Source: Halopiger djelfimassiliensis
Lineage (GTDB): Archaea > Halobacteriota > Halobacteria > Halobacteriales > Natrialbaceae
Length of the DNA stretch: 64,000 bases
Assembly (NCBI RefSeq): GCF_000455365.1
Contig: NZ_HG315687.1
Span: forward strand, 281,786-345,785
Reading direction: 5' to 3'
This document shows, piece after piece, positions 1 through 64,000 of this stretch (position 1 is its first letter; each line of letters opens with the position of its first letter). The translations under genes were made by a program, and so were the position numbers. The notes beneath the pieces were generated by a model, which worked only from the letters and a program-made list of their open reading frames with translations, did no database searches and had not been told where the DNA came from.

Positions 1-91
1 CCCCCACAACGGGATTGAAACAGGATATCGTTTGCGACGAATGCTTGGCCGACCGTTATTACAGGGGACAAATCCCACGACAGGATCGACC
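1..91 (+). CRISPR. Leader-distal end of a CRISPR array with a degenerate terminal repeat
   Basis: Bases 1-21 end in GGGATTGAAAC, the 3' signature of many haloarchaeal CRISPR repeats, so the window opens inside a repeat read on the plus strand. A 33-base unique stretch (22-54) is spacer-sized. Bases 55-91 then look like a decayed repeat: from about base 74 the sequence TCCCACGACAGGATCGA matches the repeat segment CCCCACAACGGGATTGA at 13 of 17 positions. Decay of the last repeat is usual at the end away from the leader, so the array should extend to the left of the window. No cas gene lies adjacent inside the window. The rest of the array is not visible, so repeat length is unknown. Confidence 0.6.
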
Positions 92-198
92 GGTGTCCGT
101 CGCCGCTACGTTCCGTTCGGGAGTCGGTGAGTCACGATCGCTTTCGCTCGAGCGGCCTACGGACTGGACGGCCATCGGTATATTCCCCACCACTAACA

Positions 199-209
199 AT
201 AGATATAAG
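199..209 (+). promoter_or_regulatory. TATA-like box for the structured RNA candidate
   Basis: An AT-rich stretch (core GATATAA, 202-208) stands out from the GC-rich background. It lies about 25 bases before the predicted 5' end of the folded RNA at 230-234, the normal archaeal TATA-to-start spacing. Confidence 0.45.
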
Positions 210-229
210 GCAATTCATGATAACAATCA

Positions 230-326
230 AAACGGAGGCTACGCTCCACCTGCCGCAGGGGGCATGCGCCGAAATGCCCCGGGTGCTGGACCACCCGAGA
301 CGTAGCTTCCAATCCCGCGAGGGATT
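230..326 (+). ncRNA. Candidate structured non-coding RNA
   Basis: A 10-bp stem (234-243 with 301-310, one G-U pair) closes a domain that can hold three hairpins: 249-252/256-259 (loop CCG), 260-264/275-279, and 281-285/292-296. Hairpins one and two compete for base 259 if the second is drawn at 6 bp. A further hairpin, AATCCC-GCGA-GGGATT, follows at 311-326. A TATA-like box sits about 25 bases upstream. None of the reading frames here looks like protein. I do not recognise the fold as a known riboswitch, SRP, RNase P or guide RNA. It lies between the CRISPR tail and a small zinc-protein gene and could be an independent RNA or a leader. Confidence 0.45.
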
Positions 327-463
327 CGAAGCATGATTGCGTACATTCTACCGGGTAATAAACATCCCGACCGACCGACGAACCGCATCGATCGACGACT
401 GAAAAGTAGCCGCGGGTGTGGCCTGCCGGGGACCGTCGGCGGCGACCGCTCGAGGGGGTGGCG

Positions 464-634
464 ATGAGCGACGACGACCCCGACGCCGGCGCTGACGACC
501 CCGATTCGTCCTCGGCGACGCTCTGTCCGCGGTGTGGGCGGCCGATCGCGATGGTGTCGGTGACCGGACCGATCGACGCCGTCGCGTCGCCCTGTGGCTG
601 TCGGGTTCCGCCGGGCGTGCTCGAGTCCGAGTAG
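464..634 (+). CDS. Small CPxCG-type zinc protein
   Basis: A 56-residue acidic protein with an N-terminal run of Asp/Asp-Pro and one CPRCG knuckle followed about 20 residues later by CGC, so up to four cysteines could hold one zinc ion. Such short zinc-binding proteins are common in haloarchaea and mostly of unknown role. The ATG at 464 is preceded by a purine-rich GAGGGGGTGG stretch. An upstream in-frame start would add unlikely N-terminal residues. It stands alone ahead of hisI with about 230 bases between. Function is not assigned. Confidence 0.7.
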   Translation: MSDDDPDAGADDPDSSSATLCPRCGRPIAMVSVTGPIDAVASPCGCRVPPGVLESE

Positions 635-865
635 GCCGCTGCGGGCTCGAGCCGCGGCGGGAAGTCGGGGTCGCGTGGGGGTGGCGGTTTTGCGGGACCG
701 AACCTGCGGTGACTGTATCACGGTCCTCCCCGTCGCCGGTTCGGTCTGCAGTCGCGACCTCGGCCCGGAACCCGGTCTCGAGTCCGTCGCCGGCGCTGCG
801 GGGGTATCGTTCACGGCGCGAACGGCAGCAAAAGACCTATCGCCCCGACGATCATCGGTTCGGAT

Positions 866-1246
866 ATGGACGACGGCATCGCGGTCGATTTTGGCGAGGA
901 CGGACTCGTCCCCGCCGTCGCACAGGACGCCGAGACGGGCGAGGTGCTCATGCTCGCCTACGTCTCCCCCGAGGCCCTCGAGCGAACCCGCGAGACGGGG
1001 CGGGCGCACTACTACTCCCGGAGCCGTGACGAACTCTGGGAGAAAGGGGCCACGAGCGGCCACGTCCAGTCGGTCGAGGAGGTTCGCGTCGACTGCGACG
1101 CCGACACCCTCCTCTATCTGGTCGAGCAGGAGGGCGGGGCGTGTCACACCGGCCATCGGTCCTGTTTTTACCGAACGATCGAGGGTGAGACCGTCGGCGA
1201 ACGGGTGTTCGATCCCGACGCCGTTTACGGGGACGCCGAGGAGTAG
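866..1246 (+). CDS. hisI: Phosphoribosyl-AMP cyclohydrolase
   Basis: This cytosolic enzyme opens the purine ring of phosphoribosyl-AMP in the third step of histidine biosynthesis. The 126-residue protein has the family length. The metal-binding DCDAD segment is at residues 76-80 and the zinc motif CHTGHRSC at 93-100, and the N-terminal region carries [15 protein letters not shown]. There is no fused HisE pyrophosphohydrolase domain, as usual in archaea. It is followed after 7 bases by the coiled-coil gene at 1254, so the two are probably co-transcribed. hisA and hisB lie elsewhere in the window, fitting the scattered his genes of haloarchaea. Confidence 0.95.
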
Positions 1247-1253
1247 TTGCGTC

Positions 1254-2405
1254 ATGAGCGAACGCGTCCACCGAGCCGACGACGCGGAGCCGACGCCGCT
1301 CGAGGAACTCGAGGCGGCCCGCGAACGGTACGACAACGCCGAGCAACGCATCGAGAATCAGGGAGGCGAGGCGGTCTTCGAGGCCGCCGACGCCTACCGC
1401 GACGCGGTGGAGTTGCTCGAGGACTACGTCGACCGCGCGACGGGGACCGGGCGGGAGAACTTCAAGGCCTACGTCGAACTCGAGGGGCAGTTCGCCACGC
1501 TGGTCGAGGACCTGCCCGACGATCTGAAGGGCCGGGAGGCCTTCGAGGACGCTCTCGAGGCGATCGACAAGCGCCGGCTCAGCGAGTCCGATTTCGAGAA
1601 CGCACGTGCGGCTCTCGAGCCGGCCGCCGAGTACGCCGAGTTGCTCGACGAGCGGGAGGCGGCCCGCGAGGGCCTCGCCGCAGCCCGGAAGGCCGCCGCC
1701 CGGCGGTTTCGGGAGATCGACGACGAGATCGACGACCACGAGCGGCTGCTCGAACTCGGAGACGCCGACCTCGACGCGCCCGTCGAGCGCCTTCGCGACC
1801 CGATCGCGGCGTACAACGACGCGATCCGCGAGGCGTTCGAGCAGTACCGCCTCGAGACCGCTGCCCGCGAGGTGTTCGCCCTCCTCGAGCGCAGCGCGTG
1901 GTATCCGTTCGTCGAGTACGAGCGCCCGCCGGACGACCTGCGCGAGTACGTGACCACGAGTCCCGACGGCACCTACACCGTTCCCGAGTTGCTCGAGTAC
2001 GCCGACTACTCGCGGTCGAAACTCGAGCACTACGTGGAGGACGCGGACGTGCTCAAACGCCGGGTGGCGACACAGCAGACGTTTCTCGCCGGGATCGACG
2101 CCGAGCCGCTGATGATCGAGTGGCCGCCGGGTCCCGCGGGCGTCCTCCGGCGGCGAACACGGGAGTATCGCCCGTTCGTCGCCCGCGTGGCCGACGAGTC
2201 GGTCGTCGAACGCCTGCGGACGGTGCGTCGTCTCGCGACCGACTCCGAGTACGACCGGCTCCAGACCGCGGCGCGGGCGGTCGCCCGGCTGACCCCCGAG
2301 GAGCGCGAGCGGCTGGCCGACGGCCGGGTCGCGGACGAACTCGAGGCGCTCCGGGAGGAACGGGCGGCGCTGGAGGCGGCGCTCGAGGTCGACGATCCGG
2401 TCTGA
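1254..2405 (+). CDS. Conserved haloarchaeal coiled-coil protein
   Basis: A 383-residue, highly charged, soluble protein. Long Glu/Arg/Ala heptad stretches predict coiled coils at roughly residues 15-60, 110-190 and 340-380, and there is no signal peptide or membrane segment. A central aromatic patch (AWYPFVEYERPPDDL, near residue 213) and a later WPPGPAG motif break the helices. The ATG at 1254 is chosen because it directly follows the hisI stop; the open frame continues upstream only as a shadow through hisI. The organisation resembles conserved haloarchaeal proteins of unknown function, perhaps structural or chromosome-associated. I cannot name a function. Confidence 0.8.
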   Translation: MSERVHRADDAEPTPLEELEAARERYDNAEQRIENQGGEAVFEAADAYRDAVELLEDYVDRATGTGRENFKAYVELEGQFATLVEDLPDDLKGREAFEDALEAIDKRRLSESDFENARAALEPAAEYAELLDEREAAREGLAAARKAAARRFREIDDEIDDHERLLELGDADLDAPVERLRDPIAAYNDAIREAFEQYRLETAAREVFALLERSAWYPFVEYERPPDDLREYVTTSPDGTYTVPELLEYADYSRSKLEHYVEDADVLKRRVATQQTFLAGIDAEPLMIEWPPGPAGVLRRRTREYRPFVARVADESVVERLRTVRRLATDSEYDRLQTAARAVARLTPEERERLADGRVADELEALREERAALEAALEVDDPV

Positions 2406-2430
2406 TTCGGGCCGGGTCGTCTCGAGCGGG

Positions 2431-2583
2431 TCACTCGCGGTCGTTCGGCTCGGGGAGGACGAGCCAGACGAGCGCCAGTCCCAAAATTGCGACGAGCGGG
2501 CCGAGAAACACGATCGCCGGAAGGAATCCGGCGTAGGCTGCCATCCGGACGTGGTCGGACCAGTGTGTGTCTGATTCGTTCAT
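2431..2583 (-). CDS. Small membrane protein (50 residues)
   Basis: Short frame reading MNESDTHWSDHVRMAAYAGF, then a hydrophobic segment of about 25 residues (FLPAIVFLGPLVAILGLALV), and ending in PEPNDRE. It predicts one or two short transmembrane helices with a charged N terminus. It lies 38 bases downstream of the HTH regulator on the same strand, so it may be the last gene of that operon. Stop TGA at 2431-2433. No function is assigned; short size keeps confidence moderate. Confidence 0.6.
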   Translation of the reverse strand: MNESDTHWSDHVRMAAYAGFLPAIVFLGPLVAILGLALVWLVLPEPNDRE

Positions 2584-2621
2584 GGGTTCGTGTTACTGTG
2601 TTCGGCGATGCAGTCCTTGGA

Positions 2622-2837
2622 TCACTCCTCGGTCGCCGGCGACTCCGTCGCCGGTTCGAAGATATCTTCGATCGCACACTCGAAGTACGCCGCGAGTTCG
2701 AACGCGAGCTCGAGTGAGGGATCGTACCGTTCGCGCTCGATGGCGTTGATCGTCTGGCGGGTCACGCCGACGGCCTCGGCCAGGTCAGCCTGACTCAGGT
2801 CGGCCCGCTCGCGGCGCTTGCGCAGGTCGTTGTTCAT
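2622..2837 (-). CDS. XRE-family HTH transcriptional regulator
   Basis: A 71-residue single-domain DNA-binding protein. The helix-turn-helix core is DLSQADLAEAVGVTRQTINAIERERYDPSLEL (given here as adjoining parts: DLSQADLAEAVGVTRQTIN, then AIERERYDPS). It is followed by LAFELAAYFECAIEDIF, typical of short Cro/CI-type regulators such as YozG-like proteins. Its start overlaps the end of the upstream membrane gene by 4 bases (ATGA), indicating translational coupling. Such regulator and DUF2178 pairs are common in archaea and bacteria, and the regulator is likely to control its own operon. Confidence 0.9.
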   Translation of the reverse strand: MNNDLRKRRERADLSQADLAEAVGVTRQTINAIERERYDPSLELAFELAAYFECAIEDIFEPATESPATEE

Positions 2838-3247
2838 CGTCTCGCGCGCAGTCGGACGTAGGTGTCGGTACTCCCCCAGAACAGCCAGAACGCACACCAG
2901 GCCCAGAAGACCGCGAGCAGTTCCGGTCGCCAGGTAAACCGGCCGAGAAACGAGAGGATCCACAGCGAGACGAAGGCGGCGAACCCGCCGAACCCGAGCA
3001 CCGACAGGACGAGTTCGTTCGCGCGAGCGGCCAGTTCGTCGTCGCGCTCGTCGTAGACCGGTCTCGAGGTCAGGGAGGGAATCGCCGCGCCGAGGGCGAA
3101 CCCGCCGACGTAGGCTCCGAGACCGATCACCGGTCGGCCGAAGACGAGACCGACCACCAGTGCGACGATGCCGATACCGTAGCTTGCGTTCGAGGCGGTT
3201 CGGGAGGTTTTCGGACTGCATTCGGCGGTTGTATTGGGTGTTGTCAT
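2834..3247 (-). CDS. DUF2178-type integral membrane protein
   Basis: A 137-residue protein with four predicted transmembrane helices, in two pairs split by a charged segment (YDERDDELAARANELVLSVL). The conserved ERDE-like motif followed by a helix matches DUF2178 membrane proteins, which usually sit beside a small XRE regulator, as here. Function is unknown; the pairing suggests the regulator senses or controls this protein. It is the first gene of the operon, and its promoter carries an imperfect palindrome. Confidence 0.75.
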   Translation of the reverse strand: MTTPNTTAECSPKTSRTASNASYGIGIVALVVGLVFGRPVIGLGAYVGGFALGAAIPSLTSRPVYDERDDELAARANELVLSVLGFGGFAAFVSLWILSFLGRFTWRPELLAVFWAWCAFWLFWGSTDTYVRLRARR

Positions 3248-3269
3248 GGGTGTTCGGGCAGGGGACTGT

Positions 3270-3304
3270 GTGTCAAGTTTCCTTTACACTGGCCCATAAA
3301 ACTA
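3270..3304 (-). promoter_or_regulatory. Promoter and putative operator of the DUF2178/HTH operon
   Basis: On the minus strand a TTTTAT box (about 3297-3303) precedes an imperfect palindrome at 3270-3289 (GTGTCAA-N6-TTTACAC, six of seven arm positions paired). The palindrome sits where transcription should start, 23 bases before the first codon of the membrane gene. It fits autorepression by the operon's HTH protein, but this is inferred from position and symmetry only. Confidence 0.4.
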
Positions 3305-3448
3305 GCTCTCGATTCGCCACCCGGACGCCGACCGAAATAATTACTGTGCTACACTAACATCGCGAAAGCAGTAAATGAGGCCGCAACCAGTCGGACCGTG
3401 GCGGGTCGCTGTTCGGCCACGGTCGTGGGGTGGACGGGGGTGTGACGG

Positions 3449-5236
3449 ATGAAGGAGTCGGTGCTGCTCGTCGCGGCCGTCGCGCTCGGCTATACGCTCG
3501 TCACGATGGTACTCGATTCGCGGGACCTGTTTCCCGCGTGGGTCGACGTGACCGGCCCGGTGACGACCTTCGAGACCCGCACGGTCCCCGATCCGCTCGA
3601 GCGACTCGCGGGTCGCCGCCGGTGCTGGCGGCGGGTGGCGAACGTCGGCGTCGTCGTCTCGTACGTGCTGCTCGCCGTGTCGCTAGTGCTCGTCGTTCTC
3701 GCCGCCTACGCGGCGGTCACCCGGGACGCGGCAAGCGAGGTCAACCGGCCGCGAAACGTCCTGGTGGTTCCAGGTGTCAACGACTTTCTGCCGCTTGCGG
3801 CCGCGCCGGAGATCGTCGTCGCCCTGTTCGTCGGCATCGTCGTCCACGAACTCGGGCACGGCCTCCTCGCTCGCGTCGAGTCCGTCGACATCCGTTCGAT
3901 GGGTCTGATCGTGCTCGCGCTCCTTCCCTTCGGCGCGTACGTGGACATGGACGGCGAGGAACGGGGCGCATCGCCGGCCGCCCGGAGCCGGATCTACGCC
4001 GCCGGAGTGACGAGCAACCTCGTCGTGGCGCTTGGCTGTCTGTTCCTGTTGGGAACGATCGTCACCACGTCCATCGCCGTCGTTCCGGGGCTGGCCGTCG
4101 GCGGCGTCGTCCCGGGATCGCCCGCCGACGATGCCGGCCTCGAGCGCGGCGACGTCCTCACGGCCGTGAACGGAACGCCGATCGAGGACGACGACGACCT
4201 CGCGGCCGCGCTCGAGGCCGGCGGCCGAACCGTCGAGGTCGACAGAGCCGACGGCGAGTCGGTGACGGTCAACCGATCCGTCGTCGTGATGAGAGCGGCG
4301 GGAGCGGGACCCAACGAGTTCGATCCGGGAACCGAAATCGCGGCGGTCGACGGACGGGCGGTCCATTCGGTTTCGGGGCTCGAACGCGAACTCGAGTCCC
4401 GTTCCGATCCCGTCGTCCCGGTGACCGTCCGGACGCCTGACGGCGACGGCGACACGCGGGAACGCAACGCGACGCTCGTCGCGGGTGCGTTCGTCGACGC
4501 CGTCGTGGCGGACGGGCCGCTCGCGGACGCCGGCGCGCCGGCGGACCGGCCGGTCGTCGTCACCCGGATCGGCGACGAACCGGTCAGAAGCACCGAGGAC
4601 CTGCTCGCGGCCGTTTCGGACGTCCAGCCGGGTGAAACGGTTTCAGTTGCCCTGTACGACGGCGGCGGTCTCGAGACGTATCAGGTGACGTTCGGCGAGT
4701 CCGAAACCGGCGGGGCGTATCTCGGCGTGTCGCTACAGCGCGGCGTCGGCGGGCTCTCCCTCACAGACTTCGGCGTCGGCGCGTATCCGGCGGCCGACCA
4801 CCTCGCGGTGGTCGGCGGCGATGGGTCGGTCCCCGTCACGAACACGCCGCTCGACCGGGTTTTCGGCCCGCTGGTGCTCCCGTTCGCGGGAATGATCGGC
4901 CTCTTCACCGAGAACTTCGGCGGGTTCGTCGGCGAGGTCGTGAACTTCTATACGGTAACTGGACCGCTCTCGGCCGTCGGCGGCGGCGTGTTCGTCGCCG
5001 CGACCGTCCTCTTCTGGACGGGGTGGCTCAGCTTCCTGGTCGGCGTCTTCAACTGTTTGCCGGTCTATCCGCTCGACGGCGGCCGATTGCTCCGGACGGC
5101 CACCGACGCGGTCGTCTCGCGGTCGTCGCTGTCGGCCGACCCGGCCGCAACGGGTCGGCTCGTCGCGGCGGCGGTCGGCGGCATCGTCGCCTTCTCGGTA
5201 GGGCTGGTGGTGCTCGGGCCGCTCGTGTTCAGCTGA
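3449..5236 (+). CDS. Site-2 protease-like zinc metalloprotease (M50) with PDZ domains
   Basis: Intramembrane protease that would cut membrane-bound substrates within or near the bilayer. The 595-residue protein has N-terminal membrane helices, the zinc motif HELGH at residues 133-137 in a hydrophobic helix, and the third ligand motif in PVYPLDGGR near 538-546. Between them lies an extracytoplasmic insert with one clear PDZ domain (GGVVPGSPADDAGLERGDVL) and two further PDZ-like repeats (VDGRAVHSVSGLERELES; ITRIGDEPVRSTEDLL-like), making this longer than minimal S2P proteins. The ATG at 3449 opens the first helix. No anti-sigma partner is expected in archaea and the substrate is unknown. It stands alone between divergent and downstream genes. 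Confidence 0.9.
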   Translation: MKESVLLVAAVALGYTLVTMVLDSRDLFPAWVDVTGPVTTFETRTVPDPLERLAGRRRCWRRVANVGVVVSYVLLAVSLVLVVLAAYAAVTRDAASEVNRPRNVLVVPGVNDFLPLAAAPEIVVALFVGIVVHELGHGLLARVESVDIRSMGLIVLALLPFGAYVDMDGEERGASPAARSRIYAAGVTSNLVVALGCLFLLGTIVTTSIAVVPGLAVGGVVPGSPADDAGLERGDVLTAVNGTPIEDDDDLAAALEAGGRTVEVDRADGESVTVNRSVVVMRAAGAGPNEFDPGTEIAAVDGRAVHSVSGLERELESRSDPVVPVTVRTPDGDGDTRERNATLVAGAFVDAVVADGPLADAGAPADRPVVVTRIGDEPVRSTEDLLAAVSDVQPGETVSVALYDGGGLETYQVTFGESETGGAYLGVSLQRGVGGLSLTDFGVGAYPAADHLAVVGGDGSVPVTNTPLDRVFGPLVLPFAGMIGLFTENFGGFVGEVVNFYTVTGPLSAVGGGVFVAATVLFWTGWLSFLVGVFNCLPVYPLDGGRLLRTATDAVVSRSSLSADPAATGRLVAAAVGGIVAFSVGLVVLGPLVFS

Positions 5237-5290
5237 CGCCGGCGACTCGAGCGCCGGGGAGCTTTCCCCCTCGCGCCCGAACCCACGGCT

Positions 5291-5692
5291 ATGACGCGCC
5301 AGTTACTCGTTCCGATGGACGACTCCGAACCCGCACGTGCGGCCCTCGAGCACGCCCTGTCGGTGTTTCCCGACGCCGAGGTGACGGTGGTGCACGCTGT
5401 CGACGACCTCGAGGCGGGGTACGGCGGCGGCCCGGAACCGGGAGCCGACGGAACCACGCCGGCGTTCTTCGCGGACGTCCACGACATCGCCGCCGACCAC
5501 GATCGGACCGTCGAGACGACCGTCATCGAGGGCACGTCCGCGGACGCGATCCTCGAGTACGCCCGGCGGGAGGGTATCGATCAGATCGTCATGGGCAGCG
5601 AGGGTCGATCGGGCGTTTCGCGGATGCTGCTTGGCAGCGTTGCGGAGGCGGTCGCACGTCGCTCGTCGGTACCGGTGACGATCGTCCCGTGA
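5291..5692 (+). CDS. Universal stress protein, UspA family
   Basis: A 133-residue cytosolic single-domain Usp protein. It opens with the typical strand ILVPMDDS-like sequence (QLLVPMDDSEPARAALEHAL) and ends with the nucleotide-binding motif MGSEGRSGVSRMLLGSVAEAV followed by SSVPVTIV, matching the G-2x-G-9x-G(S/T) ATP-binding pattern. Haloarchaea carry many such genes, and the individual roles are mostly unknown. It lies 54 bases after the protease gene on the same strand, with its own spacing, so it is likely a separate unit. Confidence 0.92.
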   Translation: MTRQLLVPMDDSEPARAALEHALSVFPDAEVTVVHAVDDLEAGYGGGPEPGADGTTPAFFADVHDIAADHDRTVETTVIEGTSADAILEYARREGIDQIVMGSEGRSGVSRMLLGSVAEAVARRSSVPVTIVP

Positions 5693-5815
5693 GGGCGTCT
5701 CCCGCGCCCGAGACCGAACGGTTCCGGTTCGTCCGCAAACGAGGTTCCGACTGGCCGATCGAATCGCCTCGTTCTTTTCCCCCAAACACTTATTAGTATA
5801 CTAACTAGTTCTCGT

Positions 5816-6592
5816 ATGAAACGGCGAGCGCTACTCGCTGGAAGTAGTCTCTCGGTTACGTCTCTCAGTTGCGGCTGTACGTCACTCGTCTCGGATCGAG
5901 AGGACGAGGACGGATCGACGTCCCCGGATGCGGAACCCGTACGCGTGAATTCGGACGAGCGGGACTATTACGATCAGTTCATCTGTACGCCGGCAGAAAC
6001 GGACGCGTCGGTCGAGACGCGTGGCGACGAAACGGTTCCTGAACACGGGTTTTACTACGACGAGAACGGCGGGAGTTACGGCGTTCGAGGGACGCTCGAG
6101 ACCGACGGGTATCGACAAATCGAGGTGACGTTTTTCTCGGGGTCGACGGAACTGGCGACCGCCACGGACACCGTGTATCAACCGCGGGAGAACACGACGT
6201 ATCGGTTCGCGGCCACCGACTCCACGGCGGATCCGACGGCGATCGACCGCTACGAGATACAGTTATCCGCGGCCCAAAACGGGGGGATGACCGCGGTCTC
6301 CTCCGAGAGGGTCGCGCTGGTAACCAGTTCGTGGACAGTGATCGCACAGGAGGGCGGGACGGATGTCTACGGAACGGAGGTGACGATCGACAACAAAAAA
6401 GAAGCGTCCTCGATTTACGCACAACTGAATCTGTACAGCGGCCCAACCACAGTCCTCCAAAGCACGGAACGATCGGTCGGCGGTGCGGAACCCGGGAAAC
6501 GATATACGTTCACGTATCAATACCCCGACTGTGACCCGGTAGCGGCCGAAATCACTGCAATCGACGTGACGATCTTCGGGTTGCGGGAGTAG
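5816..6592 (+). CDS. Predicted exported lipoprotein of unknown function
   Basis: A 258-residue protein with an N-terminal KRRALLAG twin-arginine-like signal and a lipobox near LSCGC (residues 18-21), so it is probably anchored to the outer face of the membrane by a lipidated cysteine. The mature part is acidic and beta-rich, with two similar halves (repeated VTFFSGSTELATATD-like and LNLYSGPTTVLQSTE-like segments). This suggests tandem immunoglobulin-like or FxLYD-type domains. A TATA-like box (5788-5796) sits 27 bases before the ATG, so the transcript is probably leaderless. No partner gene is evident. Confidence 0.75.
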   Translation: MKRRALLAGSSLSVTSLSCGCTSLVSDREDEDGSTSPDAEPVRVNSDERDYYDQFICTPAETDASVETRGDETVPEHGFYYDENGGSYGVRGTLETDGYRQIEVTFFSGSTELATATDTVYQPRENTTYRFAATDSTADPTAIDRYEIQLSAAQNGGMTAVSSERVALVTSSWTVIAQEGGTDVYGTEVTIDNKKEASSIYAQLNLYSGPTTVLQSTERSVGGAEPGKRYTFTYQYPDCDPVAAEITAIDVTIFGLRE

Positions 6593-6683
6593 GACCGAAC
6601 CAACCGTTCGAAGCCAGAACTCCCGTCTCCCGGTCACGGCGGGAATCACCGCCGTTTTCCGCTCGAGTTGCGAAAAGCCGGTC

Positions 6684-7193
6684 ATGGACGACCGGACGGG
6701 GACGACGATCCACACGGGGCTTTTGCTCTCGACCACGGCGGCGGTGGCGTGGCTGTCGGGGCTACCGATGCTGTTTCCCAGTCTAGGGCCGTCCGCGTTC
6801 GTGCTCGCGCTGTTTCAGGACAGCGACGCGACCGCGCCCCGGCGGGTGATCGGCGGCCACGCCATCGGCGTCGCCGCCGGCTTGCTGGCGTACCACCTGC
6901 TCGCGGCCGGCATTTCTATGACGAACTCGCCCGCGCCGGGATCGATCGCCGGGCTTCGCCTCGCCGTCAGTGCCGTGCTCGCGACCACGCTGACCGCCGG
7001 GGGAATGCTCGCGACCGGCACCCGCCATCCGCCCGCCTGCGCGACGACGCTGATCGTCTCGCTCGGCCTCCTCTCGACGCCTCTCGAGGGCGCGCTGATC
7101 GTCCTCGCGGTCGTCGTCCTCGTCGTCGCACACCGGCTGTTGCTCGCGACCGAACGGGCGGGCGCGAGATACGGCGAGAAGTTGCGGTCGTAA
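6684..7193 (+). CDS. HPP family integral membrane protein
   Basis: A 169-residue protein with about four to five transmembrane helices. It carries the family motifs PSLGPSAFVL near the N terminus and GTRHPPACATTLIVSLG in the middle, the HPP signature. HPP proteins are implicated in nitrite transport in plants and cyanobacteria; whether that holds in haloarchaea is not known. It is the last plus-strand gene before the convergent beta-propeller gene, and no nitrogen-metabolism gene is adjacent. Confidence 0.88.
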   Translation: MDDRTGTTIHTGLLLSTTAAVAWLSGLPMLFPSLGPSAFVLALFQDSDATAPRRVIGGHAIGVAAGLLAYHLLAAGISMTNSPAPGSIAGLRLAVSAVLATTLTAGGMLATGTRHPPACATTLIVSLGLLSTPLEGALIVLAVVVLVVAHRLLLATERAGARYGEKLRS

Positions 7194-7242
7194 GCCGTCC
7201 GGTGGAGCGCCCGGGTGCCCGTGCGGTAGCGCGTCCGCGAGA

Positions 7243-8391
7243 TTACCGATTCGACACGTCGTACTCCGTTTCGTTTGCGTCACCGTCGTCGCCGTCCGCT
7301 TCGGCGTCGGCTTCGGCCGCCCCGTCGTCGGCGAACTCGCCCGGCTCGACGACGAAGCCGCTCGCGTCGGTCTCGAGTCTCGCGAGACTCGGGTTCGGAT
7401 CCTCGTCGGTCTGGAATCGCTCGAGCGCGAAGTTACAGATGTACAGCGACGTCTCGCCGGCCTCGCCGCGGCCGAACTCGACGTCGGCCGGGAAATCGAG
7501 GACGCCGCCCTCGACGAGCGTTTCCGGTTCCGCGTCCGCCTCGATGTCGATGCGAGCGATCGCGTCCCGCGCGTTCACGGCCACGTAGAGGGTGCCGTCC
7601 GCGTCGAACGTCATCCCGTCGGCACCGACCAGCGCGTCGTCCTCGACGATCAGTTCCGGCTCGCCGGCGGTGCCGTCGGTTTCGACCGGCACCCGGACGA
7701 TGCGTCCGTAATCGAGGTTGTCGACGTACACGTCACCGTCGGGGTGGATCGCCAGCCCGTCGGCACCGACGCCGGGGTCGGCTTCGGGGTCCGGATCGAG
7801 GGACGGATCGTCGACCCACGGTTCGGCCTCGCCGTCGCTGACCCGCCAGATCGCCCCGCTGCGGTGATCCGAGACGAGGTACGCGCCCGACACGTACGGA
7901 TCGGGGACGATCCCGTTGGGTTCGGTCTCCGTCGCCGGCAGTTCGGCGACGCGCTCGGCGGCTCCGTCGGTCACCTCGACCCGCCACACGCCGTGGGTCT
8001 CGGGGTCGCCGGCGTTCATCGCGGCGTGGATCGTGCCGTCGCGAACGACGAGTCCGAGCAAGAGTCCGTCCTCCCCGACGTCGAGTTGTGCGATCGTCTC
8101 CTCGGTCCCGCCGGGATCGATCGCACGGATTTCGCCCGTAATCGCCATACTCAGGTAAATACGGCCGTTCTCGTCGATCGCGATGTTTTCGGGGAGCGAC
8201 GGCGGTTCGAAGTCCGCGACGACCTCGAGATCCGTCCCTTCCGTTCTGTCGTCGGACTCGTGCTCCTGAGTTGCACCCGAAACGGCGCTTGCGGTCACGG
8301 CTGTCCCCACACCGGCCACCGTCCCGAGGACGGCACGGCGCGATGGGGTAATCGATACGCTCGCTGTCTCGTCGGTTGACCGTTCGGACAT
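7243..8391 (-). CDS. Exported SMP-30/gluconolactonase-like beta-propeller protein
   Basis: A 382-residue secreted protein. A twin-arginine signal (SRRAVLGTVAGVGTAVTASA) lies at about residues 18-37, then repeated blades with motifs such as PENIAIDENGRIYLS, GADGLAIHPDGDVYVDN and GADGMTFDADGTLYVA. These match the SMP-30/strictosidine-synthase-like six-bladed propeller family, which includes lactonases. The C terminus is a long acidic Ala/Asp/Glu tail. The ATG at 8391 is chosen because it places the Tat signal correctly; the frame stays open far upstream only as a shadow. Substrate is unknown. Confidence 0.85.
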   Translation of the reverse strand: MSERSTDETASVSITPSRRAVLGTVAGVGTAVTASAVSGATQEHESDDRTEGTDLEVVADFEPPSLPENIAIDENGRIYLSMAITGEIRAIDPGGTEETIAQLDVGEDGLLLGLVVRDGTIHAAMNAGDPETHGVWRVEVTDGAAERVAELPATETEPNGIVPDPYVSGAYLVSDHRSGAIWRVSDGEAEPWVDDPSLDPDPEADPGVGADGLAIHPDGDVYVDNLDYGRIVRVPVETDGTAGEPELIVEDDALVGADGMTFDADGTLYVAVNARDAIARIDIEADAEPETLVEGGVLDFPADVEFGRGEAGETSLYICNFALERFQTDEDPNPSLARLETDASGFVVEPGEFADDGAAEADAEADGDDGDANETEYDVSNR

Positions 8392-8591
8392 CGTTCTCAG
8401 GGGAGACGAGACCGACAATAACTTGCGGCTACCGTTACCGCGGTGAATACGCGACTGCACCATCGTTTCGGGCTCCGTTATGAACCGTGCCGATCCGTCG
8501 GTACCGGCGACCGATCCCGATGGAGACCGGACGATCCCGGAGGAAATGAGGCGTTTCCGATGGTAATCGGACGCTGTGTATCGAGCGTGTC

Positions 8592-9956
8592 TCAGACGGC
8601 GGACTTCGCGCTCGAGAGCGTCTCGTACATCTCGTCGGCCAGCGCGGTCGCCCGGTCGCCGTCGCGCGATTCGGCGTAGATCCGCACGAGCGGTTCGGTC
8701 CCGGAAGGGCGGGCGAGCACCCACGCGTCGCCGTAGTCCAGCCGGTAGCCGTCGCGGGTGTTGAGGTCGGCGTCGGCGGTCTGGGCGTGGTTGGCGGCGG
8801 CGTCTAACATCGCGTCGCGTTCGGCCGTCGACTCGTACTCGATGTTGCGCCGGACGTTCGCGTAGCCGTCGTACGGCGCGACGATCTCGCTGACCGGCCG
8901 TTCGGCGACGAGTTCGAGGAACCGTGCGGCCGTGTAGGCCCCATCGCGCGAGAGCCGGTAGCTGGGGAAGAAGATCCCCCCGTTGCCCTCGCCGGCGATC
9001 GGCACCCGGTGGCCGTCGGCCTCGAGTTCGCGGATCCGCGTGATGATGTTCGTCGACCCGATCGGCGTGAGTTCGAGGTCGGCTCCGGCCTCGGTGACGA
9101 CGTCGACGAGCCGCTGGGAGACGTTGACCGCGGAGACGGTGGTGTCGCCGGCCTCGAGTTCCGCCGCGGCGAGCGCGGCGAGGGTGGCGTCGCCTTCCAC
9201 GTACTCGCCGTGTTCGTCGAAGAAGATGGCGCGGTCGGCGTCGCCGTCGTGGGCGATCCCGACGTCGGCGTCGGTGGCCCGGACGAGCCGGCCGAGGTCC
9301 CCGAGGTTGTCGGGGACGGGTTCGGGATCCCGTCCGGGGAAGTGACCGTCGGGGTGACCGTTGACGGTGACGACCCGGCAACCCAGCTCCCGGAAGAATT
9401 CGGGGCTCGTTACCGATCCAGCCCCGTGGCCGGGATCGAGCGCGACCGTCAGGTCGGCGTCGGCGATGGGCTCGCGATCGACCGCCGCGAGCAGTGCCGC
9501 GACGTAGTCGGCCGCCACGCCGTCGACCTCCCGGACGCGTCCCGTCTCGTCCCACGGGGCGACCGTGAACGCCTCGGCAAGCAGCGTCTCCTCGATCGTC
9601 TCGAGGTCCGAGACCCGGAGTTCGACGCCGTCGGCCCCGACGAGTTTGATGCCGTTGTACTGCGGTGGGTTGTGCGAGGCCGTGATGACCACGACGGGAA
9701 CGCCCTCGCGTTCCGCGTAGAACTGTGCCCCCGGCGTGGGAACGATCCCGAGGCGATCGACGTCGGTCCCCGTACTCGCCAGCCCGCTTGCAGCCGCGTC
9801 GGCAAGCATTCGTCCGGTATACCGCGTGTCGCGTGCGATAGCAACCCGATCGACCCCCCAGGCCGTCCCCGCCGCTTTCGCGACGCGCAGGACGAACGCC
9901 GGCGTCAGCTCCTCGTTGGCGACGCCGCGTGTCCCGCTGGATCCGAACACTTCCAT
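8592..9956 (-). CDS. glmM: Phosphoglucomutase/phosphomannomutase family (GlmM-like)
   Basis: Alpha-D-phosphohexomutase that interconverts 1- and 6-phosphosugars, feeding nucleotide-sugar and glycoprotein synthesis. The 454-residue protein shows all four family signatures: active-site phosphoserine loop TASHNPP (Ser94), metal loop DGDADR (237-242), sugar-binding GEGNGG, and phosphate-binding RPSGTEP near the C terminus. The N terminus MEVFGSSGTRG is canonical and fixes the start. Family members differ in sugar preference, so the glucosamine assignment is tentative. It is divergently transcribed from the beta-propeller gene at 10068. Confidence 0.93.
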   Translation of the reverse strand: MEVFGSSGTRGVANEELTPAFVLRVAKAAGTAWGVDRVAIARDTRYTGRMLADAAASGLASTGTDVDRLGIVPTPGAQFYAEREGVPVVVITASHNPPQYNGIKLVGADGVELRVSDLETIEETLLAEAFTVAPWDETGRVREVDGVAADYVAALLAAVDREPIADADLTVALDPGHGAGSVTSPEFFRELGCRVVTVNGHPDGHFPGRDPEPVPDNLGDLGRLVRATDADVGIAHDGDADRAIFFDEHGEYVEGDATLAALAAAELEAGDTTVSAVNVSQRLVDVVTEAGADLELTPIGSTNIITRIRELEADGHRVPIAGEGNGGIFFPSYRLSRDGAYTAARFLELVAERPVSEIVAPYDGYANVRRNIEYESTAERDAMLDAAANHAQTADADLNTRDGYRLDYGDAWVLARPSGTEPLVRIYAESRDGDRATALADEMYETLSSAKSAV

Positions 9957-10067
9957 CGGCTACTAGTCCGGACGGCCGCCTCAAAGGGATTCCGAAGCGC
10001 CGCAGCGACGTGAGAACGGCCCGCTGCAGACGGAACCCTTTCGGAACGCGGCCCCCTCCGTGGACGT

Positions 10068-10946
10068 ATGCATTCGATCGAGGAGAAACGCGTCTACGGC
10101 GATCGAACGGGCGCGCTCGAGGCGTACGTCGCGAGCGCGAACGGCGTCGTCCGCGTCCGGATCGCCGGCGACACCGTCGGCGAGTTCTCGCTGTGCGAGC
10201 GCTGTGACACCCGGGACGTTGCCGCCGTCTCCGCTCCCGGTGACGGCCGGGTTGCGATCGCGACCGCCGACGACGTCCGCGTGCTCGAGCGCGCTGGCGG
10301 CGCGGATTCGAAGGCGGATCGTGAAGACGTCGCATTCGTCGGGACCGGGTTCGGCCCCGCGGTCGCCGTCGGGTTCGACGGCACCGATCCCGTCGCGGCC
10401 GGCCCCGACGGGACGGTCGCCCGCCGGACGGACGAGACGTGGGACCCGCTCGAGGGCGACGTCGGTGGGACGGTACGAGCCATCGACGGCGACCTCGTCG
10501 GCACCGACAGCGGCGTCTACCGCGTTCACGACGGCAGTCTCGACCACGCGGGGTTGACGGACGTTCGTGACGTCTCCGCCCCGGGGGTCCCACTCGCGGC
10601 CACCGCAACCGGATGCTACAAACTCGGCAACGGCTGGGTGGAGGTCCTCGACGGCCCGTTCGAGACGGTCGCCGCCGATCCGCGGACGGAGCCGGGCTCG
10701 CTCGCTCGCGCACACGCGGTCTCCGACGGGACGCTCTACGCGGTGACGGCCGACGGCGACTGGCGGGTGGACGACCGGCCACCGGAACCGATCGTCGACG
10801 TCGGCTACGGCGATGCGGTCTATGCGGTCACCGAGCGGGGAACGGTTCTGACCGCAAGCGACGACGGGACCGAAACCGGAACGTGGCGCAGCCGATCGCT
10901 CGGAATCGGCGACGTCACCGGCATGGCCGTCACCCGGTCCGAATAG
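10068..10946 (+). CDS. Haloarchaeal beta-propeller protein (HVO_0234-like)
   Basis: A 292-residue acidic soluble protein built of short repeats with Asp-Gly turns (AAVSAPGDGRVAIATADDV, AVGFDGTDPVAAGPDGTV, AIDGDLVGTDSGVYRVHDG), predicting a beta-propeller. There is no signal peptide. From memory it resembles the haloarchaeal HVO_0234 beta-propeller family; that match needs a database check. It is divergent from the phosphohexomutase gene and shares a 111-base promoter region with it. Two cysteines (CERC) near residue 44 could form a metal or disulfide site. Role unknown. Confidence 0.75.
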   Translation: MHSIEEKRVYGDRTGALEAYVASANGVVRVRIAGDTVGEFSLCERCDTRDVAAVSAPGDGRVAIATADDVRVLERAGGADSKADREDVAFVGTGFGPAVAVGFDGTDPVAAGPDGTVARRTDETWDPLEGDVGGTVRAIDGDLVGTDSGVYRVHDGSLDHAGLTDVRDVSAPGVPLAATATGCYKLGNGWVEVLDGPFETVAADPRTEPGSLARAHAVSDGTLYAVTADGDWRVDDRPPEPIVDVGYGDAVYAVTERGTVLTASDDGTETGTWRSRSLGIGDVTGMAVTRSE

Positions 10947-11035
10947 CCGACGCTGACGCGCCGTCCGACGACCCGTTCGCTACGGGGGTGTCGCTGCCAG
11001 AACGTTAACGAGCGGGGACTGTCTCCATACGCGGT

Positions 11036-11551
11036 ATGAGCGACTTACCGCGTCGACGACTGCTGGCTGGGACCGGAACCGTCCTCACCGGCGCGATCGC
11101 CGGCTGTTCGAGCAGCGACGACGACGAGTCCGATGCCGAGGAGAACGACGACGAGCCCGACGAATCGGGTTCCGATCCCGCGACGACCGACGCCGGGTCC
11201 GACGTGACGGCCGCCCCCGGCAGCGGAACCCTTCTCGGCGATATCTCCGTCGAAAACCTGCACGACGATCAACACACTGTCGACGTCATGGTCGAGGTCG
11301 ACGGGGAGATCGAACACTGGACGACACACGAACTCGAGGCCGACAGCGGCACGGCCCTCGAGCGGACGTGGTCGACCGAACCGGGGTCCCTCCGGGTGTT
11401 GGTTCGTCTCGACAACGGGGAGCCCACACAGATCACGCCGGCGAAGTGGAACGATCCGGCCTGTCTTAACGTCTACGCGATGGTCGACCGGGACGGCGAG
11501 TTGACGATCCTCGGCGACACCGACGACGGTCCGTGCAGCGACGGCGGGTAA
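11036..11551 (+). CDS. Tat lipoprotein of unknown function
   Basis: A 171-residue protein with a twin-arginine signal (RRRLLAGTGTVLTGAIAGC), the lipobox cysteine at about residue 25, and then a long acidic Asp/Glu/Ser linker typical of haloarchaeal lipoproteins. The mature domain is small and beta-rich (LLGDISVENLHDDQHTVDVM, GSLRVLVRLDNGEP). It contains two cysteines (PACLNVYAMV and PCSDGG) that may pair. The pattern of vocabulary is shared by many haloarchaeal surface lipoproteins, with no assigned role. Confidence 0.8.
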   Translation: MSDLPRRRLLAGTGTVLTGAIAGCSSSDDDESDAEENDDEPDESGSDPATTDAGSDVTAAPGSGTLLGDISVENLHDDQHTVDVMVEVDGEIEHWTTHELEADSGTALERTWSTEPGSLRVLVRLDNGEPTQITPAKWNDPACLNVYAMVDRDGELTILGDTDDGPCSDGG

Positions 11552-11639
11552 CCCCGTCGATCGCGACCCGGCGACCGCCGGGCGCGAGTCAACGCGAGAG
11601 AACGAAAGCGGGTTTACCACGCACGCTGTGTGCTCGAGT

Positions 11640-12488
11640 ATGATCGTCAGCGGATCCGCGTCACAGTCTCTCGCCGCGGCGCTCGCACGCGAACTCGAGG
11701 AACCGCTCGCCGCCGTCGAGTACGACCGCTTTCCCGACGGCGAACTGCTCGCCGCGGTCCCCGACTTCGAGGGCGACCGAGCGGTCGTCGTCGCTTCGAC
11801 CGTCTCGAGCGACGCCCACGTCGAACTGCTCCAGTTGCAAGATGCCGTTCGCGAGGCGGGTGCCGAGGAGGTCGTTACGGTCCTGCCGTACATGGGATAC
11901 GCCCGGCAGGACGAGGCCTTCGAGTCGGGCCATCCCGTCTCCGCGCGGGCGACCGCCCGCGCGACTTCGACCGGGACGGATCGCGTTCTGACCGTCAACC
12001 CCCACGAGGAGGCCGTCTGTGAGTTCTTCGAACCGACGGCGACCGCCGTCGACGCCGCGGGGCGGCTTGCCGAGCCGCTTCCCGGCGACCTCGCGGAGCC
12101 GGTCTTTCTCTCGCCCGACGCGGGGGCGATCGATCTCGCGGAGACGGTCCGGGACGCCTACGGCGGGGGCGATACCGACTACTTCGAGAAGACCCGCCAC
12201 TCCGGGACCGAGGTCGAGATCACCCCCAGCGACGTCGCGGTCGGCGACCGGGACGTCGTCGTCGTCGACGACATCATCGCGACGGGATCGACGATGAGTC
12301 AGGCCGTCGGCGTTCTCGAGGATCGCGGCGTCGGTCGGGTCTTCGTCACCTGCGTTCATCCGCTGCTCGCCCGCAACGCCGCGACGAAACTCTCCCGTGC
12401 CGGGGTCGAGTCGATCTACGGAACCGATACCATCGAACGACAGGTGAGTTCCGTCTCGGTGGCCCCCGCGATCGCCGACGCCCTTTGA
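11640..12488 (+). CDS. prs: Ribose-phosphate diphosphokinase (PRPP synthetase)
   Basis: Transfers pyrophosphate from ATP to ribose 5-phosphate to make PRPP, the precursor for nucleotides, histidine and salvage (upp in this window). The 282-residue protein is typical of archaeal class. The PRPP-binding loop VVVDDIIATGSTM lies at about 207-219, and the catalytic flexible region contains PYMGYARQD (83-91). The conserved FPDGE is at 31-35 and VNPHEE at 119-124. The ATG at 11640 starts the family's MIVSGSASQ N terminus; an in-frame ATG 12 bases upstream is less likely. Confidence 0.95.
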   Translation: MIVSGSASQSLAAALARELEEPLAAVEYDRFPDGELLAAVPDFEGDRAVVVASTVSSDAHVELLQLQDAVREAGAEEVVTVLPYMGYARQDEAFESGHPVSARATARATSTGTDRVLTVNPHEEAVCEFFEPTATAVDAAGRLAEPLPGDLAEPVFLSPDAGAIDLAETVRDAYGGGDTDYFEKTRHSGTEVEITPSDVAVGDRDVVVVDDIIATGSTMSQAVGVLEDRGVGRVFVTCVHPLLARNAATKLSRAGVESIYGTDTIERQVSSVSVAPAIADAL

Positions 12489-12694
12489 CGGGCTTCCATC
12501 CGGAGCGTGGTAGTGTGTCTTCGCTCCGTCGTCCGCCATCGATCGGAAGACAGGATCGCAGTCAGACAGGTCAATTTCCTCAATTGTTAAGTGACCGCCC
12601 CCCGCTGGTTGAAGTACGACGTTCCCACCGATCGCCGATCGTTCGGCGTTTCGCACCGTCCGACCACTGACCCCCGCGATTCGAACCCGAGCCA

Positions 12695-13288
12695 ATGCAC
12701 GGAATCGTTCACAAGACGCTCAAAGAGTACGTCGTCACACACACCGACGACGACACCTGGGACACGGTCGTCGAACAGGCCCGCGTCGAGCCGACGCTGT
12801 ATCTACCCGTCTCACACTACGACGATACCGAGATCGACGCGGTTCTCGAGTCGCTTGCCGCGATGGCGACCCAGAGTCGACGCCAGATCGAGCGTGACTT
12901 CGGGCGGACGCTCGCGCCGGAACTGGTGTCGACGTTCAGCGCCCACGTTCGGTCCGACTGGGGCCTGGTCGACCTGCTCGTCCGGCTCGAGGAGATCACT
13001 GCCGCCGTCGAGGAAGCGACGGACGAAACGGCGCTGCCGAACCTCTCGTGCCGATTCGACGACGATGCCGAAACCGACGTCGAACCCGCCGAAGTCGATG
13101 CCGGTGAGTGTGACGAACTGTTCGTCACGTATCGGTCACACCGGGACTACTGCGGGCTCGCCCACGGGATTCTCGAGGGCCTCGTCGCCGCCACCGACGC
13201 CGATGCGACCGTCACGGAGGACACCTGCGTTCACGACGACGATGCGGACGCCGACGAAGCGTGTACGTTCCGTATCGCCCTCGAGTAG
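12695..13288 (+). CDS. H-NOX-like (heme NO-binding) domain protein lacking the usual proximal histidine
   Basis: A 197-residue stand-alone protein of the HNOB/H-NOX fold. It begins MHGIVHKTLKEYV, contains LPNLSC where H-NOX proteins have a conserved Pro segment, and keeps the haem-propionate motif YxSxR as YRSHR, followed by LAHGILEGLV. Aligned by eye with Thermoanaerobacter H-NOX, the helix LVNFLMMMDEVH corresponds to LVDLLVRLEEIT. The haem-ligating histidine (position 102) is therefore Thr102 here. His84 in SAHVRSDW is the nearest alternative ligand. H-NOX proteins sense NO or oxygen and signal to cyclases or kinases; none is adjacent. The C-terminal region is very acidic. Confidence 0.82.
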   Translation: MHGIVHKTLKEYVVTHTDDDTWDTVVEQARVEPTLYLPVSHYDDTEIDAVLESLAAMATQSRRQIERDFGRTLAPELVSTFSAHVRSDWGLVDLLVRLEEITAAVEEATDETALPNLSCRFDDDAETDVEPAEVDAGECDELFVTYRSHRDYCGLAHGILEGLVAATDADATVTEDTCVHDDDADADEACTFRIALE

Positions 13289-13306
13289 CGGCAACTTCCG
13301 TTTGTT

Positions 13307-15478
13307 TCAGGTATCGTTACGACGGCCGACCGCAGCGAGGACGCCGATCAGTGCGACGACCGCGAAAAACGCCGCGGCCGCGTCGAAACCGGGTACGTCG
13401 TCGACGTCGATCTCGGTATCGGTGAGCGACTCGCCGCCGACGGTGACCGACGCGGTCCGTTCTCCGACGGCGACCTCGTACCGGCCGTCGTCGCCGAACC
13501 GCAGTGTCGCCGCGACCGTTTCGGTCTCGCCGGACTCGAGTGCCACCGACCGGTTTGCGACGGTTCCCGCCGCGGTTCGAAACGCGAGGACGGCCGCGCC
13601 GGGCCGGTCGTCGGCGGATTCGACCGTCGCCGTCGCCGTCACCGACTCGCCGGCAGCGACGCGTTCGGGATCGACCGTGAGATCGGTCACCGTTACGCTC
13701 GCGCTCGAGCGGACGAAGGCCGTCAGCCGCTCCGAACCGACCCGCAGTTCGTACTCGCCCGGCTCCGGCGGGGTCCACGAAAGCGTCGCCGTCGTCCCTT
13801 CACCGGCCGCGAGACGCGGCTGGCTGTAGTCGACGACCTCCCCGTCGACCTGCAAGGCCGCGTCGGCGGTTCCGGCTCGACCGCCGGTGTTGTCGATCGA
13901 GACCGGGATCGTCACCGTCTCTCCCGCGGGGACGGCCGTCACGTCGGGATCGTTCGGCCCGGCACCGGCCCAGCGATCCCAGGGTTTGCCGTCGACCTCG
14001 ATCGGGTCCGCGCCGAACCCGTACTCGAAGTCCGCGATCGACTGTGCGAACGCCTCCCCGTGGTCGGCCTGGGTCCACATCTCGGGGGCCGCTTCGGTAC
14101 GGGTGTACCGCTCGGCGACCCGCCGGACGTCGGAGCCGCCCGCTGTTTCGATCGAGCCGAGGACGTCCGATTCGGTCAGTCGCTCGTCTTCGGCGTTCAA
14201 CTGCCTGAAGACGTCCTCGAGCGTCCGATCACCGTCGGTCGCCAGCCGGAGCCGCCGATCGATCTCGCCGGCAACGAGCCGCCCTTTCACGTAATCGGTC
14301 CGGTCGTCGTCCCAGCTTTCGGGGTCGGTGAGGACGCCGGTCGCGTAGGGGGCTCGCTCGCCTCGTTCGAGAAACCGACTGAACTCATCGAAGTCGATCA
14401 ACCCCGCCTCGAGAGCCAGGAGTCCGGCGTAGTACTCGGCCTGTGCTTCGACGAGCCAGTTCGTCTCGGTCGCGACGCCGACGGTCGGCTGTCTGTAGCC
14501 CTGCCGAACGTGGACGTACTCGTGAAGCCAGACGTTGCCCGCCGCCTCGAGCGGCGCGTCGTCGACGACCCAGGCATCGGCGTCGCCGTACTGGAGGCCC
14601 CTCGGTCCCCACTCGATACCGTCGGTCGGAGCCGCGACGACGAACACCTCCTCGTCGCGCTCGCCGACCGCGAGCCGTTCGCTCGCGTCCGCGAGCACAT
14701 CGAGGATGTCGTCCGGCGACTCGCGAAGGTCGGCCGCCTCGGGGACGACCAGTCTGAACGTCTCGCCGTCGACGGTCCGTTCGTACTCGGTTACATCGCC
14801 GAAAACGGCGATATCACCGCCGGTCGAGCCGGGTCCGTCGACGGTGACAGTTTCGTCGATGCCGACGGGATCGGTCCGTCGCAGGGAGAGACTGATGCCC
14901 GGCACCTGAACGATTCCCCAATCGCCGGTGTCGACGAACGTGTAGCCGTCGCCGTGTGTCTGTCGGCGCTCCTGTGTCGGCGTCGGAGTCTCCCCTCTCC
15001 CGGCCGACGCGACGGTCCGTTCCCCTTGGTGTCCCCGATCGCTCCCGACCCGGTTGGCCGGCAGCCGAAATCGGATCAACGGCTCGTCCGTTTCCTCGGT
15101 CCACCGGTACGTCCCGTCGCCGGTCGCTTCGAACCCGTCTACCGACTCGACGCTCGCTTCCGATCCGAGGTCGATCTCGAGGTCGACGATGGGATCGGGT
15201 ACGTGAAAGGTCATTTCGGTCTCGAACGTGCCCGCGTGTTCCGGGCGGTGTCGAAGTACGGTCGTTCGATGGAGGATGTCGTCGCTGCCGGCGGCCGAGA
15301 CGGCCGCTACGGGGCGCTCGTCGACGGTCGTTCTCGCCGGCACGTCCGCGCTCGGACTCGAGCCGGTAGCCATCGTTGCTGTCTCAAAACCGGGACCAGT
15401 TCCGGCGGCGACAGCCCCCGCCGGAAGGCTCGTGCTCAGTAAGACGACGAACGCGACGACTGCGAACCGGTAATTCAC
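13307..15478 (-). CDS. PGF-CTERM surface metallopeptidase with CARDB-like domains
   Basis: A 723-residue exported protein starting at GTG 15478 with a Sec signal (RFAVVAFVVLLSTSLPAGAVA). The zinc motif HEYVH lies at residues 319-323, and EAQAE about 21 residues later offers the third ligand, a gluzincin-like arrangement. After the catalytic part come two CARDB/Ig-like domains (PAGETVTIPVSIDNTGGRAG; VAAGESVTATATVESADD). The C terminus is PGF followed by a hydrophobic helix and Arg-Arg, the PGF-CTERM signal that archaeosortase A processes to a lipid anchor. It is probably a cell-surface protease or peptidase of unknown substrate. A longer frame from 15562 would add a non-signal extension. Confidence 0.82.
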   Translation of the reverse strand: MNYRFAVVAFVVLLSTSLPAGAVAAGTGPGFETATMATGSSPSADVPARTTVDERPVAAVSAAGSDDILHRTTVLRHRPEHAGTFETEMTFHVPDPIVDLEIDLGSEASVESVDGFEATGDGTYRWTEETDEPLIRFRLPANRVGSDRGHQGERTVASAGRGETPTPTQERRQTHGDGYTFVDTGDWGIVQVPGISLSLRRTDPVGIDETVTVDGPGSTGGDIAVFGDVTEYERTVDGETFRLVVPEAADLRESPDDILDVLADASERLAVGERDEEVFVVAAPTDGIEWGPRGLQYGDADAWVVDDAPLEAAGNVWLHEYVHVRQGYRQPTVGVATETNWLVEAQAEYYAGLLALEAGLIDFDEFSRFLERGERAPYATGVLTDPESWDDDRTDYVKGRLVAGEIDRRLRLATDGDRTLEDVFRQLNAEDERLTESDVLGSIETAGGSDVRRVAERYTRTEAAPEMWTQADHGEAFAQSIADFEYGFGADPIEVDGKPWDRWAGAGPNDPDVTAVPAGETVTIPVSIDNTGGRAGTADAALQVDGEVVDYSQPRLAAGEGTTATLSWTPPEPGEYELRVGSERLTAFVRSSASVTVTDLTVDPERVAAGESVTATATVESADDRPGAAVLAFRTAAGTVANRSVALESGETETVAATLRFGDDGRYEVAVGERTASVTVGGESLTDTEIDVDDVPGFDAAAAFFAVVALIGVLAAVGRRNDT

Positions 15479-15583
15479 TACTCCCGTGTGGCAAGTCAAC
15501 GGCCAAGACTTTTGTGGCCTGCGTACTGTCAGGTGGGTTGACCGACTCACGGGCGACGCCACGCAACGGCTCCGTCCCGGGGG

Positions 15584-15892
15584 TTACACGAGCAGCGGGA
15601 GCCGTCGAAACGCGACGACCGCCCCGATCCCGGCCGCCATCGCATAGAGGATGTTCCCGGTTCGGATCGCGACGAGCAGCGTGACGAGCGCAGCCCCGAA
15701 CTCGGGAACGCCGCCCCGGACGAGTTCCGGCAGGATCAACGAGACGAGGACGGCACCCGGAACGTAGCCCAGGAACGACCGCGAGCGGTCCGAGAGTTCA
15801 ACCCGGTCGACGAGCCAGAACCCGCCGACACGGGTCAGGTACGTGACGATCGCCATTCCTGCGATCGCGAGCAGGACCGTCGTCTCAACCAT
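15584..15892 (-). CDS. azlD: AzlD-family branched-chain amino acid exporter subunit
   Basis: A 102-residue protein with four predicted transmembrane helices and the family motif YLTRVGGFWLVDRV near the N terminus. AzlD is the small partner of AzlC, together exporting branched-chain amino acids or analogues. Its ATG at 15892 overlaps the end of azlC by 8 bases, so the two are translationally coupled. An upstream in-frame ATG would place the start inside azlC coding sequence and is not preferred. Confidence 0.92.
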   Translation of the reverse strand: MVETTVLLAIAGMAIVTYLTRVGGFWLVDRVELSDRSRSFLGYVPGAVLVSLILPELVRGGVPEFGAALVTLLVAIRTGNILYAMAAGIGAVVAFRRLPLLV

Positions 15893-16589
15893 AGCTATCC
15901 CTCGCGACGCCCGCGAAACTGCCGATACAGCCGCCGAGGACGATGTACCAGTTTCCCGGCAGTGTGAACGCGGCCGCGACCGACACGCCCGCCGCAACGA
16001 GGAGCGGCACCGCGTCCGGCCGCCCGTCCCACACGCCGACGAGCAACGCGATATAGACCGCGACGAAGGCGAAATCGAGACCGTATCGTGCCGGATCCGC
16101 GATGAGCGCTCCGGCCGTCATCCCGATCGCCGTCGCGCTCACCCAGCCGACGAACACGATCAGGCCGCTCCCGAGCAGGAACGCCGCATCGCGTTGCCCG
16201 CGGGCTCGTGCCTGTTCCGTCAGTCCCCACGATTCGTCGTTGAGGAAAAACAGCGTGCTCCACACTTTGGTCCGCGGGAGGTTCTGCAGCCACGGCTGGA
16301 GCGAGGCCCCCATGAGTACGTGTCGGAGGTTCACCATCCCCGTCGTCACGATGATCGCCGCGATCGGAAGCGTCGACTCCCACATATCGAGGACGACGAA
16401 CTGCGCGGAGGCGGCGAATACGGTCGTACTCATCAGCAACGCTTCGGGGAACGACAGCGATGCCTGGCGTGCGAGGACGCCGAAGGTGATGCCGTAGGTA
16501 AAGACGCTGACCGCGATCGGGACGCTTTCGCCGACACCGGCGATGACGCCGCGAACCCCGAACTCGACGTCGTCTTGCCGGTCGCTCAT
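15885..16589 (-). CDS. azlC: AzlC-family branched-chain amino acid exporter, large subunit
   Basis: A 234-residue membrane protein with the AzlC signatures (VPIAVSVFTYGITFGVLARQ, then SLSFPEALLMSTTVFAASAQF, and NLRHVLMGASLQPWL). It forms the LIV-E type exporter with AzlD downstream. The ATG at 16589 (MSDRQDD) lies 5 bases after the stop of the upstream methyltransferase gene, so a three-gene operon (methyltransferase, azlC, azlD) is likely. The frame extends upstream without a plausible start. Confidence 0.93.
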   Translation of the reverse strand: MSDRQDDVEFGVRGVIAGVGESVPIAVSVFTYGITFGVLARQASLSFPEALLMSTTVFAASAQFVVLDMWESTLPIAAIIVTTGMVNLRHVLMGASLQPWLQNLPRTKVWSTLFFLNDESWGLTEQARARGQRDAAFLLGSGLIVFVGWVSATAIGMTAGALIADPARYGLDFAFVAVYIALLVGVWDGRPDAVPLLVAAGVSVAAAFTLPGNWYIVLGGCIGSFAGVARDSYG

Positions 16590-16593
16590 CGTC

Positions 16594-17286
16594 TCAGTCG
16601 ATCCGCTGTGTGTAAAACAGGAGGTTCTTGTGCTCGTGTCGCCGGAGCCGATACGGCGGATGCGGCGGATCGGTCCACGTGTAGCGTTGGATGTCCCGGA
16701 CGGCAAGGCCGAACGACGACAGCAGACTCGAGAACGCGTCGAGATCCGTCAGGACGATGTAGACGACTTCGTGGCCGTCCACGTCGTACTCGTACTCCCG
16801 AAACAGCCCGTAATCGTTCGTGAGCGTCGCACTCTCGGTCGCTTCGTCGTCGTCGGTCGGCACGTTGAAAACGAGGTGGCCTTCGGGCCGTGTTACCCGC
16901 GTCAGTTCCCGAAGTACGAGTTCGACCGACCGCATATGGGTAAGCGCATCGAACAGCACCGTCGCGTCGAAGGCTCCCGTCTCGTACGACAGCGCTCGAA
17001 CGTCGTCTTCGCGCGTTTCGATCCGGCCGTTACATCGCTTCCCACAGGTTTCGAGGGCGTCGGCACTGACGTCACACCCGTGCAGGTCGGCCACTTCCCG
17101 GACGAGTCGCTGGCTGTTTCGTCCTTCGCCGACCGCGGCTTCGAGGACCGTCTCGTGATCGTGTGTCTCCAGAAACGCCGCGACGTCTTCGACGAACGGA
17201 AGCGGCTCCGTCGGCATAACCGGCTCTCCGTCCTGATTTGCCGCTCTGTACAACCCTTTCCATGTCTCGGACTCGTTTCGTGTCAT
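16594..17286 (-). CDS. Class I SAM-dependent methyltransferase
   Basis: A 230-residue cytosolic protein with the Rossmann SAM-binding motif I VLEAAVGEGRNS (residues about 47-58). Acidic motif II sits near GCDVSADAL, and the post-motif is FDATVLFDALTHM. The aromatic C-terminal part (YTWTDPPHPPYRLRRHEHKN) is unusual and may shape the substrate site. Substrate is unknown. It leads the azlCD operon with only 5 bases between, which hints at a small-molecule or amino-acid-related role, but this is weak evidence. Confidence 0.85.
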   Translation of the reverse strand: MTRNESETWKGLYRAANQDGEPVMPTEPLPFVEDVAAFLETHDHETVLEAAVGEGRNSQRLVREVADLHGCDVSADALETCGKRCNGRIETREDDVRALSYETGAFDATVLFDALTHMRSVELVLRELTRVTRPEGHLVFNVPTDDDEATESATLTNDYGLFREYEYDVDGHEVVYIVLTDLDAFSSLLSSFGLAVRDIQRYTWTDPPHPPYRLRRHEHKNLLFYTQRID

Positions 17287-17367
17287 CGATTCGTAGACGA
17301 CCGGTTCCCAGCCACACCGAACGACCGCATACGAGGGCGTTTCGACCGGTTCATTTCCCCTCTTGTG

Positions 17368-17379
17368 CTAGCATGCTAG
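17368..17379. repeat. 12-bp perfect palindrome CTAGCATGCTAG
   Basis: Perfect inverted repeat in the gap between the HTH_10 gene end and the methyltransferase start, about 80 bases upstream of the methyltransferase ATG. CTAG is normally scarce in GC-rich genomes, so two CTAG sites in one palindrome are noticeable. It could be a regulator site. No other support. Confidence 0.4.
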
Positions 17380-17451
17380 AGTCCCCTGTGTCCCGAGGCC
17401 GGCCGTGTCGGGGACCGGTCGACGAACGCTTTCACTGTCGTTTCCTCCGTG

Positions 17452-17467
17452 GCGGGTCGAAACCCGC
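17452..17467 (-). terminator. Hairpin downstream of the HTH_10 regulator
   Basis: GCGGGT-CGAA-ACCCGC, a 6-bp stem with a tetraloop, begins 10 bases after the regulator's stop codon on the minus strand. Position suits a 3' end signal, though no T-run follows directly. Confidence 0.35.
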
Positions 17468-17477
17468 GGGACCGTGG

Positions 17478-18203
17478 TCACCCGTGATAGCCGTCGGGAT
17501 CGAGCAGGATCGCCTCCGCAGACCGAAGGTGCTCGAGTAACGTCGGTTTCGAGACGTCGAGTTCGGCGGCCAGATCCGCCGCCGACGTCCGCCGGGGCCA
17601 CTCGTAGTACCCTCGCGCTCGAGCGAGTTCGAACGCCTCCCGCTGTCGGTTCGTCAGCGACGCCACCCGGTCGTGAAACGATCCGGACGACTCCCGTCGA
17701 TCGATCGGCTGGACCCGCTCGACCGAGAGGCTCACGTCCCGCGTCTCTCGAATCTCCGCCAGCTGCGACTCGATCTCGTGGCGGGTCGACGTGGTGAGCA
17801 ACGGCCACGTTTCGACGCCGTTTTCCATTCGGGACGTTCCGTCGAGAACGAACCCGTGGGTGGAAAAGGCGGTCCCGATTCCGCTTTCGTACTCGTATTC
17901 GATGAGCACGTCCTGGGAGTAGCGACCGATCGAGGCCCGCGGGGCGGTACTTCGGCTGGCATCGGTATCGACCCGCCAGATCGATTCGATCCGCGTCGAT
18001 TCGTCCGCGACGTCGACCCCGAGTTCGACCTGCTCGGCGGAGTCCCCGTAGATCGAACAGCGTTCCCGCGCGAGGTCGCCCGTCACCGTCCCGCCGTACC
18101 CGACGACGCCGGCCCCGGTCTCGTCCATCACCTCCGTCGTCCAACAGCCCGGATGTGTGAGGGTAAGCTCCACGTACGTTACCGCCGTATCGGTTCCCGC
18201 CAT
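17478..18203 (-). CDS. HTH_10 (Bat-like) transcriptional regulator
   Basis: A 241-residue DNA-binding protein of the haloarchaeal bacterioopsin-activator-like type. The N-terminal two thirds is the ligand/partner domain (VELTLTHPGCWTTEV at the start). The C-terminal helix-turn-helix contains LTNRQREAFELARARGYYEW then PRRTSAADLAAELDVSKPTL and LLEHLRSAEAILL, the classic HTH_10 pattern. A TATA-like AAAAATATT box at about 18231-18239 lies some 28-36 bases before the ATG, so the mRNA is probably leaderless. The regulated genes are unknown. Confidence 0.92.
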   Translation of the reverse strand: MAGTDTAVTYVELTLTHPGCWTTEVMDETGAGVVGYGGTVTGDLARERCSIYGDSAEQVELGVDVADESTRIESIWRVDTDASRSTAPRASIGRYSQDVLIEYEYESGIGTAFSTHGFVLDGTSRMENGVETWPLLTTSTRHEIESQLAEIRETRDVSLSVERVQPIDRRESSGSFHDRVASLTNRQREAFELARARGYYEWPRRTSAADLAAELDVSKPTLLEHLRSAEAILLDPDGYHG

Positions 18204-18442
18204 CGATAGTTACTCGACATCGACCTTGGTAATATTTTTCGACTATGTGTGGGGGCTGACACGACTGCCCCGTCTCCATCGTCGTCGCGGCTCGGGTTCT
18301 CTCGGTCGTGGATCGAGCGGTCCCGAGCCTCCGTCACGGCGGTTCCCGTCTCGCGGCTCTCGAGTCCACTCAGCGCGGTTTCCACCGGAATCATCCACGA
18401 GCACGACGAGAGACGCACGAACAGACCGCAGAGGTCGAACTC

Positions 18443-18571
18443 CCGCCTCGCTGCTCACGGGCGCGAAGCACCCGTTCGCTCCCGCGGGCTTCGCGGCCGC
18501 TCAGCCCTCGCTGCGCTCGGCGGCGCTTACTCGGACGCCTCGGCAGCCGCCAACGGCTCGATCGCGATCTC
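18443..18571 (-). repeat. Duplicate copy of the ileS 3' end and downstream sequence
   Basis: 129 bases identical to 18643-18771, exactly 200 bases apart. The copy repeats the last 15 codons of ileS with its TAA (at 18527-18529) plus 84 bases of GC-rich, hairpin-prone downstream sequence. It has no start codon of its own in a usable position and is a remnant, not a gene. Confidence 0.95.
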
Positions 18572-18642
18572 GGCATCCACCTTTTTCCGTTCGGGTTGCT
18601 CGCTGCGCTCGCAACCACTCACGCAAAAATCTGGACCAAAAA
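18572..18642 (-). repeat. Spacer with T-runs and a GGTTGC/GCAACC hairpin between the duplicated copies
   Basis: Read on the minus strand this 71-base piece starts TTTTTGGTCCAGATTTTTG and contains GGTTGC-N11-GCAACC. It directly follows the GC-rich stretch after the ileS stop, so it may terminate ileS transcription. From memory, TTTTGGTCCAGATTTTTGC-like stretches recur after genes in related haloarchaea; that needs a genome-wide search. Confidence 0.45.
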
Positions 18643-18771
18643 CCGCCTCGCTGCTCACGGGCGCGAAGCACCCGTTCGCTCCCGCGGGCTTCGCGGCCGC
18701 TCAGCCCTCGCTGCGCTCGGCGGCGCTTACTCGGACGCCTCGGCAGCCGCCAACGGCTCGATCGCGATCTC
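18643..18771 (-). repeat. Original copy of the 129-bp direct repeat, spanning the ileS stop
   Basis: Contains the last 45 bases of ileS and 84 bases downstream, with palindromic segments such as GCGGCCGC and CCGCGGGCTTCGCGG. Identical to 18443-18571. Confidence 0.95.
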
Positions 18772-21700
18772 CATCGACACGTCCTCGACATCCCACTCCT
18801 TGCGGTGCCCATCCTCAACGGTCCGGAGTTCGTCGGCGCGAACCTCCTCACGGATCAGCGCCTCGCGTTCGGACACGAGATCAGCGACGCGGTCGTCGTC
18901 GATCTCGAGATCGAGTGCGATTCGCTCTTCGACGTCGAGGTCGAGTTCCTTGCGCATCTCCTGGACGCGGCGGATGACCTCGCGGGCGTAGCCCTCGCTT
19001 TCGATGTCGTCGGTCAGCGACGCGTCGACGTACGCGACGCCGCGGTCGTCGCCGTTCAGACCGAACGCGGTGCCGGCGACGCCGTCGGGCGTCTGGGTGA
19101 CGAACGAGACCATCTCGTCGGTGATGGACTCGTCGTCTTCGAGAACGTCCGAGACGGCCTCCTCGAGCGCCCCGAGGCTCGGGTCGTCGATGCGGGCCTC
19201 GTTGAGCGCGTTCATGACCTGTCCGGCCCGATCGCCGAAGGCCGGCCCGAGCTCGCTCATGTCTGCCTCGGCGCTGTATTGGAGCTCGCCCCACCGCTCG
19301 TCGGGCGAGACGAGTTCGATCTCGCGGGCGTTGAGCCGATCGGCGAGCAGGTCCGTGTGGCGTTCGACGGCCTCGACGACTCGTTCGTCGTCAGCCGCGA
19401 CGACGACCCGCGGGACGGGCCAGCGCAGTTTGCGGCCGGCCTGCTGGCGGGCGTTCGCGCCGGCTTCCTCGATGGCGCGCAGGTGCGCGACGTCGGCCTC
19501 GAGTTGCTCGTCCTCCCAGTACGCGTCGATTTCGGGCCAGTCGCACATGTGGACCGTGGGGTGTTCCTCGTCGCCGGTCAGCGTTCCGTAGATCTCCTCG
19601 CTGATGAAGGGGGCGTAGGGCGCAAGCAGGGCGACGGTCTCCCGGAGTACCCGATAGATCGTCGCGTAAGCGGCCTCCTTGGAGGCGCTGTCGTCTTCCT
19701 CCCACATGCGCTCGCGGACGGCCTGCACGTAGAACCGGGAGACGTCGTCGACGACGAACTCGATCAACGCGTCCAGTGCCTTGTCCTGGCGGCGGTCCTC
19801 GAAGGCCGCGGTCATCTCGGCCTTCGTCGACTGCAGGCGGGCCAGCACCCACTCGTCGATCAGCTCGAGGTCACCGTCGACGTCCTCCAGAGTGACCTCC
19901 TGCGGGTCAAACCCGTCTAACCGCATGTACGGCAGCGGGAACCGGAAGACGTTCCACAGCGTCCGGAGGTGGTTCTCCATCGTCTGCATCCCGTCCCAGG
20001 AGAACCGCATGTCGTCGCCCTGCGGGTTGTTCGACAGCAGGAACATCCGCATGACGTCCCGGCCGTGGCGGTCGATGGCCTCGTGGGGATCGATCAGGAT
20101 GTCCTTGGACTTGCTCATCGCGCGCCCGTCGGGCATGAGCGCGTGGCCGTGCATCAACACCTCCTCGTAGGGGATGTCGCCGAGCGCGGCGGTCCCCATC
20201 CCGAGTTGCGACCAGAACCAGCCCCGGGTCTGGTCGTGGGCTTCGAGGATGAAGTCGGCGGGCCAGAGCTCGTCGAACCGACTGTCGTCCTCGGGGTAGT
20301 TCAGCGTGCCCCACGAGGCGACGGACGCGTCGAGCCAGACGTCGAAGACGTCCGGGACGCGGGAGTAGGTGGTGCCGTCCTCGGTGATCGTGAGTTCGTC
20401 GACGGTCCCCTTATGGAGGTCGACGGTTTCGGGATCGATGTCCTGATCGACCCGTTCGGCGAGTTCCTCGCGCGTTCCGATGACGATCATCTCCTCGTCC
20501 GCGCGCCCGTCGGCGTGTTCCGGACTGGCGGCGGTAGCCGCCCCGTCGTCGCGGTCTTCGGGCGTCCAGACCGGCAGCGGCGTCCCCCAGTACCGCTGGC
20601 GCGAGACGTTCCAGTCGGGGGCCTCCTCGACGAAGTCCTGGAACCGGTTGTCGCGTGCCCACTCGGGGTGCCACTCGCTGTCCTCGATGTTTTCCAGCAG
20701 TTCGTCCTTGACGTCGGTGATCGTGATGAACCACTGGTCGGTGACGATCTGAATGATGCCCGTATCGCAGCGCCAGCAGTGGCCGTAGCTGTGGTCGACG
20801 GTGCCGGAAGCGAGCAAGGCACCGTTGTCGTCTAGGTCGGCGATGATCTCGTCGTCGGCGTCTTTGACGAACTGGCCCGCGTACTTGCCGGCGTCCTCGG
20901 TGTAGACGCCGTCGCCGCCGACGGGACAGAAGATCGGGAAGCCGAGTTCGCGGCCGCGCTCGAAGTCCTCTTCACCGTGGCCGGGTGCGGAGTGGACGAG
21001 ACCGGTCCCGTCACCGTGGGTGTCGACGTACTCGGCGGCGTAGACCTCGAACGCTCCCTCGGCGTCGACGTGATCCGGAACCTCCTCGGCGAGCGGGTGC
21101 TCGTACGACCAGCCGAGCAGTTCCTCGCCGGTCAGTTCCTCGACGATTTCGTAGTCATCGTAGCGACCCTCGCGGAGGACCGATTCGTGTTTGGCTTCGG
21201 CGACGTACAGCAGTTCCTCCTCGCCGTCCTTTTCGGCTCGGACGCCGACGTAGTCGCCCTCCTCGTCGACGGCGACGAAGGTGTTCGCGGGGATCGTCCA
21301 CGGCGTGGTCGTCCAGATGACGATCTTGCCCGCCCGGTCTGCGAGGTCGAACTTGACGTATATCGAGGGGTCCTCGACGTCCTCGTACTCGACTTCGTTG
21401 TTCGCGATGGCGGTTTCACAGCGAGGGCACTGGGAAATCGAGCGGTGTCCTTTCTCGACTAAGCCGCGTTCGGCGGCCTTCGAGAAACCCCACCAGGCGG
21501 CCTCCATGTACTCCGGAGAGACCGTCTTGTACGGGTCCTCCCAGTCCATCCAGACGCCGAAGTCCTGGAAGTCCTCCTGAAGCCCCTCGAGTTGCTCCTC
21601 GGCGTAGTCCTTGCAGGCCTCGATGAAGTTCTCCTCGCCGTACTCCTCGATGTCCTTCTTGTTCTCGAAGCCGAGCCGTTCCTCGACGCGGGTTTCGATG

Positions 21701-21978
21701 GGCAGCCCGTGCATGTCATACCCCGGGCGGTCCGTGACGTCGTACCCCTGCATCCGGAAAAACCGGAGGTAGACGTCCTTCAGCGACTTGTTCCAGGTGG
21801 TTCCCATGTGCGCCGCGCCGGACGTGTACGGCGGCCCGTCGACGAAGAAGAACGATTCGCCGTCCGATCGGTGCTCGACCGTCTGCTCGTAGGCGTCGAC
21901 CTCGTCCCAGTACTCGAAGACCCGCCGTTCGAGTTCGTGGGGGTCGTACTGGTCGTCGACCTCGCCGAACCTGCTCAT
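18727..21978 (-). CDS. ileS: Isoleucyl-tRNA synthetase
   Basis: Charges tRNA-Ile in the cytosol. The 1083-residue protein is full length for the archaeal/eukaryal-type class Ia enzyme. The HIGH-type motif is HMGT at residues 57-60 (within PPYTSGAAHMGT), the KMSKS-type motif is MSKSK near residue 621, and CP1 editing and anticodon-binding regions lie around them. Paired cysteines (SQCPRCETAIANN and HCWRCDTG) mark the zinc-binding insertions. The start MSRFGEVDDQYDP is canonical. The last 15 codons lie in a 129-bp direct repeat, so the C terminus IAIEPLAAAEASE exists twice at DNA level, but the gene itself is intact. Confidence 0.97.
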   Translation of the reverse strand: MSRFGEVDDQYDPHELERRVFEYWDEVDAYEQTVEHRSDGESFFFVDGPPYTSGAAHMGTTWNKSLKDVYLRFFRMQGYDVTDRPGYDMHGLPIETRVEERLGFENKKDIEEYGEENFIEACKDYAEEQLEGLQEDFQDFGVWMDWEDPYKTVSPEYMEAAWWGFSKAAERGLVEKGHRSISQCPRCETAIANNEVEYEDVEDPSIYVKFDLADRAGKIVIWTTTPWTIPANTFVAVDEEGDYVGVRAEKDGEEELLYVAEAKHESVLREGRYDDYEIVEELTGEELLGWSYEHPLAEEVPDHVDAEGAFEVYAAEYVDTHGDGTGLVHSAPGHGEEDFERGRELGFPIFCPVGGDGVYTEDAGKYAGQFVKDADDEIIADLDDNGALLASGTVDHSYGHCWRCDTGIIQIVTDQWFITITDVKDELLENIEDSEWHPEWARDNRFQDFVEEAPDWNVSRQRYWGTPLPVWTPEDRDDGAATAASPEHADGRADEEMIVIGTREELAERVDQDIDPETVDLHKGTVDELTITEDGTTYSRVPDVFDVWLDASVASWGTLNYPEDDSRFDELWPADFILEAHDQTRGWFWSQLGMGTAALGDIPYEEVLMHGHALMPDGRAMSKSKDILIDPHEAIDRHGRDVMRMFLLSNNPQGDDMRFSWDGMQTMENHLRTLWNVFRFPLPYMRLDGFDPQEVTLEDVDGDLELIDEWVLARLQSTKAEMTAAFEDRRQDKALDALIEFVVDDVSRFYVQAVRERMWEEDDSASKEAAYATIYRVLRETVALLAPYAPFISEEIYGTLTGDEEHPTVHMCDWPEIDAYWEDEQLEADVAHLRAIEEAGANARQQAGRKLRWPVPRVVVAADDERVVEAVERHTDLLADRLNAREIELVSPDERWGELQYSAEADMSELGPAFGDRAGQVMNALNEARIDDPSLGALEEAVSDVLEDDESITDEMVSFVTQTPDGVAGTAFGLNGDDRGVAYVDASLTDDIESEGYAREVIRRVQEMRKELDLDVEERIALDLEIDDDRVADLVSEREALIREEVRADELRTVEDGHRKEWDVEDVSMEIAIEPLAAAEASE

Positions 21979-22053
21979 ACGTGACGTGATTCGCTCCGGG
22001 ACTATAGGAGAATCGGTCCCCTCGCCCCGCAGGCCACGCAGTTGCGATCCGCG

Positions 22054-22284
22054 CTAGTTCACCTGTGGGAGGACTTTCTGATAGCCGAGGCCGTAGACGC
22101 CCGCGTAGAGCATGACACAGCCGATCGCGGCGAGCCACAGACCGACCATGGACTCGCCGCCGCCGAGGTGCTGGGCGCTTGCGTACTCCGCCGCGACCCC
22201 GCCGGCGGTCAGGATTCCGGCGACGACCGTGTAGGCGACTAATTGGAGCGATTCCGCGAATAATTCCGGCGCGACCGATGACAT
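22054..22284 (-). CDS. Small two-helix membrane protein
   Basis: A 76-residue hydrophobic protein with two predicted transmembrane helices (LQLVAYTVVAGILTAGGVAA and GLWLAAIGCVMLYAGVYGLG). It follows the divergent promoter region ahead of the protease gene. A TAAGTTTACG box at about 22307-22316 on the minus strand suggests a leaderless transcript. It resembles small conserved haloarchaeal membrane proteins of unknown function. Confidence 0.75.
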   Translation of the reverse strand: MSSVAPELFAESLQLVAYTVVAGILTAGGVAAEYASAQHLGGGESMVGLWLAAIGCVMLYAGVYGLGYQKVLPQVN

Positions 22285-22406
22285 TAGCAGTGGGAAGTCT
22301 CCCGACGAACGTAAACTTATCCCCTCGAACGAGTGGTTCGGGGTGGAGGAAGATCGTCAACTGGACGGCTGTTGAAGCCGCCGACGAACGGATCGAACAA
22401 CCGGTA

Positions 22407-23537
22407 TTAGGGCATGCCACACGGAGTTGGCGACGGGAAACTTATATCGTCATTCTCGGCGATTTTGTGTGCCGGACATCCGACGCTGTAGCCGTTTCCG
22501 TCTCCGTCCCTGCCGCCTTTGTGCGGTGCAAGGATCGCAGCCCACTTACATCCGACCCGATCCTTCCAAATACTGTAATGTGGCCCGCCCGAGTCATTTC
22601 CGTACGTGCAGGTGTCCAGTTCGACGTACATCCCTGATCCTTCGCAGGACGAATCGTACGGAAGGTCGATCCCAACACGGTCGACCGATCCCTCGGTCGT
22701 GCAGGTTTTCGCACCCCGATGGTACGTCGTTTCGTTACTCGAGCGCATCTCGTGAAGCGCTTGTTCGGAAACGTAACCGGAAACACTAACGTCGTGTCCT
22801 GCGATCTCTCCCGAGAACCTCGGGAACGAACCCTCGGAATCGTTTTCGATGATAGCCCAGTCTTGGGCCGAGTTATGCTCCACAACCTCTCCAATGGTAT
22901 TCCCCTCGTGAGATACTTCGGTCGATGGTGTCGAGGAGCCACAGTCGGTGACCGCGTGGGCACTACACATGAGGTGATCTAGTCCATCTTGTCCAGCGTA
23001 TTCGACAGCACAGGTAGCGGAATGGCCGTTATCGAGCCTGGATCCGCCCGGAGGCAGATCATACTGGGATGTATCGCACCAATCATCGTTGCACGACGAT
23101 GTCGGAGAGTGGTATTCGAGTGGCGGTCGATGCCGCATTCCGACATCAACACCGTGATCCGTTTGGGGGACGGCAACGGTATCGGGATCGTGCTTGTGAC
23201 CGATTTCGATTTCAACCCTGCTAGTAGGTCGGCCGTCGATACGTGTCTCCGCATTAACCACGCTGACACCGGCGATGGCGTCGTGGTCCTCGTACTGATC
23301 CGCAAGGTCCTGCATCGCGGTGACTGCCTCCTGTTCCGCTTCCCACCACTTTGTCGGAACCGATTTCCAGCTTACGACTTCATCCCCGTGCTTGACATAC
23401 GGAATTTTCGTCGTATCGTCGACTGCAGATACGACGGTGGTCATACCCGTCAAACTCGTGATGCCGATCGTACCGAGTACGGTCCGTCTAGCGACGCAAT
23501 TTCGTTTTCCGTCTTCCGAGTTGGTGTTAGAAACCAT
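22407..23537 (-). CDS. Exported trypsin-like serine protease (S1 fold)
   Basis: A 376-residue protein with a Tat-type signal (ARRTVLGTIGITSLTGMTTV), an N-terminal pro-like region and a chymotrypsin-fold domain. The catalytic triad is visible: His194 in MCSAHAV, Asp226 in AQDWAII and Ser316 in GNDSGGP. Ten or more cysteines in the mature part (for example CNDDWC, CSAHAVTDC, CEGSGMYVELDTC) suggest several disulfides, unusual for haloarchaeal proteins. The gene uses more A/T-ending codons and fewer CTCGAG steps than its neighbours, a sign of recent acquisition. Likely a secreted halophilic protease or a defensive/predatory enzyme. Confidence 0.85.
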   Translation of the reverse strand: MVSNTNSEDGKRNCVARRTVLGTIGITSLTGMTTVVSAVDDTTKIPYVKHGDEVVSWKSVPTKWWEAEQEAVTAMQDLADQYEDHDAIAGVSVVNAETRIDGRPTSRVEIEIGHKHDPDTVAVPQTDHGVDVGMRHRPPLEYHSPTSSCNDDWCDTSQYDLPPGGSRLDNGHSATCAVEYAGQDGLDHLMCSAHAVTDCGSSTPSTEVSHEGNTIGEVVEHNSAQDWAIIENDSEGSFPRFSGEIAGHDVSVSGYVSEQALHEMRSSNETTYHRGAKTCTTEGSVDRVGIDLPYDSSCEGSGMYVELDTCTYGNDSGGPHYSIWKDRVGCKWAAILAPHKGGRDGDGNGYSVGCPAHKIAENDDISFPSPTPCGMP

Positions 23538-23726
23538 ACATGACGTGCCTGCTGAATTCCATTAACAATTTCTTATAATTACAACCCGGGAATGTGATCA
23601 AAGGTATTATTGGTAATTAGTGATAATAACACAAAGTTAGGATGCAAACGAGACAGTTGATATCACTCCGTTCCAACCGATAAATGAGGCAAAACCCTTA
23701 ATAAATAATGTATATCATTAATAGAT
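23538..23726. promoter_or_regulatory. AT-rich divergent promoter region
   Basis: About 190 bases of AT-rich DNA between the protease (minus) and lipoprotein (plus). On the minus strand AATTATAAGAAATTG near 23560-23580 can serve the protease. On the plus strand TTAATAAATA at 23698-23707 lies 20-29 bases before the lipoprotein ATG, implying a leaderless mRNA. Confidence 0.6.
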
Positions 23727-24398
23727 ATGTTCGTGAACCGGCGCACCGTACTCGGTAGTGCATCCGGAATCGCGTTCGTTGCTGGTTGTCTCGATCGGGG
23801 TTCTAACGAGACGGGCGTGGCGGCCGATGACGACGATGATCGGTCTGATCCTAGCGACAGCGAAGCCCCGACGGCCGAGAACACGTCGTCCGGTGGCCTG
23901 AGCGAGACTGAGTTCGAAGAACTGCTCGACGAAGCGGAGTCGATCGACTACGAGACCGTTCACTTTGCACGCACACACGACACGCCGTCCTGGGCGGACC
24001 CTGACGATCGGCCGTATGGGAACCTTGAGCTCTACCACTCCGAAGATCACGCCCTCGAAGCGCTTCCGTTCGAGACTACAGCGGCCGATCGGGAAGCAAC
24101 CCTCGAAACGTTCGTCACAGAGACTGACTTCGAGCGGTCTCGATTGCTATACGTCGTCGCCATCGGCCTCGGGACGAGTGACCTCACGACGACGATCGAG
24201 CAGCTTGGACTCAGCGACGGTTGGTTCGTCGGGACGGCGACCTTTCAAAACGGGAAGGTAGGCGATTCGATGGACATGTACGCGTCGACGCTCGTTCGGG
24301 CAACGCCAGACCGAGATGCATCGCTTCCCGACCGTGCCGCCATGTTGATCACGTCAATCAACGAGCGGGAAGGTGTCGCCGAATCAAGAGCCGAGTGA
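23727..24398 (+). CDS. Tat lipoprotein of unknown function
   Basis: A 223-residue protein with a twin-arginine signal (NRRTVLGSASGIAFVAGC), lipobox cysteine near residue 21, and a long Asp/Ser/Thr-rich linker. The mature domain contains helices (LSETEFEELLDEAESIDYET) and a compact alpha/beta part (SRLLYVVAIGLGTSDLTTTI, DGWFVGTATFQNGKVGDSMD). It shares the AT-rich region and possible foreign origin with the divergent protease gene. No function assigned. Confidence 0.75.
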   Translation: MFVNRRTVLGSASGIAFVAGCLDRGSNETGVAADDDDDRSDPSDSEAPTAENTSSGGLSETEFEELLDEAESIDYETVHFARTHDTPSWADPDDRPYGNLELYHSEDHALEALPFETTAADREATLETFVTETDFERSRLLYVVAIGLGTSDLTTTIEQLGLSDGWFVGTATFQNGKVGDSMDMYASTLVRATPDRDASLPDRAAMLITSINEREGVAESRAE

Positions 24399-24479
24399 TA
24401 CACCCGGATCGGACGTCGTCGGGTCCAAGGCAACGGTCGGATCGGGCAGGCTAAGACCAGCGACCCCGACTACGCGACC

Positions 24480-25187
24480 GTGACCGATCCCCCGTTCCCC
24501 GACTCCCGAAACGTCCTCGAGCCAGATTGTACGCGCTGTCCGGCGCTCGTCGAGTCCCGCGAGCGTATCTCGTGGGGGACCGGGCCGCTCGACGCCAGCG
24601 TCGTCGTGGTCGGCGAAGCGCCTGGTGCCGGGAACCCTGATGCCGATCGGTGGCAGGGCGGTAACTGGACCGGAAAGGCCTACACCTCCCGCCACTCCGG
24701 CCGCCGCATCCGCCGGCTGCTCGAGCGGATCGGCTACGGCGACGACGCTTACTACACGAACGCGGTGAAGTGTTTCCCGGCGAGCGAGGAGCCGCGCTCC
24801 TCGTCGGCGAGCGGTGAAACCGTGAACTCCGACGATCCGCCGAACAACCGCGAGCCGACGCCCGAGGAGCGGGCGAACTGCCGACCACACCTGCTGACCG
24901 AACTCGAGACGGTCGATCCGGCGGTCGTCGTTGCGACCGGCAAACACGCGACGAAGACGGTCCTCGCGGCCGAGGATCGCTCCCTCGATGGCTTTCTCGA
25001 CAGCGTCCTCGAGCCGATCCGCTGTGAGCGACTCGGCGTTTGGCTCCTCCCGATTTTGCACCCCTCGTATCAGGACGTCTGGATCGGCCGCCTCGGACTC
25101 GAGCCCGGGGAGTACCGCGTGGAGATCCGGGAGACGCTCGCGGAACTGTGTGACGCGCCGGCGGTCGACGACGACCGGGGAAGCTAA
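24480..25187 (+). CDS. Uracil-DNA glycosylase, family 4/5-like
   Basis: Removes uracil from DNA at the start of base-excision repair. The 235-residue protein starts at GTG 24480. It has the four Fe-S cysteine pattern expected of families 4 and 5 (CTRCPALVESR near the N terminus; later C in NAVKCFP and near NCRPHLL), the active-site motif GEAPGAGNPD, and the DNA-intercalating motif HPSY (in LLPILHPSYQDVW). A Ser/Glu-rich insert near residue 105 is a haloarchaeal-style extension. It precedes the Rieske gene by 25 bases, so co-transcription is possible. Confidence 0.9.
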   Translation: MTDPPFPDSRNVLEPDCTRCPALVESRERISWGTGPLDASVVVVGEAPGAGNPDADRWQGGNWTGKAYTSRHSGRRIRRLLERIGYGDDAYYTNAVKCFPASEEPRSSSASGETVNSDDPPNNREPTPEERANCRPHLLTELETVDPAVVVATGKHATKTVLAAEDRSLDGFLDSVLEPIRCERLGVWLLPILHPSYQDVWIGRLGLEPGEYRVEIRETLAELCDAPAVDDDRGS

Positions 25188-25212
25188 ACCGGGGACGTTC
25201 TAGTAAGGCAGT

Positions 25213-25647
25213 ATGACCGGTCGCTATCGCCTGACGTCCGTCGAAACCGTCAGAGACGAGGGGTCGTGGCTGTTTACGGTCCGGGACGAACGCGGGTCCG
25301 ACGAGGAGGTCGTCCTCGTCCCCTGTGTCGATCCGGACCAACCGGCGGTCGAAGCGTGGGTCAACCGCTGTACGCACGAAGCCCAGCGCTTGCACCGCGA
25401 CGGGATCGGCGCGGTGATCCGGGACGGCGGGATCGTCTGCCCGAAACACGGTTCGATCTTCGATACCTGTTCGGGATACTGCGACAACGGGGAGGCCGCG
25501 GAGACGACGCTCGTCTCCGTCGACGTCACCGTCGACGACGGACAGGTCTATCTCACCGACGACGAGGTCGATTTCCTCTACGAGGGTGGGATCGACGACG
25601 ACGATGACGACGACGGGCCGTCATCGACGTCACATCTCCGGCTCTGA
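25213..25647 (+). CDS. Rieske [2Fe-2S] protein
   Basis: A 144-residue soluble protein with the two Rieske boxes: CTH (in NRCTHEAQRL) and CPKH (in IVCPKHGSIFDTCSG), supplying two Cys and two His ligands. There is no membrane anchor, so it is a ferredoxin-like Rieske protein and not a bc1 subunit. The C terminus is an Asp-rich tail. Extra cysteines (DTCSGYC) follow the second box. It is next to the uracil-DNA glycosylase and upstream of a HIT gene; the redox partner is unknown. Confidence 0.9.
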   Translation: MTGRYRLTSVETVRDEGSWLFTVRDERGSDEEVVLVPCVDPDQPAVEAWVNRCTHEAQRLHRDGIGAVIRDGGIVCPKHGSIFDTCSGYCDNGEAAETTLVSVDVTVDDGQVYLTDDEVDFLYEGGIDDDDDDDGPSSTSHLRL

Positions 25648-25739
25648 GGGTCCCGCGACCGGCGTTGTACCCCGATCAAGGCGACCGTCACGAGAGCCCG
25701 CGAGTAAGCTTCTTACCGCGAGCCGACACATACTCGCGT

Positions 25740-26159
25740 ATGAGTACGATCTTCAGCCAGATCGTCGACGGAGAGATCCCCGCTCGAGTCGTGTACGAAG
25801 ACGAGACGACGCTCGCGTTTCTGGACGCCAATCCCCTCGCTCCGGGCCACACCCTCGTCATTCCCAAAGACGAGTACGAACGGCTGAACGACGTCCCGGA
25901 GGACGTCGCCGAAGACCTCTACGCGACGGTTCATCACCTCGTCCCCGCCGTCGAGGAGGCCGTCGACGCCGACGCCTCGACGGTCGCGTTCAACAACGGC
26001 GAGGCGGCGGGTCAGGAGGTCCCGCACGTCCACTGCCATATCGTCCCGCGGTTCGAAGGCGACGGCGGCGGCCCGATCCACGGCGTCGTCGGCGGCCCGG
26101 CGGACCTCGAGGACGACGAACTCGACGAGATCGCCGACGACATCGAGTCCCGGACGTAG
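25740..26159 (+). CDS. HIT family nucleotide hydrolase/transferase
   Basis: A 139-residue cytosolic protein with the histidine-triad motif HVHCHIVPR near residues 101-109. N-terminal STIFSQIVDGEIPARVVYED and the AFLDANPLAPGHTLVIPK segment match the Hint branch, which cleaves nucleoside phosphoramidates such as AMP-lysine. The ATG at 25740 gives the canonical start, and a longer frame to 25665 is not supported. Gene order with the Rieske protein is probably incidental. Confidence 0.93.
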   Translation: MSTIFSQIVDGEIPARVVYEDETTLAFLDANPLAPGHTLVIPKDEYERLNDVPEDVAEDLYATVHHLVPAVEEAVDADASTVAFNNGEAAGQEVPHVHCHIVPRFEGDGGGPIHGVVGGPADLEDDELDEIADDIESRT

Positions 26160-26241
26160 TTCGGAGACCGACCCGCGACCCCGCTCGGTGCGGCGACGCC
26201 GCTGCCGGTTGGCTTTTGTCGTTTGCGTGTGACCCTCGGAT

Positions 26242-26475
26242 ATGCTCGGCAATCTCGCCGCCCAGTTCCGGGAGTATCCGGTCGCCACGGCGCTCGAGGT
26301 CGGCAGCGTCCTCGTTTGCGTGCTGTTGTTCGTCGGGACGTTCGTCGCGCTCGCGAGCGGGCCGCCGACCGGACGGAGGGTCGGTCCGTGGCTGGCGATC
26401 GTCGCCGTCGGTGCGGCGTTCGTCCTGTTCTGGACGGTGCTCGTGCCGCTGTACGAGCGGATCTTTTTGTCGTAG
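26242..26475 (+). CDS. Small membrane protein (77 residues)
   Basis: Two predicted transmembrane helices (ALEVGSVLVCVLLFVGTFVA and WLAIVAVGAAFVLFWTVLVP) with a short charged loop. It resembles small conserved haloarchaeal membrane proteins. It lies on the plus strand after the HIT gene and converges on the gene ending at 26497. Function unknown. Confidence 0.75.
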   Translation: MLGNLAAQFREYPVATALEVGSVLVCVLLFVGTFVALASGPPTGRRVGPWLAIVAVGAAFVLFWTVLVPLYERIFLS

Positions 26476-26496
26476 CGGGACACTCGAGGTCGACGG

Positions 26497-26700
26497 TCAG
26501 TCGCTCTCGCAGACGACGTCCCGGAGTTCGTCGAGCAGTTCGGGATGATGCTCGGCGAGAACGTCGACATCCGTCTCTAACTCCTCGATCCGACTCCGGA
26601 CACGGTGGATCGCCTGATACCGCTTTTCGTCGGAAACGTCGGCTTTTCCGCTGATCTTCTCGCGATCCGCCGTCGTCATAATCGCGCGGTATTTGCTCAC
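26497..26700 (-). CDS. Conserved small haloarchaeal protein
   Basis: A 67-residue charged helical protein, reading KYRAIMTTADREKISGKAD from the N terminus, then a coiled-coil-like segment (QAIHRVRSRIEELETDVDVL) and a terminal CESD. The GTG at 26700 is taken as start; an ATG at 26679 would give 60 residues. The composition and end resemble a small protein widely seen in haloarchaea, unnamed to my knowledge. No function assigned. Confidence 0.7.
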   Translation of the reverse strand: MSKYRAIMTTADREKISGKADVSDEKRYQAIHRVRSRIEELETDVDVLAEHHPELLDELRDVVCESD

Positions 26701-26777
26701 GGCGAGTGATCCGGATGCCGGTCACTTCTACATTAGCATCATCGCAACCCAGGTTCGCATCATAGCCAATGGTTTGC

Positions 26778-26905
26778 TTTAGTGCTAAGTACTAAGTGAT
26801 CGGAGTCGGATAGCTTACCTGAGAACTCGAGGCACGCCGCGGAAAGGCGGCCGGTGTTGATGGCACCGACGCCTCGGGTTCTCGGAATGCAGCCCGGAGA
26901 ACCCA
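26778..26905 (+). ncRNA. Candidate structured RNA with switch-like alternative folds
   Basis: Bases 26821-26833 pair with 26871-26883 over 13 bp (one U-G), extendable to 15 bp with 26819-26820 and 26884-26885. The stem encloses two back-to-back hairpins (26836-26840/26847-26851 and 26852-26856/26864-26868) with almost no unpaired bases, a compact three-way junction. The 3' strand of the main stem, GGGTTCTC (26876-26883), can instead pair perfectly with GAGAACCC (26897-26904), so the two folds exclude each other. A tandem CTAAGTACTAAGT (26785-26797) and CTTTAG upstream may be promoter elements. A further small hairpin lies at 26924-26942. It could be a leader of the gene at 27054 or an independent RNA; no known family is recognised. 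Confidence 0.5.
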
Positions 26906-27053
26906 TGCTAATGGACGGACCTACCGGACTTCAGGATTCCGGCACGACTGCCGAATCGTCTGCCAAACAGGGCGACTGCAACGCGTGGGCGATCGACGAC
27001 GACCCAACGCGCATTGCCTGCTCGAGCCGAGCGGTCGTTTCGGGTGAGCGCGG

Positions 27054-27374
27054 ATGAGCAACGCGGACGTCGATCTCGAGACGGCCGAATCGCTCGCCCG
27101 CGCACGGCTCGCCGAGGCGCTCAGACATCCCGGCGAGTCGACGGGAAGCGACGTCGCCCGGCTTGCGGAACTCGCCGACGCCATCACGACTGCGCTGGAA
27201 CGCGGCGAGATACCCGAGAAACGCACCGTCGAGGAAGCCCGCTTTCGCGCGGACCGGATCGAAACGCGGCTGGACGAGGTGACGGCACTGTTCGGCTGGC
27301 ACCCGTGGGACGCGGGCGCGAACTGGGGGTCCCTGCCCGACGACCGACGGGCCGAGATCGAGGACCGCGACTAG
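27054..27374 (+). CDS. Small acidic helical protein, unknown function
   Basis: A 106-residue soluble protein with helical Glu/Arg/Ala stretches (ETAESLARARLAEALRHPGE; EEARFRADRIETRLDEVTAL) and a distinctive aromatic end (FGWHPWDAGANWGSLPDDRR). It has no membrane segment or metal motif. It lies about 150 bases downstream of the switch-like RNA, and the intervening short frame is not convincing, so the RNA could be its leader. Function is unknown. Confidence 0.65.
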   Translation: MSNADVDLETAESLARARLAEALRHPGESTGSDVARLAELADAITTALERGEIPEKRTVEEARFRADRIETRLDEVTALFGWHPWDAGANWGSLPDDRRAEIEDRD

Positions 27375-27448
27375 GGTGACGATACCGGGAGAGCCGCCGA
27401 GGACGACGTCCTCTCGCCCGCTCGAGTCGAAACTCGAGGGAAGAGGAG

Positions 27449-28465
27449 CTAGATGAGCGTCCCGATGAAGAGATCCCCGTAACAGATCGCGATCACGAGC
27501 CCGACGAAGATCGGCACCAGAAACGGCGTCCCCGGCGAGATCCAGACGGTGTCTCGTTTGACGACGGTCTCGAGACCCTCGCGGAGTTCGTCGGGCGTCG
27601 TCCCGTAGGCCGTGCCCTCGATGTCGTCGAGGAACGCTTCCGCACCCCACGGATCGTCGTACGCTTTTTCGTCCGTTCCGTCGCCCCGTTCGGAGTCGGA
27701 ATCGGGCTCGAGAGCCGCCGCGTTCGGTCCGCCGTCGCTGCGGACGTCGGCCGTAACTGCACCGTCCGTCGGCGGATTCGGCTCCGCCGGTAGCGTGGCC
27801 GGATCGCGATACCGGTCGGGATGCTCGCGAATGTCCGCGAGCGTAAGCCCCCGCCACCGGAGGTACATCCGCAGGGCGTCGAGATCGAGGCCGCCCCGGG
27901 AGAGTCCCGCCGGCGGCTCGAGGAGTCGACCGTGGGCCTCGGGAAGATCCGTCCAGGAGAGGGGCCAGCCGACGAACATGACGGGGGCGATCCGCCCCGC
28001 AGCGGCGTTTCTGAGCGCGAGGGCGATCGGAAGCGCGAGGCCGACCAGTACGGCGTTGGTCAGGATGGTAAACGAGAACGTGCCGATCGGGGTCGTCGTC
28101 AGGGGCAGCGTCCACGAGCCGACGGTGTACTCGGGAAAGGTCGGGAACAGAAGCGCCAGCACCAAAAGTGCTTTCGCGTCGGCACCGCCGAACCCTCCGA
28201 ACCACCAGAACAGATACGCGAGCGGGACGACGAACCCCAGACTGATCGCCGTCGGGAGGAGGAACTCGCGGCTCCAGACGGCCGGCGTGGCGTTCCAGGC
28301 GACCCACCCGTCCCAGACGAGCAACGCCGCGCCGAGCGCTGCAAGCGGTATCCAGACGGTGCTCGAGACGCGTCTCGTCTTGACGTCGCGAAGGGCGGTC
28401 CAGGCGAAGACGGGGATGGCAACGAGCCGCAGGAGATCCGTCGCCGAGGCGATCGCGAGTGACAC
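27449..28465 (-). CDS. pibD: Prepilin/preflagellin peptidase (A24)
   Basis: Membrane aspartic peptidase that trims class III signal peptides of archaeal pilins and archaellins. The 338-residue protein has N- and C-terminal helices around two catalytic aspartates. The first is in ALRDVKTRRVSS near residue 27 and the second in the GGFGGADAKAL motif (GxGD-like, here GGAD) near 95. A long acidic cytosolic loop (about residues 195-300) is inserted before the last helix, typical of haloarchaeal PibD. The stop lies 74 bases from the convergent gene at 27374. Confidence 0.9.
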   Translation of the reverse strand: MSLAIASATDLLRLVAIPVFAWTALRDVKTRRVSSTVWIPLAALGAALLVWDGWVAWNATPAVWSREFLLPTAISLGFVVPLAYLFWWFGGFGGADAKALLVLALLFPTFPEYTVGSWTLPLTTTPIGTFSFTILTNAVLVGLALPIALALRNAAAGRIAPVMFVGWPLSWTDLPEAHGRLLEPPAGLSRGGLDLDALRMYLRWRGLTLADIREHPDRYRDPATLPAEPNPPTDGAVTADVRSDGGPNAAALEPDSDSERGDGTDEKAYDDPWGAEAFLDDIEGTAYGTTPDELREGLETVVKRDTVWISPGTPFLVPIFVGLVIAICYGDLFIGTLI

Positions 28466-28630
28466 ACGCTGCCCTGTGCAGCGCGGTACCGTTACGTTTT
28501 CGGCCTGCCGGTCAGCGGAGTCGCGGCGACCGCGGCCGTCGACGGACGTCGGCCGCTCGAGGTGAAATCGCGCCGATCGAAAGCCGCCGCTCCCGATCGA
28601 GCGCAGACAGCAAAAGGGCGTGTGGTGAGT

Positions 28631-29020
28631 TTAAATGACGCGGTTCTGCAGATAGTCGAGGTGTTTCGCGTTGTAGACGATCTTGACCTCGTCAGTCTCG
28701 GCCGAGCCGATGCAGGTCAGCCGGACGTTTTTCTCCTCGACTTCCTCGTCGCTGAGGATCTGCTGCATGTCCATGTCGATCTCGCCCTCCTTGACGATGG
28801 CCGCACAGTTCGCACAGGCACCTGCGCGACAGGAGAAGGGCCAGTCGTAGCCCTGGGCCTCGGCTGCTTCGAGGATGTACTCGCCCTCGTTGACTTCGAG
28901 GACACCGTAGTCCTCTTCGTCGAGACCGGCGTCTTCGGCCTTCTCGAAGAGGTCGTCGTCGTCCATCTCCCAGCCCTGGTCGTCCAGTACTTCGTAGTTG
29001 AGGTATTCTACCGTGGGCAT
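28631..29020 (-). CDS. Halobacterial plant-type [2Fe-2S] ferredoxin
   Basis: A 129-residue soluble electron carrier. The cluster ligands are Cys64, Cys69, Cys72 (CRAGACANC) and Cys103 (LTCIGS). The acidic N-terminal insertion ([20 protein letters not shown]) is the known salt-adaptation domain of halobacterial ferredoxin. It serves oxoacid:ferredoxin oxidoreductases and other redox enzymes. ATG at 29020; an ATTTAGG box at about 29066-29075 on the minus strand gives a short leader. Longer frame starts are not supported. Confidence 0.95.
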
Positions 29021-29332
29021 CACTCGGCCGTTCGCGTCCCGCACTGGTATAGCTTGCTGTTCGGTCCTAAATTGTCTTTGAGTCAGAATTGGGAAGTTCG
29101 CAGGAAATACTATCTCTATCGGAGATACGTTCGCTAACACGCGTGAAAACGAAACGATCGAACGTGTTCGTGGCTCCCGGACCGTGAACGGCCGCCGATC
29201 GAAGCGCCGCTGGAGCGGGACCTGTCGTTTTCGTGGCTACTCGAGGGTGGGCGACTCAGGCCGGAGTCAGGAGGAAAAACGCGTACGCCAACCCGGCGGA
29301 CGCGGAGGGATCGATAATTCAGAAGGAGGGTC

Positions 29333-29362
29333 GAAAAAGACGTTTTGGGTCCTCGAGAGGAC
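29333..29362 (-). terminator. Candidate terminator of the PiT gene
   Basis: On the minus strand ACGTCCTC-TC-GAGGACC forms a hairpin 35 bases after the phosphate transporter stop, followed by CCCAAAACGTCTTTTTCG with a five-T run. The tight loop weakens the hairpin, but the T-run supports a 3' end here. Confidence 0.35.
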
Positions 29363-29396
29363 GTTGGCGTCCCGGGTGCTGTTGACGGCGGGGCGG

Positions 29397-30638
29397 TCAG
29401 AAGTTGAAGATCGGGACGAACTGGAAGGTCAGGTACGCGCCGACCGTCGAGATGATCGGGACGACGTTTTGCATGAGGATGACGCGGGCAGTCGTCGATG
29501 GATCGAACAGGTCCGAGGCCCTCGGGATGTCTTCGGGTTCCTCCTCACCGATCTCCGGCGAGGGCTCGCCCTCCGCTTCGGCGGTCAGCGCGCCGACGGA
29601 GACGCGGGTCTCCTCCCCGCGGGCCGCCTCCGAGAGCGTCGTCGTACGGGTCGCCCGGCCCCAGCCGAGACCGATGATGCTCATCGTCGCGATCACGACG
29701 AAACTCGCGGGGATGCCGATCCAGGAGAGGCCGACGACGATGGTCGAGCTGATGACCGCGACGACGATCGCCGCCGTCAGCGGCAGGTTCGTGATGTCGT
29801 TGCCAAGCGTATCCAGCGTGCGTCGAGCGATCGTGAAACAGCCGACCGCGACGGCGGCCGAACCGATGAGGATCAACACCAGCATGTCGGGATCCAGCCC
29901 GTAGAGCATCTCGTCGCTCGAGGCCTCCATTCCGAGCAGCGCCAGCATGTCGACGTCGGCACCGTAGATCGGCGCGATGGCGTTGGCGATGTTGCTCGTC
30001 CCCGAGGAAAACGCCATCAGACAGCCGATCCCGACGACGACGAACGCGCCGGTGATCTCCCGTCGGGTGGCGTTCGCGCCGAACCGAAGCCGCGGGACGA
30101 CGCTCGAGCGATCGACGGTGATCATCTCCCGTCCGCCCCGGCTTCCTTCGATGGCGACCCACTCGTTGATCCGCGGGTAGAAATACCGTCCGACGACGCC
30201 CGCGACCCAGAAGCCGATGATCGGCGCGACGACCCACCAGACGACGATCTCTCCCAGAACCGCGAGGTCGAGTTCGCCGGTCGCCAGCCCGAGTGCGGAG
30301 ATGGCACCGACGGCAGTCATTGACGTCGAGGCGGGAACCCCGGCGTAGTTGCCGATGAACAGCGCGCCGCCGATGAAAAAGAGGACGGCGACGTTCGACC
30401 GCAGGGTGAAAATCGACGTATCGTGGACGAGTTCCCGGCCGAGCGTGTTGACGACGTTCGGTCCGATGGTAATCGCGCCGACGAAGAAAAACATCGACAT
30501 CAACCCGGCAGCCATCAGCTTCGTGATCACGTTCGCACCGACGGCCGGTCCGAACGCGGGTCCAGTCGTCGCTCCGCCGATGTTGTAGCCGACGAAGACC
30601 GCAACGAGGAGTCCCACGATAAGGAGTACTTCCGTCAC
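29397..30638 (-). CDS. PiT-family inorganic phosphate transporter
   Basis: A 413-residue membrane protein with about ten helices and the duplicated PiT signatures. The first is near the N terminus (FVGYNIGGATTGPAFGPAVGAN) and the second within FSSGTSNIANAIAP-like sequence; given as GAFVVVGIGCLMAFSSGTSN then IANAIAPIYGADV. It imports phosphate with a cation gradient. It is transcribed in the same direction as the SLC13 gene at 30701, which is upstream in transcription with 62 bases between, so an anion-transport operon is possible. A second PiT-like permease occurs at 53344. Confidence 0.93.
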   Translation of the reverse strand: MTEVLLIVGLLVAVFVGYNIGGATTGPAFGPAVGANVITKLMAAGLMSMFFFVGAITIGPNVVNTLGRELVHDTSIFTLRSNVAVLFFIGGALFIGNYAGVPASTSMTAVGAISALGLATGELDLAVLGEIVVWWVVAPIIGFWVAGVVGRYFYPRINEWVAIEGSRGGREMITVDRSSVVPRLRFGANATRREITGAFVVVGIGCLMAFSSGTSNIANAIAPIYGADVDMLALLGMEASSDEMLYGLDPDMLVLILIGSAAVAVGCFTIARRTLDTLGNDITNLPLTAAIVVAVISSTIVVGLSWIGIPASFVVIATMSIIGLGWGRATRTTTLSEAARGEETRVSVGALTAEAEGEPSPEIGEEEPEDIPRASDLFDPSTTARVILMQNVVPIISTVGAYLTFQFVPIFNF

Positions 30639-30700
30639 GTACGAGGGTTATGTGAGCCGACCCTAAAAAACGCGCCTATTTGCCAGCTCGTTCGAGCAGT

Positions 30701-32557
30701 TTATACTCCCCAGAAGAACGCGATGCCGAGGACGGTGACGACCGACAGCAGCAACTGTAACGGTGCCCCGATCCGGAAGTAGTCGCCAAAGCGGTAGCCC
30801 CCGGGACCGTAGACGAAGAGGTTCGTCTGGTAGCCGATGGGACCCAGAAAGGCGGTGCTGGCCGCGAAGGTCACCGCGAGGACGAACGCGAACGGGTTCG
30901 CACCGATCCCCGCCGCCGAGGCCGCCGCGACCGGTAGCAGCAGGACGACGCTTGCGTTGTTGCTGATGACTTCCGTGATGAGTCCCGTCACGAGGTAAAA
31001 CAGCCACAGGACGACGATCGCTGGCAAGAAACCGGCCGTCGAAACGACCAGATAGGCGAGGTACGCGGCCGCTCCCGTTCCCTCGAGCGCGATTCCGAGG
31101 GGTATCACGCCCGCAAGCAGGAAGATGATGTCCCACTCGACGGCGTCGTACAGTTCGTTCGGCTCGAGGACGCCGGTGAGGACCATCGCGACCACGCCCG
31201 CAAGCGCCGAGATCAGGATCGGGTAGATCTCGAGGGCGGCGACCGCGACGACGCCGAGCATGATGGCGACGGCGATCGGGGCTTTCTCGGAGCGGTACTC
31301 CGGGCGCGGCGGTTCCCGCGCGACGATGACGTCGTCGCCGTGGGAGAGTCGATCGATCGTCTGCGGCGGGGCCTGAACGAGGAGCGTGTCACCGACGGCG
31401 AGCCGTCTGCCGACGAGTCGCTCGCCGACGACCGTCCCGTGCCGGCGGAGACCGAGAACGGCCGCGCCGAACTCCTCGCGGAACCGCGTGGGGTCGAGTC
31501 GTTCGCCGACGAGCCGCGAATCGAGTGCGACGACCAGTTCCGTGACCAGTCCCTCGCCGTCGTCCTCGGACAGCGCCGCGGCGGAGTCCGGTCGGCCGAC
31601 CGGCTCCACGCCGGTCGCGTCCTCGAGCGCCGAGATCGCGTCCCGAGCGGTCCGAACGACGAGAACGTCGCCTTCCCGGAGGTGGGTATTCCGCCGCGGC
31701 GCGATCGACCGATCCCCCTCGCGGACGACCTGGACGACGTTGATTTCGGATCCGAGCCTGTCAGTTGCGTCGCCGACGGTCGTTCCGATAAGCGGCGAGC
31801 CGGGAACGACGGCCACGTCGGCGACGTAGTCTTTGACCGCGTACTCCTCGAGATAGTCGGCACGCGGAGGGACCCGTTCGGGAAGGAGGTAGTGACCGAC
31901 GAAGATCAGATAGAGGCTGCCGGTAATGACGACGAGCACGCCAAGCTGGGTGAACTCGAACATGGAAAACCGGTGGAGTTCGGGGTAGTCGGCCCCGAGA
32001 CGGGCGCTGATGTCGCTTGCGAGGATGTTCGTCGAGGTCCCGATGAGCGTCAGCATGCCGCCGACTTGCGAGGCGTACGACAGCGGGATGAGCAGCTTCG
32101 ACGGCGAGGTGTTGCCGCGGTTGGCAACGTCGGTGACGACCGGGACCAACAGCGCGACCACCGGCGTGTTGTTCAGAAAGCCCGAAACGGGGCTGGTTGC
32201 GACGACGGTGGCGAACAGCTGCTTTCGGATGCTGTCGCCCGCGAAGGCGGCCATCCGCCGCCCGAGTTGCTGGACGATCCCGGTTCGGCTGATGCCGCCG
32301 CTCAGGATCAACATCGCAAGCACCGTGATCGTCGCCTCGTTTGCGAACCCGGAGATACCGGTGGTCGGATCGATGCCGGTCCAAGGCTCTAACACGACCA
32401 GTACGACGATCAACAGGATCGCGGTTACGTCGATCGGCAGCCGTTCCGTCACGAAGAGCACGATCGCGACGACGACGACGCCCAGTACTACCATGGCGTC
32501 GGTCGTCAGTTCGGGCTGGGCCGCCGGTTCCTGAACGAGCGGCGCACGGACCGACAT
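30701..32557 (-). CDS. SLC13-family permease with RCK-C (TrkA-C) domains
   Basis: A 618-residue anion permease of the divalent-anion:sodium symporter group. Membrane helices flank a central cytosolic part with two RCK_C domains (about residues 200-280 and 290-370: SPLIGTTVGDATDRLGSEIN; SRLVGERLDPTRFREEFGAA). Family motifs include PVSGFLNNTPVVALLVPVV and the twin SNNASVVLLLPVA near the end. The substrate may be sulfate, phosphate or a dicarboxylate. The ATG at 32557 (MSVRAPL) precedes the first helix; the open frame further upstream is a shadow of hisA. Confidence 0.9.
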   Translation of the reverse strand: MSVRAPLVQEPAAQPELTTDAMVVLGVVVVAIVLFVTERLPIDVTAILLIVVLVVLEPWTGIDPTTGISGFANEATITVLAMLILSGGISRTGIVQQLGRRMAAFAGDSIRKQLFATVVATSPVSGFLNNTPVVALLVPVVTDVANRGNTSPSKLLIPLSYASQVGGMLTLIGTSTNILASDISARLGADYPELHRFSMFEFTQLGVLVVITGSLYLIFVGHYLLPERVPPRADYLEEYAVKDYVADVAVVPGSPLIGTTVGDATDRLGSEINVVQVVREGDRSIAPRRNTHLREGDVLVVRTARDAISALEDATGVEPVGRPDSAAALSEDDGEGLVTELVVALDSRLVGERLDPTRFREEFGAAVLGLRRHGTVVGERLVGRRLAVGDTLLVQAPPQTIDRLSHGDDVIVAREPPRPEYRSEKAPIAVAIMLGVVAVAALEIYPILISALAGVVAMVLTGVLEPNELYDAVEWDIIFLLAGVIPLGIALEGTGAAAYLAYLVVSTAGFLPAIVVLWLFYLVTGLITEVISNNASVVLLLPVAAASAAGIGANPFAFVLAVTFAASTAFLGPIGYQTNLFVYGPGGYRFGDYFRIGAPLQLLLSVVTVLGIAFFWGV

Positions 32558-32698
32558 GGGACGGGCCACGCCGGCCAAACATGTAACAATTCTGCGCGAA
32601 ATCCGGACAGTACCGTACCGATGGTCGTTCGTGACCGTCCCGGCGTGTCGCCCGCCGAAACCGTCGCCTTTACTCGCACCGATCGCGCCCGTACGCGT

Positions 32699-33433
32699 AT
32701 GAACGATAGCAACGGCGGGTTCGAGGTCATTCCGGCGGTCGACGTTCAGGACGGCGAGGTCGTCCAGCTCGTTCAGGGTGAACGCGGGACGGAAACGACT
32801 TACGGCGATCCGGTCGAGGCGGCCCGGCGGTGGGTCGATGCCGGGGCGAAGACGCTGCATCTCGTCGACCTCGACGGCGCGTTCGAGGGCGAACGGGCGA
32901 ACGACGACGCGATCGACGCCGTTATCGAAGCCGTCGACGTTCCGACGCAACTCGGCGGCGGCATTCGAACGGCAGCCGACGCGATCGAGTTGCTCGAGCG
33001 AGGCGTCGACCGCGTCATCCTCGGGACCGCTGCGGTCGAGAATCCCGACATCGTCGCCGAAATCAGTGCGGCTCACCCCGACAGCGTGGTCGTCAGCCTC
33101 GACGCGAAAGACGGCGAGGTCGTCGTCGAGGGTTGGACCGAAGGAACCGGCGTTTCGCCCGTCGAGGCCGCCGAACGCTACGAAGAACTGGGTGCGGCCG
33201 CAATCCTGTTTACCAACGTCGACGTCGAGGGCCGACTCGAGGGCGTCGCGACCGACCCCGTCCGTGAACTGGTCGCGGCGACCGATATTCCCGTCGTCGC
33301 AAGCGGCGGCGTGGCGACGCTCGAGGACGTACGGGCACTCGCGTCGGCCGGCGCGGCCGCGGTCGTCGTCGGCAGCGCGCTGTACGAGGGGAATTTCACG
33401 CTCGCGCAGGCTCAGGCTGCACTCGAGGAGTAA
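32699..33433 (+). CDS. hisA: ProFAR isomerase (HisA)
   Basis: Catalyses the fourth histidine step, isomerising ProFAR to PRFAR. The 244-residue TIM-barrel protein has the two internally repeated halves: N-terminal FEVIPAVDVQDGEVVQL with catalytic Asp in AVDVQ, phosphate-binding GGGIRT and VASGGVATL, and the second-half Asp in TNVDVEG. The ATG at 32699 is used; a longer frame from 32621 would add a non-family extension. It is divergent from the SLC13 gene, and hisB follows on the same strand after a convergent small gene. Confidence 0.95.
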   Translation: MNDSNGGFEVIPAVDVQDGEVVQLVQGERGTETTYGDPVEAARRWVDAGAKTLHLVDLDGAFEGERANDDAIDAVIEAVDVPTQLGGGIRTAADAIELLERGVDRVILGTAAVENPDIVAEISAAHPDSVVVSLDAKDGEVVVEGWTEGTGVSPVEAAERYEELGAAAILFTNVDVEGRLEGVATDPVRELVAATDIPVVASGGVATLEDVRALASAGAAAVVVGSALYEGNFTLAQAQAALEE

Positions 33434-33618
33434 GCGACCGGTTTCGGAGAATCGGTTCCCATCCCGCTCTTCGGTCGGCGGGCTTCGGTCCGTTCGATCC
33501 CGGGGGACGATTCCTCGAGGACGATACGATCCGGAACCGGTGTGAATCGTTCAGGCGTGAAACCCAGTTGGAGGGCCGATAGCGGTTGCGGGGGAGGGAC
33601 ACCGCGACACAGAGGGGT

Positions 33619-33891
33619 TCACCGCTGATTGTAGCCGTGACCGACGTAGAGGGCGAGGGCGTTGATCGTGAGAAGGCCGAGGAACGTGAGCGTCACGCCC
33701 GGATCGCCGAGACCCTGTGCAAGCAACGGAAGGTGGACGAAGGGCAACGCGATGGCGACCCAGAACGAGAGGAACTGTGCCGGGCCTTTGACTGAACGGA
33801 CGACGCGACTGGTTCCTGCGTCCGGCTGGGCATCGGCGTCAGGGCTCGACGGAGGGATCGATTCGTTCGAGAGCGGGGAGGGATTGGACAT
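33619..33891 (-). CDS. Small membrane protein between hisA and hisB
   Basis: A 90-residue protein with an acidic Pro/Ser-rich N terminus and two predicted helices (FLSFWVAIALPFVHLPLLAQ; VTLTFLGLLTINALALYVGH). A TTATATG box on the minus strand near 33935-33942 precedes the ATG at 33891 with a short leader. The longer frame to 33924 is less likely. It sits between hisA and hisB in opposite orientation. Function unknown. Confidence 0.7.
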   Translation of the reverse strand: MSNPSPLSNESIPPSSPDADAQPDAGTSRVVRSVKGPAQFLSFWVAIALPFVHLPLLAQGLGDPGVTLTFLGLLTINALALYVGHGYNQR

Positions 33892-34032
33892 CGGTCGCGA
33901 GTCACCTCTTCTTATCCACGACATTCACCCTGAACATCATATAAGGGGTCGAAGATTGGTGTCGTTTCGGTCCGTTTCACTCCGACAATATCAGAAGAGG
34001 TACCTTTTTTGGCGTGTTGAGAGTTGTTTAGA

Positions 34033-34041
34033 AATTTTATA
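34033..34041 (+). promoter_or_regulatory. TATA box of hisB with a long leader
   Basis: AATTTTATA stands in an AT-rich stretch 133 bases before the hisB ATG, predicting a 5' leader of roughly 110 bases, longer than the leaderless norm here. The leader holds small hairpins (GGGTC-C-GACCC near 34124) but no clear switch. Confidence 0.45.
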
Positions 34042-34173
34042 GCCGTCTTTGAGGTCGTAATCCGTATCTGTTCCCTGAGACTGGTCACGATCTTCCAGAC
34101 GGGGTCGTTCGTCCAGCAGACCGGGTCCGACCCGAGCGCAACCGCCTTGTATCGAGGGTGCGATCGGTTCCAC

Positions 34174-34761
34174 ATGAGCGATCGAACGGCGACGGTGACA
34201 CGGGAGACGGCCGAGACGTCGATCGAGTGTGCGGTGACGGTAGACGGCTCCGGAACGGCCACGGTCGATACCGGGATCGGCTTTTTCGACCACATGCTGA
34301 CGTCGTTCGCCAAGCACGGCCTGTTCGACCTCGAGATCGACTGTGACGGCGATCTCGGAGTTGACGACCATCACACGGTCGAGGACGTGGCGATCGTCCT
34401 GGGGACCGCCTTCGATCGGGCGCTGGGTGATCGTGCGGGTATCGTCCGGTATGCCGATCGCCGGGTGCCACTCGACGAGGCCGTCGCCGGTGCCGTCGTC
34501 GACGTCAGCGGCCGTCCGCGGTTTTACTTCGACGGCACCTTCTCTCAGGCGTCGGTCGGGGAGTTCACGAGCGACATGGCGCGTCACTTCGGCGAGTCGC
34601 TGGCGATGAACGCGGGCCTGACGCTGCATCTCACCGTCGACGGCCGAAACGCCCACCACGAGGTCGAGGCGCTGTTCAAGGCGCTGGCCCGAACGCTCGA
34701 CGACGCGACCCGGCTCGACGAGCGCCGGGAGGGGACGCCGAGTACGAAAGGAACCCTCTAG
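34174..34761 (+). CDS. hisB: Imidazoleglycerol-phosphate dehydratase
   Basis: Dehydrates imidazole glycerol phosphate in the sixth step of histidine synthesis, a manganese enzyme. The 195-residue protein is monofunctional (no phosphatase domain). It carries the duplicated metal-binding motifs: FFDHML and DDHHTVED in the first half, [10 protein letters not shown] and [14 protein letters not shown] in the second. The ATG at 34174 gives [15 protein letters not shown], the usual start. Its stop overlaps the stop of the convergent glycosyltransferase gene by 4 bases. Confidence 0.96.
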
Positions 34762-36008
34762 TCGTCGACGAGCGGCCACGTGAGCGGTTCGTCACCGCTT
34801 TCGTCCTCGAGCAGCCGTTCGGTCCCGTCGTGGGTCTCGATGTCGCCGTCCTCGAGACCCGGATTGATCGCCTCGATCGCGTCCGGATCGACTTTTTCGG
34901 TCACGTCGAACGTCGTCACGGGCGAGAGAACGCCCCACATCGCGCCGACGGCATGGAGCACGACCGCGACCGGCGTCGCGAGGATCAGTACCGGCCACAG
35001 CAGCGGTCGTGCGCGATAGGCCCGGAGACCACAGCAGGTGTACCCGATCAGAACGACGCCGAGCAGGGCCGAAACGGTTCCGAGCAGGTGCGATGCGCCA
35101 CCGACCCCGGGTGTGGCGACGCTCCCCAGAAACGCGATCGGAACCAGCGGCGAGCAGGCCCAAGCGTAAATCCGAGTGGCGTACAGCGGTCGGTAGGACC
35201 GCGGGAGGATCGTCCCGTCCCGCACTGACCCGGAGATCCAGCGGCGTCGCTGCCCGAACATCGCCCGGAGTGACGGCGGTGCCTGATTTCTAAAGCGGGC
35301 GTCGACGAGCCGAAACGTCAGTCCGTGTTTCCGTGCCGCCCGCCACACGAAGTTCGTATCCTCCGTGATCGTCTCGACGTCCCAGCCGATCCGGTTCTCG
35401 AGGTCGTTTCGGACGGCCACGCCGCCGCCCCACGTGTACAGCGGGTATCGGAGCCGGTGGAAGGCGTACTGTTCGAACTGGTAGCCGACGCGGAACACCT
35501 CACAGCAGTACGCGAGCCACGACCCGGTGTAGATCGGCCGCTCGGTGAACTGGACGATGTCCGCGTCGGGGAGACCGGTGAAGTCGGTGACGAGGGTATC
35601 CTCGTCGAGATACAGGACGTATTCACGGTCACACTGGAGGGTTCGACTGGCCCACTCGAGGGCTCGTCCTTTGTTCGTCGCCGTACACTCGAAGGAATCG
35701 GGGACGACGTGGACCCTCGCGCCGTCGACCGCGATCGGCCGCTCGGCGATCACGCGAACGTCGTCGACGGCGTCGGGAACCGTATCGACGGTCCCCTGAA
35801 CGACGCGTTCGGCGTCGATCGTGAGAACTCGGACCTGCACGTCCTCGAGCCCCCACTCGCGGTCCGTTTCGTCGGTGTGCCAGCCGCGAGCTAACACGAG
35901 CACCTCGAACACCCACCACAGAACTGAGAGAGCGTACGGAACGAGCCAGAGGCCGACCAGCACGAAGGCAATCGTTGCGGCGGACGCCGCCGGGATCGCA
36001 TCGAACAC
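34758..36008 (-). CDS. Membrane GT2 glycosyltransferase, egghead-like
   Basis: A 416-residue processive-type glycosyltransferase with an N-terminal helix, a cytosolic catalytic domain and several C-terminal helices. Motifs: [11 protein letters not shown] (the DxD-like metal site), [10 protein letters not shown] (catalytic ED), and [10 protein letters not shown] (the QRRRW motif of chitin/cellulose synthase-like enzymes). Gene length and layout resemble the archaeal egghead-like GT2 group. It would add sugars to a lipid or polymer at the membrane. An acidic cytosolic tail ends the protein. It overlaps hisB at the 3' ends. Confidence 0.88.
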
Positions 36009-36112
36009 TCACGAACGAATGACCGACCAGCAAGTATCGGTTTCGCTTCCGCCGGGAACGGTGGCGAGGCGATGACCCGTTTCGCCCTCCCACTCGGCAG
36101 CGACGACCGGTG

Positions 36113-36814
36113 TCAGGGTCGGCGGAGTTTCCCTCGCTTCTCGACGAACTCGCCGTCCTCGATCGCGTGGTCGATGATCGCTTCGACGGCCTCGCTCTCG
36201 AGGTCGTAGGCACCCGCTGCTAGGTCCTCGACGGCGCTTCGCTCCATGGGAAACTCCCGATTTCGAAGCAACCGGACGACCTTGCCGTAGGCCCGCGGCG
36301 GCGTGGCGTCGGCCGTTTCCGATTGGTGGGGAGACGGCTCGCGAGCCTGCTCCTGCTTCACTGTCTCGTTTGCGCCGTCGACCGTTTCGCCCGCCGTGGA
36401 CGCGGCCACGTCGTTGTCGAAGGAGATCCCGGTCCCAGCACCGCTGTCGCGTTCTCGCTCGGGACCGCGTTCCGGGTCCGGGGCGTCGTCGTCCGCGGTC
36501 GATTCCGACGGGTCGGTCCCCGTCGAAACGGTCGCGTTCGAGTTGGACGTTCGCGAGCGGTTCTGCGTCGAGTCGTCCGCCGACGTGACGACGCCGGCTC
36601 CGTCGTCGCCCGGCGTCGGCTTCGCGTCGGCGTCGTCATCGGGGTCGATCCGGGCGAGCAACGGCTCCAGCAGGCTCTCGAGTCGATCCTTGCAGTCGGG
36701 ACAGAGCACGACGCGACGCTGCTGGGCCTCCGTCGGCTCGAGTTCGGGCGGCAGTACCTCGAAGGTGCCGGTGGCCTCGCCGTCACAGAAATCACAGCTC
36801 CGAAGTGCGCGCAT
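36113..36814 (-). CDS. Zinc-ribbon and winged-helix protein with an acidic disordered middle
   Basis: A 233-residue protein. An N-terminal treble-clef-like zinc site is built from CDFCDGE and LCPDCKDRL (residues 8-11 and about 38-41). The middle (about 60-165) is a low-complexity Asp/Ser/Thr/Glu linker. The C terminus (YGKVVRLLRNREFPMERSAV, then EAIIDHAIEDGEFVEKRGKL) looks like a small winged-helix. This layout suggests a nucleic-acid-binding or regulatory role. It is divergent from the ACT-domain gene at 36955. Exact function unknown. Confidence 0.75.
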   Translation of the reverse strand: MRALRSCDFCDGEATGTFEVLPPELEPTEAQQRRVVLCPDCKDRLESLLEPLLARIDPDDDADAKPTPGDDGAGVVTSADDSTQNRSRTSNSNATVSTGTDPSESTADDDAPDPERGPERERDSGAGTGISFDNDVAASTAGETVDGANETVKQEQAREPSPHQSETADATPPRAYGKVVRLLRNREFPMERSAVEDLAAGAYDLESEAVEAIIDHAIEDGEFVEKRGKLRRP

Positions 36815-36954
36815 ACACGATTCTACCGCCCCGACCCCTAAAAACGTCCGTCAGACGGGGTACGAACTCGAGCTCCGATCCCGATCGGGAAGACCGTCCC
36901 CGAGAGCGACGATCACCGGACATTATACCGAGGCGTGCATAGACTCCGCAACGA

Positions 36955-37458
36955 ATGTTCGACGAGATCATGGAGAAGTTCGAGGGATCACCGAGTCAGC
37001 AGGCTGTCATCCGGCTGCTGCTCGAGCGGGGCTTCTCCGTCAACGACGACGGTCGCGTGGTGTCCGGCGGTATCGAGATTCCCAACACCGGAATCGCCCG
37101 CGAGATCGATGTCGATCGCCGCGTCGTCGATTCGACGACCGACGTTATCCTCGACGATCCCGAACTGCGCCGTATCTTCCAGAACATCTCGCAGGTGCCG
37201 AGTCTGATGGATCTCGCACCCGTGTTGGATCTCACCGTCCTCTCGATTACTCCCGACGACCCCGAACGCGAGGGGATCGTCGCCGGCGTGACCGGAACGC
37301 TCGCCGACAACGGCATCTCGATCCGCCAGACGATCAGCGAGGATCCGGAGTTTACCGACGAACCACAGCTGTATCTGATCACCGATCAGGAGCTTCCGGG
37401 CGAGGTCATCACCGAAATCCGCGCGCTCGAGTACGTTCGCAAGATCGAGATTCAGTAA
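36955..37458 (+). CDS. ACT-domain regulatory protein
   Basis: A 167-residue protein with an N-terminal helix-turn-helix-like part (SQQAVIRLLLERGFSVNDDG) and a C-terminal ACT domain (VLSITPDDPEREGIVAGVTG; DNGISIRQTISEDPEFTDEP; LYLITDQELPGEVITEIRAL). ACT domains bind amino acids, so it probably senses an amino acid and regulates transcription or enzymes. This architecture is conserved in archaea without a known target. A CATTATACC box at 36921-36929 suggests a leaderless mRNA. Confidence 0.88.
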   Translation: MFDEIMEKFEGSPSQQAVIRLLLERGFSVNDDGRVVSGGIEIPNTGIAREIDVDRRVVDSTTDVILDDPELRRIFQNISQVPSLMDLAPVLDLTVLSITPDDPEREGIVAGVTGTLADNGISIRQTISEDPEFTDEPQLYLITDQELPGEVITEIRALEYVRKIEIQ

Positions 37459-37503
37459 CGCGCGGTCGCAAGCGCCGCGACGGCGACGAGCGCGTTCGAT
37501 GGC

Positions 37504-37911
37504 CTAGCCGCCCGAGCGACCGTCACCGCTCGGTTCGCCTATCGTCTCGAGGACGGTCGTGAGCGCGCACGTGAGTTCTTCGAACCGGTCGATCGACATA
37601 TCGTCGGTCGTCACCCAGACGCCGTGACCGTCGTCGATGACACGCGTCAAGAACCCGTTCTCGAACATCCGGATCGTCGCCTCGTACTCGCCGAGTTGCG
37701 TGTTGCGGTAGGCCGATTGCGAGCGAAACCCCATGCGCTCGTGTTCCGCGAATCCGACGAGGTCGGCGGTTCGTTCGAGGTCCGAACGCAGATACACCTG
37801 AACGACGTCGGCGTCGGTGAAGTAGGTAATACTGCGGAGTTCGTCGCCGACGGAGGTCCGACAGACGCTGATCAGTTCGTCCGCCGCTTCGGGCTCGAGT
37901 TCGGCCGCCAT
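37504..37911 (-). CDS. Conserved haloarchaeal protein, unknown function
   Basis: A 135-residue soluble acidic protein, mixed alpha/beta, with a C-terminal helix (DMSIDRFEELTCALTTVLET). No signal peptide, membrane helix or clear catalytic motif is visible. It is convergent with the ACT-domain gene (46 bases between stops). Family not named by me; the even composition and length support a real gene. Confidence 0.75.
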   Translation of the reverse strand: MAAELEPEAADELISVCRTSVGDELRSITYFTDADVVQVYLRSDLERTADLVGFAEHERMGFRSQSAYRNTQLGEYEATIRMFENGFLTRVIDDGHGVWVTTDDMSIDRFEELTCALTTVLETIGEPSGDGRSGG

Positions 37912-37990
37912 ATCGGTACCAACTATAGCGAGAACAAATAGCCTACGGGGCGGTATCCTCCGAAGGGATCGGCGGCGGTCGGCCCCAGCG

Positions 37991-38008
37991 CGGTCGACCG
38001 GTCGACCG
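37991..38008. repeat. 18-bp perfect palindrome CGGTCGACCGGTCGACCG
   Basis: Perfectly self-complementary and also a tandem of GGTCGACC. It lies about 100 bases before the IMPACT-family gene and 80 bases upstream of the divergent gene at 37911, in the shared promoter region. It could be a dimeric regulator site or a chance product of GTCGAC-rich composition. Confidence 0.5.
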
Positions 38009-38108
38009 ATGGTCTCTTTTCGCCGGCCGGCGTAGCCTCTCGCATGGTTGACGGTGGACGCGGCGACGCTTTTGAGGTGGCCGGCGACGCGCGGTCCCGA
38101 CGCGGTGA

Positions 38109-38723
38109 GTGGCTGTGAGCCGAACCTATCGGACGCTCGCCGAGCCGGCGACCGCGGAGTTCGTCGTGCAGGGTTCGGAATTTATCGGCCACGCCCGTCC
38201 CGTCACGTCCGTCGCGGACGCGGACGCGTTCGTCGAGGCCGTCGCCGAGGAGTACGCCGACGCGACCCACAACGTCCCGGCTTACCGGGTGCGGGCCGAT
38301 GCCGACGGCGATTTCCTGCGGGAGTACTCGAGCGACGACGGCGAACCCTCGGGATCGGCGGGGAAGCCGGCGCTGAACGTCCTCACACAGCGGGATCTCG
38401 AGAACTGCGCGGTCGTCGTCACCCGGTACTACGGCGGGACGAACCTCGGGGTCGGCGGACTCGTTCGGGCCTACTCCCGTGCGGTGAAGGATGCGGTCGA
38501 CCGTGCGGGCGTTATCGAGGACCGACCCCACGAACAGGTGTCGATCACCGTCGCGTACGACGACTCCGGAACCGTGCGGGGCATTCTCGAAAGCGAGGGC
38601 TACGAGTTCGATGCCGAATACGAGGCCGAAGTTACCTTCGACGTCCGCGTGCCGTGTGCGGACGTCGACGCGTTTCGTGATCGGCTCCGGAGCGCGACGA
38701 GCGACCGGGCGGACCTCTCGTGA
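38109..38723 (+). CDS. IMPACT/YigZ family protein
   Basis: A 204-residue cytosolic protein beginning with GTG at 38109. The family signature GEPSGSAGKPALNVL is followed by RYYGGTNLGVGGLVRAYSRA, covering the UPF0029 core. The C-terminal half (VSITVAYDDSGTVRGILESE) forms the ferredoxin-like second domain. Members are linked to translation control, but the biochemical role in archaea is unclear. It converges on the membrane gene ending at 38728 with 4 bases between. Confidence 0.92.
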   Translation: MAVSRTYRTLAEPATAEFVVQGSEFIGHARPVTSVADADAFVEAVAEEYADATHNVPAYRVRADADGDFLREYSSDDGEPSGSAGKPALNVLTQRDLENCAVVVTRYYGGTNLGVGGLVRAYSRAVKDAVDRAGVIEDRPHEQVSITVAYDDSGTVRGILESEGYEFDAEYEAEVTFDVRVPCADVDAFRDRLRSATSDRADLS

Positions 38724-38727
38724 CTGG

Positions 38728-39582
38728 TTAGGTGCGTTTCGTCGGTCGCGGAAGCCGCTGCTCGAGCGCCGCGAGGACGTCGTCGGGGGCCTCGAGTTCG
38801 TCGCGTTCGAAGCGCACGTCGAAGGGACCGCGATCGAGGACGAGTTCGCCCTCGCGAAGGCGGACGTGAGCGACGTCGTCGAGCGGAACGACCGTTTTCG
38901 CGTACGGCCGTTGCTTGACGAGTCCGTGCTCGTGAACGCGGATCTCGGGCGCTGTGCCCGTCTCGCCGATGCGAAAGCGCCCTTCGATGAGCCCGGAGAC
39001 GAGCCAGCAGAGGGCGACTCCGGTCCAGACGAGCGCGGCGAACCAGTCCCCCTCGAACGCGTTCATCGCACCCAGAACCGTCCACCCGGCGAACACGATC
39101 CCGTCCAGTAGCGGTCGGCGCGGGGGTTGCCACCGGCAGGTGACGAGCGGTTCGTCCCCCGTTACGGTTTCGGCGTAGCGGGTCGCCGCCATCGTCGCGG
39201 TGACGTAGCCGGCGAGGACGACGACGATCGCCGAGCCGAGCGCGACGAGGCCGACGGCTTCCTCGAGTCGGCCGAACAGCGATGCGAGGCTGACGGCGAC
39301 GAGCGGAACCGCCGGAAGGGCGACCGTCGCCTTCCGGAGACGGGACCGGCCGAGCCGAGTCGAAAGGGCGGGGTTACGGCTCGCGGCGACGTGTCCAACG
39401 CCGGCCCCAAGCAGGGACGCGACGAGCGACGCGCCGACGAGTGCGGTCACGGGCGCGTTCGTTGCGGCGGCGACGGTAACCGCAAGCGCCGCGAGGGAGA
39501 CACCGACGGAGCCGGCGACGGCGCGTCGAAACGCCGCGTCGGACGTCGGCTCGTCGGCATCGGGCGAGGGACGGGCAGTCAT
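38728..39582 (-). CDS. Haloarchaeal membrane protein with a cytosolic PH-like tail
   Basis: A 284-residue protein with about five or six hydrophobic helices in the first two thirds (SLAALAVTVAAATNAPVTAL; VALPAVPLVAVSLASLFGRL; LVWTGVALCWLVSGLIEG). It ends in a soluble beta-rich domain (EIRVHEHGLVKQRPYAKTVV; LDRGPFDVRFERDELEAPDD) that resembles bacterial PH-like domains. The start ATG at 39582 is used; the frame stays open far upstream as a shadow of the peptidase gene. No function assigned. Confidence 0.75.
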   Translation of the reverse strand: MTARPSPDADEPTSDAAFRRAVAGSVGVSLAALAVTVAAATNAPVTALVGASLVASLLGAGVGHVAASRNPALSTRLGRSRLRKATVALPAVPLVAVSLASLFGRLEEAVGLVALGSAIVVVLAGYVTATMAATRYAETVTGDEPLVTCRWQPPRRPLLDGIVFAGWTVLGAMNAFEGDWFAALVWTGVALCWLVSGLIEGRFRIGETGTAPEIRVHEHGLVKQRPYAKTVVPLDDVAHVRLREGELVLDRGPFDVRFERDELEAPDDVLAALEQRLPRPTKRT

Positions 39583-39792
39583 ACGTGAGGTATTCGACGG
39601 CGCGCGCAAAAAGTATAGCGGTAGTGACCAGTTCCTCGTCGAATCGGGACCCGGAGACGGCGGCGGCGACGCGTCCGTCCGTGCGGGGACCGATTTGATG
39701 GGCGGGCATCGTGCCCTTCGGGTACCGTTATTTCCTCGAGCGGACCCGATCGAACCAACACGCCTTTTACTCGGTCCCCGGTGACAGTGTGC

Positions 39793-41895
39793 ATGAACGA
39801 GATCACGGCGGCGGACTATCACGAGATCGTTCACGTCGGGGAACTGCGACTCTCGCCGGACGGCGAGCGGGTCGCGTTCGCCAGTCGAACGCCCGCGGAC
39901 GACGAGCGAGACGAGGCGACGATATCGGTCGCTCCGGTCGGTGGCGACCGGGCCGAACCGTGGACGATCGCCGACGGCGTCGACGCCGAGCCCCGGTGGC
40001 ACCCGGACGGGGAGTGGCTCGCGTTCGTCAGCACCCGCGGCGGCAACGACGAGCGCCGACAACTCTGGGTGCTTCCCACCGACGGCGGCGAGGCCAGACG
40101 TGTCACGCAGGTCGTCGGCGGCGTCAGCGACATCGAGTGGAGTCCCGACGGCTCCCGGCTCCTGTTCACACAGCGAGTGACCGCCGACGATCGCGAGGCC
40201 GGCCGGGACCGCGCGGTCGATCCCGACTACGAGCGGGCTGATCCCGATCCGCGGGTGATCGATCGCATGACCTATCGCGCCGACACGGAGTACTTCGACG
40301 GCCGTCGCAGCCACGTCTACGTGCTCGAGGTCGCCGCCGCCCTCGAAGGGGGCGTCGAGACGGACGCATCCGAAGCCGACGACGACGGTCCGATCACCCG
40401 CTTGACGGACGGAAATACGGATTACGTGGCTGCCACGTGGGGCGACGGCGGAACGGTCTACTACGCCGCCAAAGCCGGCGACGTGCCGGACGACTCGCTG
40501 ACCTACGATCTGTACGAACACGACCTCGAGACCGGCGAGGCGGAGCCGTTCACGCGGACGACCGGCTGGCTCGGGACGGACTCGATCGATGCGACCGCCG
40601 ACGGTCGCGTCGCCTTCGAGTACACGCCCGAAGCCAAGGCTTCGATGCGACAGACGGAGCTTCGGGTCCACGACCGCGAACGCGGAACCGAGGTCACCCC
40701 GACCGATCCGCTCGATCGGACCATCGGTCACCGCTGTGGGTTTCAGTGGGGGCCGGACGACGAATCCCTCTATTTCAGCACGCCGGACGAGGGGTCGCGC
40801 GTCGTCTGGTCGGTGCCGGGCGATGCAAGCGAGACGCCGACCAAGGTGTATGGAGACGGCGTCACCGTCGAGGCGTTCGACGTCGGCGAGAACGCCATCG
40901 CGTACGTTCAAAGCGAGTGGGACCATCCCGGCGACGTCTTCGTCAGCACCCGCGGCGGCAACGAGGTCACCCGCCTGACTCGGGTCAACGACGAACTGCT
41001 TTCGGAACGGGCGGTCCGTCGACCCGAGGAGGTGTGGGTCGAGGCCGGCGACCGCTCGATCCAGGGCTGGCTCCTCACGCCGCCCGCGTTCGACGCCTCG
41101 AGCGACGAGACCTATCCGCTCGTCGTCGAGATCCACGGCGGCCCCCACGCCCACTGGACGACCGCGGGGACGATGTGGCACGAGTTCCAGACGCTCGCGG
41201 CGCGTGGCTACGTCGTCTTCTGGTGTAACCCCCGGGGCTCGACGGGCTACGGCGAGGACCACGCGATGGCGATCGAACGCGACTGGGGTGCTGTCACCCT
41301 CGAGGACGTACTCGCCGGCGTCGATGCGGTCCGCGACCGCGAGTACGTCGACGCCGACGAGGTGTTCGTCACCGGCGGCAGCTTCGGCGGCTTCATGACC
41401 GCGTGGGCGGTCTCCCAGACCGATCGGTTCCGTGCGGCCGTCGCCCAGCGCGGCGTCTACGATCTCACGGGTTTTTACGGCTCGACGGACGCGTTTCACC
41501 TCGTCGAAGGCGACTTCGGGACGACGCCCTGGGAGGAGCCCGCGTTCCTCTGGGAGCAGTCGCCGGTCGCCCACGTCGACGACGTCGAGACGCCGACGCT
41601 CGTGGTCCACTCCGACCGGGACTTCCGGACGCCGGCAAACACCGCCGAACTGTTCTACCTCGGCCTCAAGAAACACCGTGTCGACACGCGGCTCGTCCGG
41701 TACCCCCGCGAGGGACACGAACTCTCCCGATCCGGCGAGCCGGCTCACGTCGTCGACCGCCTCGAGCGCATCGCCCGCTGGTTCGACGGCTACTCCGAGT
41801 ATCACGACGCGCCGCCGGCGCTCGAGCGCGAGCGCGGTGCCGGCCTCTCCAGCGACGGGGGCGACGAACCCGGAAACGGCGCGTCCGAGGAGTGA
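39793..41895 (+). CDS. S9 family peptidase (prolyl oligopeptidase-like)
   Basis: A 700-residue cytosolic serine peptidase. The N-terminal part is a beta-propeller (repeats such as LRLSPDGERVAFASR, PRWHPDGEWLAFVSTRGGN, DIEWSPDGSRLLF). The C-terminal alpha/beta-hydrolase domain has the oxyanion region HGGPHAHW and the nucleophile motif GGSFGGF (Ser530). A catalytic Asp in HSDRDFRTP and His in REGHELS complete the triad. It probably degrades oligopeptides or acts as an acylaminoacyl peptidase. ATG at 39793; a GTG 12 bases upstream is an alternative. Confidence 0.93.
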   Translation: MNEITAADYHEIVHVGELRLSPDGERVAFASRTPADDERDEATISVAPVGGDRAEPWTIADGVDAEPRWHPDGEWLAFVSTRGGNDERRQLWVLPTDGGEARRVTQVVGGVSDIEWSPDGSRLLFTQRVTADDREAGRDRAVDPDYERADPDPRVIDRMTYRADTEYFDGRRSHVYVLEVAAALEGGVETDASEADDDGPITRLTDGNTDYVAATWGDGGTVYYAAKAGDVPDDSLTYDLYEHDLETGEAEPFTRTTGWLGTDSIDATADGRVAFEYTPEAKASMRQTELRVHDRERGTEVTPTDPLDRTIGHRCGFQWGPDDESLYFSTPDEGSRVVWSVPGDASETPTKVYGDGVTVEAFDVGENAIAYVQSEWDHPGDVFVSTRGGNEVTRLTRVNDELLSERAVRRPEEVWVEAGDRSIQGWLLTPPAFDASSDETYPLVVEIHGGPHAHWTTAGTMWHEFQTLAARGYVVFWCNPRGSTGYGEDHAMAIERDWGAVTLEDVLAGVDAVRDREYVDADEVFVTGGSFGGFMTAWAVSQTDRFRAAVAQRGVYDLTGFYGSTDAFHLVEGDFGTTPWEEPAFLWEQSPVAHVDDVETPTLVVHSDRDFRTPANTAELFYLGLKKHRVDTRLVRYPREGHELSRSGEPAHVVDRLERIARWFDGYSEYHDAPPALERERGAGLSSDGGDEPGNGASEE

Positions 41896-41910
41896 GCGTC
41901 CGGCACCGAT

Positions 41911-44616
41911 TCAGGCGTCGGGCCGCGGCGTCGTCGGGGACGACTCGGCCGCCGTCGGTCGGGAGTAGTTGCGATACGACAGGCCGACCAGCAACGCCAA
42001 TCCGACGAGTCGTAGCGGGAACGTCATCGAGAAGCCGGTTAGCCCGAGGGCGACGCCGGCCATCGAGAGCAGTCCCTCGGCGACGAGCAGTGGCACTTCG
42101 GGAACCATAAGCAGGACCGAGGCGATCCCGTACAGGGCCCGTCGGCCGGTATCGACCCCCGAATACTGGTGGCCGATGATCGTCACGCCGAGCGCGTACA
42201 CGCCGAGGAACATGCCGAGGACCGGAACGACGACCTCGGGGAGGAAGAACCCGACGTCGGTCACGTCGCTCCAGCCTATCAGGCCCCACTCGCCGCCCGT
42301 TTTCCGGGCGAGCAGGATCCCCGGCGAGAAGACGAACGCGAACGGGACCAGGATCTTGTTCAGCGAGAGGAAGAACGCGACGGTTGCGGTCTTGAGTTCG
42401 TCGGCCTTGGCGACGCCTGCGCCCGCGAACGCGGCGACGGCGACCGGCGGCGTGACGTCCGCCATCAGGCCGAAATAGAGGATAAAGAGGTGTGCGGCGA
42501 TGACCCAGATGCCGAGGTCCCCCATCGGCCCACCGAGCATCGCGACCAGAATGATATACATCGCGGTCGTGGGCATCCCCATCCCGAAGATGATCGCCGC
42601 GACGCCGGTCAGCGAGAGGAGGAGCAGGATCGATCCGCCGCTGACGACGTTGATGACTTCGGCGATGTTCGGCCCGAGTCCGGTGGTGCTGATGACGCCC
42701 GGAACGACGCCCGCGGCGGCGACCGCGACGACGACCGTCGTCGCCGTCCGTGCGCCCGATTCCATCGACTTCAGGACGAACGTCCCGAAGCGGTAGCTGC
42801 CGGTTTCGGCCAGCGACGGACGGCCGAGCGCCGTCGCACTCCGCCGTGCGGTCTCCTCGACCGCGTCATCGAGCTCGAGCAGCGGCGTCTCCGCCCGCGG
42901 CCGGACCAGCAGGAACGCGGCGCTGACGAGGACCGCGATCGAACCGACGTCGGCGGCCGCGGCGGTCGCCGCCGCACCCAGCGGGTACGCTCCGGCCGGG
43001 GACTCGAGACCGAAAACGACCTGCACGGCAGTTCCGAGGCCGACCCCGTAGCTCGCGAAGGACGCGGCGTGAGCGAGACTGAGCGCGCCGATCGAGCCCA
43101 AAAGCGGGACGCGGGATCGCTCGTCGTAGGCCGCAAGCACCGCGATCAGTGCGACGGCGGCGACGATCGAGTACCAGCCCGCGCGTTTGATCGAAAGCCG
43201 GGCGACGACCAGCAAGTAGACCAGGAGGACGAGCGGAACCAGGTAGAACCAGCCGGTGCGGAGCTTCTCGAGGCCGTCCGGGAGCTCACCGCGTGCGATC
43301 CCGCCGACGCCGCGACGGACCGCTTCGAAGTGAACCATCACCCACATCCCGAAGAAGAACGCAAGCGCGGGGAGGGTCGCCGCAACGATGACGCTCCGGT
43401 AATCCGTACCGGTGAACTCGACGATGAGGAACGCGGCCGCACCCATCACCGGCGGCAGTACCTGTCCACCCGACGAGGCCGAGGACTCGACCGCGCCGGA
43501 GAACTCGGGGGAGTACCCCGATCGCTTCATCAGTGGGATCGTAAACGCGCCCGTCGTCACCGTGTTCGCGATCGAGGACCCGCTGAGCATCCCCATGAAC
43601 CCGCTCGAGACGACGCTGGCTTTCGCCGGTCCGCCTTTCCTGGTGCCGGTCAGCGAGTAGGCGAGATCGATGAACCACTTGCCGGCCCCGCTCATCTCGA
43701 GGAACGCCCCGAACAGGATGAAAACGTAGATGAATCGCACGCTGACGTCGATCGGGATGCTGAAGACGCCCGCCTCGACGGTGTACCACAGGTCGTAGAC
43801 GATACCGCCCCACGTCTCGGGCAGGATCGACAGCCGTCCGATGGGCGAATCGTGGGGGATGAGATACCCCCACCGGGCGTAGCCGATAAACAGCGCGACC
43901 AGCGACATAAGCGCCGTCCCGAGCGTCCGCCGGGTCGCCTCGAGCACCAGCAAGAGCCCGGTGGCACCGAGCAGGAACGCAAGCGATACGTCATCGATCG
44001 GGATCCCGACCGCGGCAAGCGCCGTGACGAGCGGCTCGAGGACGGGATAGACCTCGTGGAGCGGTCTGGCGTTCTGGATTCCGATCGTCGGGATTCTGCG
44101 GATTTCGTCGTACGCCGTGACGATGTAGTACGTCGGCCACAGCGACAGCAGGACCATCACGACGTCGACCGGCGTGATGCGGTTTCGGTTCTCGTCGACG
44201 ACGGCCCAGCGGACGCCGTCGGCGAACCGCGCCGTCGCCCGCGAAACTGGATGTTCGTCGCCGAACCGCGTCCGAACCGCCGGCGGAAGCCGTCCGAGCC
44301 GTCGGGCGAGGAACCCGTCGCCCTCGCTGGCCGGGAACAGCAAGAACGCGAGAATCAGCGCGAACGTGAGGTGGATCGCGTTGACCTGCAGTTGCTGGAG
44401 CGAGCCGACGCCGACCTCGCCGACCACCGGCACCGTTCCGCCGAAGGTGCGCCCGCGGGCGGCCAGCCACAGCTGGAACGCCGAAAAGGCGACGCCGATC
44501 AGGGCGACGAGAACGACCGCGGGACCCCGCAGCGTCCGTCGGCGCTCTACTTCCTCGAGTATCTCTTCGGTTTTCTCGTCCGAAACCGTCTCCGTACTGT
44601 TCGTCTCGACGCTCAT
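41911..44616 (-). CDS. TRAP transporter fused permease, TAXI type
   Basis: A 901-residue membrane protein joining a DctQ-like small subunit (N terminus) to a DctM-like large subunit, with some 17 or more helices. Conserved DctM motifs include FGMGMPTTAMYIILVAML and GDLGIWVIAAHLFILYFGLM, plus LSGSSIANTVTTGAFTIPLM. It imports an organic acid with the sodium gradient, using the binding protein at 45185. It is the last gene of a three-gene operon, starting 1 base after the DUF1850 gene ends. The substrate is unknown; TAXI systems are often linked to glutamate or other dicarboxylates. Confidence 0.93.
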   Translation of the reverse strand: MSVETNSTETVSDEKTEEILEEVERRRTLRGPAVVLVALIGVAFSAFQLWLAARGRTFGGTVPVVGEVGVGSLQQLQVNAIHLTFALILAFLLFPASEGDGFLARRLGRLPPAVRTRFGDEHPVSRATARFADGVRWAVVDENRNRITPVDVVMVLLSLWPTYYIVTAYDEIRRIPTIGIQNARPLHEVYPVLEPLVTALAAVGIPIDDVSLAFLLGATGLLLVLEATRRTLGTALMSLVALFIGYARWGYLIPHDSPIGRLSILPETWGGIVYDLWYTVEAGVFSIPIDVSVRFIYVFILFGAFLEMSGAGKWFIDLAYSLTGTRKGGPAKASVVSSGFMGMLSGSSIANTVTTGAFTIPLMKRSGYSPEFSGAVESSASSGGQVLPPVMGAAAFLIVEFTGTDYRSVIVAATLPALAFFFGMWVMVHFEAVRRGVGGIARGELPDGLEKLRTGWFYLVPLVLLVYLLVVARLSIKRAGWYSIVAAVALIAVLAAYDERSRVPLLGSIGALSLAHAASFASYGVGLGTAVQVVFGLESPAGAYPLGAAATAAAADVGSIAVLVSAAFLLVRPRAETPLLELDDAVEETARRSATALGRPSLAETGSYRFGTFVLKSMESGARTATTVVVAVAAAGVVPGVISTTGLGPNIAEVINVVSGGSILLLLSLTGVAAIIFGMGMPTTAMYIILVAMLGGPMGDLGIWVIAAHLFILYFGLMADVTPPVAVAAFAGAGVAKADELKTATVAFFLSLNKILVPFAFVFSPGILLARKTGGEWGLIGWSDVTDVGFFLPEVVVPVLGMFLGVYALGVTIIGHQYSGVDTGRRALYGIASVLLMVPEVPLLVAEGLLSMAGVALGLTGFSMTFPLRLVGLALLVGLSYRNYSRPTAAESSPTTPRPDA

Positions 44617-44617
44617 G

Positions 44618-45151
44618 TTATGTTCCCCTCATGTGTGCTGAACCGTCCGGACCGGCGACGAGCGCCGCGCCCGGGAGCAAGCTATCGAAACTGCCGCCGT
44701 CGATAGTCAGAACGACGGATCCGCTGGACCGTTCGACCAGATCGTACCGCTCCCCGTCGACCGCGAGTTCGTGGCCGGCGATCGGACTGGGGGCGACCGT
44801 GAGGCGGTCGTAGGAGCCGTCTCCCTCGGCGACGAACCCCTCGTCGGTCCGTTCGATCTCCTCGTCGGACGGCAACCCCGCCCCGTGGGAGTGAAACACG
44901 ATCCGGTCGGCGCGGAGTTCGGTTCCGTCGACGACGTAGACGTCCTTGACCGGTGTCTTCTCGACGCTGTGCGTGTACGACAGCGTGATCTCGTCGCCCT
45001 CGTCGACGGGTACCTCGAGCAGTCGCGCTCCGGAGTCGGCGTCGGCGACCACGAGCGTGCGGTCGGCCGTACCCGAGGTGGCGACGGCTGCCGTTGCGAC
45101 GAGAGCCACGAGGAGGACGGCGGCGACGTACCGTCCGGTCGATCGTTCCAT
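44618..45151 (-). CDS. DUF1850 protein of the TRAP-TAXI operon
   Basis: A 177-residue protein with an N-terminal hydrophobic signal or anchor (YVAAVLLVALVATAAVATSG) and a beta-rich domain with the family motifs DEITLSYTHSVEKTPVKDVY and VFHSHGAGLPS. DUF1850 genes commonly lie beside TAXI-type TRAP genes, as here between the binding protein and the permease. The role is unknown but probably exported and linked to uptake. Confidence 0.88.
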   Translation of the reverse strand: MERSTGRYVAAVLLVALVATAAVATSGTADRTLVVADADSGARLLEVPVDEGDEITLSYTHSVEKTPVKDVYVVDGTELRADRIVFHSHGAGLPSDEEIERTDEGFVAEGDGSYDRLTVAPSPIAGHELAVDGERYDLVERSSGSVVLTIDGGSFDSLLPGAALVAGPDGSAHMRGT

Positions 45152-45184
45152 AGTCGAGTAGTTCCGACAATCGTCACCGCGTGC

Positions 45185-46132
45185 TTAGTCGAAGTACGCC
45201 GCGGCCCCTTCGTGGAGGTCGATCGGCATTCCGTCCTGTGCCGAGTCGGCGTCGATGAACGCCGACTTGGTGTCGATCTCGTCGGTGTTATCGAAGATCG
45301 CCGCCGTGATCGTCTCGACGAGGTCCGCGTCGACGCCCGTGTGGCTGGCGATCATCGCCTGCACGGAGACGGTCTCGACGTCCTCGTCGACGCCGCTGTA
45401 GGCATCGGCGGGGATAGTGTCCTCGGAGATCCACTCGGCCTCGTCCATGACGGCATCGCGGGTATCGCCCGCGATCTCCACCAGACCGATGTCATGGGTG
45501 CTGGCGAGGTCCTTCACAGTTGCGACTGGCCAGCCCCCGACGACGAACGCCGCGTCGATGTCGCCGTCCCGGAGCTGGTCGGTCGCCGTTCCGAAGTCGG
45601 CGGTCTGTTCGTCGTAGTCCCCCTCTCCGATCCCGGCGCTCTCGAGGATCTGCTGGGCGTTGACCTGCGTCCCGCTGCCCAGATCCCCGGTGTTGATCGT
45701 CGCCCCTTCGAGGTCCTCGATGGAGTCGTACTCCGAGTCGGCCTGCGTAATGACGTGGATCGTTTCGGGGTACAGCGTCGCGACGCCACGTACGTTCTCC
45801 ATGCCTTCCCCTTCCAGCTCCTCGATACCGGTTCCGTTGGAGGCGAAGTACGCGATGTCGTTCTGGATCAGTGCGAACTGCGTCTCCTCGCGGTTGAGGC
45901 TGCTGACGTTCGTGACGCTCGCACCGGTCGATTCGACCTGCAGGGAGTAGTCCGTCTCTTCCTGGATGATCGTCTTGAAGTTACCCGAAAGCGGATAATA
46001 CGTTCCGTCAGTCGAACCCGCGTGCCAGGAAAGCGTCTTCCCACCGCCGCCGCCGAGACAGCCCGCGATCCCGGCTATCCCGGCGATTCCGGCCGCTGTG
46101 ATGACCTTCCGCCTGTTGGTACTATCTATCAT
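45185..46132 (-). CDS. TAXI-family TRAP solute-binding lipoprotein
   Basis: A 315-residue substrate-binding protein, first gene of the TRAP operon. The N-terminal signal has a lipobox (AGIAGIAGIAGC, residues about 14-25) with upstream Arg-Arg, so it is membrane-anchored outside. The mature part matches the TAXI family: GSTDGTYYPLSGNFKTIIQE near the start, VESTGASVTNVSSLNREETQ, and IEDLEGATINTGDLGSGTQV with AQQIL. It delivers its ligand to the fused permease. A TATA-like ATATAAAATAC at about 46155-46165 gives a near-leaderless transcript. Confidence 0.93.
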   Translation of the reverse strand: MIDSTNRRKVITAAGIAGIAGIAGCLGGGGGKTLSWHAGSTDGTYYPLSGNFKTIIQEETDYSLQVESTGASVTNVSSLNREETQFALIQNDIAYFASNGTGIEELEGEGMENVRGVATLYPETIHVITQADSEYDSIEDLEGATINTGDLGSGTQVNAQQILESAGIGEGDYDEQTADFGTATDQLRDGDIDAAFVVGGWPVATVKDLASTHDIGLVEIAGDTRDAVMDEAEWISEDTIPADAYSGVDEDVETVSVQAMIASHTGVDADLVETITAAIFDNTDEIDTKSAFIDADSAQDGMPIDLHEGAAAYFD

Positions 46133-46432
46133 ATATTTAGCCTATAGATACAGTATTTTATATCTTCTTATGTCCAAATATATCTAAATATAGTTCGGTA
46201 TACGACATTATTCGGCGGAAATATCATTCGGTTATCCTGTTTTGGAAGGTGGAAACCAATAGTCGGCGGTCGTTCCGTGGTCGCTCCGAAGCGGCGTCCT
46301 CGAGAGTGGTGCCGTTGGTTCCCACGGCAGTCACCGACCGCTCGCGGACACGGACGAAATAGCCGTCCGACGTCGGCCGAAAGTGGCTGTCTCAGGGTTA
46401 GCCTATACCTGCTTTCGTCCCGTCCGACCCGT
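46133..46432. other. Gene-free region with promoters only
   Basis: The first 70 bases are AT-rich and carry the minus-strand promoter of the TRAP operon. The rest has no coding frame of good quality. A CCTATACC box at about 46401-46408 can serve the DUF2892 gene at 46433 (leaderless spacing). No repeat or RNA fold stands out. Confidence 0.55.
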
Positions 46433-46636
46433 ATGGACAGGAACGTCGGCGGACTCGATCGGATCGGCCGCTTCGCCATCGCAGCGGCGCTGTTGCTCGC
46501 TGGCTACCGCAACCGCGAGCGGACGCTCGGCACTCTCGCGTTCGTCGCCGGCAGCGACGTCCTCGCGACCGCCGTGATCCAGCGGTGCCCGATGAACGCG
46601 GCGCTGGGGATCGATACGTGTCCCGGCGATCGGTGA
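46433..46636 (+). CDS. DUF2892 (YgaP-like) small membrane protein
   Basis: A 67-residue protein with two short helices and the family pattern MDRNVGGLDRIGRFAIAAAL at the start and RCPMNAALGIDTCPGD at the end. In bacteria this module is often fused to rhodanese domains; alone, its role is unknown. A TATA-like box about 30 bases upstream suggests a leaderless transcript. Confidence 0.88.
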   Translation: MDRNVGGLDRIGRFAIAAALLLAGYRNRERTLGTLAFVAGSDVLATAVIQRCPMNAALGIDTCPGDR

Positions 46637-46727
46637 CCGTTCGCATCCACGAGCGGCCGGTGAACGCGAACGTGAACGCCCGAAATCCAGCGCTTCGACT
46701 CGAGCGGGTCGTCGAAAAGCCCCGCGG

Positions 46728-47405
46728 TTACGTCGTCCGGAATGCCCGGTCGCCAGCGTCGCCCAGTCCGGGCACGATGAAGCCGTCGTCGTCGAGTCGG
46801 TCGTCGATCGAGACCGTCAGCAGGTCGGCTTCGGAAAACTCGTCGCCCACGCGGAGCAGCCCCTCCGGTGCCGAGACCGCCGACAGGACGATCAGGTTCT
46901 CCGGCTCCGGCGAGTTCTCGATGACGTGCTCGAGGACGGTACACATCGTACTCCCGGTCGCGAGCATCGGATCAGCGATGATCACCGTGTCCTCCTCGGT
47001 GATTTCGGGCAGTTTCACGTAATCGACCGAGATCGGAAACGAGCCGTCCGCCTCGCGGCCGGCTTCCTCGTCGCGGCTCGCGCTGATGACGCCCTGTCGG
47101 GCGCGCGGGAACGCCTTCAGGAGTCCCTCGACGAACGGCGTCGCCGCGCGCAACACGTTGATGATGACGACGTTCTCGAGCCCCCGTACCCGTTCGCCCA
47201 TCGTCGCCTCGAGGGGGGTCTCGATCTCGACGTACTCGGTTTCCATCCGTCCGTCGATGATCTCGTAGCCACAGATGCGGCCGAGTTTCACCAGCCCCTT
47301 TCGGAAGCTGACCTGTTCGGTTTCGACGTCTCGGAGCTTCGAAAGCGTGTCCTTCGCCAGTGCGTGCGTGATGAGATAGGCATCGTCCCGATCTTCGATC
47401 GGCAT
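46728..47405 (-). CDS. upp: Uracil phosphoribosyltransferase
   Basis: Salvages uracil to UMP using PRPP. The 225-residue protein has the PRPP-binding loop [13 protein letters not shown] (about residues 141-153) and the family segments [20 protein letters not shown] and [15 protein letters not shown] (uracil-binding C terminus). The ATG at 47405 (MPIEDRDD) is preferred over one 30 bases upstream. It depends on PRPP made by the prs product in this window. It stands alone. Confidence 0.95.
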
Positions 47406-47822
47406 GTTCGTATGGGATCCCGCCGGGTAGTTCACGTTGTCGATCAGTCCCGAGCGCTGGTACGGTCTGCGACGGTTTCACGGCGTCTGGTTCCATGGAC
47501 TCCGATCATCGATCGCACGCCACACCGTCGGCGCTCGGCTGGGATCTCAACCCACGGTTACCGCGCCGGTCCACGCGACGCCGCCGACCGAGACGCTCCT
47601 GAACGCGAGTGAAACGTCCGAAAACGTGTTCGTGGCGATTTATCGGCGGTAACGGACACTTACTGACTCGTGTCGACGGTTGCGCCGCCGTTTTCGACCC
47701 CGGAGAACGGCCGCCGGGACGCCCCCGAAAGAGCGTATTTGTCGGTTGAAACGGTCGAAACGGTGGTTGCGGTTTAATCGAGATATCGCCGTAGCCTCCG
47801 GTGCCCTCGAGGTGACGATACT
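47406..47822. other. 417-base gene-free interval
   Basis: Between divergent upp and the Met/Gln-rich gene. The open frames here are short antisense shadows. It should hold both promoters, but I see no clear TATA box for either gene, and no hairpin array or repeat. Confidence 0.5.
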
Positions 47823-48584
47823 ATGAGCCAACAGTTCGGCCAGCAGCCACAGCACAGCCAGGAGCAGCACGGATCGGAGTACGGACAGATGGGTATGCAG
47901 CCACAGAGCGGGCAGATGCGTAGCCGAGAAATGCAGCCGACGAGTGGCGGAACGGCCGGCCAACAGCCGATGGGCGGTCAGGGAATGCAGTCCGGCGGTC
48001 AGCAGATGGGACCACAGCGGATGAGCGGCCAACAGTCCGGCGGTCAGCAGATGGGTGGCCAATCCATGCAACCCCAGCAGGCCCGCTCGTTCGAGGACCA
48101 CCTCACGAACGAGCTCCGGATCGCGCTCGAGGACTTCACCGAACTCTCGCACATCGCCACCTGGTGTGCAAAGGAGTGCTCGAGCGCGGGTCCACAGCTC
48201 GGGACATGCGCACAGATCTGCCAGGATATCGCTGAACTGGCCGAACTCAACAAGAAACTGATCGCCAGGGATTCGATGTTCGGCCCGGAAGTAGCTGATA
48301 CCTTCATCCGCGTCGCGACCGAGGGACTGCCCGAACTCCGGCAGTACCAGCAACAACACCCCCACGTCGCCGAGACGATCACGGCCATCGAGCGTACGAT
48401 GGATTCCTGTGAGACCGTGCTCGGAATGGTCGGCCAGCAGATGGGTGGCCAACAGATGACCGGCCAGCAGATGGGTGGCCAGCAGATGACTGGCCAGCAG
48501 ACGGGCGGCCAGCAGATGACCGGCCAGCAGGGAGGCATGCAGGGAAGCCCCGGAGCGAGCGCCGGCACCGGGCAGACCTTCTAA
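47823..48584 (+). CDS. Met/Gln/Gly-repeat protein with paired CxxxC helical domain
   Basis: A 253-residue protein in three parts. Residues 1-85 and 200-253 are low-complexity repeats of GGQQM/TGQQM type, rich in Met, Gln and Gly. The middle (about 88-205) is a helical domain with CAKEC and CAQIC, two CxxxC motifs 9 residues apart, and a third Cys in MDSCETVL. Four-helix copper-storage proteins use CxxxC motifs on helices, and Met-rich tails bind Cu(I). A copper or other soft-metal role is therefore reasonable but unproven. It has no signal peptide. The tail is encoded by seven 15-bp repeats. Confidence 0.8.
   Translation: MSQQFGQQPQHSQEQHGSEYGQMGMQPQSGQMRSREMQPTSGGTAGQQPMGGQGMQSGGQQMGPQRMSGQQSGGQQMGGQSMQPQQARSFEDHLTNELRIALEDFTELSHIATWCAKECSSAGPQLGTCAQICQDIAELAELNKKLIARDSMFGPEVADTFIRVATEGLPELRQYQQQHPHVAETITAIERTMDSCETVLGMVGQQMGGQQMTGQQMGGQQMTGQQTGGQQMTGQQGGMQGSPGASAGTGQTF
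48432..48530 (+). repeat. Tandem 15-bp coding repeats (GQQMG/GQQMT)
   Basis: Near-identical units GGCCAGCAGATGGGT / GGCCAGCAGATGACC begin at 48432, 48447, 48462, 48477, 48492 and 48507, with a partial at 48522. Such an array is prone to slippage, so copy number probably varies between strains. Confidence 0.9.
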
Positions 48585-48657
48585 CCGGAAAGCAGCGCGA
48601 GTTCCCCGCGCCACCGTGTGCGGGGTATTTCACCGCCCAACTGCCGATTACTCGCCG

Positions 48658-48674
48658 CACCCCCTCCGGGGGTG
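48658..48674 (+). terminator. Strong GC hairpin CACCCCC-TCC-GGGGGTG
   Basis: A perfect 7-bp stem with a 3-base loop, 74 bases after the Met-rich gene and 19 bases before the TATA box of the next gene. It may end the upstream transcript or shield the downstream promoter. Confidence 0.4.
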
Positions 48675-48692
48675 GATCCTGCGGCGGAGAAG

Positions 48693-48698
48693 TTTATA
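48693..48698 (+). promoter_or_regulatory. TATA box of the DUF5828 gene
   Basis: TTTATA lies 32-37 bases before the ATG at 48730 in a GC-rich context, consistent with a leaderless or near-leaderless transcript. Confidence 0.6.
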
Positions 48699-48729
48699 CC
48701 GATCCGCGCCTTACCACCCGGCCAGTCGA

Positions 48730-49452
48730 ATGGAAGAGAGCATCTCGGGATTCAAGGTTCGCGGCGATTGGGGCGACGTCGTCGAACACGGCGAACGCAT
48801 CACCCGCGCGCTTCGGGACGCCGGCGTCCACGATCCGGATCAGGCCTACGGCGCACGCTTTGCCCGCGCGTTCGAGGAGTGGGAGGAGTGGCGACCCAAG
48901 GCCCACGAGACCCTCGAGTCCGACGTCAGCGAGAAGACTGCCGATCAGGCAAGCGTCGAGGAGGGCAAAGGCGAGAAGGCCGGCAAAGGACCCGACGAGG
49001 ACATCAAGACCGCGGGCGAGAAACTCTCGGAGTCCTACGAACAACTCGAGGAGGACGATCCGGAGGCCGCGGTGGACAACTGGAAAGAGTCGATCGACTA
49101 CGTCGCGCGGGCGGCCGACTCCGCCGGACGCAAGGCGTTGCGCCGGGTCGAGGACACCGTCTACCAGAACGTGATGACACAGCTTGCACCGTACTACTTC
49201 GATAACGAACTCATCAGCGCGAACGTCCAGCAGTCCACGCGAAGCGGCGACAACGGCGAGCAGTTCATCTTCGAGGTCAACGTCAACGACGACGTGCTGA
49301 AATCGGACATCTCGGATCGGCTCGCGGAACTCGACGACGAGGTCGACCGCTGGCACGTCGAAGTCGAGAAGGACACGGACGCGGCCGAGGCCATCGAGGG
49401 CGCGGAGCCGCCGCCGGAGGCCGACGACGCCTCGCGCTCGACGACGAACTGA
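48730..49452 (+). CDS. DUF5828 family haloarchaeal protein
   Basis: A 240-residue acidic soluble protein with long helices. It starts MEESISGFKVRGDWGDVVEH and contains EEWRPKAHETLESDVSEKTA and NVMTQLAPYYFDNELISANV, ending in a beta-rich part (FIFEVNVNDDVLKSDISDRL) and an acidic tail. This matches the DUF5828 family by memory. Strong upstream TATA box and high use of favoured codons suggest good expression. Function unknown. Confidence 0.85.
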   Translation: MEESISGFKVRGDWGDVVEHGERITRALRDAGVHDPDQAYGARFARAFEEWEEWRPKAHETLESDVSEKTADQASVEEGKGEKAGKGPDEDIKTAGEKLSESYEQLEEDDPEAAVDNWKESIDYVARAADSAGRKALRRVEDTVYQNVMTQLAPYYFDNELISANVQQSTRSGDNGEQFIFEVNVNDDVLKSDISDRLAELDDEVDRWHVEVEKDTDAAEAIEGAEPPPEADDASRSTTN

Positions 49453-49564
49453 ACCGCCGTCCGGGCTTTTCTTCGCGGACCCTGACGACCCCGTCGAGCC
49501 GCGGTACTCCGTGTTCCCGGACCTCTCGAGTCAAAAAGCGCCGTGTATCGCCGCGAGGAAGCCG

Positions 49565-50563
49565 TTACTCCTCGCGCTCCTGCTTGCGACCGTCGACCTG
49601 TCCGATCCCCGGCACCGCGACGCGGCGCTCGAGCCGTCCCATCAGGTTCGTCGCCGACAGGACCAGCCCGAGATACACGAGCGCCAACAGCGTGAAGATG
49701 GGCGTGTACTCGAACGTCGAGGACGCGATGCGGCTGGCGCGGTAGTACAGCTCCGGGACCGTCACGAAGCCCGCCAGCGAGGAGTACTTGATCAGGTAGA
49801 CGAGTTCGTTCGTCCACGCCGGAATCGCGTACCGAAACGTCTGTGGAAGCATGACGTATCGGATCCCCTCGAGTTTCGAGAGACCGAGGGCGCGGGCGGC
49901 CGTCAGTTGCCCCTCGTCGACGGTCTCGAGCGCGCCGCGGATGTACTCGGACTGGTAGGCCGAGCCGTTGATCGTAAAGCCGATGATGGCGATCCAGAAC
50001 GCGTACTCGGGGATGAACCCGCGGCCGATGACGTCGACGTCGTTGAGCCAGACGGCAAGCGGCAGGCCGTAGTAGAGCACGAACAGCTGTGCCAGAAGCG
50101 GCGTCCCGCGGATCAACTCGGTGTAGGCCAGCGCGACCCACCTGAACGGCCCACCGTACACCCGGAGGACGGCGACCGGAACCGCGATACAGAAGCCGAA
50201 CGTGAGGCTGACGGCCGTCAGTACGACCGTATACCACGCGCCGGTCGCGAGTGCGGGCGCGATGTCGGCCGCAAGCGCCATCCCGTCGAGGAGCCCGGCC
50301 AGCCAGCCGATCGGAACGCCAAGCGGGCCAAGCGATGACGCGGTACCCTCGACCGACGCTGCGGCGGACGCGAACGGTTCCGCCGGGACGAACGACTCGC
50401 CGGCACCCGGTCCGATGCCCCATCGGGCGAGCGTCCAGTCGTAGAGCCAGCGCGTGACCAGCCAGCCCCAGAAGGCGACGCCGGCAAGCACCGTCAGGAG
50501 CCGACCCGCGTGATCGATCGACGTTCGGAGCCGCCCGATCGCCAGCTGTTTCGTTTCGCTCAT
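49565..50563 (-). CDS. Amino-acid ABC transporter permease (with N-terminal extension)
   Basis: A 332-residue permease of the polar amino-acid (HisMQ/GlnP) type. The core has about five helices and the EAA-like loop ELIRGTPLLAQLFVLYYGLP then GALETVDEGQLTAARALGLS. About 100 residues precede the core, with an extra helix (LTVLAGVAFWGWLVTRWLYD) and a Ser/Ala/Gly-rich linker not found in the partner permease at 51382. It is the last gene of the operon, 21 bases after the ATPase gene. Confidence 0.92.
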   Translation of the reverse strand: MSETKQLAIGRLRTSIDHAGRLLTVLAGVAFWGWLVTRWLYDWTLARWGIGPGAGESFVPAEPFASAAASVEGTASSLGPLGVPIGWLAGLLDGMALAADIAPALATGAWYTVVLTAVSLTFGFCIAVPVAVLRVYGGPFRWVALAYTELIRGTPLLAQLFVLYYGLPLAVWLNDVDVIGRGFIPEYAFWIAIIGFTINGSAYQSEYIRGALETVDEGQLTAARALGLSKLEGIRYVMLPQTFRYAIPAWTNELVYLIKYSSLAGFVTVPELYYRASRIASSTFEYTPIFTLLALVYLGLVLSATNLMGRLERRVAVPGIGQVDGRKQEREE

Positions 50564-50584
50564 GGGTTCGTCACCTCCGCGCGG

Positions 50585-51385
50585 TCAGTCATGGCGAATG
50601 CTCTCGAAGAACCGGGCGGTTCGCTCGTGACTCGGATTCTCGAAGAGATCCTCCGGCGGTCCGCGTTCGATGACTTCGCCCCCGTCGAGGAACGACATGC
50701 TGCTCGCGCCGTTCCGGGCAAAGCGCATTTCGTGGGTGACGACGACCATCGTCATCCCCTCGGCGACGAGTTCGTGCATCACCTCGAGCACCTCGTTGCT
50801 CAGCTCGGGATCGAGCGCGCTCGTCGGTTCGTCGAACAGCATGACCTCGGGGTCCATCGCCAGCGCGCGCGCGATTCCGACGCGCTGTTTCTGGCCGCCG
50901 GACAGCTGTGCCGGGTACGAGTCGGCCTGATCGGCCAGTCCGACGCGCTCGAGTTCGGTGTCGGCCCGCTGGCGCGCTTCGGCCTCACTCAGGTTGCGCA
51001 CCTTGCGCAATCCGAGCGTGATGTTCTTGCGCGCGGTGAGGTGTGCGAACAGGTTGATGTCTTGGAACACCATCCCGATCTGCTGGCGGACTTCGTTCGG
51101 GTCGGTCTCGGGCGCGGTGACCTCCATGTCCTCGAGATAGATACTGCCGCTGTCGATCTCGGTCAGCCGGTTGATACACCGCAGCATCGTCGATTTGCCG
51201 CTGCCGCTGGGTCCGACAAGCACCTCGACGTCGCCACGGTCGACCGTGAGGTCGACGCCGCAGAGGACGTCCTCGTTGCCGTAGGACTTCCAGAGGTCTT
51301 CGATGCGCAACAGGGGTTTCGTCCCGGTTGCGCCGGTCGTTCGTTCGGTACTGTCGGTCGTCTCGGTTGTACGAGGCTCGCTCAC
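50585..51385 (-). CDS. Polar amino-acid ABC transporter ATPase
   Basis: A 266-residue nucleotide-binding subunit with Walker A GPSGSGKST (about residues 58-66), Q-loop in GMVFQDINLFAHLT, signature LSGGQKQRVGIARAL, and Walker B VMLFDEPTSALDP. It follows the GlnQ pattern. Gene overlap with the upstream permease is 4 bases (ATGA), indicating coupling. It energises uptake by the two flanking permeases. Confidence 0.95.
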   Translation of the reverse strand: MSEPRTTETTDSTERTTGATGTKPLLRIEDLWKSYGNEDVLCGVDLTVDRGDVEVLVGPSGSGKSTMLRCINRLTEIDSGSIYLEDMEVTAPETDPNEVRQQIGMVFQDINLFAHLTARKNITLGLRKVRNLSEAEARQRADTELERVGLADQADSYPAQLSGGQKQRVGIARALAMDPEVMLFDEPTSALDPELSNEVLEVMHELVAEGMTMVVVTHEMRFARNGASSMSFLDGGEVIERGPPEDLFENPSHERTARFFESIRHD

Positions 51386-52221
51386 GATGATTCACCCGGA
51401 ATTGCGAAACGGTTGCTCACGAAATCGAGCGTCCGATTGGTCGTGAAGGTCAACACGAAGTACAGCAGGCTGATAAAGAGGATAACTTCGAGCACGGCCG
51501 TCGTCTGCTGTGTAAACAGGTCGTGGCTGCGCTTGAGCAGTTCCCCGAGGCCGATCGCGAACGCGATCGACGTGTCCTTCAACACGATGGTAAACTCGTT
51601 TTGGAACCCCGGAACGCTGCGGCGCAGCGCCTGGGGAACGATCACGTGTCGGATCGCCTCGAGTCGGCTCATTCCGATCGAGCGAGCGGCCTCCATCTGG
51701 CCCTCGTCGATGCTCTGTAACGCGCCACGGAAGATCTGTGATTGGTACGCGGCGCTCCGGAAGCCGAGCGCGATCGTCGCCGCGAAAAACGCCTCCGGGA
51801 CGGCCGTGGGAACGGTAAACGGCGTTGGACCGAGGACGAACTCGATCGCCCGGAGGACGGCCTCGACCGATCCGAGAACGACCTCGATAGGCAACACGAA
51901 GTACGTGAAGATCATGATGACGATAATCGGCGTCCCGCGCAACAGGACGCCGAACTTGCGGACGAACGCCCGAGGGGAGCCGCTCCCGTAGGCTTCGATC
52001 GCGCCGGCCGGAAAGCCCGCGAGAAAGCCAAGCAGGAGGCTCGTCACCGTAAGCGCGATCGTGATGGCCGTCCCCCACAGCAGGTAGTCCGCGTTCCGGA
52101 CGACGAACGCCCAGTCCTCACCGAGATGGTTCCCGACCTGTTCCTCACCGATCGCCAGCAGTTGCAACTGGTCGACCGGTACTGCCGTCACTGCCGCCGC
52201 TAGCTGTCCGACGAAGTCCAT
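51382..52221 (-). CDS. Amino-acid ABC transporter permease
   Basis: A 279-residue membrane subunit of the polar amino-acid type. The core is GTAITIALTVTSLLLGFLAG, then KFGVLLRGTPIIVIMIFTYF and the EAA-like GALQSIDEGQMEAARSIGMS. It lacks the long N-terminal extension of its partner. It is the second gene of the operon, 10 bases after the binding protein. Two different permeases probably form a heterodimer. Confidence 0.93.
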   Translation of the reverse strand: MDFVGQLAAAVTAVPVDQLQLLAIGEEQVGNHLGEDWAFVVRNADYLLWGTAITIALTVTSLLLGFLAGFPAGAIEAYGSGSPRAFVRKFGVLLRGTPIIVIMIFTYFVLPIEVVLGSVEAVLRAIEFVLGPTPFTVPTAVPEAFFAATIALGFRSAAYQSQIFRGALQSIDEGQMEAARSIGMSRLEAIRHVIVPQALRRSVPGFQNEFTIVLKDTSIAFAIGLGELLKRSHDLFTQQTTAVLEVILFISLLYFVLTFTTNRTLDFVSNRFAIPGESS

Positions 52222-52231
52222 ACTCGGTCAG

Positions 52232-53059
52232 TTATTCGCCGAACCAGTCCTGGGTCAGCGTTTCGTACTCGCCGGACTCCTCGACGGCCGCGATCCCGTC
52301 GTTGAGCGCGGCCTGCAGGTCCTCGTCTCCCTGCCGAACGCCGAGTCCGTACTCCTCGCCGGTCTCGAACGTAAACGCCGCCTCGACGTCGCGGTTGGCT
52401 TCGAACGTCCGGGCGACCGGCTGGTCCAGAACGACCGCATCGCGCAGTCCGCGCTCGAGGTCCTGGACTGCCAGCACGTAGCTGTCGTACGAATCGTAGT
52501 CGGTCGCGTCGATCAGCCCCTCGTCGATCAGGTTCTCCTGAACGATCGCTTCGCCGGTCGTTCCCGACTGCGCTCCGATCTGCTTGTCCGCGAGGTCCTC
52601 GAGCGCCGACGGCTGGAAACCGCCGCCGCTCTGGACGAGTACCGACTGATCGGAACTGTAGTAGGGATCGGAGAACGCGATCCGTTGTTTGCGGTCCTCG
52701 TTGATCGTCATCGCCGCCGCGATCACGTCGATCTTGCCGTTTTCCAGCGCGGGGATCAGCGAGTCGAACTCCAGTTCCTGCCAGCCAGCCAGTTCGTAGT
52801 CGGTTTCGTCGACGACGGCCTCCAGATGGTCGATGTCGAACCCGACCAGCTCACCGTCCTCGACCATCTCGAACGGCGGGAAGCCGGGTTCCGTGCCCGC
52901 GATGATCTCGTTTTCGCCCGTCGCTTCGGGGCCATCGTCGTCGCCGTCCCCGTCGCCGCTGCCCTCGAGACAGCCTGCCAACCCCGTGACGGTAATTCCT
53001 GCCACACCGGACAGTTTCAGATACTGTCGCCTATCGAACGTGTTACCATCGTCTTGCAT
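52232..53059 (-). CDS. Basic/polar amino-acid ABC transporter binding lipoprotein
   Basis: A 275-residue solute-binding protein (SBP_bac_3 type). Signal: twin-arginine-like DRRQYLKLSGVAGITVTGLAGC with lipobox cysteine about residue 30, given here as DRRQYLKLSGV and TGLAGC. The mature part has IIAGTEPGFPPFEMVEDGEL, GFDIDHLEAVVDETDYELAG, and TINEDRKQRIAFSDPYYSSD, the family core. It is the first gene of the transporter operon; ATG at 53059, with an AATTAAATCAAC box on the minus strand upstream. Confidence 0.93.
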   Translation of the reverse strand: MQDDGNTFDRRQYLKLSGVAGITVTGLAGCLEGSGDGDGDDDGPEATGENEIIAGTEPGFPPFEMVEDGELVGFDIDHLEAVVDETDYELAGWQELEFDSLIPALENGKIDVIAAAMTINEDRKQRIAFSDPYYSSDQSVLVQSGGGFQPSALEDLADKQIGAQSGTTGEAIVQENLIDEGLIDATDYDSYDSYVLAVQDLERGLRDAVVLDQPVARTFEANRDVEAAFTFETGEEYGLGVRQGDEDLQAALNDGIAAVEESGEYETLTQDWFGE

Positions 53060-53343
53060 TGCTCTACGGAGGTAGTAACATGGGGTTGATTTAATTGTTA
53101 AGATTCTAAACGGGGCTTTCAATGCCTGAATATCGAAAAAATAGCGTTTTCTGGTTGTAGGTGCGACATGATATCGGTTACCAGTTACGGAAACAGCTAT
53201 TGGTATCTAATTACTGGCAAGTGTACGATCCTCTCCCGTGATGGTCCCCGGTCGGTCCGACGATGGGCTGTCCGAATCGGTTTCGCCGCCGGCGACCCGA
53301 GGTCGGCACACACTTGTAGGATCGCCCAGTAGACCTCCCGTAG
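53060..53343. other. Divergent intergenic region with promoters
   Basis: 284 bases between the ABC operon (minus) and the phosphate permease (plus). The left 60 bases are AT-rich with a TTTAATTGTTAAG stretch serving the minus-strand operon. The right end is GC-rich and without a clear TATA box for the plus-strand gene. No repeats or coding frame of quality. Confidence 0.5.
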
Positions 53344-54540
53344 ATGGTCGACCCCGCGACGGTTGCGACGTTTCTGGTCGCTGCGATTGCTAGCCTCTTT
53401 ATGGCGTGGGCGATCGGTGCCGGCTCGAGCGGTTCGACGCCGTTTGCGCCCGCTGTCGGCGCGAACGCGATCTCGGTGATGCGAGCGGGGTTTCTCGTCG
53501 GTATCCTCGGGTTTACCGGGGCCGTGTTACAGGGGGCAAACGTCTCCGAGGCGGTCGGGACGGAACTGATCGGCGGCGTGACACTGTCGCCGATGGCCGC
53601 GACGATCGCGCTGGTGATCGCGGCCGGACTGGTCGCGACCGGGGTCTTCGCCGGCTATCCGATCGCGACGGCGTTTACGGTCACGGGTGCGGTCATCGGC
53701 GTCGGCTTCGCGATGGGCGGCGATCCCGCGTGGCCGAAATACGCCGAGATCGCGACGCTGTGGATCCTGACGCCGTTCGTCGGCGGCGGTCTCTCGTATG
53801 CGATCGCTCGAGTGCTGCGTGCCGAACCGATCGCCGAGGAGCATTTCATCGTCGCGCTTGCGGCCGTGGTCGGTGCGCTCGTCGCCAACATCGAGTTCGC
53901 CATCCTCGAACCCGGTCAGGCCGGCGGCGCATCGATCGCCGAAGCGACGAGCGGCTGGCTTCCCGGCCCGGCGACGGTCGCCGTCGTCGCGGTAACGGTC
54001 GTCATCGCCGCCCTCTGGGCGGGGGCGATCGCGCTCGACCTTCGGGTCGGTACCGAACGCGGTGAACGACACTTCCTGCTCGTTCTCGGCGGGCTCGTCG
54101 CCTTTTCGGCGGGTGGCAGTCAGGTCGGGCTGGCGATCGGTCCGCTGATCCCGCTGTCGGGCGACGTCGGACTCCCCTTGCCGGCGTTGCTCGTCGGCGG
54201 CGGCGTCGGCCTGCTGATCGGTTCGTGGACCGGCGCACCGCGGATGATCAAGGCGATCTCGCAGGATTACTCCTCGCTGGGCCCACGGCGTTCGATCGCC
54301 GCGCTCATCCCGTCGTTTATGATCGCCCAGACGGCCGTTCTGTACGGCATTCCGGTTTCGTTCAACGAGATCATCGTCAGCGCGATCATCGGCAGCGGGT
54401 ACGCGGCCGCAGGCTCCGGCGGTAGCGGCGTCAGCGCCCGCAAGATGGGATACACCGTTCTCGCGTGGATCGCCTCGCTGGCCGGTGCGATCACCGTCTC
54501 GTTCGTCGGCTACTACGCCTTCGCGGCGCTGTTGACGTAG
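53344..54540 (+). CDS. PiT-family inorganic phosphate permease
   Basis: A 398-residue membrane protein with ten or more helices and the duplicated PiT pattern: AWAIGAGSSGSTPFAPAVGA at the start and AFSAGGSQVGLAIGPLIPLS in the second half, both with the Asn/Asp-Gly-rich core modified. It is paralogous to the transporter at 29397 but diverged, with GAGSSGSTPF in place of GYNIGGATTG. The N terminus is canonical. It stands alone with a short gap to the next membrane gene. Confidence 0.9.
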   Translation: MVDPATVATFLVAAIASLFMAWAIGAGSSGSTPFAPAVGANAISVMRAGFLVGILGFTGAVLQGANVSEAVGTELIGGVTLSPMAATIALVIAAGLVATGVFAGYPIATAFTVTGAVIGVGFAMGGDPAWPKYAEIATLWILTPFVGGGLSYAIARVLRAEPIAEEHFIVALAAVVGALVANIEFAILEPGQAGGASIAEATSGWLPGPATVAVVAVTVVIAALWAGAIALDLRVGTERGERHFLLVLGGLVAFSAGGSQVGLAIGPLIPLSGDVGLPLPALLVGGGVGLLIGSWTGAPRMIKAISQDYSSLGPRRSIAALIPSFMIAQTAVLYGIPVSFNEIIVSAIIGSGYAAAGSGGSGVSARKMGYTVLAWIASLAGAITVSFVGYYAFAALLT

Positions 54541-54624
54541 CCACGGGCCGCAACGACCCGTCGCGTTCGCAGCACCTGTACCGACACCGAACGGTCTTTA
54601 CACGATCGGTCGCCAGTTCGACGT

Positions 54625-55335
54625 ATGGACGAGGACGCGCCCGTGGATCCGGCCGACTCCGAGACGATACAGTGGCGACGCGACGCCACGACCTCGAGAA
54701 CCGTTCGCCTGCTGTGGTCGTTCGGCGTCGGGACCTTCTTCGCGACGATTACGATCATCGTTCTCTGGCGGCTGTACGACGTTGCTATCCAGTCGCAAGG
54801 TCTCGTGGTACTCGGCGCTCTCTTCGGCGCGATTCTGGTGACGATCCTCGTGGTTACCGTCGTCGGCGACGCCGACCGCTGGCTCCCCGGACAGTCCCTG
54901 ACGGGACCCGGATTCGATCGGGCCGTCGACGCGACGCTGGGGACGATCGCAATGTTGCTCGTCATCGGCGGGCTGATGGCTGCCGGTCGATTCGTTTCCC
55001 AGCGCGAACTGCTGGGTGGCGTCGGTGCCGGCCCGTTCACCGCGACGGCCGCGTTACTGATTCCGCTCGCACTCGTCGCGCTCGTTCTCGCCTCCTTCCT
55101 TCGCTCGGTTGGGGTGTTCGATCCCGCCGACCGGGTGATCTACCTCTACGATCCCGAACAGGCGATCGATCTCGAGGTGATCGAAGACGTCAGGACCCAC
55201 CGACTCGGCGACGCCGTCGTTCTCACCCTCAGCTACGCACAACCGGACGGGCAGTACGTTCCGGGCCCGCGACGACTCGCCGTTCCGCCCGCGGTCGCGA
55301 CCGAGATCGAAGCGGCCGTCGACGCAACCCCCTGA
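54625..55335 (+). CDS. Haloarchaeal membrane protein, unknown function
   Basis: A 236-residue protein with an acidic N terminus, about five hydrophobic helices (WSFGVGTFFATITIIVLWRL; GALFGAILVTILVVTVVGDA; TLGTIAMLLVIGGLMAAGRF; TATAALLIPLALVALVLASF) and a soluble beta-rich tail (VIYLYDPEQAIDLEVIEDVR; VVLTLSYAQPDGQYVPGPRR). It is convergent with the CBS-domain gene by 9 bases. No function assigned. Confidence 0.8.
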   Translation: MDEDAPVDPADSETIQWRRDATTSRTVRLLWSFGVGTFFATITIIVLWRLYDVAIQSQGLVVLGALFGAILVTILVVTVVGDADRWLPGQSLTGPGFDRAVDATLGTIAMLLVIGGLMAAGRFVSQRELLGGVGAGPFTATAALLIPLALVALVLASFLRSVGVFDPADRVIYLYDPEQAIDLEVIEDVRTHRLGDAVVLTLSYAQPDGQYVPGPRRLAVPPAVATEIEAAVDATP

Positions 55336-55344
55336 AAACCCGGC

Positions 55345-56754
55345 TCACTCGAGCGGGCTGTCGGTAACGTCGCCGGCGTCGTTGCCCTCGGGCGATCCGT
55401 TCTCGTCGCCCTCGACGGGCCGTTCGAGTTTGTGCAGTCGGGCCTTCATGATGCGGGTGTTCTCGACGTCTTCGACGGTGATCCGGACGCCGTCGTACTC
55501 GATCTCCTCGCCCTCTTCGACGAGTCGGCCGGCGCGGTTGAAGATGAACCCGGCGATGGTTTCGAACTCCTCGCCCTCTGGAAGGTCGATTTCGAGGGCT
55601 TCGTTGACGTCCTCGATGTTGACCTCGCCCCGGACGAGGACGGTGTCGGGGTCGATCTCCTCGATCGGCTGTTCCTCGCCGCCTTCGAGGATTTCGCCGA
55701 TGATCTCCTCGATCATGTCCTCCATCGTCACCAGCCCCTCGGTGGTGCCGAACTCGTCGATGACGATCGCCATATGCATCCGGTTTTCCCGCATCTCCGT
55801 GAGGAGTTCGTCGACGTTTTTCGATTCGGGGACGTGTAGCGTCGGCTGGATGAGATCCGCGAGTTCGAGGTCGTCGGAACTGGTCTCGCCGTAGTTGAGA
55901 TCCCGGACCAGATCGCGGATGTGGACGACGCCGAGGACGTTATCGAGACTGCCCTCGTAGACGGGAATCCGTGCGTGGCCGCTCTGGATACAGGTCTCGA
56001 TCGCCTCGTCGATATCGGCGTCTTTCGGCACCGCCGTCATGTCGAGTCGCGGCGTCATCACCTCCTTGACGATCGTGTTGTTAAAGCGGAAGATACGCGT
56101 GAGCATCTCGTGTTCTTCTTCCTCCAAGACGCCCTCGCGTTCGCCGGACTCGATCATCTCCTGAATCTCGTCACGGGTGACGTACGGTGATTCGATCGCA
56201 CCGGTCGAGCCGATGAGCCTGTTGACCTGCCGCGTGAGGTAATCGAAGAGGACGATCAGCGGGAACAGCAGGTACTCCGTGGCCTTCAACGGCTTCGAGA
56301 TGCGAACCGCCCACGACTCGGTGTTCTCGACGGCGTAGGACTTGGGAACGCTCTCGCCGAACAGCAACACGAGCGCCGTGATCCCGAACGTCGCCAGCAA
56401 CACCCCGGCCAGTCCGCCGAAGTGGATCGACAGGATCGCCGTCGCGATCGAGGACATCGCGATGTTGACGATGTTGTTGCCGACGAGGATCGTCACGAGC
56501 AACCGATGTGGGTCGTCCTTGAGCGTTTTGACCAGCCGTGCACCCCTTACCTCGTCCTCGATCATCCCCTCGAGACGGTGTTTCGGCAGGTTGAACATCG
56601 CGATTTCGGACGAGGAGAAAAACCCGGAGAGACCGATGAGGATGGCGACGGCGATCGCACCGAGTATCGTCACCATCGACTGGGCGACCTCGACACCCAC
56701 GACCGGAACTTCGTAGGCGTCCAACGGAACCTCGAGCAGGGGAGCCAACGCCAT
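55345..56754 (-). CDS. CNNM/CorC-HlyC family membrane protein (DUF21-CBS)
   Basis: A 469-residue protein with the family layout: DUF21 membrane domain (about residues 30-195, with GFFSSSEIAMFNLPKHRLEG), a CBS pair (about 205-335, KEVMTPRLDMTAVPKDADID; LGVVHIRDLVRDLNY), and a C-terminal CorC_HlyC domain (about 360-440, LVRGEVNIEDVNEALEIDLP). Relatives handle Mg2+ or Co2+ efflux. The C-terminal tail is acidic. It diverges from the small thioltransferase gene at 56856. Confidence 0.93.
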   Translation of the reverse strand: MALAPLLEVPLDAYEVPVVGVEVAQSMVTILGAIAVAILIGLSGFFSSSEIAMFNLPKHRLEGMIEDEVRGARLVKTLKDDPHRLLVTILVGNNIVNIAMSSIATAILSIHFGGLAGVLLATFGITALVLLFGESVPKSYAVENTESWAVRISKPLKATEYLLFPLIVLFDYLTRQVNRLIGSTGAIESPYVTRDEIQEMIESGEREGVLEEEEHEMLTRIFRFNNTIVKEVMTPRLDMTAVPKDADIDEAIETCIQSGHARIPVYEGSLDNVLGVVHIRDLVRDLNYGETSSDDLELADLIQPTLHVPESKNVDELLTEMRENRMHMAIVIDEFGTTEGLVTMEDMIEEIIGEILEGGEEQPIEEIDPDTVLVRGEVNIEDVNEALEIDLPEGEEFETIAGFIFNRAGRLVEEGEEIEYDGVRITVEDVENTRIMKARLHKLERPVEGDENGSPEGNDAGDVTDSPLE

Positions 56755-56855
56755 TGATGTACAGCGTTATCACCCGATCGGTTAACCGTTTACCATTTTC
56801 GGGTCCGCTTTCCGCCGACGACACGTTTACCCGCGCGTTTCCCGAACGAACGTGT

Positions 56856-57164
56856 ATGGAACCGTCCGCCGACCGCCCGATCACGTTTTACCGGCTGCAA
56901 GGCTGTCCGTACTGTGAACGCGTGACGCGGCTGTTAAACGAGTACGATCTCGAGTATCAGTCGCGGTTCGTCGAACCGATGCACTCGAAACGGGACGTCG
57001 TCAAACGCGTCGCCGGCGTCCGCACCGTCCCGGTCATCGTCGACGACAACACCGGGATCACGATGGCCGAGAGCGCGAACATCGTCGACTACCTCGAGTC
57101 GACCTACGGTTCGGCGGACGCCGAGCCCGACACTGCGGACACGCCTGCGGGGGGTGACGCCTGA
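56856..57164 (+). CDS. Glutaredoxin-like thioltransferase (CPYC)
   Basis: A 102-residue thioredoxin-fold protein with the redox motif GCPYCERV at residues about 16-23, a cis-Pro segment RTVPVIVDDNTG, and a glutathione-transferase N-domain-like end (MAESANIVDYLEST). Haloarchaea use gamma-glutamylcysteine in place of glutathione, so this probably serves that thiol. Its stop overlaps the ATG of the next gene by 1 base (TGATG), a strong coupling to the peroxiredoxin-like gene. Start chosen at 56856; the open frame from 56754 lacks support. Confidence 0.9.
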   Translation: MEPSADRPITFYRLQGCPYCERVTRLLNEYDLEYQSRFVEPMHSKRDVVKRVAGVRTVPVIVDDNTGITMAESANIVDYLESTYGSADAEPDTADTPAGGDA

Positions 57165-57673
57165 TGCCGGAGTTCGAGGTCGTCTCGCTCGAGTCGACGG
57201 ACCACGTCGAACCGGGCGACGACGCGCCCGAGTTTACCCGACCGCTGGTCAACGACGAGTACTGGACGGACCGGTCGCTGTCGGGGCTGGTCGCCGAGGG
57301 ACGAACCATCCTCGTTTTCACCCCGATGACCGGCTCGTTTCTCGCCAAGTACGTCTGGGACGAACTCCACGAGCGCGGCTGGGACGACCGCGAGGAGCGG
57401 GTCGTCGGTCTCACGGCGTCGACTCCCTACGGCGTCAAGCGATTTCTCGAGGCTAACGACTACCCCTTCGCCCTCTTTGCCGATCCCGGCAACGAGGTCG
57501 CACGCGCGTACGGGATCGCCCACGACCTCGACGGAATGGCAGGCATCAGCGAACCGCGGCTTGCCTTCTTTGCTATCGACGAGCAGCGAACGATCGAGGG
57601 CGCGTGGGTCGCGACCGAGTGGCCCGAGTTCCCCGAGTACGACGCCCTCGAGTCGGAACTCGGTCTCGAGTGA
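57164..57673 (+). CDS. Peroxiredoxin-like (AhpC/TSA fold) protein without cysteine
   Basis: A 169-residue thioredoxin-fold protein resembling AhpC/TSA redoxins: PGDDAPEFTRPLVNDEYWTD at the start, TILVFTPMTGSFLAKYVWDE where PxxxTxxC should lie, and ISEPRLAFFAIDEQRTIEGA late. The peroxidatic Cys position is not Cys, and the whole protein contains no cysteine. It is thus unlikely to be a classical peroxidase and may be a chaperone-like, regulatory or scaffold partner of the coupled CPYC protein. Confidence 0.85.
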   Translation: MPEFEVVSLESTDHVEPGDDAPEFTRPLVNDEYWTDRSLSGLVAEGRTILVFTPMTGSFLAKYVWDELHERGWDDREERVVGLTASTPYGVKRFLEANDYPFALFADPGNEVARAYGIAHDLDGMAGISEPRLAFFAIDEQRTIEGAWVATEWPEFPEYDALESELGLE

Positions 57674-57713
57674 CGACGGTACGTTTTTTCCCGTGCCGAT
57701 GCGAGTCTCCGGT

Positions 57714-58340
57714 ATGGGCGGAAACGCGGATGCGAACGTGGACGGTAACGTGAGCGAGACCGCCCTCGAGCGGGCCGCGACGGCGATCCGCGAGGGGGAG
57801 CCGGTCGTCTATCCGACCGAGACGGTCTACGGACTGGGCGTCGACGCCGTCGATCCCGACGCGGTCGAGCGCGCGTTCGAGATCAAGGGGCGCGACCGGT
57901 CGAAACCGATCTCGCTTGGGGTCCCGCGGTTCGAGACGGTCCGTAAGCAGTACGTTCACGCGACCGAGCGCGAGCGGGCCTTTGCCGAGCGGTTCCTTCC
58001 CGGCCCCGTCACGCTCCTCTGTGAACGCCGCGACGTCGTGCCCGACGTGCTCACCGCCGGCCGCGACCGGGTCGGGATCCGGATCCCGGACTGTAAGCCG
58101 GCATTGGAGTTGCTCGAGCGCGCCGAACGGCCGATCACGTCGACCAGCGCCAACGTCAGCGGCGAGCCAAGCGCCCGCCGGGTCGACGACATCGGCGAAC
58201 GGGTACGCGAGGCGGCGGTCGTCGTCGACGGCGGCGAAACCCCGGGAACCGAGAGTACGGTCGTCGATCTCTCGACCGAGACGATCCACCGGCGGGGCGC
58301 GCTGGCCGACGAGATCGAGGACTGGCTCGATCGCCACTAG
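57714..58340 (+). CDS. Threonylcarbamoyl-AMP synthase (Sua5/YrdC)
   Basis: Makes threonylcarbamoyl-adenylate for the t6A modification of tRNA. The 208-residue protein has the YrdC core: PVVYPTETVYGLGVDAVDPD, KGRDRSKPISLGV, and FLPGPVTLLCERRDVVP, with SRSTSANVSG-like TSTSANVSGEPS near the end. It lacks the long Sua5 C-terminal domain. An ATG at 57699 (MRVSGMGG) is an alternative start. It converges on the Cas4-like gene with a 4-base overlap. Confidence 0.93.
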   Translation: MGGNADANVDGNVSETALERAATAIREGEPVVYPTETVYGLGVDAVDPDAVERAFEIKGRDRSKPISLGVPRFETVRKQYVHATERERAFAERFLPGPVTLLCERRDVVPDVLTAGRDRVGIRIPDCKPALELLERAERPITSTSANVSGEPSARRVDDIGERVREAAVVVDGGETPGTESTVVDLSTETIHRRGALADEIEDWLDRH

Positions 58341-59050
58341 TCCGTGAACCCGAGCAGCGAGCGGAGCGTCCGGGTTCTGACGCCACAGTCGGAGGCGAAC
58401 TCACAGGCGGTACACTTCGAGCGGTTGCTGGTCCGTGGCGGTGGGCCGTCCAGTTCCCGAACCGTCCGGAGCACGCTCCGGTACCTCGCTTTTCGTCGCG
58501 TCGTCAACTCGACGGATCGCACGACGCCGTAGGCAGGGTACTCGATCCAGGCCCGATCGATCGACGTTCGGTGCTCCCAGGCCAGCGCCTTGGCGGCCGC
58601 GACAGCATGGACCGACTGCGACGACCAGACCCCGTGTTCCGGCGGTTCGCCTGCGGACACGAGTGCGGGTTCGATCGGGTCCGCGAGTACCTTGTGGACG
58701 ATCCCGCGACAGCGACGGCCGGTCACAAGCACGGCCTGTGCCCGGGGCTCGAGCAGTCGCGTCCAGTGGCCGTCGTCTTCGAGGGTCCGTTTGGTGGCCG
58801 CCAGCCGATCGCGGTACCGGGCCGGAGCGACGGCGATCGGTTCGTCCTCGAGTACGCCCGACGGGGAGTCGAGCAACCCCTCGTAGCGGGTTGCAAGCGC
58901 CCGGATCGCATCGACTTCCGGCGGCGGCTCCCGGTCCTCGTCGCGGGTCCGTCGATAGTACCACTTCCGCGGACAGTAGGCGGCGGTCCGGAGGTCACTG
59001 AACGAAACGCGGTCTACTGGCACGGGGCGTCTGGCCGCCCGTTCCTCCAA
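58337..59050 (-). CDS. Cas4/Dna2-like protein with Fe-S cysteines but degenerate nuclease core
   Basis: A 237-residue protein of the RecB/Cas4 type. Four cysteines match the Fe-S cluster layout: Cys26 in AAYCPRKWYY and three in KCTACEFASDC near the C terminus. The PD-(D/E)XK core is not conserved: the segment GIVHKVLADPIEPALVSAGE occupies the place of GxxDxxxx...ExKxG, so the catalytic Asp, Glu and Lys appear replaced, and the Q/H motif helix is altered too. It may be a DNA-binding or structural remnant. There is no CRISPR locus beside it. Confidence 0.8.
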   Translation of the reverse strand: MEERAARRPVPVDRVSFSDLRTAAYCPRKWYYRRTRDEDREPPPEVDAIRALATRYEGLLDSPSGVLEDEPIAVAPARYRDRLAATKRTLEDDGHWTRLLEPRAQAVLVTGRRCRGIVHKVLADPIEPALVSAGEPPEHGVWSSQSVHAVAAAKALAWEHRTSIDRAWIEYPAYGVVRSVELTTRRKARYRSVLRTVRELDGPPPRTSNRSKCTACEFASDCGVRTRTLRSLLGFTD

Positions 59051-59168
59051 GAAGGTTCGGATCGCGTTCGGACGAGGTTTCCGGCCGGTTGAACGGGCCA
59101 GTCCGGGAACGAACTGCCGGAACCGAAGCCCGAATCCTCCAGTCGACGTCCCGGCTATCGTTTCGGAG

Positions 59169-59759
59169 CTAGAAATCGACGTCGGTCTCCATTCCCTCGG
59201 TCGCGTCCTCGAGTCCGTCCTCGCGGACGTCGGTCGTCATGCGGCCGGTGAGTTCGGCGTCCGCGAGGATGCTGTCGAACTCGTCGCGGTAGCGGTCGTT
59301 TGCGGTCCGTGACTGGTCTTCAGCCTGCGCGACGCGTCGGTACCGCCGGATCTGCTCCTCGCTGACGTCGTACTCGTCGGCGAGCGTGGCGTCGTCCTCG
59401 TCCCGGTCGCGGATCGCCGCGAGGTCGACCTCGTCGGCGTCGTCCTCGTCGAAGAGGTGCAATGACAGCCGCGCCTCGAAGACCTCGTCCGGATCGACGC
59501 CGAGTTCGTCGGCGACCGCCTCGTCGCTCGTTCCGTCGTAGAAGGCTCTCGCCACCTCGATCAACTCCTCGGTCGAAAGCGCCGTCTCGAACCCGTATCG
59601 CTCGCGCATCTGGGTCACGACGCTCTCGAGTCGCTCCTCGTCGGAGCGCTCGTCCCGCTCGAGGGAGCCGCGGGTGTTCTCCTGGGATTCGGTGACCGTT
59701 TCCTCCCCGTCGGTGACGTCGGTGAAGATATCCCGGAGCTCCTCGGTTTTTTCGTTCAT
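59169..59759 (-). CDS. Conditioned medium-induced protein 4-like (Cmi4)
   Basis: A 196-residue, strongly acidic, helical soluble protein beginning MNEKTEELRDIFTDVTDGEE. Inside are helix-turn-helix-like repeats (SDEAVADELGVDPDEVFEAR; DATLADEYDVSEEQIRRYRR), suggesting DNA binding. From memory it matches haloarchaeal Cmi4, described as responsive to conditioned medium. The function is not established. It diverges from the Hdr-like gene. Confidence 0.8.
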   Translation of the reverse strand: MNEKTEELRDIFTDVTDGEETVTESQENTRGSLERDERSDEERLESVVTQMRERYGFETALSTEELIEVARAFYDGTSDEAVADELGVDPDEVFEARLSLHLFDEDDADEVDLAAIRDRDEDDATLADEYDVSEEQIRRYRRVAQAEDQSRTANDRYRDEFDSILADAELTGRMTTDVREDGLEDATEGMETDVDF

Positions 59760-59906
59760 GCGTGGACACTCCCGACGGGCGGCTATTTAAGCCTGTTGCC
59801 AGATAGCGTTGGGCGGGAATCGAACACGGATGACAATTATGAACTCGAAATCGCGCGAAAATTTTCGCGGGACGGCAACGGGGTCGACTGCGGGACGGGG
59901 TGACAA

Positions 59907-59914
59907 GAATTAAG
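59907..59914 (+). promoter_or_regulatory. TATA-like box deciding the Hdr-like start
   Basis: GAATTAAG lies 25-32 bases before ATG 59939, supporting a leaderless mRNA that begins there and not at the in-frame ATG at 59900. Confidence 0.45.
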
Positions 59915-59938
59915 TCACAGCCATGCACGTGCTTGTAT

Positions 59939-62125
59939 ATGAACGTGGTAGCCCAGACGGAGGTGGCGAGGGAGACGTACTGGGGGATCAGCGACACCGG
60001 GTACGCGGTGTTTTACCTGCTGGCGTTTACCGCCATCGCCGTGTTCCTCTACGGTGTCTATCAGCGGTTCAGCCGGTACGCCGAGGGCGACGACGACTCG
60101 TTCGCTCGGCTGGACGACCTCTCGAGTCGGATCGTCAACGCGTCCAAGATCGTCCTCTCGAACGAGAAACAGTTTAACAGGGACCTCTACGGCGGCCTGA
60201 TGCACTCCTTTATTCTGTGGGGCTTCCTGACGCTGTTTATCGCGACGCTGATCCTGATGGCCGAGGAGTACGCCGCCAAGAAACTCCTGCACCTCTCGTT
60301 CTGGGACGGTGACTTCTACCTCGCCTACCAGTTCATCGTCGACGCGCTGGGGCTGCTTTTCGTCGTCGGTATCGGGATGGCGATCTACCGCCGGTACTGG
60401 GTCCGAAACCACCGCCTCTGGGGCCGTCATACCTCCACCGAGGACGACGTTTTCATCTGGACGCTGTTCGCGCTCGGGGTCGGTGGCTTCCTGCTCGAGG
60501 GACTGCGCGTGTACTCACAGGGACTGCCCGACCACGAGATCGTCAGTTTCGTCGCCTACGGGATGGCGCTTGGCTTCGAGGCGATCGGGCTACCGACGCT
60601 GGGTGCCGAACAGGCGGGCCTGAACGGTGCCGGTCTGAACGTCGAAAACCTCCACTGGCTGGCCTGGTGGTCCCACTCGCTGATCGCGTTTTTCTTCATC
60701 GCGTGGGTCCCTTACGCCAAGCCGTTCCACATGATCTCCTCGTTCGCGAACGTCGTCACGCGCGACGAGAATGCCGGTAATCGCCTGCCGAACGTTCCGT
60801 CCGACCTCGACGCGACCAACGCCGAGTCCATCGACGACTTCACCTGGAAGGAACTGCTCGATCAGGACGCCTGTACCAAGTGTGGCCGGTGTTCGTCGGT
60901 CTGTCCCGCGAAGGCGTCCGATCGCCCGCTGGATCCGCGCAACGTCATTCTCGACCTCAAACGGTACCGTGAGGAACTCGAGGCCGGCGGCGAGGAGAAG
61001 CCGATCATCGCCGACGGCGGCACGAGCGTCATCAACACGGAGACGATGGAGTCCTGTATGGCCTGTATGGCCTGTATGGATGCCTGTCCCGTCGAGATCG
61101 AGCACCTCAAGAGCTTCACCCGACTCAACCGCCAGATGACCGATCAGGGCGACGTCGCCCCCAGCATGCAGGACGTCTTCCAGAACGTCATGCAAAACGG
61201 CAACACCTTCGGCGATTCGCCCCGGGACCGCGGCGAGTGGACGGAGGAACTCGAGTTCGACGTGGCCGACGCCCGCGAGGAGGAGGTCGATTACCTCTGG
61301 TACGTCGGCGACTTCCCGAGCTACGACGAGCGCAACAAGCAGGTCGCCCGCTCGCTGGCGACCATTCTGCAGGAAGCCGACGTCAGCTTCGGCATCCTCT
61401 TCGACGACGAGAAGTACGACGGCAACGACATCCGCCGGGTCGGCGAGGAACTGCTCTACGTCGAACTCGCCGGCCACCACGTCGAGACCTGGGAGGAGTG
61501 TGAGTTCGACAAGATCGTCTGTACCGACCCTCACTCCTACAACACGTTCAAAAACGAGTATCCGGAACTCAACTTCGACGAGTTCGCCGACGATCCGATG
61601 ATGCCCTTCGAGTACACCGACCAGTGGAACGCCGATGGAGAAATCGACGTCCTGCACTGGACGCAGGCCGTCGAGGAACTCGTCTCCGAGGGCAAACTCG
61701 ACCTGAACGGCGACGAACTCGACTACACCGTCACGTACCACGATCCCTGTCATCTTGGCCGGTACAACGACGAGTACGAGGCTCCGCGTGAACTCATCAA
61801 AGCCACGGGCTGTGAGCTCGACGAGATGCCCCGTAACCGCGACGACTCCTTCTGTTGTGGCGGCGGCGGTGGCGGCCTCTGGATGGACTTCGAGGAAGAA
61901 CCCAAACCGAGCGAGGAACGTATTCGCGAAGCGCTCGAGGACACCGACAACGGTCCCGACGTCGAGAAGTTCGTCGTCGCCTGTCCGATGTGCATGACGA
62001 TGTACGAGGACGGCCGCAAGACCGGCGGCTACGAGGACGAAATCGAGATCGTCGACGTCGCCGAACTCATCGTCGAAGCGATCGGAAAGGAAACCGAGGC
62101 GAACCTCGAGGTCGCTGCCAACTGA
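59939..62125 (+). CDS. Membrane heterodisulfide reductase-like Fe-S oxidoreductase
   Basis: A 728-residue protein fusing a NarI-like b-type cytochrome membrane domain (about 20-285, five to six helices with histidines) to two 4Fe-4S ferredoxin motifs (CTKCGRCSSVCPAKA and CMACMACMDACPVEI). Two CCG-type cysteine-rich domains follow (HDPCHLGRYN with FCCGGGGGG, and near the end VACPMCMTMYEDG). This layout matches FadF/EtfD-like quinone oxidoreductases, which pass electrons from acyl-CoA dehydrogenase ETF or thiols to membrane quinones. No etf gene is adjacent. GC-favoured codons suggest high expression. Confidence 0.92.
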   Translation: MNVVAQTEVARETYWGISDTGYAVFYLLAFTAIAVFLYGVYQRFSRYAEGDDDSFARLDDLSSRIVNASKIVLSNEKQFNRDLYGGLMHSFILWGFLTLFIATLILMAEEYAAKKLLHLSFWDGDFYLAYQFIVDALGLLFVVGIGMAIYRRYWVRNHRLWGRHTSTEDDVFIWTLFALGVGGFLLEGLRVYSQGLPDHEIVSFVAYGMALGFEAIGLPTLGAEQAGLNGAGLNVENLHWLAWWSHSLIAFFFIAWVPYAKPFHMISSFANVVTRDENAGNRLPNVPSDLDATNAESIDDFTWKELLDQDACTKCGRCSSVCPAKASDRPLDPRNVILDLKRYREELEAGGEEKPIIADGGTSVINTETMESCMACMACMDACPVEIEHLKSFTRLNRQMTDQGDVAPSMQDVFQNVMQNGNTFGDSPRDRGEWTEELEFDVADAREEEVDYLWYVGDFPSYDERNKQVARSLATILQEADVSFGILFDDEKYDGNDIRRVGEELLYVELAGHHVETWEECEFDKIVCTDPHSYNTFKNEYPELNFDEFADDPMMPFEYTDQWNADGEIDVLHWTQAVEELVSEGKLDLNGDELDYTVTYHDPCHLGRYNDEYEAPRELIKATGCELDEMPRNRDDSFCCGGGGGGLWMDFEEEPKPSEERIREALEDTDNGPDVEKFVVACPMCMTMYEDGRKTGGYEDEIEIVDVAELIVEAIGKETEANLEVAAN

Positions 62126-62295
62126 GGGACCGGCTACGCGCCCGTTTCTCAGCCACTGGATTGTCCGGTCGGAGGGCATCTCCATCGTCGTTCTCGAACC
62201 GGCGTTTCCACGCTGTAGAATATATCTTCCCCTGAAAATTATGGGAAATAAATAGATGAAAAGTTATATCTCACTTGATTCTCATTTGTCGGCTG

Positions 62296-62499
62296 ATGTC
62301 GGAGTTAGAAACCACGAGCGAGTTTACGGGAGACGCCATCTGGATCCTCATCGGGGTCCTCTGTTGTCTTCCCTACGGCGTGTACTACTATTTCAGCAAC
62401 AAAGAGACCGTTTGGATCTGCCCGGACTGTCAGGAGACGGTCAAGGTCGGTGCCTCGACGTGTAAACACTGTAACGAGGACCTGAACCAGTACCAGTAG
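62296..62499 (+). CDS. Small membrane protein with C-terminal zinc ribbon
   Basis: A 67-residue protein with one helix (AIWILIGVLCCLPYGVYYYF) followed by a zinc ribbon WICPDCQETVKVGASTCKHC. This YggL/zinc-ribbon layout is common in archaeal small proteins. It starts at ATG 62296, and the next gene begins 2 bases after its stop, so the two are likely coupled. The region upstream is AT-rich. Confidence 0.8.
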   Translation: MSELETTSEFTGDAIWILIGVLCCLPYGVYYYFSNKETVWICPDCQETVKVGASTCKHCNEDLNQYQ

Positions 62500-62500
62500 G

Positions 62501-63061
62501 ATGTGGAATCCGATCCGGGTGGTCGTACAGCGACTCGGAGAACGCGATCCGCTGTTGTTAGCACACCATCCGACCTGTGAATACTACTCCCACCACACGT
62601 TCGAGCTCTACGGCCAGCGTGTGTGTATGGGCTGTTTTATCGTCTACCCGGTGGCGATCCTGTCGTTGCTCGCGTTGAGCGTCGTGCGACTCGTTCGACC
62701 GGCGCTGGGCCTGTTCGAGTTTCCGACGTCCGCGTTCTATCTCGCCGGGTTCGGCCTCGTGGCACCGATGGTCGTCGGCAAACTCCTTCCCGGAACGCGA
62801 ACGGCGACCACTCGCATAGCCAGCAAGGCGTTGCTTGCCGTCGGACTCGCGGTGACCGCCTTTCCGTTCGTGTTCCGTCCGGACGCTCGACTCGTGACGG
62901 CCGGCCTGTTCGTCGCCTTCCTGCTCCCGTATATCGTCCACAAGGGGCTGACGGCGACCGACGACTGTCAGGGCTGTCCGGAGGCCGCGGACTTTCCCAA
63001 CTGCTCGGGGATGTCGTTCGACGGGGAGTACCGCTATCAACCGGACGATACCGAGGAGTGA
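62501..63061 (+). CDS. DUF2085 family membrane protein
   Basis: A 186-residue protein with an N-terminal HHPTCEYYSHHTFELYGQRV and CMGCF motif (metal-binding-like), then four helices (IVYPVAILSLLALSVVRLVR; AGFGLVAPMVVGKLLPG; ALLAVGLAVTAFPFVF; LVTAGLFVAFLLPYIVHKGL). Cysteines recur late (CQGCPEAADFPNC). DUF2085 proteins are of unknown role. Coupled to the zinc-ribbon protein. Confidence 0.85.
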   Translation: MWNPIRVVVQRLGERDPLLLAHHPTCEYYSHHTFELYGQRVCMGCFIVYPVAILSLLALSVVRLVRPALGLFEFPTSAFYLAGFGLVAPMVVGKLLPGTRTATTRIASKALLAVGLAVTAFPFVFRPDARLVTAGLFVAFLLPYIVHKGLTATDDCQGCPEAADFPNCSGMSFDGEYRYQPDDTEE

Positions 63062-63117
63062 GTGATCGTCGGGTTCCGGCCGGCGATGCAGTCACAGACC
63101 CACCGGGGACGCGCCGA

Positions 63118-64000
63118 TCAGTCCTCGATCTCGATCGCCGGCCTTCCGGGTTCGGCGTTTTTCAGCACGCTCTCGTCGGCCTCGTCGGCGCGAACCACCC
63201 GGACCGGCGCGTCGAACTCCCGTTCGAGCAGCCACGCGGCGGCCTCGAGCGCGTCGTGTTCTTCCTCGGGTGCGAGCGTCCGCTCGAGGGCTTCCCGCTC
63301 GACCTGCAGATCCTGTCCGAAACTGGCGGCGGCGTCGCCCTGCTCGCGGATGTGTGACTCGCCCATGAGTTCGCCGATCAGGTTGTCGGCGTCGCTTTCG
63401 ATCGCGATCTCGAGGGCATCGTACTTCCAGTCGGGGGCGATGACGACGTCGATCCGCTGGGGATCCTCGATCCCGGCCACGTCGATGATGTCCCGCACGT
63501 CCTCGCGGGTGTTCTCGACCAGCCGCCGGCGCTTTTCGACGCGGTCGCGGTCGACGTCGGCGGTCGGCCACCCGGCGTCGACCACGAAGCCGTCGTGGCC
63601 GAGTTCGTCCCACAGCTCCTCGGTGAGGTGGGGTGCGACGGGCGCGAGCAGCCGAACCACGGCCGACAGTCCCCGCTCGTAGGTTTCCGCGTGGGGGTCA
63701 GTGTAGTCGGCGTACTGACGGAGCGTCCGCACGAGGTCCTGCGTCTCCCGCAGCGCGCGGTTGAACGTCAGGTCCGCGTACTCGTCGGTAGCGATGGCGA
63801 CCGTCGCGTCGATTTCGGCGTCGACGTAGCTGGCGACGGCGTCGTCGTCGCCGTCCGGTTGCTCCGCGGCGGCGTCTTCGACCATCCCCTTCAGCCGAGC
63901 GAGGAAGGCGTAGGTCGAGCGGACGCCCTCCTCGCTCCAGTCGAAGTCGCGTTCGGGCTGGGCGGCCTGCATCATGAACAGCCGCGCGGTGTCCGCGCCG
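63118..64000 (-). CDS. leuS: Leucyl-tRNA synthetase, C-terminal part (cut by window edge)
   Basis: The 3' part of leuS: 294 residues reading ADTARLFMMQAAQPERDFDW near the window edge, then the anticodon-binding domain (FNRALRETQDLVRTLRQYAD; LAPVAPHLTEELWDELG) and the archaeal C-terminal extension (VIAPDWKYDALEIAIES; EYDALE-like acidic end). The KMSKS motif and the catalytic domain lie beyond the right edge. Together with ileS this gives two class Ia synthetases on this stretch. Confidence 0.95.
   Translation of the reverse strand, partial: GADTARLFMMQAAQPERDFDWSEEGVRSTYAFLARLKGMVEDAAAEQPDGDDDAVASYVDAEIDATVAIATDEYADLTFNRALRETQDLVRTLRQYADYTDPHAETYERGLSAVVRLLAPVAPHLTEELWDELGHDGFVVDAGWPTADVDRDRVEKRRRLVENTREDVRDIIDVAGIEDPQRIDVVIAPDWKYDALEIAIESDADNLIGELMGESHIREQGDAAASFGQDLQVEREALERTLAPEEEHDALEAAAWLLEREFDAPVRVVRADEADESVLKNAEPGRPAIEIED

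Follow-up and report, generated by a model that had tools for sequence, protein, structure and literature searches.

The fluoride riboswitch of Thermococcus kodakarensis is an archaeal translational riboswitch that has been demonstrated experimentally (PMC8241225), and the eL15, S15 and L4 leaders of archaeal ribosomal-protein genes are structured, protein-binding cis-regulators found by covariation (PMC7247131). HRAMP, an array-less derivative of CRISPR, is also of relevance here: it has no CRISPR array (PMC8730458, PMC12669027), and no RNA is mentioned in the passages on HRAMP considered here. We have analyzed a leader RNA located in a 64,000-nucleotide stretch of Halopiger djelfimassiliensis DNA, hereafter called the window.

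Like the translational riboswitches, this element is a conserved 5′ leader whose platform is able to form mutually exclusive folds, one of them adjoining the start codon, with a compact junction as a possible sensor. In contrast to them, it has no Rfam match or known ligand, its genes are mobile-element and defence cargo and not metabolic ones, its structure continues into an ORF, and its unpaired bases are moderately conserved, the conserved ones being only the GAA in P2, the P3 loop and the CGA junction. In small-molecule aptamers, the unpaired bases are usually more conserved than in this family. By analogy, the leader would work like a translational riboswitch or a protein-binding leader, although we do not grant it the class name of riboswitch without a ligand. 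It resembles the eL15, S15 and L4 leaders as a structured archaeal 5′ leader found by covariation (PMC7247131), but it has no Rfam match and no ribosomal-protein gene was seen downstream of it in the loci examined; on this ground, a ribosomal leader was rejected. The RNA leads most HRAMP operons with Cas5/Cas7-like genes, whereas the window copy is devoid of HRAMP genes and the RNA also occurs without HRAMP. The CRISPR-resembling CreTA antitoxin RNAs may be alike in being haloarchaeal small RNAs with a repeat-like end and with Cas-like genes near some loci; unlike them, the leader stands directly before a start codon, and no toxin or repeat-spacer layout was seen. From the sequence evidence, the element is best read as belonging to a known kind, the cis-regulatory leader RNAs.

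The features of the locus are collected in Table 1. The sequence-only reading had proposed a stem enclosing two hairpins, together with an alternative hairpin that cannot coexist with it. Letters and coordinates of the stem, P1, proved exact (15 bp, CTGAGAACTCGAGGC with GCCTCGGGTTCTCGG), and the two enclosed hairpins were recovered in the minimum-energy fold given by RNAfold, a three-way junction P1/P2/P3. The alternative hairpin, P4, does pair perfectly over 8 bp (GGGTTCTC with GAGAACCC); it has eight bases in common with P1 and excludes the outer half of the latter. The 165-nt stretch folds at -71.5 kcal/mol, against -54.1 +/- 4.5 kcal/mol for its shuffles (z -3.9), and none of 200 shuffles folded as well in RNAfold. 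Concerning the genomic context, the stretch lies ahead of the gene at 27054 as had been described, but the 350-base gap seen there is not empty, as a leader ORF starts at 26905 and overlaps this gene. Its ATG, which had been missed, is directly 3′ of the end of P4, and the RNA-level constraint extends further, to about 26946, P5 included. Rfam gave no match for the whole window at the gathering cut-off and chance-level matches only at relaxed thresholds, in agreement with the earlier statement that no known family is recognised. No tRNA or tmRNA was found within the window; among the genes neighbouring the RNA, HIT and type IV prepilin peptidase were the only Pfam/NCBIfam families to score above the cut-off, and the divergent 67-aa ORF matched no family of these collections.

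Table 1. Positions of the leader RNA copies and associated features in the window.
Feature	Positions	Strand	Remarks
BRE/TATA-like promoter element, TAAG TACTAAG	26786-26796	+	position of the logo peaks of 75 relatives
P1 5′ strand	26819-26833	+	would be approximately the first transcript bases
P2 hairpin	26836-26851	+	GGAAAG loop with a family-conserved GAA
P3 hairpin	26852-26868	+	
P1 3′ strand	26871-26885	+	part 26876-26883 common to P4
P4 alternative hairpin	26876-26904	+	26876-26883 with 26897-26904; flush with the start codon
Leader ORF, 50 aa, MLMDGPTGLQDSGTTAESSAKQ...	26905-27057	+	ATGA overlap with the next gene
P5 hairpin within the ORF, CCGGA-CTTCAGGAT-TCCGG	26924-26942	+	covariation; codon changes
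106-aa gene, family unassigned, cargo of the leader	27054-27374	+	RNA directly upstream in homologues
Divergent 67-aa ORF, MSKYRAIMTTADREKISGKADVSDEKRYQAIHRVRSRIEE...	26497-26700	-	may encode a regulator acting on the shared promoter region (putative role)
Second RNA copy, type D	234-332	+	P1 234-243/301-310, P4 305-316/321-332, ATG 333
Type D leader ORF, MIAYILPGNKHPD... (333-467), overlapping the gene of a 56-aa zinc-finger protein (464-634)	333-634	+	

The covariance model R1, built from seven relatives with the window copy left out, recovers window positions 26819-26946 with a score of 39.6 bits and an E of 1.7e-7. At E <= 0.1, its members are found in 136 of 392 sampled genomes and in 51 of the 95 genera of the order; when 295 genomes of the phylum were searched with model R2 (E <= 1e-4), the matches fell in 17 genomes, all from this same order. 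At the DNA level, searching 61 related genomes yielded fragments in the organism's own genome and in two others. Side by side, the P1 and P4 arms of these fragments differ in sequence and keep their pairing, and every P4 ends at an ATG or just before it. The window copy itself displays the P1 junction, a P4 that overlaps P1 and is flush with the ATG, P5 and a haloarchaeal promoter. Its place in a large haloarchaeal family is confirmed, with homology beyond chance, and such a family at predicted mRNA starts is apparently undescribed. The covariance search in haloarchaeal genomes that the sequence-only reading had called for found the pairing retained by the relatives: both of the mutually exclusive folds, with compensatory changes, are kept across 51 haloarchaeal genera. 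Because the relatives keep both folds and Rfam has no match, the candidate structured RNA regulator outside known families is supported. In viral contigs, the P1/P4 pattern was found in 36 stretches, five of them with the RNA, and the P5 pattern in none; the RNA was not found in phage records. In two cases, L110 (Halocatena marina) and L123, a single plasmid harbours a cluster of several RNA copies in both orientations.

Over 79 distinct sequences, pairing is kept in 97% for P1 (55 double-sided changes), 92% for P5 (49) and 86% for P4 (37), these family statistics depending in part on a model in which P1 is included. The covariation scores are 0.346 for P1, 0.227 for P4 and 0.267 for P5, versus 0.143, 0.072 and 0.065, respectively, in shuffles; none of 500 shuffles equalled any of the three scores and sliding the partners abolished the signal. 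Since P4 was absent from the model of the alignment, its covariation is not built in. According to an independent parse, P4 is flush with the ATG in 64 of the 79 members, and P1 and P4 overlap at the start codon in 66 of 79, versus 9 of 523 other ORF starts from the same loci. With folding parameters that hold for 37 C and whose scope does not include a molar-salt cytoplasm, the energies of the P1 and P4 folds are near equal (median difference -0.1 kcal/mol; within 3 in 38 of 66 members). In the window copy, the P1 fold is favoured over P4 by 6.4 kcal/mol, and this copy may therefore rarely switch.

The logo of 75 members aligned on P1 shows an A-rich BRE, a TATA and an A-rich -10, with the BRE/TATA peaks at about -41 to -32 relative to the P1 anchor. 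As this haloarchaeal promoter logo lies upstream, transcription should begin at P1, and the window transcript would start at about 26816-26820, the 5′ edge of the stem. P1 and the ATG are separated by 78 nt (median), the median length of the leader ORF is 70 codons, and the stop codon of the leader overlaps the next ORF start (ATGA or TGATG) in 56 of 78 cases. We consider this ATG as the true start because both a Cas7-like protein (L112) and VNG_RS11530, as annotated by NCBI on Halobacterium salinarum plasmids such as pNRC200, start there. A comparison of eight members whose leader ORFs are homologous gave no synonymous and one non-synonymous change for the first 14 codons, versus 45 synonymous and 47 non-synonymous changes for the other 56 codons (92 codon changes, 66 third-position differences). 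This lack of synonymous change in the first 14 codons argues that the RNA signal crosses the start codon and reaches the end of P5; judged by these substitutions, the first 42 nt of the leader ORF are conserved at the RNA level and not at the peptide level. The peptide GLQxSGT was rejected as the conserved unit, since L035 swaps a base pair through two amino-acid-changing substitutions, and the 14 codons contradict it as well. On the other side of the promoter, a divergent gene starts less than 500 bp upstream at 68 of 77 loci; these genes are mostly 60-100 codons long and of several unrelated DNA-binding types. In most relatives, a divergent gene of 60-100 aa, from the 67-aa ORF family or encoding a winged-HTH, lies 70-130 bp 5′ of the RNA.

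The gene at 27054 belongs to a small family, and the RNA is directly upstream in eight of nine close homologues. HRAMP-matching operon genes (at least one of Cas7-like, Cas5-like and a third gene) are downstream in 28 of 77 loci. Of 46 HRAMP loci collected via Cas7 alone, 37 are preceded by the RNA in the same orientation, with E up to 0.1 for the weakest of these RNA matches; among the loci devoid of it, several are truncated contigs or have a broken cas7. The assignment to HRAMP is based on family matches and on PMC8730458 and PMC12669027. The HRAMP-type genes downstream of the RNA match Cmr3 (E 1e-7) and, weakly, Csm3 (E 0.02) and TIGR03986 (type III RAMP, E 0.025); at these related loci, they encode RAMP proteins of type III kinship. 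The AlphaFold model of the Cas7-like protein was too poor for use (pLDDT 38). One HRAMP-type Cas7 is present in the organism's own genome, with its own RNA copy upstream, and no Cas5- or Cas7-like HRAMP gene was found in the 16-kb neighbourhood of the window copy. A 220-residue Cas12f/TnpB-like protein often accompanies the HRAMP genes, as in the operons at L034, L035, L036, L045, L083 and L111; the HRAMP-linked nucleases named in the literature are HNH and PD-(D/E)xK. In many genomes, the Cas7-HRAMP search also brought up a second clade with lower scores (E about 1e-120). At L112 and L167, the Cas7-like protein is fused to the leader ORF and gains the P5-encoded ALAGIESSGT at its N-terminus.

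Plasmid operons with Orc1/Cdc6 are also headed by the RNA. In two viral contigs with tail-like genes, it precedes an integrase, directly in L222 and via a 24-codon leader in L198, where the integrase matches PF00589 (E 3e-12). At these two loci, the leader could possibly control integration.

A second RNA copy in the window, pointed out by model R2, belongs to a sub-type that we term type D. Model R3, whose training set included this copy, scores it at E 9.8e-33 in the own genome. Type D is characterized by a longer P4 (GCTTCCAATCCC/GGGATTCGAAGC) and a leader peptide MIAYILPG..., and R3 detects this sub-type in 108 of the 392 genomes, the own genome harbouring up to about 20 copies. In about half of the type D copies, a small zinc-finger gene comes next (paralogous in the own genome, L241-L249 and L265-L275). 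The P4 arms and P5 (CGGGA/UCCCG versus CGAGA/UCUCG) are variable, with pairing retained. Other own-genome type D copies (MIAYPLPRHKRLARHSVRS...) are near-identical repeats with no clear next gene, some of which adjoin masked stretches. A comparison of window positions 26924-27059 with L002 (G008:C4) showed the same chromosomal site and downstream genes, with a different RNA type and a different divergent regulator. The 86% identity with G008 begins only at 26924 and, as this is exactly at P5, it suggests a module exchange there between the window and G008 types.

The best explanation for these data, to which we assign a probability of about 0.7, would be a cis-acting 5′ leader that gates translation initiation through the exchange of P1 and P4. 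Transcription would start at the 5′ edge of P1 and the leader would fold as a three-way junction in which P1 closes P2 and P3. The outer half of the P1 3′ strand could re-pair with the bases just 5′ of the AUG to form P4, and P5 would lie about 17-20 nt downstream of the AUG. Closure of P1 would leave the sequence just 5′ of the AUG unpaired, and the leader ORF could then initiate; with P4 formed, a hairpin flush with the AUG would hinder initiation. In Haloferax, translation is lowered by a stable structure located at the start codon (PMC8241225), and P4 is therefore probably the off state. Through the ATGA/TGATG overlap, translation of the leader ORF would in turn control the gene that follows; transcription is probably set by the small DNA-binding protein encoded divergently. 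A trigger would act on P2/P3 or on the junction.

One would wonder whether the exchange matters over a fixed fold. P4, the AUG and P5 could form a constitutive element, serving to recruit the ribosome or to protect the 5′ end, without any switching, the overlap with P1 being a by-product. At L092, L100, L102, L115 and L116, P4 has changed yet is paired and the outer P1 pairs are gone; in these few members, of which L092, L100 and L115 illustrate the retention of P4, a fixed P4 therefore fits as well as the exchange. That P5 is conserved as RNA within a coding region, and that the AUG so frequently adjoins P4, would also agree with such an element. On the other hand, both folds persist in most members, with balanced energies and with compensatory changes at the shared bases, and a fixed P4 has no need of a complementary P1 5′ strand, so that we consider a constitutive element rather improbable. 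One could also assume that the inverted repeats are protein sites in the DNA, within a recombination site or a dispersed mobile repeat. Exchanged modules with a break at P5, and a type D present about 20 times in the own genome, would suit this idea. It is nonetheless highly improbable in view of the location on the coding strand, in the promoter-to-ATG interval, and a DNA dyad explains neither the strand common to P1 and P4 nor the asymmetric conserved loop of P5.

The frequent position of the RNA ahead of HRAMP operons raises another hypothesis, namely that an RNA cut from the leader is the missing guide or scaffold RNA of the HRAMP Cas5/Cas7-like complex. Besides this position, it would be favoured by the GAAGC before the AUG, which bears a visual resemblance to the end of haloarchaeal CRISPR repeats. 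The absence of a CRISPR array from HRAMP (PMC8730458, PMC12669027) would point in the same direction. However, the same RNA precedes plasmid operons, virus integrases and zinc-finger genes, many RNA-bearing genomes (e.g. G008, G096, G105) are devoid of such a Cas7, and no guide segment of variable sequence was seen, the bases 3′ of the handle being conserved or coding; a guide or scaffold RNA is thus quite unlikely. A related proposal, doubtful at present, is that the leader is the RNA partner missing from HRAMP and that the Cas5/Cas7-like complex binds it in its own mRNA and in those of plasmids and viruses with the same leader, which would result in autoregulation and in control of competing mobile elements.

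As a leader gating translation initiation, the RNA would represent a large haloarchaeal family, present in about one third of the sampled genomes by R1 alone and located exactly at the start codon. Its spread extends from plasmids and halovirus integrases to HRAMP operons and to zinc-finger genes present in multiple copies. For HRAMP, a CRISPR derivative in which no RNA is known, it would provide a candidate RNA.

Follow-up and report, generated by a model that had tools for sequence, protein, structure and literature searches.

A near-universal haloarchaeal glutaredoxin-like protein is coupled to a peroxiredoxin-fold partner lacking the peroxidatic cysteine

Haloarchaea almost universally carry a glutaredoxin-like protein (Grx) together with a partner of peroxiredoxin fold that is devoid of the peroxidatic cysteine, which we refer to as pseudo-peroxiredoxin. 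The pair was analysed in a stretch of 64 000 nucleotides from Halopiger djelfimassiliensis (the window; Table 1) and in its orthologues. We propose that the two proteins constitute a redox module of two parts: thiol chemistry would be the task of Grx, and the Cys-less peroxiredoxin fold would serve as a non-catalytic partner, a reading to which we give about an even chance. Hybrids of peroxiredoxin and glutaredoxin and Cys-less peroxiredoxin-like domains are known already; a near-universal Grx of haloarchaea that has a Cys-free peroxiredoxin partner appears to be new. No report of such a pair was found among the matches listed in the literature searched, which was covered in part (Cys-less or pseudoenzyme peroxiredoxins, Prx-Grx fusions, haloarchaeal glutaredoxins).

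Table 1. Positions of the gene pair, its active-site codons and the neighbouring genes in the window.
Feature	Position	Strand	Remarks
CNNM/CorC-type CBS-domain membrane protein gene	55345..56754	-	Pfam CNNM, CorC_HlyC and CBS over cut-off; divergent upstream
Glutaredoxin-like protein (Grx) gene	56856..57164	+	102 aa; GCPYC near N-terminus; Pfam
CPYC codons, Grx active site	56904..56915	+	From the sequence
TGATG stop/start overlap	57162..57166	+	TGA 57162-57164, ATG 57164-57166
Cys-free peroxiredoxin-fold protein (pseudo-peroxiredoxin) gene	57164..57673	+	169 aa; AhpC/TSA type
Ala61 codon, pseudo-peroxiredoxin	57344..57346	+	Peroxidatic Cys position by HMMER alignment
Arg132 codon, pseudo-peroxiredoxin	57557..57559	+	Aligned to active-site Arg of Bcp proteins
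Sua5/YrdC (threonylcarbamoyl-AMP synthase) gene	57699..58340	+	Start 57699 or 57714; Pfam Sua5_yciO_yrdC 170.3 bits; next downstream
Next window gene	58337-59050		Weak Cas4-type match, 21.1 bits, under cut-off 22.7

The original prediction had described a CPYC protein coupled, by a gene overlap of one base, to an AhpC/TSA-type protein without any cysteine. The last base of the TGA stop codon is indeed the first base of the following ATG, and the Pfam matches agree with both family assignments: Grx matches Glutaredoxin with 48.5 bits (cut-off 22.9) and GST_N_3 with 57.8 bits (cut-off 22), the pseudo-peroxiredoxin AhpC-TSA with 54.7 bits (cut-off 26) and Redoxin with 29.6 bits (cut-off 26.6). 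Neither protein exceeds any family cut-off of NCBIfam, and the pseudo-peroxiredoxin has no match in PHROGs at E 0.001. The CPxC of Grx lies inside a Grx-type domain, as in the CPYC class of glutaredoxins, and the label thioltransferase fits the motif and the Glutaredoxin/GST_N matches at the sequence level. Although GST_N_3 matches, the protein ends at residue 102 and lacks the helical C-terminal domain of glutathione S-transferases. Residues C17, P18, C20, V58, P59, E72 and S73 are constant in all 62 aligned orthologues. The Val-Pro residues V58-P59 (62/62) stand at the usual cis-Pro place, as far as residue identity goes. CP[FY]C is found in 135 of the 136 Grx proteins from orthologous pairs, 80 times as CPFC and 55 times as CPYC. 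The window genome has a second CPYC glutaredoxin of another haloarchaeal type (G000:C2:295356-295595, L117); the 3.2 kb fetched around that locus contained no match to the pseudo-peroxiredoxin profile.

A protein was counted as an orthologue of the pseudo-peroxiredoxin when it scored 130 bits or more against the family HMM; with duplicates over the last 150 residues removed, 136 distinct proteins from 211 loci were left. These are distinct sequences and do not stand for as many species. Their selection rested on family similarity and took no account of cysteine content or neighbouring genes. The 169 residues of the window protein include no cysteine, as predicted, and the peroxidatic column (Ala61) is empty of cysteine in all 136 haloarchaeal orthologues, which have Ala (104), Thr (15), Ser (9) or Gly (8) there. 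Columns 53-64 are likewise free of cysteine throughout, and five orthologues have a Cys at position 51, 52 or 65. Over their whole length, 114 of the 136 proteins contain no cysteine, 18 contain one and four contain two, at scattered positions. Three HMMER alignments agree on Ala61, which falls on the Cys of both 2cx3 and 2ywn with no gap nearby, whereas hhalign against haloarchaeal Cys paralogues shifts the loop by two residues and places Tyr63 at the peroxidatic Cys. The choice of register is immaterial to the absence, because neither column has a Cys in the 136 orthologues.

Complete lack of cysteine is in itself weak evidence, because cysteine is rare in the ORFs of the window: it makes up 0.85% of residues in the 39 acidic ORFs, is absent from three of the four acidic ORFs of 150-190 residues, and a Cys-free protein of 169 residues would be expected about one time in four from this composition. 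The empty peroxidatic column in all orthologues is strong evidence. Among the features of AhpC/TSA and Bcp/PrxQ peroxiredoxins, the fold and the active-site Arg are present and the peroxidatic Cys in PxxxT/SxxC is absent. Judged from its sequence, the pseudo-peroxiredoxin cannot act as a usual thiol peroxidase. An AhpC-TSA match alone is no reason to list such genes among the peroxidases of oxidative-stress gene sets.

A lone mutant, or a decaying peroxiredoxin without function, would explain the missing Cys and nothing beyond it. The original prediction had named the observation that would betray such a case, namely a peroxidatic cysteine retained by close homologues whose gene order is the same. 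Alignment of the Cys position brought up none: each of the 136 orthologues has Grx directly upstream on the same strand or fused to it. Among 131 measured pairs, all spacings lie within -8 to +5, and 93 pairs share exactly one base (-1). Across nine close pairs, the pseudo-peroxiredoxin gave dN/dS values of 0.10-0.32 and Grx values of 0.05-0.32, indicating that the pair is under purifying selection. Invariant columns number 28 in an alignment of 35 rows (A1) and 13 in one of 62 rows (A3). The 136 like orthologues, the dN/dS values and the invariant columns rule out a lone mutant or pseudogene, and we attach practically no weight to it.

At the place of the PxxxT/SxxC motif the window protein reads PMTGSFLA; the motif Pro is kept in 94 orthologues and replaced in 42, and the Thr/Ser place holds Ala (74), Ser (55), Asp (4) or Gly (3), never Thr. 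Arg132, whose equivalent we take to be the catalytic Arg of peroxiredoxins, is Arg in 135 of the 136 proteins and Lys in the remaining one. The loop of the former active site and the stretch ahead of this Arg hold near-constant residues (each 130-135/136), namely M55, G57, F59, Y63, G124, M125, G127 and E130. Given these residues and the kept Arg, the former peroxide pocket is apparently selected for another function. One candidate is a split peroxidase: the Arg pocket of the peroxiredoxin fold would bind peroxide, hypochlorite or chloramine, and the thiol of a docked Grx would react in trans. The persistence of Arg132 despite the Cys loss and of CPxC in 135/136 Grx proteins would suit this idea, which is at odds with Ala, Asp or Gly at the Thr/Ser place in 81/136 and with the frequent replacement of the motif Pro. 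If true, it would be a split enzyme, a peroxiredoxin active site completed in trans by a glutaredoxin. We know of no precedent for a peroxidase of this kind and consider it quite improbable.

The AlphaFold2 (AF2) model of the pseudo-peroxiredoxin (62 rows; pLDDT 93, pTM 0.90) has Sulfolobus Bcp4 (3hjp) as its best match among solved folds (Z 20.9, rmsd 2.0, 152 residues aligned), tied with Mycobacterium tuberculosis AhpE (Z 20.8). As modelled, the protein is of the Bcp/PrxQ-type peroxiredoxin fold. It shares with Bcp/PrxQ proteins (Sulfolobus Bcp4 3hjp, S. tokodaii 2ywn/4g2e, Aeropyrum 2cx3) the common fold, the active-site Arg and a C-terminal WV..PxYD segment, and their sequence profile matches it with E 4e-19 to 4e-17. 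Unlike them, it has neither a peroxidatic nor a resolving Cys, and R26, W34, M55 and P154 are constant in pseudo-peroxiredoxins but not in Bcp/PrxQ. Pseudo-peroxiredoxins from L069-L077 are about 15-37 residues longer than that of the window, with an insertion after the first helix. Haloarchaeal peroxiredoxin paralogues that have the Cys, such as L002 in the same genome, belong to this fold family too; hhalign against a motif-based choice of 12 gave a probability of 99.7. These read PGAFTxVC, and the 13 such ORFs found below the orthologue threshold score 72-86 bits to the family HMM, as against at least 187 bits for the orthologues. A peroxiredoxin-like fold that lacks Cys at its classic position is also described for the P-DUDES and SRPX-CCDC80 domains, which according to the part of PMC3091736 available are vertebrate, bacterial and metagenomic, have a displaced Cys in 53/145, and come without description of a Grx partner.

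In a tree of 62 rows, the orthologues are separated from the rows that have the Cys, and a branch setting the orthologues off recurs in 54% of the 200 bootstrap trees. They are grouped with two long-branch Cys-less haloarchaeal proteins, L078 (94.8 bits, the only related ORF under the threshold to outscore the 13 Cys paralogues) and L093 (66.8 bits), which fall below the orthologue threshold and also lack a Cys at the peroxidatic place; the tree program warns that long-branch joins such as these may be false. Rows in which a simple pattern did not find PxxxT/SxxC (L148 twice, L155, L156, L158) are on the other side of the tree. A single early loss of the peroxidatic Cys is likely from these sequences. 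The L093 protein (genome G176) is peroxiredoxin-like and has two Cys elsewhere. At L078:1112-1971, in a genome that has lost the main pair (G100), the diverged Cys-less gene lies head to head with a CPYC Grx of the second type (118 bits). Pairing of a Cys-less peroxiredoxin with Grx may have originated, or persisted, on two occasions.

Two orthologues are in-frame Grx-pseudo-peroxiredoxin fusions, L181 (G002) and L187 (a second copy in G073). In both, Grx precedes Prx and the peroxidatic place is without Cys, and their junction DNA contains neither a stop codon nor TGATG. The AF2 model of the fused L181 protein (268 aa, 19 paired rows) reached pLDDT 85.3 and pTM 0.77, with mean pLDDT 75-85 across five models. 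Compared with a pTM of about 0.6 expected for two unoriented domains, which is our own estimate from the share of the larger domain and not a computed value, this suggests an interface between Grx and pseudo-peroxiredoxin in the model. In a fold search with the fused model only the peroxiredoxin half was matched, among the matches listed, which is uninformative on the domain arrangement. Instead of assisting Grx, the pseudo-peroxiredoxin could be a pseudosubstrate that blocks its docking face and keeps it idle until oxidative stress releases it. The coupling, the fusions and the joint losses described below apply equally to such an inhibitor, and a dead copy of a Grx substrate would be a natural competitor. 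Permanent fusions, however, point to a working subunit more than to an inhibitor that can dissociate, and the 114 orthologues without any cysteine have none able to sense oxidation; we regard inhibition as unlikely.

Known peroxiredoxin-glutaredoxin systems differ from the haloarchaeal pair. The proteobacterial Prx-Grx hybrids (1nm3, HI0572) likewise join a peroxiredoxin to a CPYC-class Grx, and their Prx part is presumably catalytic. In 1nm3 the Grx part is C-terminal, and the window Grx aligns to residues 170-223 of 241 with E 0.21. The haloarchaeal pair has the order Grx-Prx, is usually encoded by two genes, lacks a Cys at the peroxidatic place and is archaeal. It is not a hybrid peroxidase in the sense of a catalytic Prx fused to Grx, since the window has two genes and the two fusions elsewhere are Cys-less at that place. 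In the part of PMC2679010 available, Prx-Grx fusions are reported so far only from proteobacteria. A second comparison is offered by M. tuberculosis AhpE and mycoredoxin-1, a one-Cys peroxiredoxin that, in the partly available sources, is supported by a Grx-like protein together with a low-molecular-weight thiol. AhpE keeps its peroxidatic Cys and is a substrate of the Grx, whereas the pseudo-peroxiredoxin offers nothing to reduce.

Distribution was determined at several depths. Orthologues were present in 19/19 genomes of the order within a draw of 120 genomes from the phylum, at 233.8 bits or more. A wider archaeal origin was considered and rejected, as the best match outside the order in these 120 genomes had only 36.3 bits. 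An exact-peptide scan of genome contigs with six patterns, which reaches close relatives only, gave 32 loci, all taken as haloarchaeal. Among 145 good genomes of the class, 139 contain a Grx orthologue (E 1e-36 or better), and all 139 also have the pseudo-peroxiredoxin by similarity (E 1.2e-44 or better, or a profile match), a count that was judged by eye from the tables and refers to presence in the genome, not to adjacency. Of the other six, G036, G100, G174, G197 and G101 lack both genes, with 76-95 bits as the best pseudo-peroxiredoxin-like match, and G011 has a Grx ORF without CxxC. Since the pseudo-peroxiredoxin is retained by congeners of G036, G100 and G197, several independent losses are implied.

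CorC and Sua5 matches are 136-230 bp apart in G036, G174 and G101, and also in pair-less G155; in G013, an assembly of 78% completeness without pseudo-peroxiredoxin, the distance is 285 bp. Counting against this picture, two of the five genomes that lack both genes depart from a plainly closed-up site: about 845 bp of unrelated sequence separate CorC and Sua5 in G197, and in G100 no CorC was found within the 1.5 kb fetched upstream. In G016 (59% complete, without pseudo-peroxiredoxin), another, unrelated ORF lies between CorC and Sua5 (L214, about 2130-2615), which is perhaps, we assume, of a cyclophilin-like family.

In 32 named loci, the divergent CNNM/CorC gene is upstream in all, Sua5 is downstream in 31, and the counterpart of the gene at 58337-59050 is present in 26. 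The approximate distance from the pair to Sua5 is -6 to 139 bp in 25 of the 31 loci (within about 45 bp in 15) and 282-1055 bp in the other six. At L022, L028 and L034, Sua5 follows with almost no gap. From this arrangement the redox pair and Sua5, a gene of t6A tRNA modification, may form one operon. This opens a reading in which the pseudo-peroxiredoxin has a role independent of the Grx thiol, for instance that of a factor which binds a ligand or a protein and is tied to Sua5 and t6A synthesis, and the operon couples expression only. The constancy and closeness of Sua5 speak for it, as does G011, where the pseudo-peroxiredoxin is retained and well conserved (270.9 bits) beside the CxxC-less Grx ORF (L202; an assembly of 120 contigs), in which several other constant residues are changed as well. 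The G011 case suggests a role partly independent of Grx chemistry, or an assembly fault; the decay of its Grx may be real. Against a Sua5-linked role, the pair is lost jointly while Sua5 remains, the fusions join the pseudo-peroxiredoxin to Grx, and Sua5 is distant in the six loci mentioned. We judge this reading to be about as improbable as inhibition. Synteny with CorC and Sua5 alone could keep the two genes together, but it explains neither fusion nor joint loss. Sua5 is a conserved neighbour and not clearly a member of the module.

The earlier proposal that the protein has a function other than peroxidase, linked to its redox-active partner, has gained support from the orthologues without the peroxidatic Cys, the fusions, the joint losses and the purifying selection, all of them traits of sequence. 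A former Grx substrate turned Grx subunit is the best account of fusion, overlap and joint loss. The ancestor would have been a peroxiredoxin of Bcp/PrxQ type; it plausibly was a substrate of such a Grx at one time, and would have lost its peroxidatic Cys before the radiation of the known haloarchaea. In the present module, the N-terminal active-site Cys of Grx would attack disulfides of client proteins or their mixed disulfides with gamma-glutamylcysteine, and the oxidised CPxC would be re-reduced by gamma-glutamylcysteine. The non-catalytic partner would dock on Grx, and its former peroxide pocket would present or select clients or a ligand. The physical complex, the use of gamma-glutamylcysteine, the adaptor role and induction under oxidative stress are what we infer. 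In order of likelihood, we place the adaptor first, an inhibitor or a Grx-independent role next, and the split peroxidase last. If true, the module would neatly illustrate how an enzyme can become a dedicated subunit, and would provide a named protein partner for the haloarchaeal gamma-glutamylcysteine system.

Gamma-glutamylcysteine is probably the thiol used by Grx. We take the constant Glu-Ser of Grx (E72-S73) to be the GST-fold element that binds the gamma-glutamyl group. The part of PMC7278568 available reports millimolar gamma-glutamylcysteine in haloarchaea, about 4 mM in the species measured, and the presence of thioltransferase activity. The GCS2 family (GshA) was found in 20/20 genomes searched, the window genome included, with or without the pair. 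A link between the pair and gamma-glutamylcysteine synthesis was thereby rejected, and the module is not the sole user of this thiol, because GCS2 is also present in genomes that have lost the pair.

Probable counterparts can be named in Haloferax volcanii, which makes this a tractable host. HVO_0253 is an essential YrdC/Sua5 protein according to the available parts of PMC3017900 and PMC3426518, and on the basis of gene order with this gene, HVO_0251 (‘Glutaredoxin’) would be the counterpart of the window Grx. By gene order alone, the pseudo-peroxiredoxin should be HVO_0252, probably the correct tag; no mention of this locus tag was found in the partly covered literature searched, and the main text of a transposon paper on H. 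volcanii (PMC4300041) mentions neither HVO_025x nor glutaredoxin. The 5′ region of HVO_0251 has a high ChIP-seq peak of the regulator OxsR under hypochlorite in the part of PMC9426492 available, a binding that the split peroxidase could also claim in its favour. The 12-fold induction given there belongs to HVO_0337, a different glutaredoxin.
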